Shown here: positions 1-41,934 of the stretch, piece by piece
Layout: every line of letters begins with the position of its first letter
Position numbering within the stretch: the stretch's first letter is position 1
Source: Candidatus Lambdaproteobacteria bacterium RIFOXYD2_FULL_50_16
Lineage (GTDB): Bacteria; SAR324; XYD2-FULL-50-16
Assembly (NCBI GenBank): GCA_001783695.1
Contig: MFNE01000020.1
Location: 1 to 41,934 of the forward strand
Length of the DNA: 41,934 nt
Direction: 5' to 3'
The notes under the pieces: generated by a model
Database searches by the model: none
The model's input: the letters and a program-made list of their open reading frames with translations, nothing else
Told to the model about the DNA's origin: nothing
Made by a program: the position numbers and the translations under genes

Positions 1-513
1 ATCTTGGGGTTGGATAACGTTGGTGTTAGCGTTTCCCTAGGGCAATCAGGGGAAGGGGGTAATTGCTTTACCAAAAACAATTGCTTTGATTCGATAGACG
101 GTTTTAACCCTAAGCCCTGGGCTTCGGACCGGTGGCATGATGGCATGGAAGCCACGACAGGGACTTATAATGCGCTCCGCTCTATACCCTGGGCGATAGT
201 GACCGACAAAAATTTCTGGGACGCCTTAGCTTTGGCGGGGACCATATATGGCGGAACGGTTTGTTACAGCTTAGTTGGTCCCACTCCAGCTGGTTCCGCA
301 TGTGCTGCCGTTGTTGGATTTGCCTCTGGCTACATTACTGGTTATCCAAAATCCTTTTTTGCCGAGCACAACACCGAGGGACACCAGGCGTATGCCACGG
401 AAAATGCCCTAAAATGGGGTCTGATTGGCTACGCCGGATACGAAGTAATGACCGGTTTTCCAGCTACCACCTGGGCACTCGACTATTATAGAAAAAATCT
501 GTTCGGAGGGTAA
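1..513 (+). CDS. Hypothetical protein, 5'-truncated by window edge
   Basis: The reading frame is open from the first base to a TAA at 511-513, so this is probably the C-terminal part of a longer protein; an internal TTG at 4 is a poor start. About 170 residues are visible. They are rich in Gly, Trp and Tyr, with a small-residue stretch around residues 85-110 (AAVVGFASGY) that could be a glycine-zipper-like membrane or hydrophobic hairpin. I do not recognise the family. It lies 52 bp upstream of a run of secreted beta-barrel-like genes on the same strand, which suggests an envelope or surface protein. Function is unknown. Confidence 0.6.
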   Translation: MLGLDNVGVSVSLGQSGEGGNCFTKNNCFDSIDGFNPKPWASDRWHDGMEATTGTYNALRSIPWAIVTDKNFWDALALAGTIYGGTVCYSLVGPTPAGSACAAVVGFASGYITGYPKSFFAEHNTEGHQAYATENALKWGLIGYAGYEVMTGFPATTWALDYYRKNLFGG

Positions 514-565
514 GGAATATGCGACTTGGAAAAAATTGTGCCATCACAAACGAGTTCGAGAACAG

Positions 566-1276
566 ATGAATAAACGACCTAGACCATGGATACAACCGCT
601 GAAAGCGGGATGCTTCCCACTTTGGGTGCTGCTAATAGGAAGCGTATTTTTTTTCTACTCAGATTCACTTGCGGTGACTCGTGCCGAATCTGACGTCTTT
701 ATCGGAACCGGACCTCATTCCTTCGCGACCTACCACCTATTTCGCATTGTGCCACCGGTAGGGATCGGCTTTTACACCAAGGGCGATGGGATGTACGGTG
801 TTGATGGGGCTTCCAGCAAAGCTATTTTTGAATATAAAGGCGACAAAATTGATGGGGTCTTCACGGAATATGGTTTTTTCCGGCGGAGCTGGATTCGAGG
901 GATTAAAGGGCGGACCACACCTTTTCATACCATCATTGGTGCTTATGCCCAAGAGATAGCGGGAGAGGCGACTCTTACTTTGCCCGATTCCGCCAACAAT
1001 CTGACGACTACAACGGGACCGATAAAAGTAAATTTTTATTATGTTGTTTTAGGTGCGGGATTTCAGTGGGTTCTTGATTCGGGATTAACCTTGGGATTTG
1101 ATTCGCTAATCATAAACCAAAAATTTGCTAAAACCGTTTCCTTTGTGCCAGACACGAAAACCGGAGGTTCTGCGAGCGATACGGCTATTCAAGAAGATGC
1201 GACTGGTTGGGGAAATTTTTTGATCAATCAAAGCGCTAACCAAGGGGTTGCAATCATCATTGGATATTCTTTTTAA
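566..1276 (+). CDS. Secreted outer-membrane beta-barrel-like protein (copy 1)
   Basis: A 236-aa protein. I chose ATG 566 over an upstream TTG at 536 because it gives a classical signal peptide: basic start MNKRPRP, a hydrophobic stretch around residues 18-32, and a cleavage site near SLA (36) or TRA (40). The mature part is rich in Gly and aromatic residues with alternating hydrophobic strands, and it ends in GYSF; a terminal Phe is the usual BAM-recognition signature of outer-membrane barrels. The gene at 1553 ends in the same IGYSF motif and has a similar late pattern of a Gly-rich strand followed by a loop rich in Ser, Asp and Ala, so the two look paralogous. The family is not recognised. 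The Shine-Dalgarno is weak. Confidence 0.7.
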   Translation: MNKRPRPWIQPLKAGCFPLWVLLIGSVFFFYSDSLAVTRAESDVFIGTGPHSFATYHLFRIVPPVGIGFYTKGDGMYGVDGASSKAIFEYKGDKIDGVFTEYGFFRRSWIRGIKGRTTPFHTIIGAYAQEIAGEATLTLPDSANNLTTTTGPIKVNFYYVVLGAGFQWVLDSGLTLGFDSLIINQKFAKTVSFVPDTKTGGSASDTAIQEDATGWGNFLINQSANQGVAIIIGYSF

Positions 1277-1552
1277 TAAATACCCTCCCGTTAAAGCATT
1301 TAGATTTTTTTGGCAGACTACTCGTTGGGGATCGTTTCAAGGCGATAAATGGACAAGAAACTTCGCAAAACTTATAGTGCGCAATCAACTTTTGCCAAAA
1401 AAATGGGAGAAGCTTTGTTTGGAAAAATAATACGTTACCCTATGAACTTATTGTATATTGCCATCAATTGGCCCATTTTACAAATCCGCTTACGATTTTT
1501 GGTACGCTGCGCTTTAATAAAATTTAACCAAAAAGTTTACTAGGTAGAGTGC

Positions 1553-2224
1553 ATGAAAATATTGGTTTTTGGGGTGTCAAAGACGATCATCTTGTGTTGG
1601 TTCTTTTTGGGGCTAAACATATCCTCCCTTCAAGCAGGTACCATGGTGGAAAATCTCCTAAATTCCAAGGCATACCTCGGGACCAGTCGAGCGAGCTCCC
1701 TCTCCATTCCCCATCGGGAAGCCCCAACAAGCGTGATAGGAATTTACCTGGGACCTAGTTTACTATCTGCTGAATACGGAGAAGGGCAGGTGACCGGAGA
1801 CGAACGGTATGGCGACTTTACGGGAAAATTAAAAAACCAAGGAGCCATGTTAAAGTTATGCTCCGGCGTTGTTACCTGGTACCTGGCTTCCTTCGAGCGA
1901 GTTTACCAATCAGATGGAACGCTGAAGCCCCTAGACGAAAATGGGTCACCCATCAATGTAGATGGACGGATCACGATGTCGCAGAGGGAGGACATCTTTG
2001 GAGCTGGCGCACATTTGGTTTTTAGTTCCGGCATAACTATCGGTTGGGATTTTCCTCTTGTTGCGGACCGAATATCACCGAAAAAATCCAGATTTGTGGC
2101 AAGTGGCTCTACCCAAGGGGCCAGCGACGAGGCTATGCAAACAGCGTTAGATAAGTTTTCAGAAAATATGATCCTCGCGACAGGGAATGCTTCATTGAAT
2201 TTCAACATCGGCTACTCCTTTTAA
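1553..2224 (+). CDS. Secreted outer-membrane beta-barrel-like protein (copy 2)
   Basis: A 223-aa protein with a signal peptide: MKILVFGVSK, then a hydrophobic core, with cleavage likely near SLQA (28). The mature part has alternating strands (SVIGIYLGPSL, AGAHLVFSSGITIGWDFPL) and ends in NFNIGYSF, the outer-membrane barrel C-terminal signature. It resembles the upstream protein ending at 1276 in length, in its penultimate strand and in its terminus. The next gene starts 4 bp downstream, so the two are very likely co-transcribed. The likely role is a small outer-membrane barrel that anchors or exports a partner. No family name can be assigned. Confidence 0.75.
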   Translation: MKILVFGVSKTIILCWFFLGLNISSLQAGTMVENLLNSKAYLGTSRASSLSIPHREAPTSVIGIYLGPSLLSAEYGEGQVTGDERYGDFTGKLKNQGAMLKLCSGVVTWYLASFERVYQSDGTLKPLDENGSPINVDGRITMSQREDIFGAGAHLVFSSGITIGWDFPLVADRISPKKSRFVASGSTQGASDEAMQTALDKFSENMILATGNASLNFNIGYSF

Positions 2225-2228
2225 GATA

Positions 2229-3008
2229 ATGAACTTGCAAATCAGGAAACTAGTGAGTCGGTCTTTGATTTTTTCTTACTTGATGGTGTTGGCTAGTCTT
2301 TGCGCCTTTTCCGAGAGCGCCTTGGCTGAATCGAAATGGCGCCAGGTACTACACCTGGGGCGACGCGATAGCACGGTCACCATTTATCAAGAAGGGGCTG
2401 AGACTTGGGAGGGGCAAATGTTAGGGGGTGGGACAGCGGCTCCAGGCTACGGATTATTGAGGATTCCCAGTTTTTTGGGAGCAGCTTCCAGTTTTGCCTG
2501 GAGTTTCAAATTTCAGTTTTTTGGTGAAACCATCAACGAACAGGGGCTAATCCAACCGGAGCAGGAGCAGTTTTCTCCCTATGGCAGGAGGAACCCCCTA
2601 GGTAATAGTGTAAGTATGTATCATGCTGAGGTTTTCATGCGCCTATATTACGTTACTCAAAGGGACACCGAGGAGGGCACGTTTGTTCCCTTTATAGGTT
2701 TTGGGTATAACCGGACGACTTTTGGCGGTTTTAGTTACCAAACTCATGGAACTGATATTAACGAAGGTTGTTCACAGGGGGTCGCGCAAAATGATAGTGA
2801 ACTGATCATCGCCCAATGTAACAAAATCGACCTCAAAGGAGCAGCAACCTATCCGGTAAGACGGATTGGATTTTCCGGGATGACCAATCCTAAATATGCG
2901 TTGGGACTCTTCGAAATCGCTTATGAATTCCCAGTAGTTTTTAATCTCGACTCCAAAATCATACGGCGTGAATCCAAGTTGATTATTGGTATTGATATCG
3001 GCTTTTAA
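2229..3008 (+). CDS. Secreted outer-membrane beta-barrel-like protein (copy 3)
   Basis: A 259-aa protein with a signal peptide (hydrophobic core residues 13-28, predicted cleavage after ALA at 33). The mature part has amphipathic strands with many Tyr, Phe and Gly residues (FVPFIGFGYN, YALGLFEIAYEF) and ends in IIGIDIGF, with the terminal Phe typical of outer-membrane barrels. It contains two Cys about 15 residues apart (near GCSQG and AQCNK) that could form a disulfide in an extracellular loop. It begins 4 bp after the previous barrel gene and ends 15 bp before the large lipoprotein gene, so the three form one apparent transcription unit. The family is not recognised. Confidence 0.75.
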   Translation: MNLQIRKLVSRSLIFSYLMVLASLCAFSESALAESKWRQVLHLGRRDSTVTIYQEGAETWEGQMLGGGTAAPGYGLLRIPSFLGAASSFAWSFKFQFFGETINEQGLIQPEQEQFSPYGRRNPLGNSVSMYHAEVFMRLYYVTQRDTEEGTFVPFIGFGYNRTTFGGFSYQTHGTDINEGCSQGVAQNDSELIIAQCNKIDLKGAATYPVRRIGFSGMTNPKYALGLFEIAYEFPVVFNLDSKIIRRESKLIIGIDIGF

Positions 3009-3023
3009 CCAACAAAAACCCAG

Positions 3024-6000
3024 ATGAAACCACAAAAACTAACCCTATTTTTGCTAGTCGCGCTCCTATTATCTAGTTGCGGCGACTCTTTTAAAACCGC
3101 CAAGACGGGCGTGATTCCGGGGGTCTTTCAAAAGGGGCCTTACCAAATCGGCAGTCCAGGCAAGGTGATTTGCCTGACCGACACCCTGGGCGACGAGGGC
3201 AACGGGGTTTACATCGAAACCACCGATAGCTTGGGCAGTGTCAACGTCTCTTGGGGCGATACCTGCGGGCGAGCGCGGGTCGAGGTTTATGGCACCTATT
3301 TTGACGAAAACACGGGCAAGCTCTCGGACGGGCCCATGTTAATCAAAAACCTCGTGGACCTCTATAGTGATTCCCAAGCAAACGGCAACATCGTCACCCA
3401 TATGGGCTATGAGCGGGCTAGATCGCTCTTTAGAGGGGGAATGCCCCTAGCCCAAGCTAGGATACAGGCGACCAAAGAGGTCTTTGCGGCCTTTGGATTT
3501 AGTGTGAGCGCCGACGCCAACCAGATGGCCTTGAGCGATGCCACGGGCGATGGGGCCGCCTTGATGTTGGTTTCAGCCACCATCATCGAAGGGCGAACTG
3601 CCCTAGAAGCAGCCGGGCTGGCCTACGCGATAGGCGAAGATCTTAAAGAAGACGGGAGCCTAGACAGTGCCACCTTGAATGCCAACATCAGCCAAAGCGC
3701 CTCCCGACTCAACCTGGCGGATATCCAAAACAATATGGCCAACCACTTTGGCGCCCAAGGGTTCACCTCTCCTGATCTAACGGTCGCTATGGCCCAGATG
3801 CCGCATAAAGCTCCCGCTTTCTCATTAAGCAGCATCAGCGGATCCACGACCGAATCAGGGGATAAAACCAGCTTTCAAGTGGTTCTTAAAGACCTGCGCC
3901 CGCAGTCAGACGTGACCCTCAATTTTTCCCAAAGCGACAGCACCGAAGGCAGTTTGGTCGCCAGTACCCTGTTTACGCCCAACAACTGGAACTCGGCCCA
4001 AACTATCGAAATCACAGGCTTAGACGATAGTTTGACCGATGGGGACCAGACCTACGAGATCACCATCACCAGTAGTTCTGCCGATCCCCTTTATAATAAC
4101 CTCCAGGTCGGCGTGCTCAAAGTAACCAACAAGGACAACGAATCGGCCGGGGTACTGGTAGGCGCCCTCTCCGGCGATGTTTCCGAATCGGGACTGAGTT
4201 CTACTTTTAGCGTCAAACTCACCTCGCCCCCCTCGGCTCCGGTGACCTTTAAATTAAGCTCTAACGATCTTACCGAAGCGACCGTAAACCCAGCGCAGTT
4301 GGTCTTTACCGATACCAATTGGAACGGGTTGCAAACGGTCACCGTTTCAGGGGTCAACGACAACTTCCAAGACGGTCCTCAATCGGTGACCATCCTCTTG
4401 GCCCCCGCTGCTAGCAGCGACCCGACCTACAACGGGCTTGACCCCAGGGATATTACCCTAAAAAACCTAGACGATGATAGCGCTGGTTTTGTGGTCGGGC
4501 AACCAAGCCGGGATACCTCGGAAAATCGGGCCATCGCCTCGTTCCCCGTCTCCTTGACCGCCCAACCGGACGCCGACGTGACCATTAAAGTGGTCTCTGA
4601 CAATAAAAACGAAGGGGAGCCTAGCTTGGCCAAATTGACCTTTACCCCCGACAACTGGGCCACCGCGCAGACGATCACCGTGATTGGTCAAGATGACGAT
4701 ATGGATGATGGGGATGTTACCTATCATATCCTTTTGGGTAAAGCCGTCTCGGACGACGGTAGTTATCAAGGGTTGGACCCGATCGACGTTACCCTAAAAA
4801 ACATCGACAACGACAGGTCTGGATTTACCCTGACCGCACCTTTAGGGGCGGTCAGCGAAGCCGGGACCTCGACAACCTTTACGATTGTGCTAAACTCCAA
4901 ACCCACGGCCGATGTGATGATCGCCGCCGCTAGCTCGGACTTGAGTGAAGGCCGCGTGGACACGGGCGCGGTCTTTTTTTCCCAGACCAATTGGTCCACT
5001 CCTCAGACCCTTAGGGTCACTGGCCTCAATGATGGGATTATCGACGGAAACCAATCTTTTCAAGTGATTTTGGCCAACCCGGTGTCCAATGACGGCTCTT
5101 ATGCCGCCCTCACCCCTAATCAAGTAACCCTGGTTAATACAGACGACGACACCGCCGGGTTTGTGGTGACCAGTTGGGACACACAGGCAAGCGAATTTGC
5201 CGATCGAGGTAATGCGGCAAATGCGAAAATTCGCCTTACCAAACCACCTCAAGCAAACGTGAACCTTGCCGTTTGGTCGGGAAACTCTTCTGAAATTTCC
5301 CTAAGTAGGTCTCAGCTCACCTTTACCCCAGCCAACTGGGACCTGTACCAGGATATTTTTGTCGCTGGCGTTGATGACGGTGTTTTTGACGGCACCCGTA
5401 ATACCCAGGTTTTGTTTGGGGCTTCCAGCTCGTCGGACCCCAACTACCATGGATTGACCCCTGCTTCACAATCTATTTCTGTTTTGGACGAAGGCGTGAT
5501 CAACTCGCCTTCTAGTTGTGACCAGCTTTGGTATCGCCAGGTATATGTAAGAGGGCAAGGGATTCCAGCTTCTTCGGATATCCCAATCGGCGCACTGGGG
5601 GGCAACACCGCCAGCTGCCGGATGGATTACAGTGGCGGATGGACTTTGGTGATGCACGGGTCCTATTATGCCGGCTTCGCAGGCGTCACGGGCTGGCTCC
5701 AGGGGCCGGCTTTGGACCCGGGCATCCTCCGGTCCGAATCGGGAGGCGCGGCCAAGTTTCCAGACGGATGGATTAGAGATGTGCAAGCCGTTCCAAACGT
5801 TCCTGGGCAAGGAGCCACGGTTCCCGAACTATTGATTGATTGCGCTAAATTTGGCTCTGGAGGCATCGCTCACATCAAAAATTACTGGTTCGATTTAGGG
5901 AATCCCAAAGTCTCTTGCGTAGATTTCTCAGTCAATTATGGCGCTTGGGTAAGCCATTCTTGTAGCAATGGAGTGTGGTCTGGAGTGGACAACTACTCCT

Positions 6001-6122
6001 ACTCAACTGGCAACGGAACCTATCCTACCGGTGCCTTCCGGCTTACGCCAACCTTGTACGTCAGCGCTTGGGAAACCACCCAGTGGTGCAGCGTCTATGT
6101 ACGTAACGGTTGGAGGCCTTAA
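3024..6122 (+). CDS. Large surface lipoprotein: five Calx-beta-like repeats and a fibrinogen-like C-terminal domain
   Basis: A 1032-aa lipoprotein. The signal peptide ends in the lipobox LLSSC with Cys19 as the lipidated residue. Residues about 30-250 resemble the N-terminal region common in large deltaproteobacterial and Leptospira lipoproteins (GVFQKGPYQIGS start, then a helical segment). Residues about 263-820 hold five tandem units of about 112 aa, each with a Ser-Glu start, a central NW..(P/A)QT motif, an acidic DD..DG turn and an (N/D)xDxD end, as in Calx-beta-type calcium-binding repeats. Residues about 830-1032 contain SGGWTLVM and paired Cys typical of bacterial fibrinogen-C/FReD-like lectin domains. 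Likely role: a calcium-stabilised cell-surface stalk with a carbohydrate- or protein-binding head. The ligand is unknown. Confidence 0.85.
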   Translation: MKPQKLTLFLLVALLLSSCGDSFKTAKTGVIPGVFQKGPYQIGSPGKVICLTDTLGDEGNGVYIETTDSLGSVNVSWGDTCGRARVEVYGTYFDENTGKLSDGPMLIKNLVDLYSDSQANGNIVTHMGYERARSLFRGGMPLAQARIQATKEVFAAFGFSVSADANQMALSDATGDGAALMLVSATIIEGRTALEAAGLAYAIGEDLKEDGSLDSATLNANISQSASRLNLADIQNNMANHFGAQGFTSPDLTVAMAQMPHKAPAFSLSSISGSTTESGDKTSFQVVLKDLRPQSDVTLNFSQSDSTEGSLVASTLFTPNNWNSAQTIEITGLDDSLTDGDQTYEITITSSSADPLYNNLQVGVLKVTNKDNESAGVLVGALSGDVSESGLSSTFSVKLTSPPSAPVTFKLSSNDLTEATVNPAQLVFTDTNWNGLQTVTVSGVNDNFQDGPQSVTILLAPAASSDPTYNGLDPRDITLKNLDDDSAGFVVGQPSRDTSENRAIASFPVSLTAQPDADVTIKVVSDNKNEGEPSLAKLTFTPDNWATAQTITVIGQDDDMDDGDVTYHILLGKAVSDDGSYQGLDPIDVTLKNIDNDRSGFTLTAPLGAVSEAGTSTTFTIVLNSKPTADVMIAAASSDLSEGRVDTGAVFFSQTNWSTPQTLRVTGLNDGIIDGNQSFQVILANPVSNDGSYAALTPNQVTLVNTDDDTAGFVVTSWDTQASEFADRGNAANAKIRLTKPPQANVNLAVWSGNSSEISLSRSQLTFTPANWDLYQDIFVAGVDDGVFDGTRNTQVLFGASSSSDPNYHGLTPASQSISVLDEGVINSPSSCDQLWYRQVYVRGQGIPASSDIPIGALGGNTASCRMDYSGGWTLVMHGSYYAGFAGVTGWLQGPALDPGILRSESGGAAKFPDGWIRDVQAVPNVPGQGATVPELLIDCAKFGSGGIAHIKNYWFDLGNPKVSCVDFSVNYGAWVSHSCSNGVWSGVDNYSYSTGNGTYPTGAFRLTPTLYVSAWETTQWCSVYVRNGWRP
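3810..5490 (+). repeat. Five tandem repeats of about 336 bp within the lipoprotein gene
   Basis: Five protein-level repeats start at about 3810, 4144, 4479, 4816 and 5155. Each carries an NNW/TNW/DNW/TNW/ANW tract about two thirds of the way through the first half, and repeats 1-4 end in an acidic N-x-D-(N/D)-(D/E) motif. The DNA copies have diverged, so they look like old duplications rather than a recent expansion. The fifth copy is the least regular. Confidence 0.85.
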
Positions 6123-6481
6123 CCGCAAAATCGGTATATTGCGCTTGAAAAAACCCATCTCTTCGTATCTAGCAAGGCACTTTCGTTCGCTCATCGGCTT
6201 ACGAAAGACCAGCTTTTGAAAAGGGGGTTATTGGAGGATGGGAAAGTCTTTTGCAGGAATACAAATTAAGACGGCCACGGTTTGTGACCTTTAAACTAGC
6301 TTTTTGCCCAGACACAAGCGCCCACCGATCTGCGAAGGCGGATCGCCGTTTACCTACAAACGATTTATAATTGGCCCAAAAATAAACGAATCCCCCTGCA
6401 CGGCAAAAATCTAACTTTTTCACTTTAATATACTGATATATAATACTACAGTCAGGCTAACTTTAACGGAGAAGCTCTAGG
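6123..6481. other. Intergenic stretch between lipoprotein gene and IS remnant
   Basis: About 360 bp with no credible gene. It is AT-rich towards its right end (around 6420-6450, a run of TATA-like steps). It contains a small inverted repeat, GATCTGC...GGATCGCC, near 6330-6350. No clear Rho-independent terminator for the lipoprotein gene was seen. The left boundary of the insertion element probably falls between 6430 and 6480, but I could not identify matching terminal inverted repeats. Confidence 0.5.
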
Positions 6482-7279
6482 AAACGCAAAATCGAGACTT
6501 CTTTCACCCTCGCCAATGCCCTGGTTTTTGCTCGTCCCTCGGCTGGATTTTTGGACAAGGTGGAGCAGTAGATCGATTGGGCACCGATGGAGCGGGTTAT
6601 CCAGAAGCGTTTGGGGTAAAACCAAGAGGCCACGGGAAAGGAGGGTACCCACCTTTGTTGAGGGTAAAAGTGTTGATGCTTCAGCGGTGGTACCATTTGA
6701 GCGATCCCCAAACCGAAGAGGCCCTGTTCGACCGAATCTCCTTCATGAAATTTATTGGCCTTTCACTCACCAGCGCGAAGCTCGATTCCACCACGATCTG
6801 TCGGTTTCGGAACGCTTTGAGTGCCAAGGAACTCGACCAAAAATTGTTAGCAATCCTCACGTCAGTTTGAAAATCAGGGCTTTTGGTCAAGACCGGGGCC
6901 ATCATTGATGCCAGCGTAGTGGCCACACCACGGCGGCCAGCCGGTTTGATGGTAAAGAATTAGGGGGATTGATTGAGGCGGTCCCGATGAAGGAAAAGCC
7001 TAAGGGAGCGCTGAAAATAGGGAACTGCTTAAAAAGAAAGACCTGACCAACGGCTTGATAAAGAAAGCGGTCCGAGGTGCGCCGTTAGAGGAGGATGACC
7101 AAGCCCGGAACCGTTCTATTTCCAGCTACCCTTACAAAACCGAGCGGGGCTTTGGGACCTTAAAACAAAACTAAGGTTTGAGCCGAGACAGATACTTGGG
7201 ATCAAGGAAACTCAACTACGAATGGGCGTTTATCGGACTTGGTTTCAACGTAAAAAAGGCAGTGAATTTGTGTTTTTAA
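6482..7279 (+). pseudogene. Decayed IS5-family transposase
   Basis: Transposase homology runs across two frames with several lesions. Frame 2 (6482-6600) gives KRKIETSFTL...FLDKVEQ, then a TAG, then IDWAPMERVIQ. Frame 1 (about 6600-6960) gives the DUF772-like core LRVKVLMLQRWYHLSDPQ with RISFMKFIGLSL and TTICRFRNAL, then a TGA at 6868-6870, then IIDASVVATPRRP (the first catalytic Asp region), then a TAG. The C-terminus returns to frame 2 with YKTERGFGTLK (catalytic Glu region), a TAA, then RYLGSRKLNYEWAFIGLGFN and a final TAA at 7277-7279. This is the domain order of IS5-group DDE transposases. At least two frameshifts and four internal stops make it inactive. Confidence 0.82.
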
Positions 7280-7648
7280 GGAGCGCACCCAAAAAGGGCA
7301 TAATCCCCAAAGGGGAATCGGGGAAAAACGCCTAACCAAGGCGAAATTTCGGTGGAAAGTCGATGAAAAATCGACCCGAAAATCCGGAAAGGTAGCTACC
7401 TTGAACTATGCAGCGGTCTTAATTTGACGAAAAACCGGGCAGAAAAGCTAAAAATCGAAAATCCATCAACTATGCAGTGGTCTTAGGGCAAATAATGAGG
7501 CGACCGATGATTTCAAAAGCACCCCTGTAAAGTGGCTTCAAACAGCTTGAATTTTGATTGGGTTTAAGTCTATCGCAAAAGGAAGACCCAAGGCAACTTG
7601 GGGAAACGCTTAAGTGGAACGACTATGGAGGGAGTTAAGGTGGGCAAA
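7280..7648. mobile_element. Further mobile-element debris, possibly IS630-type
   Basis: There is no intact gene in this stretch. Near 7612-7650 a short + strand frame reads VERLWRELRWAK. That resembles the (N)P(I/V)ERLW motif beside the catalytic Glu of IS630/Tc1-type transposases, but a stop precedes it and the upstream sequence does not support a longer match. The stretch also contains two copies of an 18-nt sequence at 7404 and 7468. I interpret it as eroded insertion-sequence DNA; the family assignment is weak. Confidence 0.35.
7404..7485. repeat. Imperfect 18-nt direct repeat, 64-nt period
   Basis: AACTATGCAGCGGTCTTA at 7404-7421 recurs as AACTATGCAGTGGTCTTA at 7468-7485, with a single mismatch. 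Both are preceded by A-rich sequence containing AAAATC. They lie in the debris to the right of the IS5 remnant and may mark duplicated element ends. Confidence 0.6.
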
Positions 7649-7667
7649 GGGGCGGATTAGCCGCCCC
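7649..7667 (-). terminator. GC-rich hairpin downstream of the 7678-8223 gene
   Basis: A perfect 7-bp stem, GGGGCGG / CCGCCCC, around an ATTAG loop lies about 10 bp beyond the stop codon of the - strand gene. On the - strand it is followed by TTTG. The T tract is short, so termination may be weak. Confidence 0.5.
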
Positions 7668-7677
7668 CCCCCAAATA

Positions 7678-8223
7678 CTAGAAGGCCAAACCGGCTTTTA
7701 ATAACATCCGGCTGTTGTTTAAGTCACCCGCAGACATCTGGCGCCATTCGCCGCCGAACTGGAGACTGTCCATTTTGTAAAAGGCTGAAGCGCCCAGGCC
7801 TATTTCAAAGTAGCTCTTAGAACTGCCACCGGTAACGCTGGCCGTAGCCAAGCCTAGACCAGGTCCGCCGCCTACAAAAAAACCTGTCGATACTTCGGTC
7901 ACCCAATGGGGGTTGAGTTCGATCAAGGAGACGGTAACGCTGTTTTGGCTATAAGTGGCGTAGCTAACCTGTTGGCGAATCAAACCGGTCGAAGGCTGAA
8001 ATATGGGGCAGTCCAAAGATAATTCAGCACCAATCAACGAACCAGAATCTCCATCCGTCGGGCTCAAGGTGCCCATTACCAACGAACCAACAAAGTTGGG
8101 TTGGTAGCTCGATTCCAAAATGGGCAAGGGTACGTTGCCCGTTTGGTCGGTCGCGGCCTGAACCGGTGAAAAAGCAAAAAGCCCAAAGGCAGCCAAAACT
8201 AAGGCAGCAAATTTTTGAAACAT
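7678..8223 (-). CDS. Small secreted or outer-membrane beta-barrel-like protein
   Basis: A 181-aa protein. I chose the start at 8223 rather than 8259 because a good ribosome-binding site (GGAGGA) sits 7 bp before it and a clean signal peptide follows: MFQKFAALVL, a hydrophobic core, cleavage near VQA at 23. The mature part has Gly-rich alternating strands (GFFVGGGPGLGLATASV, SYFEIGLGASAFYKM) and ends in LLKAGLAF, consistent with a small outer-membrane barrel. The family is not recognised. A palindrome lies 26-49 bp upstream of the start and may control it. The gene stands alone between IS debris and a deacylase gene on the same strand. Confidence 0.75.
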   Translation of the reverse strand: MFQKFAALVLAAFGLFAFSPVQAATDQTGNVPLPILESSYQPNFVGSLVMGTLSPTDGDSGSLIGAELSLDCPIFQPSTGLIRQQVSYATYSQNSVTVSLIELNPHWVTEVSTGFFVGGGPGLGLATASVTGGSSKSYFEIGLGASAFYKMDSLQFGGEWRQMSAGDLNNSRMLLKAGLAF

Positions 8224-8248
8224 GGGGAATCCTCCAATATATTTTCTT

Positions 8249-8272
8249 GATATTCGCATAATGCGAAATATC
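8249..8272. promoter_or_regulatory. Operator-like palindrome upstream of the 8223 gene
   Basis: TTCGCAT-A-ATGCGAA at 8253-8267 is a perfect inverted repeat with a one-base centre. It is flanked by GATA and TATC arms that extend the symmetry with one bulged base. It sits 26-49 bp upstream of the start codon, where a repressor or activator dimer would act. No regulator gene for it is present nearby, and it is too short-looped to be a terminator. Confidence 0.5.
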
Positions 8273-8501
8273 TAAGGGCAAGGTAATTCTTAAGCTGAAA
8301 TTCTTATGTGATTTTGTCACCAATTTGTAAAAAATTATAAAAAAACGAAGCCGCTCCCCGAGCCAACCAAGATCAGTTTTCCAAACAGGTTTGCTATGGC
8401 CAATATCTAAGGAGTCTCACTGAAAGCTTACCAAACACCTTTTTGACCATTTTGGTCTTAGGTGCCGAAGACCTGCCCTTTGATGAACTTTGTTTGTAGT
8501 C

Positions 8502-9458
8502 TTAGTCTTTGATTAGACCAAAAGCCATTACCGGCATCCCTGGAAATACCATTGCGTAGTCGCGGTATCCCAACACCACGGCCTTAGCAGGAGCCTTTAA
8601 GGTTTTGAGTTGTTTGCCAAAACTGTTATAAATCCGGGCAATCGGCTGATTTTTGCGGACGATCTCTCCAGGCAAGACCTGATACCGAATAATCCCCGCT
8701 TCAGCCGTCACTGGCCCACCGGCGTATTCTAATAGCCGCCCGTCACAGGGGCGGGGCAGCGGTGGACGGGGTGGATTGGGCATAGGGTCCACCATGCCCA
8801 AACGTTCCAAAATCTTCCAAACCACCTCTACCCCAAACCGAATCTGGGGCTCGTTGATCCGAAAAGATTCGCCTAGTTCAAAGGTCAAGGCCGGGATCCC
8901 TCTTGCCAAGAGGTTGTGGGTTAGGGAGCCGGAAATCGTTTCGTGATCAGAGACTTGCAACATATCACAATGGCTCAACCACTGGCGGGACTCCTCCCAA
9001 GCGGTGCGGCTTAATTTATCGTGCCAAGGGTCCAAGAGCCCGTAGGGTACCGAGCGAACCCAGTCGTGGTGAAGATCAAGCACAAGGCTGGGCCCGGTAT
9101 CTAAGATGGCGTCAAACACCTTTTGGGCCATACGCTCGGCCAGGGTCCCATGCGGATTGCCAGGAAAACAACGGTTAAGGTCTTCTTGCGTCGGATGGAC
9201 GTTGCGGCCCATGGTCTCAAAACCCCAGGGGTTCATCAGCGGAAAACTGTAGATCTGCCCCTTGTGTAGCCCGTTTTTGCGTAAACGGTTAAAGAGGTCA
9301 TGGATCAAGGCCATACCGCCCACTTCTTCGCCGTGCATACAGGCGGTTAACCATACCACCGGGCCAGGACGGTCCGATTCGGCCCGCATAACAGGTAACC
9401 GGCGGATCGCTAAATCGGCACCGGTCAGGATACGTAAAAAGCTGTAATGGGTCTTCAT
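8502..9458 (-). CDS. Succinylglutamate desuccinylase/aspartoacylase-family zinc deacylase
   Basis: A 318-aa protein of the M14-like AstE/ASPA family, whose members hydrolyse N-acyl amino acids or related amides with a single zinc. The zinc motif HGEE is at residues 42-45, the third ligand region LDLHHDW is near 137, and TFELGE, with the general-base Glu region, is near 205. The C-terminal 90 residues form a beta-rich domain (IIRYQVLPGEIVRKNQPIAR) that resembles a biotinyl/lipoyl-like barrel, as in many bacterial members. The substrate cannot be told from sequence; this subgroup is often annotated simply as a deacylase. It is transcribed divergently from the LolA-like gene at 9616. Confidence 0.85.
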   Translation of the reverse strand: MKTHYSFLRILTGADLAIRRLPVMRAESDRPGPVVWLTACMHGEEVGGMALIHDLFNRLRKNGLHKGQIYSFPLMNPWGFETMGRNVHPTQEDLNRCFPGNPHGTLAERMAQKVFDAILDTGPSLVLDLHHDWVRSVPYGLLDPWHDKLSRTAWEESRQWLSHCDMLQVSDHETISGSLTHNLLARGIPALTFELGESFRINEPQIRFGVEVVWKILERLGMVDPMPNPPRPPLPRPCDGRLLEYAGGPVTAEAGIIRYQVLPGEIVRKNQPIARIYNSFGKQLKTLKAPAKAVVLGYRDYAMVFPGMPVMAFGLIKD

Positions 9459-9615
9459 GGGTCCATCGGGGTTTTAATTCATTCCTATTGGAGCGGCAAA
9501 TCAAATGCAAGTAGAACTGTCTTTAAAGAGCCCTTTAAAAACCCTTTTATAACTGGCCCTCGCCTCGGCTTTGGAGTTGTGTTATAGTTAAAGCGAACCT
9601 TCTAGGAGGCATGGG

Positions 9616-10446
9616 ATGCGTTACCTCTGGGCACTGGCGTTCTGGTTTATACCCACCCTTTTATGGGCTCAATGCCCAGGCATGGGAAGCCCCAATGAAT
9701 TATCCAAACTCCTAGCCCGCCTCAAATCCACCAACCCCTTAATGCTCGAAAACTATAGTTTAGTTTTCGAGATTAGCGCTTGTGAAAAAGAGGTCTGTTT
9801 AGAGGAGAACCAAGCCCAGAGGCTTAGCCAGCGCGCAGTGATCCATTTAGTTAAATTGGGGGAAAAAACGCGGGTACGTTTTTTAAAGGGACCTGACGCG
9901 CCTCAATGTCTTTTAAGGGTTGAGAGCCGCGATTATAAATGTATCCACTGCGGTGACCAAGACAATCAAAACTGCCGCGCTTTCGCCCAAGAGGGTTCTA
10001 AAACCCGGCTGCAAGGCACTAACCTAGACCGTGCCGACTTTGATTTTTTAGAAGACGCCAATCGGGTTAACCTCTGCGAGGTCTTAAAAGACGGTCAATA
10101 TTGGAAGATCACCGCCTCCCAAAAAACCGAGCCTACCTTGTATCCTATTATTGAGATCTACTTAGACCCCAAACGGGAGACCCCCCTGCTGGTCCGATTT
10201 TTTACGGATCAAGGGCTATTTAAGGTTTATCGGTTTTTCCCCAAATACTACATCCAAAAAGACCAGAAATGGGTCTCTACTTGGTTTCAAGTGCGCAATG
10301 TTTCTGGTCGCGAGGACCAGTTCCAGTTTGAAACCAGTTTTAAAATCCTCAAGGGCCCTAGCCAAGATTGGCGGCTTTATTTTGATACCAGCACGGACCC
10401 GATGATTGGGCAGGCAAAAGAAGATGAACTTTTTAAAACTCCATAA
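9616..10446 (+). CDS. LolA-like outer-membrane lipoprotein-sorting family periplasmic protein
   Basis: A 276-aa secreted protein. An AGGAGG site lies 6 bp before ATG 9616. The signal peptide is MRYLWALAFWFIPTLLWA with likely cleavage after residue 18. The body shows strand patterns typical of the LolA-like fold: repeated VIHLVKLGEKTRVRFLKGP, PIIEIYLDPKRETPLLVRFF and a WVSTWFQVRNVS strand near the end. Proteins of this type are often encoded next to MMPL/RND transporters and outer-membrane barrels and are thought to carry a lipidic cargo between membranes. It contains seven mature-region Cys in the first half, which may form disulfides. The next gene overlaps its end by 23 bp, so the operon is tight. 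Confidence 0.65.
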   Translation: MRYLWALAFWFIPTLLWAQCPGMGSPNELSKLLARLKSTNPLMLENYSLVFEISACEKEVCLEENQAQRLSQRAVIHLVKLGEKTRVRFLKGPDAPQCLLRVESRDYKCIHCGDQDNQNCRAFAQEGSKTRLQGTNLDRADFDFLEDANRVNLCEVLKDGQYWKITASQKTEPTLYPIIEIYLDPKRETPLLVRFFTDQGLFKVYRFFPKYYIQKDQKWVSTWFQVRNVSGREDQFQFETSFKILKGPSQDWRLYFDTSTDPMIGQAKEDELFKTP

Positions 10447-11821
10447 GGCTTTGGTCTTGGGTTTAGGTTTGTTTTTTGCCCCTCTTGATCTGGTGGCTGA
10501 AGACTTAGACCTAGAGCAGGCCCCTGTTCAAGAGGCAGAGGCTCCGGCTTGGAGCGAGAATCAGCCCGTTTCTGAACCCCATTGGGAGGAGTTTTATTTA
10601 AAGGCTAGTTACCGCTATTATTACCGACTAAAGATCCGCTACAGTGATGACCGCTGGTCGATCCCCTTTAATAACTCACTTCAAACCCGCGAAGAATCGG
10701 TGGAAACCCGCCATATCTACGGGGCCGATTCGAAGATTCAAGTCGCCAAAACCCTTTCCTCTTATCTGCGATTTGACTATTACTTCCGTCAGCGGTGGGA
10801 CCAATTGGGTGGTAAATATCAGGATTCGCCAGAGGTCAATCTTTATGAAGCCTATCTAGACTATACCCCAGGCACTTGGTCCGCCCGCATTGGGGGGCAA
10901 CAGATGCGCTTGGGCAAGATTGATTTTGACTCGCCGCTGGATGTTTTAAATCTCAAAGACCAAGACAAACAATACCACCTTGACCCAGAGGATCAAGCCT
11001 TGATTATGCCCGCAGGGATTATCAAAAAAAGCTTGGGTGAGTTGGACTGGAAGTTATATTGGGGGCCTTTTCAGAGGGTTAGTGAAGAGGCTACCTCGCT
11101 GCGTGCGAATTTTGGCCTAATGGCCAGCCAGGCTCAAGGGGCATTGCATTGGGACGCTGGTTTATTTAGATGGCCCGATCCAGATAACCGAATCGACCTT
11201 ACCTTTGTCTCCACCGCTATTAACCCCCTGCCCAAGCCCACCTTGACCTTGACCGACGCCCCCATGACCCTGGTATTTTACGATTTCGAGTGGGCGCAAG
11301 GTGCGGGACTTTTCAAAGGCGACTTTGCCTATTTTGGCCATAAAACCGTTTATTCAATCTTATTAAGTGAAAAAAACGGAACCATCGGTGAAGATTCCAA
11401 GCTAGAGAGCCTAAGCCTGCCCCAAGCGGCCTTGGCCCTGTCCTTTGAGCGGCAATGGGGGGATTTTTTTTGGATGCCTAGCTATAGCTACAAATCCTTG
11501 ATTCAAGTGCCCCAGGCTAGTTTGATCTACCAATTCGAAAACGGCCAGGGGCTGGCTCAACAAGAACGCAATTTAGAGCGGCACCAAGTAATGATGGCCC
11601 TGGCCTTTAGGCCCAATGATCATCTAAAGTTTGGGGCCTTAGGGTTTGTTTCAGCGCCGTATAATCGCCAAGGCTGGGCGCTGGAATCTTCGGATCAGAT
11701 TCTTGCTCAAGGATTTGAATGGATATTACGCTTAAGTCACACAGGGACCGAGGTTGATCAATCCACAGGCCGAGCCACAGAGCTTTCTAGGCTTGAAGGC
11801 AGCCTGAAATTTTGGTTTTAA
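10424..11821 (+). CDS. Outer-membrane beta-barrel protein (porin/DUF1302-like)
   Basis: A 465-aa protein. I chose ATG 10424 over a TTG at 10406 because it gives MNFLKLHKAL, a hydrophobic core and a VAE cleavage near 25. A short acidic, proline-rich linker follows (residues about 27-50), then about 400 residues of alternating amphipathic strands rich in Tyr, Trp and Phe (YLRFDYYFRQRW, WSARIGGQQMRLG), ending in LEGSLKFWF with the terminal Phe of outer-membrane barrels. It resembles the DUF1302/alginate-export porin style. It overlaps the LolA-like gene and ends 5 bp before the RND gene. Likely role: the outer-membrane component of the same trafficking system. Confidence 0.75.
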   Translation: MNFLKLHKALVLGLGLFFAPLDLVAEDLDLEQAPVQEAEAPAWSENQPVSEPHWEEFYLKASYRYYYRLKIRYSDDRWSIPFNNSLQTREESVETRHIYGADSKIQVAKTLSSYLRFDYYFRQRWDQLGGKYQDSPEVNLYEAYLDYTPGTWSARIGGQQMRLGKIDFDSPLDVLNLKDQDKQYHLDPEDQALIMPAGIIKKSLGELDWKLYWGPFQRVSEEATSLRANFGLMASQAQGALHWDAGLFRWPDPDNRIDLTFVSTAINPLPKPTLTLTDAPMTLVFYDFEWAQGAGLFKGDFAYFGHKTVYSILLSEKNGTIGEDSKLESLSLPQAALALSFERQWGDFFWMPSYSYKSLIQVPQASLIYQFENGQGLAQQERNLERHQVMMALAFRPNDHLKFGALGFVSAPYNRQGWALESSDQILAQGFEWILRLSHTGTEVDQSTGRATELSRLEGSLKFWF

Positions 11822-11826
11822 AGGCG

Positions 11827-14800
11827 ATGAAACTATTGTCTTACCTCTTGAGTTACAAAAAGGTGATTTTGGCCTTGGCCCTGGCTAGCAGCCTCTTTTG
11901 GCTTATGTTTGCAGGGACCAAGCTGGTGGGGCCCAATGGGCGGATCAAGCTGGACACCTCGCTGGAACCCTTTTTCTCACACGACCACGGGGACTACGAC
12001 CTTTTTAAAGCGACCGAGCGGGAATTTGGCGACGAAAACCTCCTTTTTTTGGTGGTCACCATCCCCCAAGGCCGGCTGGATTTAAATTTTTTATTGGCGT
12101 TTAAAGGCTTGGAGCAAGAACTAAATGAAAAGCTGCCTCACCTAGCCAAAACCCGTAGTTTGTTAAATTTTCCCAGCCAAAAAGGCCCTTGTGTGGGGCA
12201 CTCCTATTTTTATCATCCTTTTGCCGGCGCCTACTGCGAAGAGATTTTTGAACATTACCAAAGGCAGATGGCCTGTTTTAACCAAGCGCCTGCGGCCAAA
12301 GAGGCGGAGGAAGATATTTTAGCCGGGCTAGAGCAGGCTCCTGATTCGGTTCCAGAGTCCTCCTTAACCCTGGCCTGCCCAGAGGGTGAGGCGCAGCTAA
12401 ACCCAAAACAGCTGGCCTATCAGACCGAATCGTTGGTGCAAAGCAGTTTAGAGCGCCTCTCGGCTGATCCTTTGATTCAAGGGGAATTGGTAGGCAAAAA
12501 GGGAGAAGCGTTGGCAATTGTACTTAAAACCTCGGCAACCGATTCACAGGCCCGTCACCAGACCTTGGACCAGTTAGAGATCATGGTGGGAGATTGGCGT
12601 ACCCAAGGCTGGGAGATTTATTATGGCGGACAACCGCGGGAGGAATACGCTTCGGCCAAGGCTTTAATCAAAAGCCTGCTAAAGGTCGGCCCCTGGTCTA
12701 TGGTGATTTTGCTACTAGCCATGTGGGTTTTGTATCAACATTCCATGGCACCCGCGGCTTTGCTGCTAATTTCTTTTGCCGGATGTAGTTGGGCGGTTGG
12801 TTTTTTTGCATTATGGGGCGGGCAAATCAACCCGGTTACCCTGGTTTTACCCCCTTTGATTGCCACCGTAGGGACTAGCTATGTAATTCATTTTATAAGC
12901 CAATACTTTCAAGTAGCAGCCCACCCCGAACTAAGCCAGGACCAGATCATTTTAAAGACCTTAGAGCGGGTTTCCCTACCCTTGGGATTGGCACTTTTAA
13001 CCACGTTGGTTGGTTTTTTGGCGCTTTTATTTAGCCCGATTCCGGCGATCAGAGATATGGGGCTTTTTGCTTTAGTGGGGATCTTTTTTATGGCCTTTTT
13101 TACACTCCTTCTCCTCCCTTGCCTTTTGCCCCTTTGGCCGCGCCCGCAATCGGGCGAGCGCAAGGTCGGGGCTTGGGACCGAATCTTCACCTGGAGCGGG
13201 CAGTTGATTGCGACTAGTTCTAAAGGGTTAATTTATGGCTGGTTGGGTTTGGCTCTCCTTGGTAGTTTGGCCGCCTATCAAGTAAAGGTGGACGCCCAAA
13301 CCTCCAGCCTGCCCGAGTCTTCCCCAGTACGCCGTGACCGGGCCTATATTGAAGCCCGCTTTGGTGGCACTAGCTATCTGAGGCTTATTTTAATCAACCA
13401 AAAAGACAAGGTGACCAGCGCCCAAACCTTGGTGCAACTGGCAAAATTAAAAGAATGGCTTGCCCGCTTTCCTGAGCAACCAGAGCTCAAATTAGAGCGG
13501 CTGTATAGCCCTCTTGAATACATAAACGCCGAACGCCAAGGGCTTGACGGACTAACCGATGAAGAAGCGGTTTTTTATCTAAACCGCTTAGACCAGCGCT
13601 TTGGGGTCCGGTTTTTGTCGAGCGACAGCAAACAGTTAGCCTTGACCTTAAGGTTAAAAAGCCTTTCGACGGGTACCTTTTTAGCCTTTCGAGACCAGCT
13701 AAAACAGGAACTAAGTAAAGAGTTTCCAGGGCTTGAACATCGCATAACAGGCAGCCCGGTGCTCGCCGCTGCCTCGGCTGACCAGATTGCTTCTAGCCAA
13801 GGGATCAGCCTATTTTTAGCTTTTTTATTAATCGCCCTAATCCTGTCGTTCCTGTTTTTTTCGATCAAGGTCGGGCTCTGGGCCTTGGCTCCAAACCTAG
13901 TGGCGGTGGTGACTTTTTTTGGGATGCTGGGGCTTTTGGGGGTTCCAATAGGGGTCACCTTGAGTGTGATTGCTGCGATTGCTCTAGGGATTGGGGTGGA
14001 TGACACCATTCATTTTATTCTCCATTTTAAACGCAATTTATATGAGTTAAAAGAGGAGCGAGAGGCCATTCAAAAAACCCTACGCGCGGTGGGGAAGCCG
14101 ATGGTTTATACTACCCTGGTTTTGGCTTTTGGCTTTGGTACCCTGGCCTTTTCTGAACTCGACGGCCAAGTCACCTTTGGGCTGATGACCGCCTTTACTT
14201 TGCTAATGGCGCTTTTTGCCAACCTCTTTTTTCTGCCCGCCCTGTTGATCCGCACCCGCTTTGTGGTGGTGTGGGAATATCTTACGCTGCGTTATACCCC
14301 CGAATTTATTTCTTCTATTAGTCTGTTTTCTTCAATGAATATTCATGAATCGAAGCTGTTAACCCTAGTGGCGGACACGAGAGACTACGAAGATGGAGAG
14401 ATCATTTTTCGTGAAAATGAACCGGGCGACGATGTTTTTGTGATATTAGAGGGTCAAGTAGAAGTGTTTTTCGACGCCCGATTTCATGGCCAGGACCGAC
14501 CAATTACCTGCCTTGAGCGCGGCCAGGTCTTTGGCGAAAGGGTTTTGTTCCCCAAAGCCAACCGCATGGATTCTGCGAGGGCCTTAGGCAAGGTACAGCT
14601 TTTAGAATTAAATGTTAAAAACCTGACCGACCTTAAAACCCGCTTCCCTTTAATCGCGGTGAAGCTGTATTTTAACCTTGCCCAAAACCTCTGCCGTTCA
14701 ATACTGGCTTGCTACCGCGACCAAGACCACCAAGCCCCAGAGCAGGTTTCTGAAAAACGGGACTTGATTAATGCGTTAAGCCGTATTGGCCGAAAAGGCC

Positions 14801-15501
14801 CTAGTCAACGTAAGGAAAGTCGCTTGATGGCCTATTATCATCGGTGGGTGGTGGACCCGATCAACCGTCGGCGGGACTTCGCCCATTTCGACCACGACAC
14901 GTCCCATTTTATGTCGCTAATCGACCAGATTTTAGATTCGGGCGAGATTTCTTATTACCAGATTATTTTGATTAAGGGGTTTGTCCATTCTGAACTAACC
15001 CTAAGTCAATCAGAAAACCGACAAATCGAGCGGTTGATTGAGCGGATTGAAGCAGGTCAAGTTCAGGAGGTGCGCCCTGCCTTTTCTAATGCCTTCACAG
15101 ACCTAAACCCTCGCCAGATCTCATGGCTTCGGGAAAACTTTGAGCCTAAAAATTTGCCTTCCCAATCGAAGTTGTTTGTTCAAGGGGAGTTTGGGGGTTC
15201 TATGATTTTGATTCTTTCTGGGCGGATCGAAACCCGGCTGGAAACCGGTCTCGGAGCCCCTAAAGTGTTGTCCGAATATGGCGCTGGAGACTTTTTAGCC
15301 GAACGTGCCTTGTTTGTAGGCCAGATGGTCCGCCCCTATTCGGCGGTGGCTTTGACCGACACAGAGGTGATTTTTTTAAGCCCCGAAGGGTTCCAAAAAA
15401 TCGTCAAACAACGAAAACGCTTAGCCGCGCAACTGGCCTTTAATATGGTTGGGTTCTTGGCAACTAAGTTACGCCGCTGCATCTTAAGTGTTTATGCTTG
15501 A
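11827..15501 (+). CDS. RND/MMPL-family transporter fused to two cyclic-nucleotide-binding-type domains
   Basis: A 1224-aa inner-membrane protein. TM1 is at about 12-30, followed by a periplasmic loop to about 280, five TMs to about 440, TM7 near 465, a second periplasmic loop, then five TMs to about 820. The last block holds GIGVDDTIHFILHF, the proton-relay/SSD signature of MMPL and hopanoid-type RND exporters. After residue 845 the chain is cytoplasmic. A first CAP_ED domain (about 848-960; EDGEIIF, then FGERVLF as the phosphate-binding cassette) and a second (about 1098-1218; cassette degenerate as FLAERALF) flank a helical segment. This fits a pump gated by a cyclic nucleotide or similar ligand. 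Cargo and ligand are unknown. Confidence 0.85.
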   Translation: MKLLSYLLSYKKVILALALASSLFWLMFAGTKLVGPNGRIKLDTSLEPFFSHDHGDYDLFKATEREFGDENLLFLVVTIPQGRLDLNFLLAFKGLEQELNEKLPHLAKTRSLLNFPSQKGPCVGHSYFYHPFAGAYCEEIFEHYQRQMACFNQAPAAKEAEEDILAGLEQAPDSVPESSLTLACPEGEAQLNPKQLAYQTESLVQSSLERLSADPLIQGELVGKKGEALAIVLKTSATDSQARHQTLDQLEIMVGDWRTQGWEIYYGGQPREEYASAKALIKSLLKVGPWSMVILLLAMWVLYQHSMAPAALLLISFAGCSWAVGFFALWGGQINPVTLVLPPLIATVGTSYVIHFISQYFQVAAHPELSQDQIILKTLERVSLPLGLALLTTLVGFLALLFSPIPAIRDMGLFALVGIFFMAFFTLLLLPCLLPLWPRPQSGERKVGAWDRIFTWSGQLIATSSKGLIYGWLGLALLGSLAAYQVKVDAQTSSLPESSPVRRDRAYIEARFGGTSYLRLILINQKDKVTSAQTLVQLAKLKEWLARFPEQPELKLERLYSPLEYINAERQGLDGLTDEEAVFYLNRLDQRFGVRFLSSDSKQLALTLRLKSLSTGTFLAFRDQLKQELSKEFPGLEHRITGSPVLAAASADQIASSQGISLFLAFLLIALILSFLFFSIKVGLWALAPNLVAVVTFFGMLGLLGVPIGVTLSVIAAIALGIGVDDTIHFILHFKRNLYELKEEREAIQKTLRAVGKPMVYTTLVLAFGFGTLAFSELDGQVTFGLMTAFTLLMALFANLFFLPALLIRTRFVVVWEYLTLRYTPEFISSISLFSSMNIHESKLLTLVADTRDYEDGEIIFRENEPGDDVFVILEGQVEVFFDARFHGQDRPITCLERGQVFGERVLFPKANRMDSARALGKVQLLELNVKNLTDLKTRFPLIAVKLYFNLAQNLCRSILACYRDQDHQAPEQVSEKRDLINALSRIGRKGPSQRKESRLMAYYHRWVVDPINRRRDFAHFDHDTSHFMSLIDQILDSGEISYYQIILIKGFVHSELTLSQSENRQIERLIERIEAGQVQEVRPAFSNAFTDLNPRQISWLRENFEPKNLPSQSKLFVQGEFGGSMILILSGRIETRLETGLGAPKVLSEYGAGDFLAERALFVGQMVRPYSAVALTDTEVIFLSPEGFQKIVKQRKRLAAQLAFNMVGFLATKLRRCILSVYA

Positions 15502-15573
15502 GCGACTCCCCTCCTTGACAAGGGGCTGGCTCGCCCAGTAGGTTTCGGATTCGCTAGGAACGAAGCTCTAAGG

Positions 15574-15661
15574 GGAGGGTTGGCAGAGCGGTTGAATGCA
15601 ACGGTTTCGAAAGCCGTCAGGTGTAACAGCCTCGGGGGTTCAAATCCCCCACCCTCTTCCA
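15574..15661 (+). tRNA. tRNA-Ser (anticodon CGA)
   Basis: An 88-nt cloverleaf with encoded CCA. The acceptor stem is GGAGGGT/ACCCTCT; the anticodon loop TTCGAAA sits on an ACGGT/GCCGT stem and gives CGA (reads UCG). A long variable arm follows, as expected for a class II tRNA, then a GGGGGTTCAAATCCCCC T-arm. The discriminator base is T rather than the more usual G. It lies about 70 bp after the RND gene. Confidence 0.95.
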
Positions 15662-15662
15662 G

Positions 15663-15678
15663 AGCCCCGCTTGGGGCT
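15663..15678. terminator. Short hairpin between tRNA-Ser and the convergent MCP gene
   Basis: A 6-bp stem, AGCCCC/GGGGCT, with a GCTT loop, followed by ATTTCC on the + strand. It starts 2 bp after the tRNA CCA end and overlaps the stop codon of the convergent gene. It is plausible as the tRNA terminator, but the T tract is short. Confidence 0.5.
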
Positions 15679-16795
15679 ATTTCCGGTCTAGTTTAAATCT
15701 TGAAAAACTTTGTATTAACTCCTCCGCAAGTTGGCTGAAAGCGGAACTAGCTTGGGTAGCGAGGTCCACCTCGTTTTGCAGGTCCGAGAGTTCATTTTGG
15801 TTTAATTTCGCCCGCTTTAAGATATCTTGAGTATTGTTTTTAAGGTTTCCGGTGACGGTGGACACTTGGCCTGCGTCATTTGCGGCCCCGTCCATCTCGA
15901 AAGAAACGGCTAATACTCGTTCAATAATCTTGCGAAATACCTCGCCTTGCTCTTTGACCACCCTGACCCCGTCGTCCATATCGCGCTTGTTTTTTTGGAT
16001 CAAGCGTCCGATTTCAGAGGTGGCCTTATCAGACTGTTCAGCAAGGCTTTTTACAGACTCGGCAACCACCCCAAACCCCTTTCCCGATTCCCCCGCTTTG
16101 GCGGCTTCAATCGCGGCATTAAGAGCCAAGAGATTGGTTTTAGTGCTGATTTGGTCAATGGTTTCAATAAAACGACTGACACCTGCCATCCCTTCAGCAA
16201 TCGCTTCAATCGAGCGACTCGTTTTCCCAATCACTTGGCTGCCCTGCTCGGCCGACTCGCGCGCGCTTTTGATTTGCTCACGGATGGATTCAATTCGTCC
16301 GATCATTTGCGTTGCACGCTCGTGAGTTTTGACGGCCAGTTTGTTCATCTCATCAAGTTCAGTGGTCGAACTGCGCACCGAATCCACCATGGCGACCGTG
16401 TTTCGGTCGATGGCCTCCATCGCGTGGTCCAATTGAACCCCTCGATCCCGCAAACTTGAAGCGGCGGTAAAAACGGCTTTGATCCCGTCTTTAAAGGTAT
16501 TGCGGATGGTGAGTAGGGAGGAGGTTAAGCCACCAGGAGTTTTCCCCGGGGGTAACCCAAAGCTAGTGGCAAGGTCACCTTCGGACATACGCGCGGCGAT
16601 TTGGTGTAATTTTTTAAGTTCTGCACCTAGTTGTTTTTGAACATTATCATAAATCCAATAACCTAAAAACAAGTTGGCCAGTAAAGCCAATCCAAATCCA
16701 ATCCAATAAATCTTCGATCCCTGCGCCAACACCGAGCCGACTAAAAAGACTAAATTGAGCAGAACTAAGCTCAAAATGTAATGGATAAGTTTCAT
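15677..16795 (-). CDS. Methyl-accepting chemotaxis-type signalling protein without a large sensor domain
   Basis: A 372-aa protein from ATG 16795; an alternative start at 16846 would add 17 residues. Two adjacent TM helices (about 5-22 and 30-50) are joined by only a few residues, so there is no periplasmic ligand-binding domain. A HAMP-like stretch ([13 protein letters not shown]) follows, then a long coiled coil. The MCP signalling hairpin is clear: [20 protein letters not shown], then [18 protein letters not shown], the CheA/CheW-contacting tip. It probably senses membrane state or an intracellular cue. No other chemotaxis gene is in the window. It converges on tRNA-Ser and diverges from the TerB-like gene. 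Confidence 0.88.
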
Positions 16796-17002
16796 TGCTT
16801 TTTTATTCTTTTGGCCGGAGAGAATACCCCAGACACCCGTGCCCATCCTAGGCTAACTAACCACGATAATCAATCAAAGACCTAATAGGGATGCTGATTT
16901 TTAATAACCTAAGGCGTAAACCCTATGTTTTTTTGCGCTGGTCCTGGCGTTAAAATCTTGCCACAATACTTTTGCAACTTGTTTCACAAGTGAGGAGAAC
17001 CC

Positions 17003-18760
17003 TTGGCCATTCCTTTACAGATTCTTACCGATAACCAAAGGTTTTGGTACGCCAGGCAAGTGGTTGGGGCCATCTTGGCAGATGGGGAAATTGCCTCTAG
17101 CGAGATTGAGTTTGTTAAGCAGGTCATGGCCGACCTAAAAAAGCCAGAGTACAAAAAAGAGCTTTTACAAATCCTTAGCACCAAACAATCGGTCCCCCCT
17201 CTCGCCCCTCCGCCGGGTATCGCCAAAACGGTCTTAGCGGCGATATACTTAGAATTGATTTTAATTGTTATTAGCGACCTAGATTTTGCCGAACCGGAAC
17301 AAGAGTTTTTAGAAAAAACGGCGGATTTGATCGGATTTTCAGGGGCTTATAAACGCAAGCTAATGCTCTGGCAAGCCCAAGGGTTGGCTTGGAAACAACA
17401 TCAACTCTCCTTTTTTCCTCCCGAATCAGGAGTGGCCTTAGGCGAGTTGCCAGTGGCGGCTTTAAACGATGCCCAGCGTTATTGGTGCGCCTCGGTTTTA
17501 CTTTCAGCGATTTTATTAGATTGGAACCTCGACGCCTTTGAAGTGGCGTTTTTAAAATCCGCTTTAGGTATAATTAGCAACAAAAAGGATCAAGCCAAGT
17601 TGATGGCTTATGTTAAAAATAAGTTGCAGCCTAAACTCACCGAGCCGCCAGGGGGCATGGCTCAAGACCATTTTGTGGCGATATTTTTTAATGTAATGTT
17701 GATCCTAAGTGCCGATGAAACCTTAGCGATACAAGAGCAGACCTTCTTAAAGCAATTATCCCAATTCTGTGAATTTTCGGACCAGCTTTTTAACGACCTT
17801 ATTGGCTGGTGTAGAATGGGGATTGAATGGAAAGGGCGCAAACAAGGATTAATTGCCCGAGTGGAGATGGTTAGCGAACGGGGAGCAGGTACCACAAAAG
17901 AGGAAGACGAAGCGCAAATGACGGACCGGTATTTGCGCTGCCTGGTTTGCGGCTGCGGGGAGGTGCATCACTTCCATTTAAAACTAAAAAACCGTAAGCC
18001 CATGGCCAATATCTTTGGCGCCGATGCCTATCCCAAGATCGAAGGCGAGCCCGCACCTTTGGATTACAATCGATTTAAACCCATGGTTTGCCCAAAGTGC
18101 CTCTTTGTTTCAATCTCCAAAAAACACTTCCAAGCATCTGGAGTGAAAGGGGAGTTTGATGGATTCAGCCCTGAATTTATAAATGACTGGAAATCGAACA
18201 GTGACAAACGGCGCGAAATTTTTGGTCGGATGATTGAGCAAATTGGACACGAAAAACCTAAAGACGAATACCTCGACCTCACCTACCGAACCGCGATTGC
18301 GGCCTTAGAACAAGCCCGCCCCAAGGTTGGGCAAGATGCCTGGGATTGGGAATTGGTGCAAGCTAGGCTGTCATTTGCTGAATTATTGATGAGTGCCGGA
18401 CGGGGCGAGCAGGCGGACATCGAGATGCAAGCAGCCATAACGCTGGCCCAAAATCTTTTTTCAAACAGCCGCCAGAATACCTTGATTTTACATTCAGCCA
18501 AGTTGTTACTGACCTGGGGTTTGTATTTGGAAAATTCGGAGCAAATCAACACCTTTTATAACTTTATTTTGGAGATGGCCGCTAAACCTTCCGAGTTGGA
18601 GGAAGGCGCTAAAAAGCTAGTGACCCGGCTGGCTCCGCAAGCGAAAAAGGCCTTTGAAGACCGCAACGACTATAAAAAGAAAAATTTGGTGGGCTATCAC
18701 TTGCCCATCACAGTGGCTGCGAAAAAAAAGGATAGTGCTAAGGCAGAGGCTTCGCCTTAG
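17003..18760 (+). CDS. TerB-like double domain protein with a zinc ribbon and helical C-terminus
   Basis: A 585-aa soluble protein starting at TTG 17003; the strong GAGGAG site 5 bp upstream decides this start. Residues about 8-135 and 150-290 are two similar helical units, each beginning with an N(D/A)(N/A)QR(F/Y)W motif followed by an AILADGEI- or AILLDWNL-type acidic segment, as in TerB/tellurite-resistance-like domains. Residues about 312-366 carry CLVCGCG and a distal CPKC, forming a four-Cys zinc ribbon reminiscent of DUF2225. The remaining 200 residues are helical and may be TPR-like. The last 20 residues are Lys- and Ala-rich. The function is unknown; a scaffold or stress-sensing role is only a guess. 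Confidence 0.72.
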   Translation: MAIPLQILTDNQRFWYARQVVGAILADGEIASSEIEFVKQVMADLKKPEYKKELLQILSTKQSVPPLAPPPGIAKTVLAAIYLELILIVISDLDFAEPEQEFLEKTADLIGFSGAYKRKLMLWQAQGLAWKQHQLSFFPPESGVALGELPVAALNDAQRYWCASVLLSAILLDWNLDAFEVAFLKSALGIISNKKDQAKLMAYVKNKLQPKLTEPPGGMAQDHFVAIFFNVMLILSADETLAIQEQTFLKQLSQFCEFSDQLFNDLIGWCRMGIEWKGRKQGLIARVEMVSERGAGTTKEEDEAQMTDRYLRCLVCGCGEVHHFHLKLKNRKPMANIFGADAYPKIEGEPAPLDYNRFKPMVCPKCLFVSISKKHFQASGVKGEFDGFSPEFINDWKSNSDKRREIFGRMIEQIGHEKPKDEYLDLTYRTAIAALEQARPKVGQDAWDWELVQARLSFAELLMSAGRGEQADIEMQAAITLAQNLFSNSRQNTLILHSAKLLLTWGLYLENSEQINTFYNFILEMAAKPSELEEGAKKLVTRLAPQAKKAFEDRNDYKKKNLVGYHLPITVAAKKKDSAKAEASP

Positions 18761-19230
18761 ACCTCCAAGTTGGGCAACTGGGCCTCTAGGCCCAAGGCCG
18801 CCATAATTTTTTTGATCTGCTCCACACGGAAGGGTTTGGTCATGTAAAATTCGGACCCTTCTCTTAGAAACTCCTTTATCACCCCTTGGTCCTTGATCCC
18901 AGACGCCATCACAATGGTGGTGGGGGCTTCGTTACTATCTAACCAAAAGGATTCATGGTCCTTAATCATTCGAAAAAGGTCCCGCCCATTTAGCTCGGGC
19001 ATCATAATATCTAAAAATAAGAGATGAAAGCGGTGGTTCGAAGCGAGTGCCGCCTTAAACATGGCAAAGGCGGTGTGTCCATTGGTGGTTTGCTCCACCT
19101 GGCCAAAAGGTGCAAGAATCTTGGCTAGTAGATAAAGATTGTTTGGGTCGTCATCGACCAGGAGTATTCTGGGTCGAAAGTAGGGCCGGGCGACCTGTGC
19201 TGGGGCGCTTTGTTTGGGGGGGTGGTACAA
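18757..19230 (-). CDS. Stand-alone response-regulator receiver protein
   Basis: A 157-aa protein with a single receiver (REC) domain. The acidic pocket is DDD at 26-28, the phospho-acceptor is Asp74 in FLDIMMP, and the conserved Lys132 lies in YMTKPF; there is no output domain. It starts at TTG 19230, directly after the TAG of the DUF3422 gene, with GAGGAA just ahead, so translation is coupled. It probably acts by protein contact, like CheY or Spo0F. The cognate kinase is not in the window. Its stop codon overlaps the convergent TerB-like gene's stop by 4 bp. Confidence 0.9.
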   Translation of the reverse strand: MYHPPKQSAPAQVARPYFRPRILLVDDDPNNLYLLAKILAPFGQVEQTTNGHTAFAMFKAALASNHRFHLLFLDIMMPELNGRDLFRMIKDHESFWLDSNEAPTTIVMASGIKDQGVIKEFLREGSEFYMTKPFRVEQIKKIMAALGLEAQLPNLEV

Positions 19231-20517
19231 CTATTCCTCTTTTTTAAGTACGTGTTCCTTGATTTTATGGATCGAAAGCCAGACGGTGCCTACCACTACT
19301 GGCACTGCGATTCCGGTGGCTAGGTCTTTATCAAAGTGTAGTCCCATATGGGTGAGCCCGCCAAAAATCAGTTTGAGTAGGCTAACCGTATAATAGCTAA
19401 TCGCCGCGATAGACAGCCCTTCGACCGCTTCTTGTAACCTTAATTGCAAATGACTGCGTTTTTCCATCGAGGACAGTAGCGATTGGTTTTGCTCTTCAAT
19501 GGCTAGATTGATATTGGTTTGTAGCAATTCTCGGGCGTGGGCGATGCGAGTATTGAGGTCATTGATCCTTTGTCTGGTATGGCGCAGGGTGCGTCTGCTG
19601 GGCTCGATTCGCCGGTTTAAAAAATCCCCAAAGGTCATTATCCCTGGGAGTTTGACCTCTTTTAATTCGTTGATTCGTTCAGAGGCCAATTCGAAATAGG
19701 CGTGAGAAGCACTAAAACGATAGTCGTAGGCCCGCATCAACTCTAGGTCGGCGGCTACAGCCGAAAGCTTGAGTAACAAGCCTTTCTGGTCTTCTATAGT
19801 ATGGATGCGTTGAATGTGATCCGAAATCAACAACATCGAATATTCCATCTTATCTAATTTAGGCCCCATGTTTTTGACCAGAGGACCCGCCAATTGCGCC
19901 ATAATCCGGTAGGTTTCTAATTCGATTAAACGCTGAGTTAGGCGCCCTGTCTGCGCTGGGCCGAGGGTTTTGTTTTGTACCAAATAGCGGCAAAACCCAT
20001 CGTCTTTTAGGCGAAAGTCGCTCCAGATAAGGGCTCCATCCTCGCGGGCAGAACTACCCATCCAAGGCTCTTCGAACACTTGGCCTAGCCGCTCTGGCGT
20101 GGTGGTTTGGTTTTTTTGGTAGGGTTCAATTAACAGGTGCATCCCTGTCACCATCTCCCCCCCAAGACTATTTAGCCAACCCTCCGGCAAAAATTCTAAA
20201 GCACTTTGCTCAAATCCGTGATCTGGATCAGGCAGGATAAAACAATAGGTAGAAAACTCAAAATGCCGTTGCCAAGAAAAAATAAATCTTCCTAATTGCG
20301 CTTGATAGCGGCGGCTGTTTTCGTCCGGTTGCGGCCCTTCTAGGGCGTCAGCTAGCTGGATAATCTGGGCTAACTCGTCACTGGCTTTAAGGCGGGCTTG
20401 AAGTAGCGTAAAATGGGTTACCAGTGCCGGGGAGCTTAAAACGGGAAACGGCCTTGAATGGGCCTCTTGGTATAGGGCTTCTCGCCAAGGGTGGGGCTGG
20501 GGATGGTTTGGACTCAT
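19231..20517 (-). CDS. DUF3422-family membrane protein
   Basis: A 428-aa protein with the DUF3422 hallmark near its start (HPWREALYQEAHSRPFPVLSSP). It has a long soluble region with helices around 220-330, a coiled coil at about 310-350 and two TM helices near the C-terminus (about 360-380 and 395-415). It has no signal peptide, so the bulk is predicted to be cytoplasmic. The family is widespread in proteobacteria and uncharacterised. Here it forms a translationally coupled pair with the receiver protein downstream, which suggests that phospho-signalling acts on, or through, this protein. Confidence 0.82.
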   Translation of the reverse strand: MSPNHPQPHPWREALYQEAHSRPFPVLSSPALVTHFTLLQARLKASDELAQIIQLADALEGPQPDENSRRYQAQLGRFIFSWQRHFEFSTYCFILPDPDHGFEQSALEFLPEGWLNSLGGEMVTGMHLLIEPYQKNQTTTPERLGQVFEEPWMGSSAREDGALIWSDFRLKDDGFCRYLVQNKTLGPAQTGRLTQRLIELETYRIMAQLAGPLVKNMGPKLDKMEYSMLLISDHIQRIHTIEDQKGLLLKLSAVAADLELMRAYDYRFSASHAYFELASERINELKEVKLPGIMTFGDFLNRRIEPSRRTLRHTRQRINDLNTRIAHARELLQTNINLAIEEQNQSLLSSMEKRSHLQLRLQEAVEGLSIAAISYYTVSLLKLIFGGLTHMGLHFDKDLATGIAVPVVVGTVWLSIHKIKEHVLKKEE

Positions 20518-20681
20518 TTTTTTTCCTGGTGGTTTTGATTAAGCATAATCTGGGTGTGCCAGTTCGTAAAGTGCTAGCAAATTCGTAAAGGGACTTTACA
20601 ACCTTGGGCCAATCCCTTAAGATGCCGCTTTGCCGTCAGGGCGTATTCCCCGCCCCGCTTGGGTCTTTTACCCAATTTTAT

Positions 20682-20758
20682 GCACCCGTAGCTCAGCTGG
20701 ATAGAGCGTCGGCTTGCGGAGCCGAAGGCCAGAGGTTCGAACCCTCTCGGGTGTACCA
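20682..20758 (+). tRNA. tRNA-Arg (anticodon GCG)
   Basis: A 77-nt cloverleaf with encoded CCA. The acceptor is GCACCCG/CGGGTGT, the D-arm is GCTCAGCTGGATAGAGC, and the anticodon stem is TCGGC/GCCGA with loop TTGCGGA, giving GCG (reads CGC/CGU). Most bacteria instead use an ACG anticodon edited to inosine here. The discriminator is A. Confidence 0.93.
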
Positions 20759-20788
20759 GATTAAGGTCCCATTCAAAGACGGCCCTAA

Positions 20789-20878
20789 GGAGAGATGTCC
20801 GAGTGGTCGAAGGAGCACGCCTGGAAAGCGTGTATAGGGGTAACTTTATCGAGGGTTCGAATCCCTCTCTCTCCGCCA
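20789..20878 (+). tRNA. tRNA-Ser (anticodon GGA)
   Basis: A 90-nt class II tRNA with encoded CCA. The acceptor is GGAGAGA/TCTCTCC, the anticodon loop CTGGAAA on a CACGC/GCGTG stem gives GGA (reads UCC/UCU), and it has a long variable arm and a GAGGGTTCGAATCCCTC T-arm. It follows tRNA-Arg by 30 bp, and the pair is probably co-transcribed. Confidence 0.95.
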
Positions 20879-20898
20879 GATTAAAATAGGCAAAGGCC

Positions 20899-21270
20899 AT
20901 GAGCTCCAACGCAATCAGCTGGTTTGAGATCTATGTAGAGGACATGGCCCGCGCCAAGGCCTTTTACGAAGGCGTGTTTCAGGTGACCCTGAGTCAGATA
21001 CCTGCCCCTAATACGGAAATGTGGGCCTTTGAAGGCAACCCTGATGTTTACGGTGCCCATGGGGCGCTGGTTAAAATGCCCGGCTTTGAGGTTGGCAAAA
21101 ACAGCGTTTTGGTTTATTTTGCCTGCGAAGATTGCGCGGTGACCCAGGCCCGTGTCGCCCAGTTTGGTGGTCAAATTAAGGGTAATAAAAGGTCTATCGG
21201 TGAGCATGGATTTATTTCTTTGGTGTTTGATCCCGAAGGCAATCTGATTGGGCTCCATTCTTTTAAGTAG
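20899..21270 (+). CDS. VOC (glyoxalase/bleomycin-resistance-like) family protein
   Basis: A 123-aa protein with the vicinal-oxygen-chelate beta-alpha-beta-beta-beta pattern. The N-terminal unit starts [22 protein letters not shown]; the C-terminal unit ends [17 protein letters not shown], with the D-P-(E/D)-GN motif of glyoxalase-like proteins. It is a single-module protein, so it likely dimerises to form metal sites. The substrate is unknown. It sits 20 bp after tRNA-Ser and just ahead of the SRP RNA, an unusual position for such a gene. Confidence 0.88.
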
Positions 21271-21358
21271 TGGTTTAGACTTTAAGAACAAAACTTAAAC
21301 CGGTGGATTTTATCTCCCTAGTTTAGGACAATGTAGGGAAAACATCCCTTTCCCAGTT

Positions 21359-21447
21359 GGGGTGATCCGCGCAATTGGAGGTGGTGAACCGTGTCAGGTC
21401 CGAAAGGAAGCAGCACTAAGTCGCCAAAGATGTGCGCGGATCACTTT
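21359..21447 (+). ncRNA. ffs: Signal recognition particle RNA, small (4.5S-type)
   Basis: About 89 nt. Long terminal pairing of GGTGATCCGCGC with GCGCGGATCACT encloses the conserved domain IV core GTCAGGTCCGAAAGGAAGCAGC, the Ffh-binding site. The apical tetraloop is GAAA where E. coli has GGAA; both fit the GNRA type. The gene lies directly upstream of dnaX, a common bacterial arrangement. Confidence 0.93.
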
Positions 21448-21470
21448 AGCCTCATGAACCAAAGGCGCTG

Positions 21471-23768
21471 ATGTCTTACGTCGTCCTTGCCAGAAAGCTC
21501 AGGCCCCAACGCTTCCAAGATCTGGTAGGTCAGGAGGCAATCCACCAAACCTTAATCAACGCCATTAAGACCAACCGGGTCGCCCACGCCTTTTTGTTTA
21601 CCGGGCCTCGGGGCACCGGCAAGACCAGTTGCGCTCGTATCCTCACCAAAGCCTTAAACTGCGCCCACCCCATCGAATTCGAGCCTTGTAACACTTGTGA
21701 ATCCTGCCTTGAGATTGGCCAGGGGATCAGTGCGGACGTGATGGAAATCGACGCCGCTAGTAATCGGGGGATCGAGCATATTCGTGAGCTTCGGGAGTCG
21801 GTCAAGTTTTCCCCGTCCAAAGGGAATTACAAGACCTACATCATCGACGAGGTGCATATGTTGACCACCGAGTCGTTTAACGCCCTGCTCAAAACCCTAG
21901 AAGAGCCGCCCTCGCACGTTAAATTTATTCTTGCCACCACTGACCCCCACAAGATTCCGACCACTGTTATCTCCCGCTGCCAGCGTTTTGACTTTAGTTT
22001 TATCCCAATTAACAAAATAGCTGGGTATCTAAACGAGGTTGCGCAATTAGAAGGCATTGGGATCAGCGAGAAAAGCCTTAATTTGATCGCCCGCGCCTCG
22101 GTGGGTGGGATGCGGGACGCCCTGACCCAGTTAGATATGTTGGTCAGTTTTTCAGGAAATCAGATTGGCGATGAAGCGGTGATCAACCTTTTGGGGCTTG
22201 GGGGCGCAGAAGACCTAGACCGGCTTTTAGAGGCCCTTTGCAGCCGGGATTTATCTTCTGCTTTAGCGTGTTTTGATCGACAGATGAAACGAGGGCGGAG
22301 CTTAGATAAGTTTTTAACCGAGTTGATGACCGCCATTAAAGACTTGAGCTTGGTCAAGGAACTGCCCGCCGAAAAACTGGGCTGGCGCGAATTTTTGCCT
22401 GAACAACTAATTTTATACAAACGGTTGGCCGCCAAGGTGACCGGGCCGCAGTTGCAGCAGATGTTTGGGATTTTACTAGAAATCGAAACCCAAACCAAAC
22501 GCAGCGCCCAATCGCGGCTTTGTTTAGAGATGGGGTTGGTTAAGCTTTGCGGACTAGAGCAGATTCGGGGGATCGGTGAGATTTTAGGGTTACTCAAGGG
22601 CGCCAAAGCTAATCCCCAGCCCTTTATAGTGGCCCCCGCTCTGGGCGAGCCCAAAGTACGGGTGCAAGAGGAAACTCAAGCTAGCGAAGAGGTGGCCCCG
22701 ATCCCCCCTGCCCCCGAACCTTTGGCGCAGGTTTTACCAGAAGCAGCTCCAGTCCCGCCGGTTAGTTTAACACTTCCAGAACCCTTGGTTGAAACCAGGG
22801 CCCAGTTCGAGCCCCCTGCCTTGGAGGAAGCACCAGCCCAGATTGAAACACCGGTCTTGGTGGATTCTGCCAGCTTGGCCCCCAAGCTGGCAGAGCCAAT
22901 CGCCGCCCCAGCGATTGCGCCCTATGCAGCCTACCAAAGAGAGCAAGAAGCCGACGAACCTCCGTTAGAAGAGCCCCCCGACTGGCTTGATGAAACTGCT
23001 GTTGAGGACGAATCCGAAGAATCAGGGCTGGTTTCTTATGAAGAACCTGAAGAACCGGAACCAGTCCCCCTCGAACCATCCCCTTTAACGCCGCCAACCC
23101 CAAGCTTTAGCTCGGTTCTGGTGGAAGAAGAACCGGAATCGGGGATTGAGCCCCCACCCATCCAGATTCCCTTGGCGCCCCCCAACTTTGTAGCCCAGGA
23201 ACCTTGGGAGCTGGAGGAGGATTATGACCCCAGCCCTGAAGAGATGGGACAGGAGGTATATGATCTGGAGCACAGCCCCGAATCCCTAGCCCATGACACT
23301 GCTGCTAGCCCCCACGGGCTGCCTGTTCATCGGCCAGCGACCAACCTTTGGGGCGAGGTTGCGTCTGTGCCTTTGCCCCCTGCTGACCGGGGCTGGGCTG
23401 GGTTTGTCAGTCGCTTTGCCCAAGAATCGTCAGAGGCTTTGCTAGGCGTGATTAAAACCTCGGTTCCCTTGGAGTTTGGCGAGGAGGGAATCCTTCTTGG
23501 TTGCCAAAACCCGGCCATCTGGGACCCGAGCAAAAGGGAACGATTAGAAGAGTTTGCGGCCCGCTGGTTTGGTAAGCCGGTCAGCTTTAAGGTCATTGGC
23601 CACCAGGGTCACCAAGACAGTTTGCGGGTTCAGGAATTGGAAGTCCGCAAAGAGGAAGAATTAGCGAAGGAAGGTCGAGCCCGACTTGATCCCCGAGTCC
23701 AGGCGGTGCAATTAACCTTCCCAGATGCGGTTATCGAAAAAGTTCAAACTAAACCAAAGGAGAACTGA
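21471..23768 (+). CDS. dnaX: DNA polymerase III subunit gamma/tau
   Basis: A 765-aa clamp-loader ATPase. Walker A is GPRGTGKT at 45-52, four zinc Cys are at 64, 73, 76 and 79, Walker B is IIDEVHML near 125, and the sensor/arginine-finger SRC motif is near 168. Residues about 400-640 are a very long Pro/Glu/Ala-rich linker, followed by a folded C-terminal tail (about 640-765) that would carry the tau-specific contacts to the polymerase and helicase. I saw no obvious slippery sequence producing a gamma form. It is followed by ybaB and recR with start-stop overlaps, the classic dnaX-ybaB-recR operon. Confidence 0.97.
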   Translation: MSYVVLARKLRPQRFQDLVGQEAIHQTLINAIKTNRVAHAFLFTGPRGTGKTSCARILTKALNCAHPIEFEPCNTCESCLEIGQGISADVMEIDAASNRGIEHIRELRESVKFSPSKGNYKTYIIDEVHMLTTESFNALLKTLEEPPSHVKFILATTDPHKIPTTVISRCQRFDFSFIPINKIAGYLNEVAQLEGIGISEKSLNLIARASVGGMRDALTQLDMLVSFSGNQIGDEAVINLLGLGGAEDLDRLLEALCSRDLSSALACFDRQMKRGRSLDKFLTELMTAIKDLSLVKELPAEKLGWREFLPEQLILYKRLAAKVTGPQLQQMFGILLEIETQTKRSAQSRLCLEMGLVKLCGLEQIRGIGEILGLLKGAKANPQPFIVAPALGEPKVRVQEETQASEEVAPIPPAPEPLAQVLPEAAPVPPVSLTLPEPLVETRAQFEPPALEEAPAQIETPVLVDSASLAPKLAEPIAAPAIAPYAAYQREQEADEPPLEEPPDWLDETAVEDESEESGLVSYEEPEEPEPVPLEPSPLTPPTPSFSSVLVEEEPESGIEPPPIQIPLAPPNFVAQEPWELEEDYDPSPEEMGQEVYDLEHSPESLAHDTAASPHGLPVHRPATNLWGEVASVPLPPADRGWAGFVSRFAQESSEALLGVIKTSVPLEFGEEGILLGCQNPAIWDPSKRERLEEFAARWFGKPVSFKVIGHQGHQDSLRVQELEVRKEEELAKEGRARLDPRVQAVQLTFPDAVIEKVQTKPKEN

Positions 23769-24112
23769 TGTTTCAAGGGCTTGATCTAAACGACTTAATG
23801 AATAAAGCCAAGGACCTGCAAAAACAATTGCAGGAAAAAAAGAACCAGTCTGCTAAAGAATTGTTTGAAGCATCCGTGGGCGGAGGGATGATTCGGGTAA
23901 AAATGAACGGTAATTTTGAATTGGTTTCTTTAGAAATCAACAACGAAATTTTAGCGGACAAAGCCATTTTAGAAGACCTGATGAAGGCCGCCCTAAACGA
24001 GGTTTTAAGGAAGGTTAAAGAAAGTCAGTCCGGGGGCATAAATATCAACGATATTATGGCCGGGTTTGACTTAAGCAAACTTGGGGGCTTCACTGGTGGT
24101 GATAAAAAATAA
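23768..24112 (+). CDS. ybaB: YbaB/EbfC-family nucleoid-associated protein
   Basis: A 114-aa small basic/acidic DNA-binding protein. It has the N-terminal helix with repeated QKQLQEKK, the central GGGMIRVKMNGNFELVSLEIN sheet, and a Gly-rich C-terminal tail. Its start overlaps the dnaX stop (TGATG), and the recR start overlaps its stop (TAATG). The location between dnaX and recR is diagnostic. Confidence 0.95.
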   Translation: MFQGLDLNDLMNKAKDLQKQLQEKKNQSAKELFEASVGGGMIRVKMNGNFELVSLEINNEILADKAILEDLMKAALNEVLRKVKESQSGGININDIMAGFDLSKLGGFTGGDKK

Positions 24113-24711
24113 TGTTGCCCCCTAGCCTTCTTAAACTGATCGAGGAGTTGGCCAAGCTGCCCTCTGTGGGCCAGAAATCAGCCCGCCGATTGGCCTTTTA
24201 TCTGGTCAGCCAACCTAACGACCAACCCTTGGCCCTGGCTCGGGCCTTAGAAGAGGCCGCCCACAACTTAGGCCAATGCGAGTGTTGTTTTGGCCTTTCC
24301 CAGGGGCCAGTTTGCGAGCTTTGCCAAGACCCCCGGCGCAATCAGGAACAAATGTGCGTTGTGGAAGAGGGGCGAAATGTATTTTCGATTGAAGCGAGTC
24401 ATGTTTTTCAGGGTTTATACCATGTTTTAGGGGGAAGCATTTCGCCCCTATCGGGGATCTATCCAGAAGACTTAAAAATTGCAGAATTAGAACGGCGGGT
24501 TTTGGAGCTAGGAATCAAGGAAATTATTATTGCTACCAACCCTGATTTAGAAGGGGAAGCCACCGCCCACTACCTAACCGATTTGTTTAAACAAAGTCCG
24601 GTTAAGGTCAGCCGGATCGCCCGCGGGATGCCTTCTGGAGGGGATTTAGAATTCACCGATGCCGCCACACTGGCCCGGGCTTTTGAAGGGAGACAGCCCT
24701 TTGACCCCTAG
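24112..24711 (+). CDS. recR: Recombination mediator RecR
   Basis: A 199-aa protein of full family length. It has an HhH-type N-terminus (KLPSVGQKSARRLAF), a zinc finger with Cys56/59 and Cys68/71, then a Toprim domain (CVVEEGRNVFSIEAS, later IIIATNPDLEGEATA). It loads RecA at gaps with RecFO. It is translationally coupled to ybaB upstream and is the last gene of the dnaX operon. Confidence 0.97.
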   Translation: MLPPSLLKLIEELAKLPSVGQKSARRLAFYLVSQPNDQPLALARALEEAAHNLGQCECCFGLSQGPVCELCQDPRRNQEQMCVVEEGRNVFSIEASHVFQGLYHVLGGSISPLSGIYPEDLKIAELERRVLELGIKEIIIATNPDLEGEATAHYLTDLFKQSPVKVSRIARGMPSGGDLEFTDAATLARAFEGRQPFDP

Positions 24712-24799
24712 GGGGGCATATATCTTGAATTGATCTGGGATTAGAGGGAACCCTCTGGAGAAAAGCCTACGTGCGGAAAACCCGAACTACCCAGTGCTC

Positions 24800-25099
24800 A
24801 TGAATAACAAATACTTAACTTTAGTAACAGCGGTTTCCCTGTTACTTGCAGGCCTGTCTGCCCATGGGGAGGCCATTAACGATTCGGTCCGGGGTATCCC
24901 TAAACCCAAGATTTGCCTAGAAAGCAATATCCGCTGTATCCTCAAACAACAGGGTGACACGATTTATTGGTGCCTTAAATCGAGTATTCAGCGCAATCTC
25001 GATACGGAGCACAACGCCCACCCCATTACCAAGAGCCTTAAAGGCAATATGGGGAACTGTGCAAAGATTGTCCCGGTTAACGACTATCCCACCGAATAA
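24800..25099 (+). CDS. Small secreted cysteine-containing protein, unknown function
   Basis: A 99-aa protein from ATG 24800; an in-frame GTG sits 6 bp upstream. The signal peptide is MNNKYLTLVTAVSLLLAGLSA with cleavage near 22-24. The mature 75 residues contain four Cys (ICLES, RCILK, WCLKS, NCAKI), consistent with two disulfides, and no recognisable domain. It is preceded by a short perfect inverted repeat (AGAGG/CCTCT near 24743) and followed at once by a strong bidirectional hairpin. It is a plausible real gene given its signal peptide and terminator. Confidence 0.65.
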   Translation: MNNKYLTLVTAVSLLLAGLSAHGEAINDSVRGIPKPKICLESNIRCILKQQGDTIYWCLKSSIQRNLDTEHNAHPITKSLKGNMGNCAKIVPVNDYPTE

Positions 25100-25126
25100 C
25101 CTTGGGGGCGCCTTGCGCCCCCAAGG
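25100..25126. terminator. Bidirectional hairpin between convergent genes
   Basis: A perfect 11-bp stem, CCTTGGGGGCG/CGCCCCCAAGG, with a CCTTG loop fills exactly the gap between the two stop codons at 25099 and 25127. It carries no long T tract on either strand, but its position and strength suggest a shared terminator. Confidence 0.75.
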
Positions 25127-25852
25127 TTAGGCTTGATATTTCTCGATCAGCCCAATCATCTCTTTGACTGCCTGGGCGACACCCACATAAAAAGCGCGGG
25201 CCATAATACTGTGACCGATGTTGAGTTCGGCCAAACCTACCAGTGCGGCAATTGGGCCAATGTTAAAGTAAGTAAGTCCGTGTCCGGCATTGATCCCGAG
25301 CCCCATAGACCCCCCCAATTTAGCACCCTTTACCAAACGCGCCAGTTCTTTAGCCTGAGCTGCCGCATTTTTAGCGTTGGCATATTCACCTGTGTGCATT
25401 TCGATGTCATCGGCTCCTAAATCTCGGGCGCAAGCGATCTGTTCAGGGGCGGGGTCAATAAATAGGCTTACCCTTATTCCTGCCGCCTTTAATTCTTTGA
25501 TTTTAGGTCCTAAAGTAGTCTTATTTCCTACCAAATCGAGGCCCCCCTCGGTGGTGACCTCTTGGCGTTTTTCGGGAACCAAGGTGCAGAGGTCGGGCCT
25601 TTGTTTAAGGGCAATCCCCACCATCTCGTCGGTCGCCCCCATTTCTAAGTTGAGCCGGGTTTGCACCATCTCGCGTAATAACCGAATATCTCGGTCTTGA
25701 ATATGCCTACGATCTTCACGCAGATGGGCGGTGATTCCGGCGGCTCCGGCCTGTTCCGCGATTAGGGCGGCGTAAACCGGGTCTGGTTCGCTGGTTTTGC
25801 GGGCTTCTCTAAGCGTGGCAACATGATCCACATTAACATGCAGTTTTACCAA
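25127..25852 (-). CDS. pdxJ: Pyridoxine 5'-phosphate synthase
   Basis: A 241-aa TIM-barrel enzyme that condenses 1-deoxyxylulose 5-phosphate with 3-amino-1-hydroxyacetone phosphate to pyridoxine 5'-phosphate in DXP-dependent B6 synthesis. Family motifs are present: [15 protein letters not shown] at the N-terminus (His for phosphate/substrate binding), [23 protein letters not shown], and the C-terminal [10 protein letters not shown] and [11 protein letters not shown]. Full length. It is the last gene of ftsH-folP-cdaA-ybbR-pdxJ, 4 bp after ybbR, with no glmM between. Confidence 0.97.
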
Positions 25853-25856
25853 AGGA

Positions 25857-26792
25857 TTACTCGTAAATTTTTTGGTTTAATACCCAGATATCAATGGGTG
25901 GCCAAACCTTTTGAATCTGAATCTCTGGGCGGAGACGCAAGGTAGGTTGCTGGACTTTATATTTGCCCGGTTTGTATGCCTTGAGGTCAATAAAGGCCTG
26001 GATATCTTCAATGGTCATACTTTCCACCAAAGTTCTAGGCCCCCGAATAGCCAAGCTAAAGGACTTGGGATTAATTTGAGTCACATATACCTGATTAACC
26101 AGCCCTAAAGGGATGTTTTCAAAAAGGCGGATTGTAGGCTCGGAACCAATCTGGATACGGGCGGTATAGTTGTCAGGAGCGGGCTCGATTACCTTGATCC
26201 CTTCGGGCCAATCAATGCTAGCAAACATCTCAATCTCGGCGTTTAGTCCTTCAATACTAAGCGCCTTGGTTTCTAGTTGGTCCAATTTGTCCAAAATCTC
26301 GGCTGAACCTAAGACCCGCACCCGGTCTGGGTACATGGTCACCTTCTGTAACACATGGCCCGGCGCTGGTGCTCCGATTAAAACCGGATGAATCACTAAT
26401 TCGCGTTCAGCCGCTTTTTCAAACTTAATATCGACCGCGTCTGGGTTAATAGTTAAAATCCGCACATTCTTGGGCGTTTTGATATCAGAACGACTGATTT
26501 TAAAGCGGTGGGTCCCTTCGGTGGTGTGCTCCATATCAACCACCGCCTGAAAGTGGCTTGGGTAAATGCTGGCCAAATCGCGGGCAGGAACCTCGACCAA
26601 TATACTCACCGCCTGCAAGGGTTGGCTGGTCATGATTAGGTCCTTAGGGGCGTTGGTATAAGTCAGGGGCACAAAAAATTGAATTTCGGTCTGCCCTTCC
26701 CGGCCTGGCGTAGGAGCCAAAGCCCAAACAATCAGGGCTAACACCAAAGCCAGCAGTTTTTGAGGCCAATTGTTAGTCAAACGTTCCATCAT
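25857..26792 (-). CDS. cdaR: YbbR-domain protein, likely CdaA regulator (CdaR)
   Basis: A 311-aa protein with one N-terminal TM helix (about 10-27) and an extracytoplasmic region of YbbR-type repeats of about 80 aa ([43 protein letters not shown]). The first ATG at 26792 follows GGAGGT by 6 bp; a second ATG follows directly. It overlaps cdaA by 4 bp. In Firmicutes the equivalent protein binds and modulates the diadenylate cyclase; the conserved coupling here implies the same. Confidence 0.9.
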
Positions 26793-27571
26793 GGGTCCAC
26801 CTCCAAACGAGCTTTGGAGTCTGTGTATAACTCGGCCAGTTTTTGGCGCAATTCGCTTTCCCCACCGCCGTGGATTAATTTCCCCCGGTGGGCGATGCTG
26901 GTCACACCTCGCTCTTCAGATACCACCAAAATCACGGCGTCGCTTACCTCAGAAAGCCCCAAAGCCGCCCGATGTCGGGTGCCAAGGTTTCCGGCCAAAT
27001 CCTCTTGGTTAGACAGGGGCAAGATACAGCCTGCGTACGAGATCCTTTGGCGTTGATCAATAATCACCGCTCCGTCGTGTAAGGGACCGTGGGTGTTAAA
27101 CAATGTGGCCAGCAATTTAGGGGAAAAATCGGCATTTAGTTTAGTCCCAGAGGTGTAAAACTCGGCCAAACCTATGTCTTTTTCTAGGATTATTAAAGCG
27201 CCAATCTTAAGCTTACTAAAATAGGAGCAAACCTTTACTAGTTTGTCGATCAAGCCCACCGCTTGGCGTGGGGCCGAATTCCATAAAAAACTTCGCACCC
27301 CGATTTGGGCCAGTGCCTTACGAATGTCGGCCTGAAACAAAACAATAATCACCACCACAATACTAGAAAAGAGATTTTTCAGCACCCAGTGGAGCCCGTC
27401 GAGCCCAAAAAAATCGGTCAGGTAGTAAATTACCCCTACCAATAAAAACCCCAGGACGATCTGTAGGGTCCTGGTGCCTTGGAGCATCAGGATAAAGCTA
27501 TAGATAATCGCCGCCAAAATCCCGACATCCACCAAATCCTGCCAACGCAGGGCGAAGAAAAAGTCGCTCAT
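26789..27571 (-). CDS. cdaA: Diadenylate cyclase CdaA (c-di-AMP synthase)
   Basis: A 260-aa membrane enzyme that makes c-di-AMP from two ATP. Three TM helices occupy about 13-80, followed by a DisA_N catalytic domain with DGA at 166-168 and GTRHRAA at 197-203, both needed for activity. It overlaps folP upstream and ybbR downstream by 4 bp each, so all are co-translated. c-di-AMP controls osmolyte and wall homeostasis in other bacteria; the receptors in this organism are not visible here. Confidence 0.96.
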   Translation of the reverse strand: MSDFFFALRWQDLVDVGILAAIIYSFILMLQGTRTLQIVLGFLLVGVIYYLTDFFGLDGLHWVLKNLFSSIVVVIIVLFQADIRKALAQIGVRSFLWNSAPRQAVGLIDKLVKVCSYFSKLKIGALIILEKDIGLAEFYTSGTKLNADFSPKLLATLFNTHGPLHDGAVIIDQRQRISYAGCILPLSNQEDLAGNLGTRHRAALGLSEVSDAVILVVSEERGVTSIAHRGKLIHGGGESELRQKLAELYTDSKARLEVDP

Positions 27572-28665
27572 GGTTTCTTATAAAAATAGGTCATTTTCAG
27601 GGCTTTTAAGGTTGGGCCTACTTCGTGGACCCGGAAAAAACTAGCACCACGCTCAAAACCCAAACATTGGGTTGCTAGGCTTGGGAAAAGCCTATCCTCG
27701 GGACCAAAGCCCAGCGTTTGGCCGATAAAGGACTTGTTCGAGGTGCCTAGTAGAATGGCAGCACCTAAATGAAAAAAGGCCTCGGTCATTCGGAGGAGGT
27801 CCAGGTTGTGCGTCTTCAGTTTACCGAATCCAATGCCAGGGTCAAGCAGAATTGCCTGCTTGGGGACCCCAGCAGCTTCCATTTGGCGCAGTTTTTGTTC
27901 AAAATGTTCGGTTACCTCTAAAACGGGGTCCTCATAAAACGGGCTGTTTTGCATCGACTTTGGGGTCCCTTGGCGGTGCATCAGCACATATCCCGCTCCG
28001 TATTCGGCCACTAATTGGGCCATTTCGCTGCCCGCAGCTAGCCCAGATACATCGTTTACCAAACAGGCACCCGCGTCCAGTGCTGCTCTGGCGACCTCGG
28101 TTTTTTGGGTGTCAATAGAAAGCGGAATTTGTGGCCAGCGTTTTTGAATTGCTTTTAAAGTAGGTAAGACCCTCTTGATTTCTTCGGGGGCCTCAACCGG
28201 GTCAGAGCCCGGCCTAGTGGATTCTCCGCCCAAATCCAGCCAGTGGGCCCCTTCTTCGATCATCCGCTCAGCTTGGGCCAACGCTTGGTCTAGCTGGGTA
28301 TATTTACCACCATCGTAAAAGCTATCGGGGGTCAGGTTTAAAATACCCATCACCTGTGGGCCAGGATAGGTCTGGCCCCTCAGGGTAAAAACCGGTTCGG
28401 GTCGCGGCAGCATTAAGGACAACAACGGGGCCGAGGTTTCAGGATAATTTTGGGCCAAGGTGGGCGCAATCTCCCCCCAGTAAAGGGGGTCAAAGGCCAG
28501 AGCAAAACGCTGCCCAACTTGGGCAACACCGGGAAGTTGAGATAGATCACCCCGGCCTAGGATAAGGTCGAGGCGGCCCCCTTGGGGGGGGCTCGCCTGA
28601 TAATACCGTTTTAAATAATCCTCAACCACCAACCGAGGCAGGCCGGGGACATAAACCAGGGTCAT
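27568..28665 (-). CDS. folP: Dihydropteroate synthase with N-terminal extension
   Basis: A 365-aa folate enzyme that joins para-aminobenzoate to 6-hydroxymethyl-dihydropterin pyrophosphate. The core starts near 95 with VMGILNLTPDSFYDGG (106-120), followed by GESTRPGSDPV, LSIDTQKTEVA, NDVSGL and LLDPGIGFGK. An extra 90-95 residues precede it compared with the roughly 280-aa E. coli enzyme. They have no recognised motif; similar long forms occur in some deltaproteobacteria. It overlaps ftsH (upstream) and cdaA (downstream) by 4 bp. Confidence 0.95.
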   Translation of the reverse strand: MTLVYVPGLPRLVVEDYLKRYYQASPPQGGRLDLILGRGDLSQLPGVAQVGQRFALAFDPLYWGEIAPTLAQNYPETSAPLLSLMLPRPEPVFTLRGQTYPGPQVMGILNLTPDSFYDGGKYTQLDQALAQAERMIEEGAHWLDLGGESTRPGSDPVEAPEEIKRVLPTLKAIQKRWPQIPLSIDTQKTEVARAALDAGACLVNDVSGLAAGSEMAQLVAEYGAGYVLMHRQGTPKSMQNSPFYEDPVLEVTEHFEQKLRQMEAAGVPKQAILLDPGIGFGKLKTHNLDLLRMTEAFFHLGAAILLGTSNKSFIGQTLGFGPEDRLFPSLATQCLGFERGASFFRVHEVGPTLKALKMTYFYKKP

Positions 28666-30455
28666 GAAACTTGCGCTACCTTGCCCAAAGCCTCGTCAAT
28701 ATACGAACCATCTATGGTCTCAGCTTCAATCAAGCGTTCGGAAACCTTGTGTAAGACGTCGATATTTTTTTTGAGCATTTTAGTGGCGGTCTTGTAAGCG
28801 TCGTTAACGATTTTTTTGACCTCTTGGTCAATCAGTTTGGCCGAAGATTGGCTGATCCGCTTCTTTTTCATTAAATCCCGGCCTAAAAAGACCTCCGATT
28901 GGCCTACAGCAAGGTAAATAGGCCCTATTTTCTCACTCATCCCCCAGTTACAGACCATCCGGTGGGCTACTTGGGTCGCCCGTTCCAGGTCGTTACTTGC
29001 TCCAGTGGTGAAGTGATTAAAGATCAGCTCTTCAGCCGCTCGTCCGCCCATCATCATCGCCAACATCCCTAAAAGTTGGCTTTTGTTTTGGGAAAAACGG
29101 TCTTCTTTAGGTAATAACATTGTTAAACCCAAGGCCCGACCCCGAGGGACGATGGTTACCTTGTGGACCGGGTCCACCCCTTCCATCAAAGCGGCCACAA
29201 TTGCGTGCCCCGCCTCGTGATAAGCAGTGGTCCGTTTTTCCTGGTCCCCAACTACCATGCTGCGCCGCTCTTTGCCCAACATCAACTTGTCGCGAGCTTC
29301 TTCGAAGTCGGTCATGCTCACGGTTTTTTTGTTTTTGCGAGCCGCATTTAACGCCGCTTCGTTGGCGAGGTTGGCTAGATCGGCCCCGGTGAAGCCGGGG
29401 GTTCCTTGAGCGATGATCTTTAGATCAACATCTGGGTCTAGGGTGATCTCTCGTACATGTACACCTAAGATCTGGCAGCGCCCGTTGGTATCGGGTTTGG
29501 GCACCACCACCTGGCGGTCGAAGCGCCCAGGCCTAGTAAGGGCCGAATCGAGGACGTCAGGTCGGTTGGTTGCGGCCACCACAATCACTCCTTCGTTGCC
29601 CCCAAATCCGTCCATCTCCACTAGGAGTTGGTTAAGGGTTTGCTCGCGTTCGTCGTTACCACCACCGAGTCCGGCACCGCGGTGCCTGCCTACCGCATCG
29701 ATCTCGTCGATAAAGATTATACAAGGGGCTACCGCTCGCGCTTGGGCAAAGAGGTCGCGCACCCTGGAAGCTCCCACCCCAACAAACATCTCCACAAAGT
29801 CCGAACCTGAAATCGACAAAAAGGCCGTTCCCGCTTCTCCAGCAATAGCTTTGGCCAGCAAGGTTTTCCCCGTTCCTGGCTCGCCTACTAGGAGTACGCC
29901 CGTGGGGATCTTGCCGCCCAACTTTTCAAATTTGCTTGGATCTCTTAAAAACTCAACAATTTCGTCCAATTCTGCTTTTGATTCTTCGATTCCCGCGACA
30001 TCGGCAAAGGTCACCTTCACGCTGTTTTCATCCGATTTTTTGGCCTTGGATTTGCCAAAGCTCATCATCTTGTTGCCACCTTGCATCTGCCGCATAAAAA
30101 AGACCCAGACCCCAATGATCAGGATAATCGGCAGCCAACTCGACAAGATCGCGTAAAAGAGCCCGTTTTGCTCGGTCGATTCAATACGGAAATGCACCCG
30201 TTTGACATATAACATGGGTACAATGGCAAAGTAGCGGGGAACCGTGGTTACAAAGACTTCCCCAGAGGTTGTCTTGCCGGTTACTTGAGGGCCTTTGATA
30301 ATGGCATCGGTTACCTGACCGCCATCTACAAGGTTAAGAAAGGCCGAAAAGGGCACTTCATGACCTCGAGGTGGGGCGCTGGTTAGCGCATAAACCAAGA
30401 CAAATCCGAGCACTAAGGCCAAGACAAGGATCAAATTTCTAGAATTGGGTTGCAT
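28662..30455 (-). CDS. ftsH: ATP-dependent zinc metalloprotease FtsH
   Basis: A 597-aa membrane AAA protease. TM1 is at about 8-26, a short periplasmic domain follows, and TM2 is at about 102-121. AAA motifs: GEPGTGKT at 191-198, Walker B IIFIDEID near 248, and the second region of homology [19 protein letters not shown]. The protease zinc site HEAGH is near 415. It degrades membrane and short-lived soluble proteins. It is the first gene of the operon, and 340 bp of upstream non-coding sequence probably carries its promoter. Confidence 0.97.
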
Positions 30456-30795
30456 TCGCTAGTCTCCTGGTAAGTCCATAGTTTAAGCGGTTTTAATAAA
30501 TCTTCCAACCCCTAAAGGTACTTTAAGCCCAAAGACAGATCGACTCTGTAAAAACCTCACCTTTATGGGCTAATCAAACACCAGGGACCAGAGCCACTCC
30601 TGCCTGATTTTGAAGGGGGATCAGGGAGAGGGATGGTCTGTATCTGTATATTGGGCAAGGCGGAAGAGACTTGCAAAAGACTGAAATGAGAGCTTCGCTT
30701 CGGGTAGAAAAGGAACCTTAAGCCAAGTTGTTTATAGGACCTGGGAAACTCTGCATGGCCTTGACGGGGAAACAAGGAGAGGGTACCTAGGGGAA
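30456..30795. other. Divergent intergenic region, ftsH / J-domain gene
   Basis: About 340 bp between divergent genes. I see no gene, strong hairpin or clear operator. It should contain both promoters, but no convincing -35/-10 pair stands out on either strand. Confidence 0.5.
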
Positions 30796-31224
30796 ATGAG
30801 CCTTAACGAACGATTGATGCTGCTTTTAAAATCCTTAGCCGGGGAACAGCTCGACGAGTTTTCTAAAAAACTTGATGAGCAACTAGGCCAGTGGGAACGC
30901 CGTTTAGGGCTAGACGAAGAGGGGCAAAAAAGGGCTGGAAGCCAGACTGGTTATCAGTCTAAATACAAAGCTAAGTTTGAAGAGACCGGGACTAAAGGAT
31001 CAAAACCCAACTACTCTGATTCGTTTTTAAAAGACTTGGCTGCTTTTGGCCTCACCCCGCCAGTCACCTTGGCTGAACTCAAAAAGGCCCGCAATCGCGA
31101 GCTTAAAAAGTTCCACCCCGACCGCTTCGAGCAAGAGCCAGAAAAAAAAGAAGCCGCTGGCCGCATCGCCCAAATCCTCACCGACACCTATGAACGGCTG
31201 GTTAGGGATAAGCGGATTCTCTAA
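30796..31224 (+). CDS. J-domain-containing protein
   Basis: A 142-aa protein. The last 65 residues form a DnaJ-like J domain with the diagnostic HPD in LKKFHPDRFEQ (about residues 108-113), preceded by the helix VTLAELKKARNRELKKF and followed by a helix reading ILTDTYERL. The first 75 residues are charged and partly coiled (EQLDEFSKKLDEQLGQWERRLGL), with a low-complexity linker. It likely stimulates an Hsp70 for a specific client. ATG 30796 lacks a strong ribosome-binding site. Its stop overlaps the convergent gene's stop at CTAA (31221-31224). Confidence 0.85.
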   Translation: MSLNERLMLLLKSLAGEQLDEFSKKLDEQLGQWERRLGLDEEGQKRAGSQTGYQSKYKAKFEETGTKGSKPNYSDSFLKDLAAFGLTPPVTLAELKKARNRELKKFHPDRFEQEPEKKEAAGRIAQILTDTYERLVRDKRIL

Positions 31225-31499
31225 CTAGCGGTTACCTCCCCCAACTCCTTCACCACTCGGTCCTTGATGGTTTTGTAGCTGGGGCCACCTTGATAGACGT
31301 TGCGGGCGACGTTTAGGTATTCGACGGCGAAATCAGCAAGCTTGGCGCGGGCCCCGGTCTCACGGGCTTTGGCCGCTTCTAACAAACCTCCGTATATCTC
31401 TGTAAGCCCTTGAACAAACTGATTCACCTCGATCTGGGTATCGTGAGGGGCAATCTGTTTTTCTAGGCGCAGGCGCAGGTAGGTCTTTTCCCAAGACAT
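31221..31499 (-). CDS. Hypothetical small helical protein
   Basis: A 92-aa, Ala/Glu/Lys-rich, predicted helical protein with no signal peptide and no known motif. It lies 55 bp downstream of the iron SOD gene on the same strand and may be co-transcribed with it. A GGAG precedes the start. The family is not recognised. Confidence 0.65.
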   Translation of the reverse strand: MSWEKTYLRLRLEKQIAPHDTQIEVNQFVQGLTEIYGGLLEAAKARETGARAKLADFAVEYLNVARNVYQGGPSYKTIKDRVVKELGEVTAS

Positions 31500-31554
31500 C
31501 TGAAAAACTCCAAAAAGGATTGGAAAGCAAGGCCGGGGAACCCGGCCAGCTTCC

Positions 31555-32130
31555 TTAAAGGTTGGAATTTACAAAATCCCAATTGATCAAATGATCTACA
31601 AAGGCGGTTAGATAGTCAGGCCGCCGGTTTTGAAAGTCGAGGTAGTAGGCATGTTCCCAAACATCTACGGTCAAAAGGGGCTTTTGGCCATGAGCTAAAG
31701 GAGTATCTGCATTGGCAGTTTTAGTGATCTTAAGTTTGCCTTGATCTAAAACCAACCAAGCCCAGCCTGATCCAAACTGGGTCGCGCCCGCTGCCTTGAA
31801 CTCTTCGACAAACTTATCGAAAGATCCAAAGGCTTCGTCAATTTTGGCCGCAATCTTGCCCGTGGGTTTGCCGCCACCGCCTTTTTTCATGCAGTGCCAA
31901 TAAAAGGTATGGTTGTAAACCTGGGCAGCGTTGTTAAAAATACCTTCTTTGCTGGTTTTGACAATCTCTTCTAGGTCCTGACCCGCAAATGGGGTGCCTT
32001 CGATTAACTTGTTTAAGTTGGTCACGTAGGCATTGTGGTGTTTGCCATGGTGGAAGCTTAGGGTGTTGGCGCTGATATAGGGCTCTAACGCATTTGAAGC
32101 GAAAGGCAATTCAGGGAGGGTAATGGCCAT
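31555..32130 (-). CDS. sodB: Superoxide dismutase (iron type)
   Basis: A 191-aa cytosolic enzyme that dismutates superoxide. Metal ligands fit the family: His in [13 protein letters not shown], His in NHTFYWHCM, and Asp/His in [22 protein letters not shown], with Gln at the position typical of FeSOD, supports iron rather than manganese. GGAG precedes the ATG. Upstream, an AT-rich stretch includes a TATTAT (- strand; 32182-32187) that could be a -10 element. The gene occupies the place after rplL where rpoB usually sits. Confidence 0.95.
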
Positions 32131-32245
32131 GGGGGCTCCTGGTTAAGGTTGGTAGGGGTGATTTTATATATTTTTATATCTATAATAGGGCTTACGGTTT
32201 GGTTAGGTTGTAATCTAGCTCACTTAAGCCCCCATGTCACTGGGC

Positions 32246-32284
32246 AAAAAAAAACCCGGCCCCTTTTGCCAGGGACCGGGTTTT
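32246..32284 (-). terminator. Strong Rho-independent terminator after rplL
   Basis: On the - strand a GC-rich hairpin (AAAACCCGG-type stem, 32251-32284, around a CTGGCAAAAGG-type loop) is followed by a run of nine T. It lies about 20 bp past the rplL stop and closes the ribosomal-protein operon. Confidence 0.9.
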
Positions 32285-32303
32285 AAACCAAGAGGCCAAA
32301 AAA

Positions 32304-32687
32304 TTACTTGATCTCGACGCTAGCGCCAGCTTCGGTAAGTTTCTTTTTAACGTCTTCAGCTTCTGCTTTAGACACACCTTCTTTAACTTTGCAATCAGCA
32401 CCAGCAGCTTCAACCATGTCTTTGGCTTCTTTGAGGCCCAGACCGGTAATACCGCGGATTTCTTTGATTACGTTAATCTTGTTGGCGCCGAAGCCAGTCA
32501 TGATTACGTCAAACTCGGTTTGCTCTTCGGTGGCAACAGCAGCAACTGGGCCAGCAGCAACAGCTACGGTAGCAGCAGCGGCAGAAACGCCGAACTTCGT
32601 TTCGAGTTCTTTAACCATTTCAGAAAGGTCGAGTACTGACATGTTGGCAATAAACTCGATCACTTGGGCTTTGGTAATGTTAGACAT
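32304..32687 (-). CDS. rplL: 50S ribosomal protein L7/L12
   Basis: A 127-aa stalk protein. It has an N-terminal dimerisation helix, an Ala-rich hinge (about 35-52), and a C-terminal domain with [24 protein letters not shown] for translation-factor binding. It is 21 bp downstream of rplJ. It is the last gene of its operon, closed by a strong terminator. Confidence 0.98.
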
Positions 32688-32708
32688 GGAATTCTCCTAG
32701 GTTAATAG

Positions 32709-33236
32709 TTAAGATTTGGAATCTGCAATGGCTTGTAAGGTCCGAACAAAACTGGCGGGAACCTCGTTGAGGGTCCGAGCGAAGTTGGTGATCGGGGCGT
32801 TGAATACGTATAGCAATTTGGTGAGCAACTCTTCTTTCGAAGGCAGCTGAGACAAAGCAACCACACCCGCCGCATCGAGCAACTTGCCTACGTTGTTGGT
32901 GACCAAAAGGCCGGCAACAATAGACAGTTTTTCGTTGGTCTTTACTGCGTCGGCAATAACCTTGGCGTGCGCAATCGGGTCGTGAGTGCTGTAAACAAGG
33001 GCCCTGGTGTCTTTGAATTGCGAGGACAAAGATTCGTAGGCGGTCCCTTGGGAGCCTAACCTAGCCAAGGTGTTTTTCAACACCTTAAACTTCGCGCCGT
33101 TTTGATTCAGGGTTTTGCGTAGCTGGGTCAAGGATTCCACCGTGGAACCTTGATAGCTGACCAAAACTCCCGAAAGGGCGTGCTCGAAAATGTCCTTGAA
33201 TTCGGCGACCAAGACCTCTTTTTGAGACCGATCCAT
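32709..33236 (-). CDS. rplJ: 50S ribosomal protein L10
   Basis: A 175-aa base of the L7/L12 stalk that binds 23S rRNA. Family features: an N-terminal KEVLVAEFKDIFEHALSGVLVSYQG segment, LRKTLNQNGAKFKVLKNTL, and a C-terminal helix (about 155-175) that binds L7/L12 dimers. AAGGAG precedes the ATG. A 230-bp leader separates it from rplA. Confidence 0.97.
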   Translation of the reverse strand: MDRSQKEVLVAEFKDIFEHALSGVLVSYQGSTVESLTQLRKTLNQNGAKFKVLKNTLARLGSQGTAYESLSSQFKDTRALVYSTHDPIAHAKVIADAVKTNEKLSIVAGLLVTNNVGKLLDAAGVVALSQLPSKEELLTKLLYVFNAPITNFARTLNEVPASFVRTLQAIADSKS

Positions 33237-33466
33237 GAATTCTCCTTATAGGTAATTAACAGCCATCAGGCTGAAACCAAGCCCCACCAGAGGTGGAACC
33301 GGGAATATAGGATGTCGAAAGGGGAGATTTGGCCCACAATTGGGGCCATCGCGGCAAGCGCGGTTCTCTCGGCAGGGTGGGGGTTTAAGCTTAAAGCCCC
33401 TGCTTTCTTCGACAACCAAGTGTTTGAGCTTTCGCTCGAATTTTTTTGGGGCGTTCACCCCAAGGT
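33237..33466 (-). promoter_or_regulatory. Probable L10 leader between rplA and rplJ
   Basis: 230 nt of non-coding sequence precedes rplJ, where the autoregulatory L10(L12)4-binding leader lies in many bacteria. On the - strand it opens with a TTGGGG/CCCCAA hairpin right after the rplA stop. A-rich sequence, not T, follows it, so this is not a terminator. Several further GC-rich pairings and an AAATCTCCCC-type region follow. I could not fold it to confirm the kink-turn expected for L10 binding. Confidence 0.5.
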
Positions 33467-34162
33467 CTAACTAAACTGCTTCTCGTCCACCCGGACACCA
33501 GGACCCATGGTCGAGGAAACCGCGATGTTTTTGATATAAACGCCCTTAGCCGAAGAGGGCTTCAGTTTGACGAGTTGGTCGTAAATAGCTTTGATGTTTT
33601 CTTTCAAAGCGGCTTCAGAGAAGGTTGCCAAACCACAAGTAGAATGGATGTTGGCCCCTTTGTCAGTCCTGAACTGCACCTGACCTTTTTTGATCTCATT
33701 AACTGCTTTGGCAACATCAGTGGTCACCGTGCCAACCTTGGGGTTAGGCATTAAACCTTTAGGTCCCAAAAGTTTACCAATCTTACCGACCACCACCATC
33801 ATGTCAGGAGTAGCCACGACTCGGTCAAACTCGAACCAATTTTCAGACTGGATCTTTTCAGCCAATTCTTCACCACCTACAAATTCAGCCCCAGCTTCGG
33901 TAGCTTCTTTTGCTTTGTCGCCGCGTGCAAAAACCAGCACTCTTAGGACCTGTCCGGTTCCGTGAGGAAGGACTACCGAGCCCCGAACCATTTGATCCGA
34001 TTTTCGGGGGTCGATCCCTAGGCGAATGGCTACGTCCACTTTCTCGGTGAACTTGGAGCTGGCATATTTTTTAACCAAGGCCAATGCGTCGTCGATCGAG
34101 TATTTGGATTCTCGGTCAATCTCTTCTAACCAGGCTTTTTTTCTTTTTGAAATCTTGGGCAT
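33467..34162 (-). CDS. rplA: 50S ribosomal protein L1
   Basis: A 231-aa full-length L1. Motifs: [31 protein letters not shown], then [10 protein letters not shown] and a C-terminal [11 protein letters not shown] strand. It forms the L1 stalk of the ribosome. It is 14 bp downstream of rplK in the usual K-A-J-L order. Confidence 0.98.
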
Positions 34163-34176
34163 ATTATTCTCTTCGG

Positions 34177-34605
34177 TTATTCGCCGGGCACGGTGATTCC
34201 CATGCTTCTAGCGGTACCTACTACCTGTTGTTTGGCTGCTTCGAGGTCGTAGCAGTTGAGGTCCGGTAGTTTGACCTTAGCAATCTCGTCAATCTGGGCT
34301 TGGGTGATCTTGCCAACCTTTTGCAGGTTGGGGGTCGCGCTGCCTTTGGTGAGGCCCAAAGCCTTTTTAATCAACACCGGAACCGGTGGGGTTTTGGTGA
34401 TGAAGGTAAAGCTGCGGTCGGCATAGACCGTAATCACCACAGGGATGATTAGACCTGCGTCTGCTTGGGTTTTTGCGTTAAAACTTTTGCAAAACTCCAT
34501 GATGTTAACCCCTCGTTGGCCCAAAGCAGGACCAATAGGTGGCTGGGGGTTTGCGGCCCCGGCGGGAATCTGCAATTTAATGTATCCAGTGATCTTTTTG
34601 GCCAT
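34177..34605 (-). CDS. rplK: 50S ribosomal protein L11
   Basis: A 142-aa full-length protein. [33 protein letters not shown] is the conserved L11 start, and the C-terminus holds the 23S-binding domain ending in [10 protein letters not shown]. It is part of the GTPase-associated centre and lies 16 bp after nusG. Confidence 0.98.
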
Positions 34606-34621
34606 GGTTTCGTTCCTGTCT

Positions 34622-35179
34622 CTATTCTACCAGTCTTACCTTGTCGAAGCTCAATTCCAAAGGAGTCGAGCGTCCAAAGATACTGACCAAAACGGTCAAT
34701 TTGTTGTGTTCTTTATCCACCTCGTCGATCACCCCGTTAAACTCGGCGAAAGGTCCGTCAATAACCACCACCGTTTGCCCCAGGGAGAAGGTAGAATCGA
34801 TTTCGGCCTGTTTAACCCCCGAAGAGATCTGACCTCGAATTGACTCTAACTCCTTTTCGGAAACCGCCTGCGGCTTAGCCGGGGTTCCTCCGACAAATCC
34901 CGAAACCTTGGGAATGTCCATTAATACGTGCCACAGGTCTTCGGTCAGGTGCATTCTAATCAAGATGTAACCAGGAAAATAGGTTACATTGGTTTTCCTG
35001 ACCTTATCCCCTTTTTTGGTGGTCACCTCTTCGGAGGGGATAAAAATCTCATCGACCAACTCGACCATATTTCTTAGGCGGAGTTGCTCCCTGATCAAGA
35101 GGCTTACCTTGTTTTCAAAACCCGCGTAGGCCTGTAGGATATACCACTGGTATGACGGGGTCCCGGTCGTTTCGCTCAT
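34622..35179 (-). CDS. nusG: Transcription termination/antitermination protein NusG
   Basis: A 185-aa protein with the NGN domain ([35 protein letters not shown]) and a C-terminal KOW domain ([22 protein letters not shown]). It binds RNA polymerase and couples it to Rho or the ribosome. It begins 2 bp after secE. Confidence 0.98.
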
Positions 35180-35181
35180 GG

Positions 35182-35367
35182 TTATCCTATCACCTGTTTG
35201 ACAATATTACTCAAACCGTAATCAACCGCGCCTAGGAACAAGGAGCAAATCAAGGTGATCAACAGCGTCACGCCGGTTTGCTTAATCGTCTGCTCCCTTG
35301 AGGGCCAAGAAACCTTCTTGAACTCGGCCCTTACATCGGTGAGAAACTTGTTGATCCGCTTAAACAT
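35182..35367 (-). CDS. secE: Preprotein translocase subunit SecE
   Basis: A 61-aa single-TM form of SecE. It has the amphipathic helix FLTDVRAEFKKVSWPSREQTIKQT and one TM helix (about 34-56). It stabilises SecY. It lies between tRNA-Trp and nusG, the standard location. Confidence 0.96.
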   Translation of the reverse strand: MFKRINKFLTDVRAEFKKVSWPSREQTIKQTGVTLLITLICSLFLGAVDYGLSNIVKQVIG

Positions 35368-35390
35368 AGTTGGTCCCTATCCCTTTTGTG

Positions 35391-35466
35391 TGGCAGGCCA
35401 GGAGGGAATCGAACCCCCGACACTCGGTTTTGGAGACCGATGCTCTACCAACTGAGCTACTGGCCT
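35391..35466 (-). tRNA. tRNA-Trp (anticodon CCA)
   Basis: A 76-nt cloverleaf with encoded CCA. Acceptor AGGCCAG/CTGGCCT; anticodon loop CTCCAAA on a TCGGT/ACCGA stem gives CCA; the T-arm contains GGTTCGATTCC. Its first two bases overlap the rpmG stop codon. Confidence 0.95.
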
Positions 35467-35614
35467 ACTTGGTCTCTTTGTGATCTATATGTTTTTTACA
35501 ATGTTTACAGTACTTTTTAAGCTCAAGCTTGGCAGGCTTGGTCTTTTTGTTCCGAGTTTTAGAATAATTGCGCCGTTTACACTCGGTACACTGAAGTTGT
35601 ATAATATCTCTCAT
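35465..35614 (-). CDS. rpmG: 50S ribosomal protein L33
   Basis: A 49-aa protein: [12 protein letters not shown] at the start, then [12 protein letters not shown] and [11 protein letters not shown]. It keeps both CxxC pairs (zinc-binding form). Its TAG stop (35465-35467) runs into the 5' end of tRNA-Trp. Position between a tRNA and tRNA-Trp/secE is typical for rpmG. Confidence 0.93.
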
Positions 35615-35633
35615 GGCCAATGCCTTTGAATTC

Positions 35634-35708
35634 TGGAGCCCAGGAGCAGAATTGAACTGCCGACCTTTTCCTTACCAAGGAAACGCTCTACCACTGAGCT
35701 ACCCGGGC
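35634..35708 (-). tRNA. tRNA-Thr (anticodon GGT)
   Basis: A 75-nt cloverleaf with encoded CCA. Acceptor GCCCGGG/CCTGGGC with one G-U pair; anticodon loop TTGGTAA on TTTCC/GGAAA gives GGT (reads ACC/ACU). It lies 19 bp upstream of rpmG. Confidence 0.95.
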
Positions 35709-35739
35709 CTTATGCCACGTCGCCGTGGCGTGAAATATC

Positions 35740-35824
35740 TGGTGGGGAGAGAAGGATTCGAACCTTCGAAGGCGGAGCCGACAGATTTACAGTCTGTTCC
35801 CTTTGGCCACTCGGGAATCTCCCC
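35740..35824 (-). tRNA. tRNA-Tyr (anticodon GTA)
   Basis: An 85-nt class II tRNA with encoded CCA. Acceptor GGGGAGA/TCTCCCC; anticodon loop CTGTAAA on ACAGA/TCTGT gives GTA; long variable arm. A 31-bp spacer with a small hairpin separates it from tRNA-Thr(GGT). Confidence 0.95.
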
Positions 35825-35836
35825 CCCATGGGGTAA

Positions 35837-35911
35837 TGGTGCTGGCTGAGGGACTCGAACTCCCGACCCGCTGTTTACAAAACAGCCGCTCTACCACTGA
35901 GCTAAGCCAGC
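35837..35911 (-). tRNA. tRNA-Thr (anticodon TGT)
   Basis: A 75-nt cloverleaf with encoded CCA. Acceptor GCTGGCT/AGCCAGC; anticodon loop TTTGTAA on GCTGT/ACAGC gives TGT (reads ACA/ACG). It is the first gene of the tRNA-rpmG-secE block. Confidence 0.95.
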
Positions 35912-35950
35912 ATAAAATTTTATACCCTTTCGATTCCATACGAAAAGGGC

Positions 35951-35979
35951 AAATTAATAGAGCCTTTATCCCTTGTCAA
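35951..35979 (-). promoter_or_regulatory. Candidate promoter of the tRNA/translation block
   Basis: On the - strand a perfect TTGACA -35 (35974-35979) is followed 17 nt later by TAATTT (35951-35956) as a weak -10, about 40 bp upstream of tRNA-Thr(TGT). It lies in the region divergent with era. The -10 is poor, so the assignment is moderate. Confidence 0.5.
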
Positions 35980-36048
35980 TCCCTTTTCGAACACCTAGCC
36001 TATTTTTTTAGAGGCCAAGGTCTCAAATTAACCCTAACTCTACAAGCG

Positions 36049-36951
36049 ATGGATCAAGACTTCAAGGCTGGAATGGTGGCGCTGATTGGGCGGCCCAATG
36101 TGGGCAAGTCCACGCTACTCAACGCCCTCCTAGGCCAAAAAATTGCCATAACTAGCCACAAACCCCAAACCACGCGTAACCGAATTTTAGGGGTCTTGAG
36201 TGAGCCCGGCTTCCAGGCGGTGCTTTTGGATACCCCTGGGATCCATGCGCCTAAAAACGAACTTCACCGGCGGATCGTGGGTTATGCCCACCAAAGTATC
36301 GAGGAGGCCGACTTGGTAATGTATCTAGCGGAGCCCCTAAATCTTGCAAGGGGTATCAGTCCAGAAGACAAAGCCATCTTAGAGCGGCTGGCGGGCTTAG
36401 AGGAGCGAGTTTTTCTGGTGCTTAACAAAGTAGATGAACACGAGCCGGAGACCGTACTTAAAAGTTTGGCTGAATTTAATCAAGCCTACCACTTTAAAGA
36501 AAGTTTTCCGGTTTCTGCGCTTAAAAAGTGGGGTTTAGAGGCCATTTTAGGGCTTTTTGGGCGGGTTTTGCCTGTTTCGGAGCCTTTATTCGACCCAGAA
36601 GAAGTAACCGACCAGCCTGAACGGGTGCTAGCGGCCGAGTTTGTCAGGGAACAGCTACACCGACAACTTCACCAAGAGATTCCTTATGGAGTAGCGGTGG
36701 TGGTGGAGCGGTTTAAAGAGGAAAAGGACCGGGTTAAAATCTGGGCGGTGATTCATACCGAAAAAGAGAGCCATAAAAAGATTATCATTGGAAAAGGGGG
36801 CTTAATGCTCAAACAAATCGGTACCGGAGCCCGCAAACAGATAGAAAACTTGTTAGGCACCAAGGTGTACCTAGACCTTCATGTAAAGGTCAGCCAAGGC
36901 TGGGTAGAAGACCCAACTCGCTTAACCCAGTTTGGTTATTTGGATCATTGA
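36049..36951 (+). CDS. era: GTPase Era
   Basis: A 300-aa ribosome-assembly GTPase acting on the 30S subunit. G1 is GRPNVGKS at 14-21, the switch I Thr pair is at 41-42, G3 is DTPG at 61-64 and G4 is NKVD at 126-129. The C-terminal KH domain contains IIIGKGGLMLKQIG near 245-260 and binds the 16S rRNA 3' end. I chose ATG 36049 because the family starts just before the G1 loop; the frame is open further upstream but crosses the tRNA genes. It is transcribed away from the tRNA block. Confidence 0.96.
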   Translation: MDQDFKAGMVALIGRPNVGKSTLLNALLGQKIAITSHKPQTTRNRILGVLSEPGFQAVLLDTPGIHAPKNELHRRIVGYAHQSIEEADLVMYLAEPLNLARGISPEDKAILERLAGLEERVFLVLNKVDEHEPETVLKSLAEFNQAYHFKESFPVSALKKWGLEAILGLFGRVLPVSEPLFDPEEVTDQPERVLAAEFVREQLHRQLHQEIPYGVAVVVERFKEEKDRVKIWAVIHTEKESHKKIIIGKGGLMLKQIGTGARKQIENLLGTKVYLDLHVKVSQGWVEDPTRLTQFGYLDH

Positions 36952-37153
36952 TTTTGGGGAATTTGCCAGAACTTGATCTTGTTCTAAAAAATTTTAAAAA
37001 TTAACTGGCCATTTTGCACTCTTGCGCTGCCTGCCCAAGCGCGGCTCTGGTAAAAACCAAATAGTTTTAGACAGCGGAGACTCTGTCAGCAAAACAGCTG
37101 GAGCCATAAAGACAGCCTTGTCAGGGGATTTCTGATAAACAGAGGCGGGCGAC
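36952..37153. other. Non-coding stretch downstream of era, possibly structured
   Basis: About 200 bp without a gene. Between about 37060 and 37130 it holds several small potential helices in a row (ACAG...CTGT, CAGC-AAAACA-GCTG, GACA-GCCT-TGTC) that could belong to a small RNA or leader. I could not match it to a known RNA family. Confidence 0.35.
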
Positions 37154-37190
37154 CCAAAGGAGCCTTGGGGTTGCCCCAGGGCTCCTTTGG
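37154..37190. terminator. Long hairpin between convergent era and 37194 gene
   Basis: CCAAAGGAGCC pairs with GGCTCCTTTGG, extended inside by TTGGGG/CCCCAG around a TTG loop, giving about 17 bp of near-perfect pairing. It sits just before the stop codon of the convergent gene. On the + strand it is followed by TGTTT. Likely a shared terminator. Confidence 0.75.
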
Positions 37191-37193
37191 TGT

Positions 37194-37448
37194 TTAAGCA
37201 AAAATCATTTGCTGCAAGCGCCGCTTGATCGATTCCTCGTTTGACTCGGCTAAAAGCTCGTCTAAACGGGTCTCGATATTTTCCTCGGTCAGCCGCTTCC
37301 AGCGACCATCCAGGGTCATAATAGCGACGTAGCCATCCTTAATATAGACCTCGCCGATTTCGGCGATTTCTACCTTGTGATTACTAGTTGCAGCTTTGGA
37401 GAGCAAAAGGGCGGTTTTCAGGCCCTCTTTAACTCGAAACTGTTCCAT
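37194..37448 (-). CDS. Hypothetical small protein
   Basis: An 84-aa soluble protein. The N-terminal half has short beta strands (VEIAEIGEVYIKDGYVAIMTLDGRWKRL) and the C-terminal half is a charged helix (RLDELLAESNEESIKRRL). No signal peptide or known motif. It is followed by the long hairpin at 37154. Function unknown. Confidence 0.65.
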   Translation of the reverse strand: MEQFRVKEGLKTALLLSKAATSNHKVEIAEIGEVYIKDGYVAIMTLDGRWKRLTEENIETRLDELLAESNEESIKRRLQQMIFA

Positions 37449-37504
37449 TGATTCTCCCGATAGAGGTTTGCTTCCTCATCGGCAGAACCGGCCAACAACT
37501 TTAG

Positions 37505-37699
37505 CTAGCCGGTCAAAAACTTGAACAGTAGTAACTGCAAAAACAAAATAAGCCCGACATTGATTAATAATTCAGGGTCAGCGTTCCGAGCGTCCTTGAT
37601 CGAGTTGCCAATCTCCTGCCGGCCTTTGCTGCTGGCTTCGGAGACGTTCATCATGGTTCCAGTATAGGGGTTATAAAAATACTTCTTTTCTTCATCCAT
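37505..37699 (-). CDS. Small tail-anchored membrane protein, unknown function
   Basis: A 64-aa protein. The first 45 residues are polar with NPYTGTMMNVSEASSKG, and the last 18 (LLINVGLILFLQLLLFKF) form a single C-terminal TM helix, giving a tail-anchor layout. GGGGAG lies about 10 bp upstream of the ATG. It is 56 bp upstream of the 37448 gene on the same strand and may form an operon with it. Confidence 0.6.
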   Translation of the reverse strand: MDEEKKYFYNPYTGTMMNVSEASSKGRQEIGNSIKDARNADPELLINVGLILFLQLLLFKFLTG

Positions 37700-37748
37700 A
37701 CCCTATTTCGCTCCCCCTTGCAAGATAATTACAAAAGCCATCCTGGCT

Positions 37749-39002
37749 TCAGCGGAGGTTGTCCTCCTGTTTTAAGGCTAAAAGCCCGTGAGTACCCAAC
37801 CCGGCAAGGGTTAGGCGAACAACCGCAAAGATCAAAAACGCTTGCGCCAACCCCAAGGCCCCGGCGTTTTCCATTGCGGGGTAAAGTACGAGTGACATAA
37901 CCAAGAGGCCACTCAACAACGCCCCAGCCTTGATCCTCACCGCTGCTAAGGATTCTAAGGCCATTTCATAAATCAGGCTTAACCCAATCAAGCATTCGGC
38001 CAAAAGCAACCAGCCTAAAAGGGGCACCGAAGCCAGAAACTTGGCGGGCAAAAGCCAGCCAATCAACCAGGGCAGCAGGGTAAAGCCAAACCCCATCACC
38101 AAAAGCCCCATAACCAACCCCAACCCAATCAGAAGCCAAAGGAACCGGCTAAATGCCCGCTTCTCTCGCTTTTCCATCAGGTAGGGAAAGGCCACGTTGT
38201 ACAAACTAGCGAAAAAAAACTTGGCAACCACGCTAAAGGAAAAGGCCATGGCTAACCAAGAAACCTCTTCTAAATGTGCTAAGCCCCGTTCGCTGGCCCA
38301 TAAAATCCAAAAAGGAGCGATAAATCCGGCTAGGTGGCTCAAAGAGTCAATCCCAGAAAACCGAAGTAGCGCCCTTTTTTTTATTGGGACATGGGGACCC
38401 AAGGCAGCCTTGCGGTAGCGCCCCAGTAAGAGGAACGGCAAAATCAATCCCTGGCACAAAAGCCCTAACACCGCCCCCTTAAGAGCCCCCAAAAAGGCCC
38501 CTATCCCTAAACACAGTGCATAAAGTGCCCGTTGTCCTAAAACAACCAAGGCCCGCTCTTTGGCTTGTTTTTTCGCGGATAGCCAGTTGATCAAATAACT
38601 AAACAAAGCCAACCCAGGGGCGGCCCACAAACTATAAACTACCCAGGTCTGGGTTAGCGGGTCCGTAAATAAGGGTACCAGCGCATTGATCCCCAAAAAC
38701 CCTATGGAAACAACTAACGCTAAAAGGGAAAAGAGTCGTAACGTCCCGGATAGATAGTCGTCAAGTCGGTTTTCGGATAGGCCATAACGAATCATCGCGG
38801 TGGGCAGACCCAGGGCCATTAAGGTAGCTAAAAGATTGTTGGTTTCGATTAAGAGTGAGGCCCTAGCAAAATCTTCAGTGTTTAACCAATGACCCAAACT
38901 AATCTTCAGGCCGAAGGCCAAAACCTGCACCAAAAGCAGGGTGCCAAAGAGGTGGAAAAACCCGGTTTTGAAAGCGGATTCGAGCTTTTTTTTAATCAGC
39001 AT
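37749..39002 (-). CDS. Polysaccharide flippase-like membrane protein (Wzx/MATE-like)
   Basis: A 417-aa integral membrane protein with about 12 TM helices. It begins LIKKKLESAFKTGFFHLFGTLLLVQVLAFGLKISLG, typical of oligosaccharide flippases that move lipid-linked repeat units across the inner membrane. I chose ATG 39002, which overlaps the glycosyltransferase stop by 11 bp, over a TTG at 39014. It is the last gene of the - strand polysaccharide operon. Charged loops are short, as in this family. The substrate is unknown. Confidence 0.8.
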   Translation of the reverse strand: MLIKKKLESAFKTGFFHLFGTLLLVQVLAFGLKISLGHWLNTEDFARASLLIETNNLLATLMALGLPTAMIRYGLSENRLDDYLSGTLRLFSLLALVVSIGFLGINALVPLFTDPLTQTWVVYSLWAAPGLALFSYLINWLSAKKQAKERALVVLGQRALYALCLGIGAFLGALKGAVLGLLCQGLILPFLLLGRYRKAALGPHVPIKKRALLRFSGIDSLSHLAGFIAPFWILWASERGLAHLEEVSWLAMAFSFSVVAKFFFASLYNVAFPYLMEKREKRAFSRFLWLLIGLGLVMGLLVMGFGFTLLPWLIGWLLPAKFLASVPLLGWLLLAECLIGLSLIYEMALESLAAVRIKAGALLSGLLVMSLVLYPAMENAGALGLAQAFLIFAVVRLTLAGLGTHGLLALKQEDNLR

Positions 39003-40134
39003 CCAAGGCCTCAAGTAATTCGCGGTACAGTAGAGAAAACTCGGTTTCCTTGGATTTGAGGGAAAATTGCTCTAAAAACCGGATTTTTGCATAACCATCT
39101 AAAGGTGGTTGAGGTTGAGTCAACGCGGTGGCGAGAAGATCAATCCGGTCAGGAGCGATGAGCCGCCCCCACTGGCCTTGGCCTAAACACTCGGGGTTGC
39201 CTCCTAATTGATTAGCGAGAACCGGCAGGCCCAAAGACAAGGCCTCTAAAAGCACGGTTGGCAGAGGATCAGGGGTTTTGGGGTAGTGCAGAAAAAGGTC
39301 GATTCCTTGATAAAACTCGGCCAGCGAATCAATAGGGCCTAGTAAAATCACTCGGCCATTTAATCCTTTTTGGGCAACCAGGTCTTTAAGTTGTGCTAGG
39401 TAGCGTTCTTGCGAGGGGCTGTGGGTCCCGCCTGCGAGAACCAATTTGATGGGCTCGGTTGGGATCAGGGCCAGCGCCTCAATCGCCTCCCGCATTCCTT
39501 TGCGCTCCTCTAAACTACCCATCATCCCCACCAGCTTGGAGCCGTCCGCCTTTAACTCGGCTAGCTTAAAGGATAACGCTCCATCCCCAGCTTGGAGTTG
39601 GGCCGGGTTTACATGGTTGTATAGGACTCTGATTTTTTCAGGGGCAATCCCTTGGGTCCGCAGGTTAAAGGCGACCGCCTCGCTCACGGCCAAAATGCGG
39701 GTGCTAAAAAAATCAAAAATTGCTGCTGCCAGTCTGTTCCGAAGCCCTGTTTTAAAGTCATGCATGTGCCAAAGCAAAGGGCGGTCCCAAGTCCAAGTGG
39801 GCAGGCATACATAAGGCATAGTGCTAAATCCATTAGCCTGCACCAGATCTGGTTTTTCCTTAAATATAAGACAGCTAATCTCAACAAAAGACCCTAGCAG
39901 TCGCCCCCAAAAAGCCAAAGGCCAAAAGGGGTTTTCTTCTCGTTTAAGAGGGGAAAGGCTTTTAGAGAGATGAGTTGGGACCCCGGCCTTCTGGGCTAAA
40001 TCAGCCAAGGGGCCAGCAGGGCAAATCAGGACTAAATCAAAGCTGGTTTGTTCGGCTAAAAAACGCAGCAATACTCGCTCGGCCCCGCCTAGTTGGGCTG
40101 TATGGCTGACAATCAAAACCTTAGTTTTTGCCAT
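38992..40134 (-). CDS. Glycosyltransferase, GT4-like
   Basis: A 380-aa GT-B enzyme. The N-terminal domain starts VLIVSHTAQLGGAERVLL, and the C-terminal domain has KLVGMMGSLEERKGMREAIEAL and the donor-binding LLEALSLGLPVLANQLGGNPE motif of family 4. It transfers a nucleotide sugar to a growing glycan on the cytoplasmic face. It is 44 bp after rfbC and overlaps the flippase gene, so it likely adds a residue to the same O-antigen or capsule unit. Confidence 0.9.
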   Translation of the reverse strand: MAKTKVLIVSHTAQLGGAERVLLRFLAEQTSFDLVLICPAGPLADLAQKAGVPTHLSKSLSPLKREENPFWPLAFWGRLLGSFVEISCLIFKEKPDLVQANGFSTMPYVCLPTWTWDRPLLWHMHDFKTGLRNRLAAAIFDFFSTRILAVSEAVAFNLRTQGIAPEKIRVLYNHVNPAQLQAGDGALSFKLAELKADGSKLVGMMGSLEERKGMREAIEALALIPTEPIKLVLAGGTHSPSQERYLAQLKDLVAQKGLNGRVILLGPIDSLAEFYQGIDLFLHYPKTPDPLPTVLLEALSLGLPVLANQLGGNPECLGQGQWGRLIAPDRIDLLATALTQPQPPLDGYAKIRFLEQFSLKSKETEFSLLYRELLEALDAD

Positions 40135-40178
40135 TTGAACCGGTGAGGGCAGGGTTGCAAGGACCGGCGCACCGGGAC

Positions 40179-40733
40179 TTAAGGAAACGGGTAATCGGGT
40201 GCTTTTACAAATTCAGCAAAGGTTGGTAATTTTTGGTCCTTTGCGCTTAAAACCGGATTTTCGAGTCGCCACTCAATGCCTAGGGCAGGGTCATCCCACT
40301 TAATCCCACCTTCGTCTTGCGGATTATAATATTCATCCACTTTATAACAAAACAACGCCGTTTCACTTAAAACCGCAAAGCCATGGGCAAACCCCTTGGG
40401 AATCCAAAGTTGCTCGTGGTTTTCGCTCGAAAGCTCAAAGGACTCCCAACGACCAAAACTAGGAGAGGAGCGCCGTAAGTCGAGCACTACGTCTAGTACG
40501 GATCCCGCCAAAACCCAAACCAATTTGCCTTGCGGGTTGCTTCGTTGAAAATGCAAACCCCGAAGTACCCCTTGGGAGGAGAGGGACTGGTTGTCTTGGA
40601 CAAACTGGGTCTCGATGCCCGCTTGGGAAAAACTTTTTTGATTATAAGACTCAAAGAAAAAGCCCCGTCTGTCCCCAAAAACCTTTGGATGGATTCGCTT
40701 TACCCCAAAAAGCCCGGTATCCTCAACCTGCAT
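40179..40733 (-). CDS. rfbC: dTDP-4-dehydrorhamnose 3,5-epimerase
   Basis: A 184-aa cupin enzyme of the dTDP-L-rhamnose pathway. The catalytic His is in GVLRGLHFQ (residue 61), with RRGFFFESY before it and the Tyr-containing FCYKVDEYY later. I chose ATG 40733, which overlaps the rfbB stop (TGATG); a TTG 3 bp upstream is possible. Full family length. Confidence 0.96.
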   Translation of the reverse strand: MQVEDTGLFGVKRIHPKVFGDRRGFFFESYNQKSFSQAGIETQFVQDNQSLSSQGVLRGLHFQRSNPQGKLVWVLAGSVLDVVLDLRRSSPSFGRWESFELSSENHEQLWIPKGFAHGFAVLSETALFCYKVDEYYNPQDEGGIKWDDPALGIEWRLENPVLSAKDQKLPTFAEFVKAPDYPFP

Positions 40734-41776
40734 CAAGCCCCCAACCCCTGCCGGGTTAAACGGTATTCGCCAGAGAGGATGTTTTTAACCCAGTCTTCGT
40801 GTTCTAGGTACCAATCAACGGTTTTTAAAAAGCCACTTTCGAAACTTTCCTCTGGCTGCCAGCCCAACTTGGCTTTGATTTTGGAAGCGTCGATGGCGTA
40901 GCGCCGGTCATGGCCAGGGCGGTCTTTGACAAAGGTGATTTGGTCTTTGTAACTACCCTTTTGTTTAGGCCGCCTTAGGTCTAAAATTTCGCAGATTCGG
41001 TGGACCACTTGGAGGTTGGTGAGTTCGTTATTGCCGCCAATATTATAACATTCGCCCAATTCGCCTCGCTCTAACGCGCGGTGGATACCTTTGCAATGGT
41101 CGAGTACAAATAACCAATCCCGAATGTTTTGCCCGTCTCCGTAAATCGGCAAGGGCTTGCCCGAAAGTGCGCTCAAGATTACCACAGGAATCAGCTTCTC
41201 TGGGAATTGGAAAGGGCCGTAGTTGTTGCTACAATTGGTGGTAATTACTGGGAAGTGGTACGTATGCCACCAAGCCCGAACCAGATGGTCCGACCCAGCT
41301 TTCGAGGCCGAATAGGGGCTGTTAGGCTGGTAAGGGGTTTCTTCGGTGAAGTATCCAGTCTCACCTAAACTGCCATAGACCTCGTCGGTGCTAACCTGAA
41401 GAAAGCGAAAATCCCCTTTGTTGGCTTCAAAATAGATTTTTGCTTGGTGAAGCAAGGTAAAGGTGCCTAAGACATTGGTTTTTACAAACTCCTTGGGCCC
41501 ATCAATGCTTCGGTCCACGTGGGACTCGGCCGCAAAATGCACCAGCCGGTCTGGCTTGAATTGGGCCAAGGCCTGGGCTACCAGCTGTTCATCGCAGATG
41601 TCGCCCACCACCACTTGGTGCTGCGGCCCCATTCCCTTCAAAGAATCCAAATTGCCAGCATAGGTCAATTTATCGAAAACCAACACCAACGACTCCGGTT
41701 CGGTTTGATCGATAAAATGCACAAAATTGGACCCAATAAACCCTGCTCCCCCAGTGACTAAATAGCGATGTTTCAT
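40733..41776 (-). CDS. rfbB: dTDP-glucose 4,6-dehydratase
   Basis: A 347-aa short-chain dehydrogenase-type enzyme. The NAD site is GGAGFIG at 8-14, the STDEVYG motif is near 127, and the catalytic YSASK is near 160. It makes dTDP-4-keto-6-deoxyglucose, the precursor of rhamnose and other deoxysugars. It is coupled to rfbC; rfbA and rfbD are not in the window. It begins 7 bp after the stop of the kinase fragment. Confidence 0.97.
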   Translation of the reverse strand: MKHRYLVTGGAGFIGSNFVHFIDQTEPESLVLVFDKLTYAGNLDSLKGMGPQHQVVVGDICDEQLVAQALAQFKPDRLVHFAAESHVDRSIDGPKEFVKTNVLGTFTLLHQAKIYFEANKGDFRFLQVSTDEVYGSLGETGYFTEETPYQPNSPYSASKAGSDHLVRAWWHTYHFPVITTNCSNNYGPFQFPEKLIPVVILSALSGKPLPIYGDGQNIRDWLFVLDHCKGIHRALERGELGECYNIGGNNELTNLQVVHRICEILDLRRPKQKGSYKDQITFVKDRPGHDRRYAIDASKIKAKLGWQPEESFESGFLKTVDWYLEHEDWVKNILSGEYRLTRQGLGA

Positions 41777-41783
41777 AAACAGA

Positions 41784-41934
41784 TCAATAGAGAGTGGCTA
41801 AGTAGCCCCGCAGTTCTTGGTTGCTGATGGGGATGTTGCCCACCCGGCTGACGGCGATGGCGGCGGCGCAGGTGCCCAAGAGGGCCGCTTCCATGAGGTT
41901 TCCTCCGGCGCACAAGGCGATGGCCATGCTGGCC
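41784..41934 (-). CDS. PfkB-family sugar kinase, C-terminal fragment cut by window edge
   Basis: About 49 codons in the - strand frame ending at TGA 41784-41786: ASMAIALCAGGNLMEAALLG, then AAAIAVSRVGNIPIS and ELRGYLATLY. The alternating small-residue helix and (V)GN(I/V)P(I/V)S ending resemble the C-terminus of PfkB-type kinases such as the HldA/RfaE heptose kinases. Sugar-nucleotide neighbours support an LPS-heptose role, but the catalytic part lies outside the window. Confidence 0.65.
   Translation of the reverse strand, partial: ASMAIALCAGGNLMEAALLGTCAAAIAVSRVGNIPISNQELRGYLATLY

Follow-up and report, generated by a model that had tools for sequence, protein, structure and literature searches.

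Why should a membrane pump of the RND/MMPL class, the control of which is usually described as transcriptional or as exerted via small partner proteins, carry domains of the cyclic-nucleotide-binding type in its own polypeptide chain? To our knowledge, no pump of this class possesses a built-in cyclic-nucleotide switch. The question is raised by three adjacent genes in the window, the whole stretch of 41,934 nucleotides analysed here, which comes from the 3.14-Mb genome of an uncultured marine SAR324 bacterium. An initial annotation had described their products as a secreted LolA-like protein, an outer-membrane barrel and an MMPL/RND protein with two CAP_ED-like domains in its tail, and had proposed a hydrophobic-cargo route gated by a nucleotide or another small ligand.

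Layout and predicted products of the gene set

All three genes lie on the forward strand, and the analysis confirmed the coordinates, the order, the overlap and the short gap that had been annotated. The gene of the LolA-fold protein (9616..10446) overlaps by 23 bp with that of the barrel (10424..11821), which begins with its ATG at 10424, and the end of the barrel gene at 11821 is separated by a 5-bp gap from the pump gene (11827..15501), the ATG of which is at 11827. This spacing suggests that the three genes are co-transcribed. A promoter and terminator scan at the locus revealed no promoter-like site that stood out above shuffled sequence. Because the set is bordered by a tRNA-Ser (at 15574, 3' of the pump gene) and by flanking genes on the opposite strand on both sides, we regard it as a closed unit.

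The first protein (276 aa) has a signal peptide, is predicted to be periplasmic and contains six cysteines which are invariant or nearly so in its family. It has no Pfam match, LolA_like (PF17131) included, and two SAR324 relatives score 24.4 and 18.6 bits against this profile, the cut-off of which is 30. A weak profile match covers the stretch in which a GT[ND]...D motif is shared. The LolA-like label was thus borne out by the fold and not by Pfam: with the AlphaFold2 model (pLDDT 88), the best Foldseek matches were crystal structures of LolA3 of Porphyromonas gingivalis (E 2e-11), of a DUF1329 protein (7.5e-9) and of LolA-superfamily proteins. The second protein (465 aa from the ATG) has no Pfam match either and does not reach the cut-off of DUF1302 (PF06980). 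Its family profile aligns with DUF1302-type barrels with an hhalign probability of 96.6%, and its C-terminus, KFWF, is a typical ending of outer-membrane proteins, which together support the annotation as an outer-membrane barrel, a distant DUF1302 relative. Against the PDB sequences, the family profiles of the LolA-fold protein and the barrel gave no useful match.

The third protein (1,224 aa from the ATG) combines an MMPL/RND transporter with two fused cyclic-nucleotide-binding domains (CNBDs). Pfam, the AlphaFold2 model and Foldseek agree on its annotated MMPL/RND identity. MMPL (PF03176) is matched with an E-value of 6.3e-30 and 104.7 bits against a cut-off of 20.5, and the model, which covers residues 25-1224 and was built from a 30-row alignment with a mean pLDDT of 80, has an RND fold with 12 TM segments and two periplasmic porter loops (11827..14259). 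Invariant columns in the alignment of relatives support this part as well, and four cysteines in the first porter loop are invariant. The pump domains will already have been recorded by automatic annotation.

The nearest solved structures to the RND part are MmpL4/MmpL5, followed by HpnN and MmpL3 among others, at 11-15% identity (Foldseek), and HpnN is on top in the PDB sequence search with the pump. These proteins transport lipids or hydrophobic molecules. They differ from the window pump in that they have no CNBDs, and MmpL3 and HpnN have an Asp at the TM4 position, whereas this proton-relay Asp is Ser or Ala in the window pump and in most members of its family, being retained in one group (L072/L073/L075/L076). 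Since the TM4 Asp is replaced and the Asp pair of the TM10 VDD motif, which is kept in the family, is left alone, proton coupling may differ. The HAE3 RND profile TIGR00921 of NCBIfam gave 174.9 bits, below its subfamily cut-off of 351.9; judged by these scores, the pump is related to HAE3 RND proteins and stands outside the filed membership of TIGR00921. Identity as the hopanoid transporter HpnN was rejected (TIGR03480, 105.8 against 751.85; NF052374, 48.9 against 1100).

Behind TM12, a linker with the motif W[DE]Y... (14260..14379), conserved among relatives, runs continuously into CNBD-A (14380..14634), followed by a weakly conserved helical segment (14710..15030) and CNBD-B (15148..15411). 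PF00027 matches the tail in two stretches (E 3.5e-33), both above the cut-off, and in a whole-genome profile search the two CNBDs are separately significant with 63.1 and 61.1 bits, which agrees with the CAP_ED-like domains of the initial annotation. The structure prediction that had been proposed as a check folds the tail as CNBD, helices and CNBD, with the CNBDs directly after TM12, at a pLDDT of mostly about 70-90 and of 43-59 in part of the inter-domain linker. The inter-CNBD segment has no accepted Pfam domain, and a TerB-like identity of its helices, considered by eye, was dropped as it found no Pfam support.

Distribution of the fusion

A profile spanning the MMPL-CNBD junction was run on 52 genomes of the SAR324 phylum and gave full-length fusion matches (378-460 bits) in about 30 of them. 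The fusion is split between frames in one genome (G030, 256 bits) and present in a divergent one-CNBD form in another (G006, 206 bits), and the next match after the fusions, at 112 bits, covers the MMPL part alone. The pump relatives are 27-42% identical to the window pump, and the two-CNBD fusions form one clade in the tree with a support of 100. Relatives of the LolA-fold protein are found beside the fusion in other genomes: of the 25 fusion loci in which the upstream flank spans 3 kb or more, a LolA relative lies nearby in 21, a barrel relative in 21 and both in 20, while the loci that have no partner genes nearby include L032, L057 and the second copy in L031. This recurrence of set and fusion across the phylum is far beyond chance. 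A fusion created by chance or during assembly, or a decayed and functionless gene set, might be suspected from relative L046, in which the fusion lies in two frames; however, about 30 independently assembled genomes have the fusion in one piece, and it falls into the single, fully supported clade. We hold such an origin to be extremely improbable and, as both the fusion and its partners are conserved, already refuted.

When 84,980 species were scanned, almost every full-length match belonged to a MAG that bears the name SAR324 or an older one, e.g. Deltaproteobacteria, and a few were labelled Campylobacterales, Myxococcota or Neomarinimicrobiota (labels as deposited). A search of 383 genomes yielded three further full-length matches (180-195 bits) from one family of a different small phylum; this family is the entire sample of that phylum, with a one-CNBD fusion in 3/3 genomes. 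At one of these three loci, a LolA_like gene (1.1e-35) overlaps an MMPL gene with a single CNBD (8.7e-16), the GEMGLISDHPR cassette is intact and the W-containing linker is recognisable. Exclusiveness to SAR324 was rejected on the basis of these genomes. Because a one-CNBD version stands beside a LolA-like gene in a second phylum, we regard the fusion as conserved rather than unique, so that its description as unusual holds in the sense of rarity and not in that of a singleton. The one-CNBD form L047 of SAR324 stands apart on a long branch in the tree; that it arose separately was considered and not adopted, as a single origin is compatible with the data (p-AU 0.46). The simplest reading would be that CNBD-A is older and that CNBD-B was added in SAR324.

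The initial annotation had raised the question of whether the fusion is already a characterised family. None was found in the open-access literature searched, which yielded no description of an RND/MMPL-CNBD fusion, an earlier report elsewhere being possible, and the open-access SAR324 literature examined makes no mention of MMPL or RND proteins. New here is the fusion of CNBDs to an MMPL/RND pump; the LolA/barrel/MMPL module itself is already known. A CNBD built into a membrane transporter or channel, here as a putative regulator, is a feature shared with MFS-CNBD proteins, SthK and CNG/HCN, which belong to another transporter superfamily; for MFS transporters, CNBD fusions are noted in a review of transporter regulation (PMC10710835).

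Ligand cassettes of the two CNBDs

CNBD-A carries the cNMP cassette FGERVLFPKANR with Glu904 and Arg913 (ATG numbering), and this Glu-to-Arg distance of 9 is the same as in the cassette of PKA. All relatives for which data are available keep the phosphate-binding Arg of CNBD-A, and all but L075/L076 and L032 keep the ribose Glu as well. The residues after the Arg vary among relatives, the window having an unusual Met-Asp at Arg+1/+2. In CNBD-B, the cassette AERALFVGQMVR, which has the spacing of CRP, is intact in the window with both Glu and Arg; it is degenerate in most relatives, which have lost the Arg. Of the paired cNMP-type sensors originally proposed, the two CNBDs stand, although they are unequal in their conservation. 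Among the PDB sequences, cGMP- and cAMP-dependent kinase domains match the tail best, and the sole significant match in a search of a viral structure library was a CRP-like protein, as expected for a CNBD. The tail domains seem capable of sensing cAMP or cGMP; c-di-AMP, for which binding assays had also been suggested, is not favoured as a ligand because the cassette is of the cyclic-mononucleotide (PKA/CRP) type. The same genome contains 8 class III nucleotide cyclases and 16 CNBD matches in a profile search, and cyclic-nucleotide signalling is therefore to be expected in it.

Loss of ligand binding is common among CNBD folds, and in the CRP/FNR family such folds serve other ligands, which counts in favour of a tail that is no cNMP switch. 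The set would then still be a hydrophobe exporter, and its CNBDs, with a different ligand or with none at all, would serve as an oligomerisation or docking platform, e.g. for a lipid-synthesis enzyme or a carrier protein. The degeneration of CNBD-B and the variable inter-domain segment fit such a role, and MmpL5 structures, which according to their titles hold the carrier protein AcpM, offer a precedent for cytoplasmic docking. Against it, cyclases are present in the genome, and the two cassette residues of CNBD-A, Glu and Arg, persist among members with only about 27-42% identity to the window pump, the one-CNBD forms from the second phylum likewise retaining them; such persistence is difficult to account for if no ligand is bound. 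We consider a non-switching tail to be a minority possibility, albeit one to be taken seriously.

Proposed cargo and control of the pump

The system AmeABCD of Castellaniella defragrans comprises an HAE3 RND protein, a DUF1302 barrel, a DUF1329 LolA-superfamily protein and COG4447, and its deletion reduces monoterpene tolerance (PMC6394551). It resembles the window set in that an HAE3-like RND pump, a LolA-superfamily protein and a DUF1302 barrel are encoded together, and differs in its COG4447 gene and in AmeD, which has 787 aa and no described CNBD; sequence kinship is distant. Membership of the window set in the AmeABCD-type HAE3 cassettes was rejected, as it consists of three genes with no COG4447 (YCF48-like) gene and is followed by the tRNA-Ser. 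In Thalassolituus, TOL_3187 (MMPL and LolA-like) and the porin TOL_3188 are induced on the n-C28 alkane (PMC6304351). Here, too, MMPL, LolA-like and outer-membrane porin parts are combined, but the LolA-like domain is fused onto the MMPL protein, a CNBD is not described and the link is to growth on alkanes. Since the work published on related modules deals with hydrophobic molecules, a lipid or other hydrophobe is the best guess for the cargo, with export as the likelier direction.

Further clues come from a gene neighbourhood in the SAR324 relative G006, where LolA_like (6.4e-51), barrel and MMPL+CNBD genes are followed by two large synthase genes, one for 2,071 aa with KS-AT-ACP-KR-DH and one for 1,867 aa, in which ketoacyl-synthase is matched in two stretches and FabA in three. 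We take this pair to have the layout of a PUFA (Pfa) synthase, PfaA-like and PfaC-like; as a single case beside a divergent one-CNBD relative, it is of limited weight. Alternatively, instead of exporting a self-made lipid, the set could help the cell to take up or to tolerate a hydrophobe from the environment (alkane, aromatic or terpene), as suggested by the alkane induction of TOL_3187/TOL_3188 (PMC6304351), the protection against monoterpenes by AmeABCD (PMC6394551) and the aromatic-hydrocarbon degradation encoded in SAR324 MAGs (PMC11409719). We judge this to be improbable: no catabolic gene was recognised adjoining the set within the window, the sole informative neighbour in a relative concerns lipid synthesis, and the fact that most of the small SAR324 genomes from the sea retain the set points to a housekeeping role. 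Alkanes as the main cargo, for which a precedent is known, were rejected because of this lack of a catabolic neighbour and because SAR324 reportedly has no long-chain alkane pathway (PMC11409719).

Our preferred reading, to which we give an even chance, is a lipid or hydrophobe exporter of the LolA/DUF1302/MMPL type, the pump of which would be gated by cAMP or cGMP. The hydrophobic-cargo route gated by a small ligand that was initially proposed is thereby kept as the best reading, narrowed to cyclic mononucleotides in view of the CNBD-A cassette and the cyclases. Powered by the proton gradient, the MMPL/RND protein would lift the cargo from the inner membrane, the LolA-fold protein would carry it through the periplasm, and the DUF1302-type barrel would take it up or insert it at the outer membrane. 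Binding of cAMP (or cGMP) to CNBD-A beside TM12 would cause a hinge movement, which the conserved linker would pass on to the transmembrane core, turning pump activity up or down. CNBD-B would tune this switch and is probably only structural in many relatives.

More tentatively, and with somewhat more doubt than confidence, the fusions may represent a phylum-wide type of RND lipid exporter gated directly by cyclic nucleotides via fused CNBDs, in which the one-CNBD form is ancestral and the tuning CNBD was added in SAR324. If true, envelope lipid traffic would be tied directly to a second messenger by post-translational control, and this in an ocean phylum that is abundant worldwide and little cultured. 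The CNBDs also provide a simple handle, as the tail can be expressed alone and a ligand-controlled pump would be useful for studying the transport cycle of LolA/barrel/MMPL systems.

Elsewhere in the genome of the window (C10, L143), an unfused operon encodes a TetR regulator, two MMPL proteins, LolA_like (1e-53) and DUF1302 (5e-25). It shares the MMPL, LolA_like and DUF1302 part types with the window set and, unlike it, has no CNBD and adjoining TetR-type regulators, for which reason it is presumably controlled at the level of transcription.

Conserved residues of the pump

In the MMPL/RND pump encoded at 11827-15501 on the forward strand, the site of the TM4 proton-relay aspartate falls within residues 345-356, and this position is occupied by serine or alanine in most of the homologues that carry MMPL and cyclic-nucleotide-binding domains (CNBDs) in one frame, while one subgroup of these fusion members keeps the aspartate. 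The first porter loop contains four cysteines, which are invariant among the fusion members.

One-CNBD fusions

An MMPL protein with one CNBD is encoded in all three genomes sampled from a second small phylum (L153-L155), and at L154 a LolA-like gene overlaps the one-CNBD MMPL gene. At the divergent one-CNBD fusion locus of a SAR324 genome (L047, G006:C86), together with L148, PfaA-like and PfaC-like PUFA-synthase genes adjoin the LolA-like, barrel and one-CNBD MMPL genes.

Related loci in the same genome and other ORFs of the window

The genome of the window also contains an unfused sibling operon (L143, contig C10, 85000-104000) comprising TetR, two MMPL, LolA-like and DUF1302 genes and an additional regulator-like gene. 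On contig C19 (L144), an MMPL gene adjoins an MlaC-like gene as an HpnM/HpnN-like pair, and two FtsX-like permease genes and an ABC ATPase gene, assigned by eye, adjoin a LolA-like gene. On contig C34 (L145), an MMPL gene is clustered with two ketoacyl synthases, a flavin oxidoreductase and, as judged by eye, FabG-like and FabZ-like genes, a cluster resembling the aryl-polyene type.

Within the window, positions 3024-6122 encode a lipoprotein-like secreted protein of 1,032 aa with several long internal repeats, which appear Calx-beta-like on visual inspection, and the overlapping short ORFs at 6463-6908 look, by eye, like a broken transposase.
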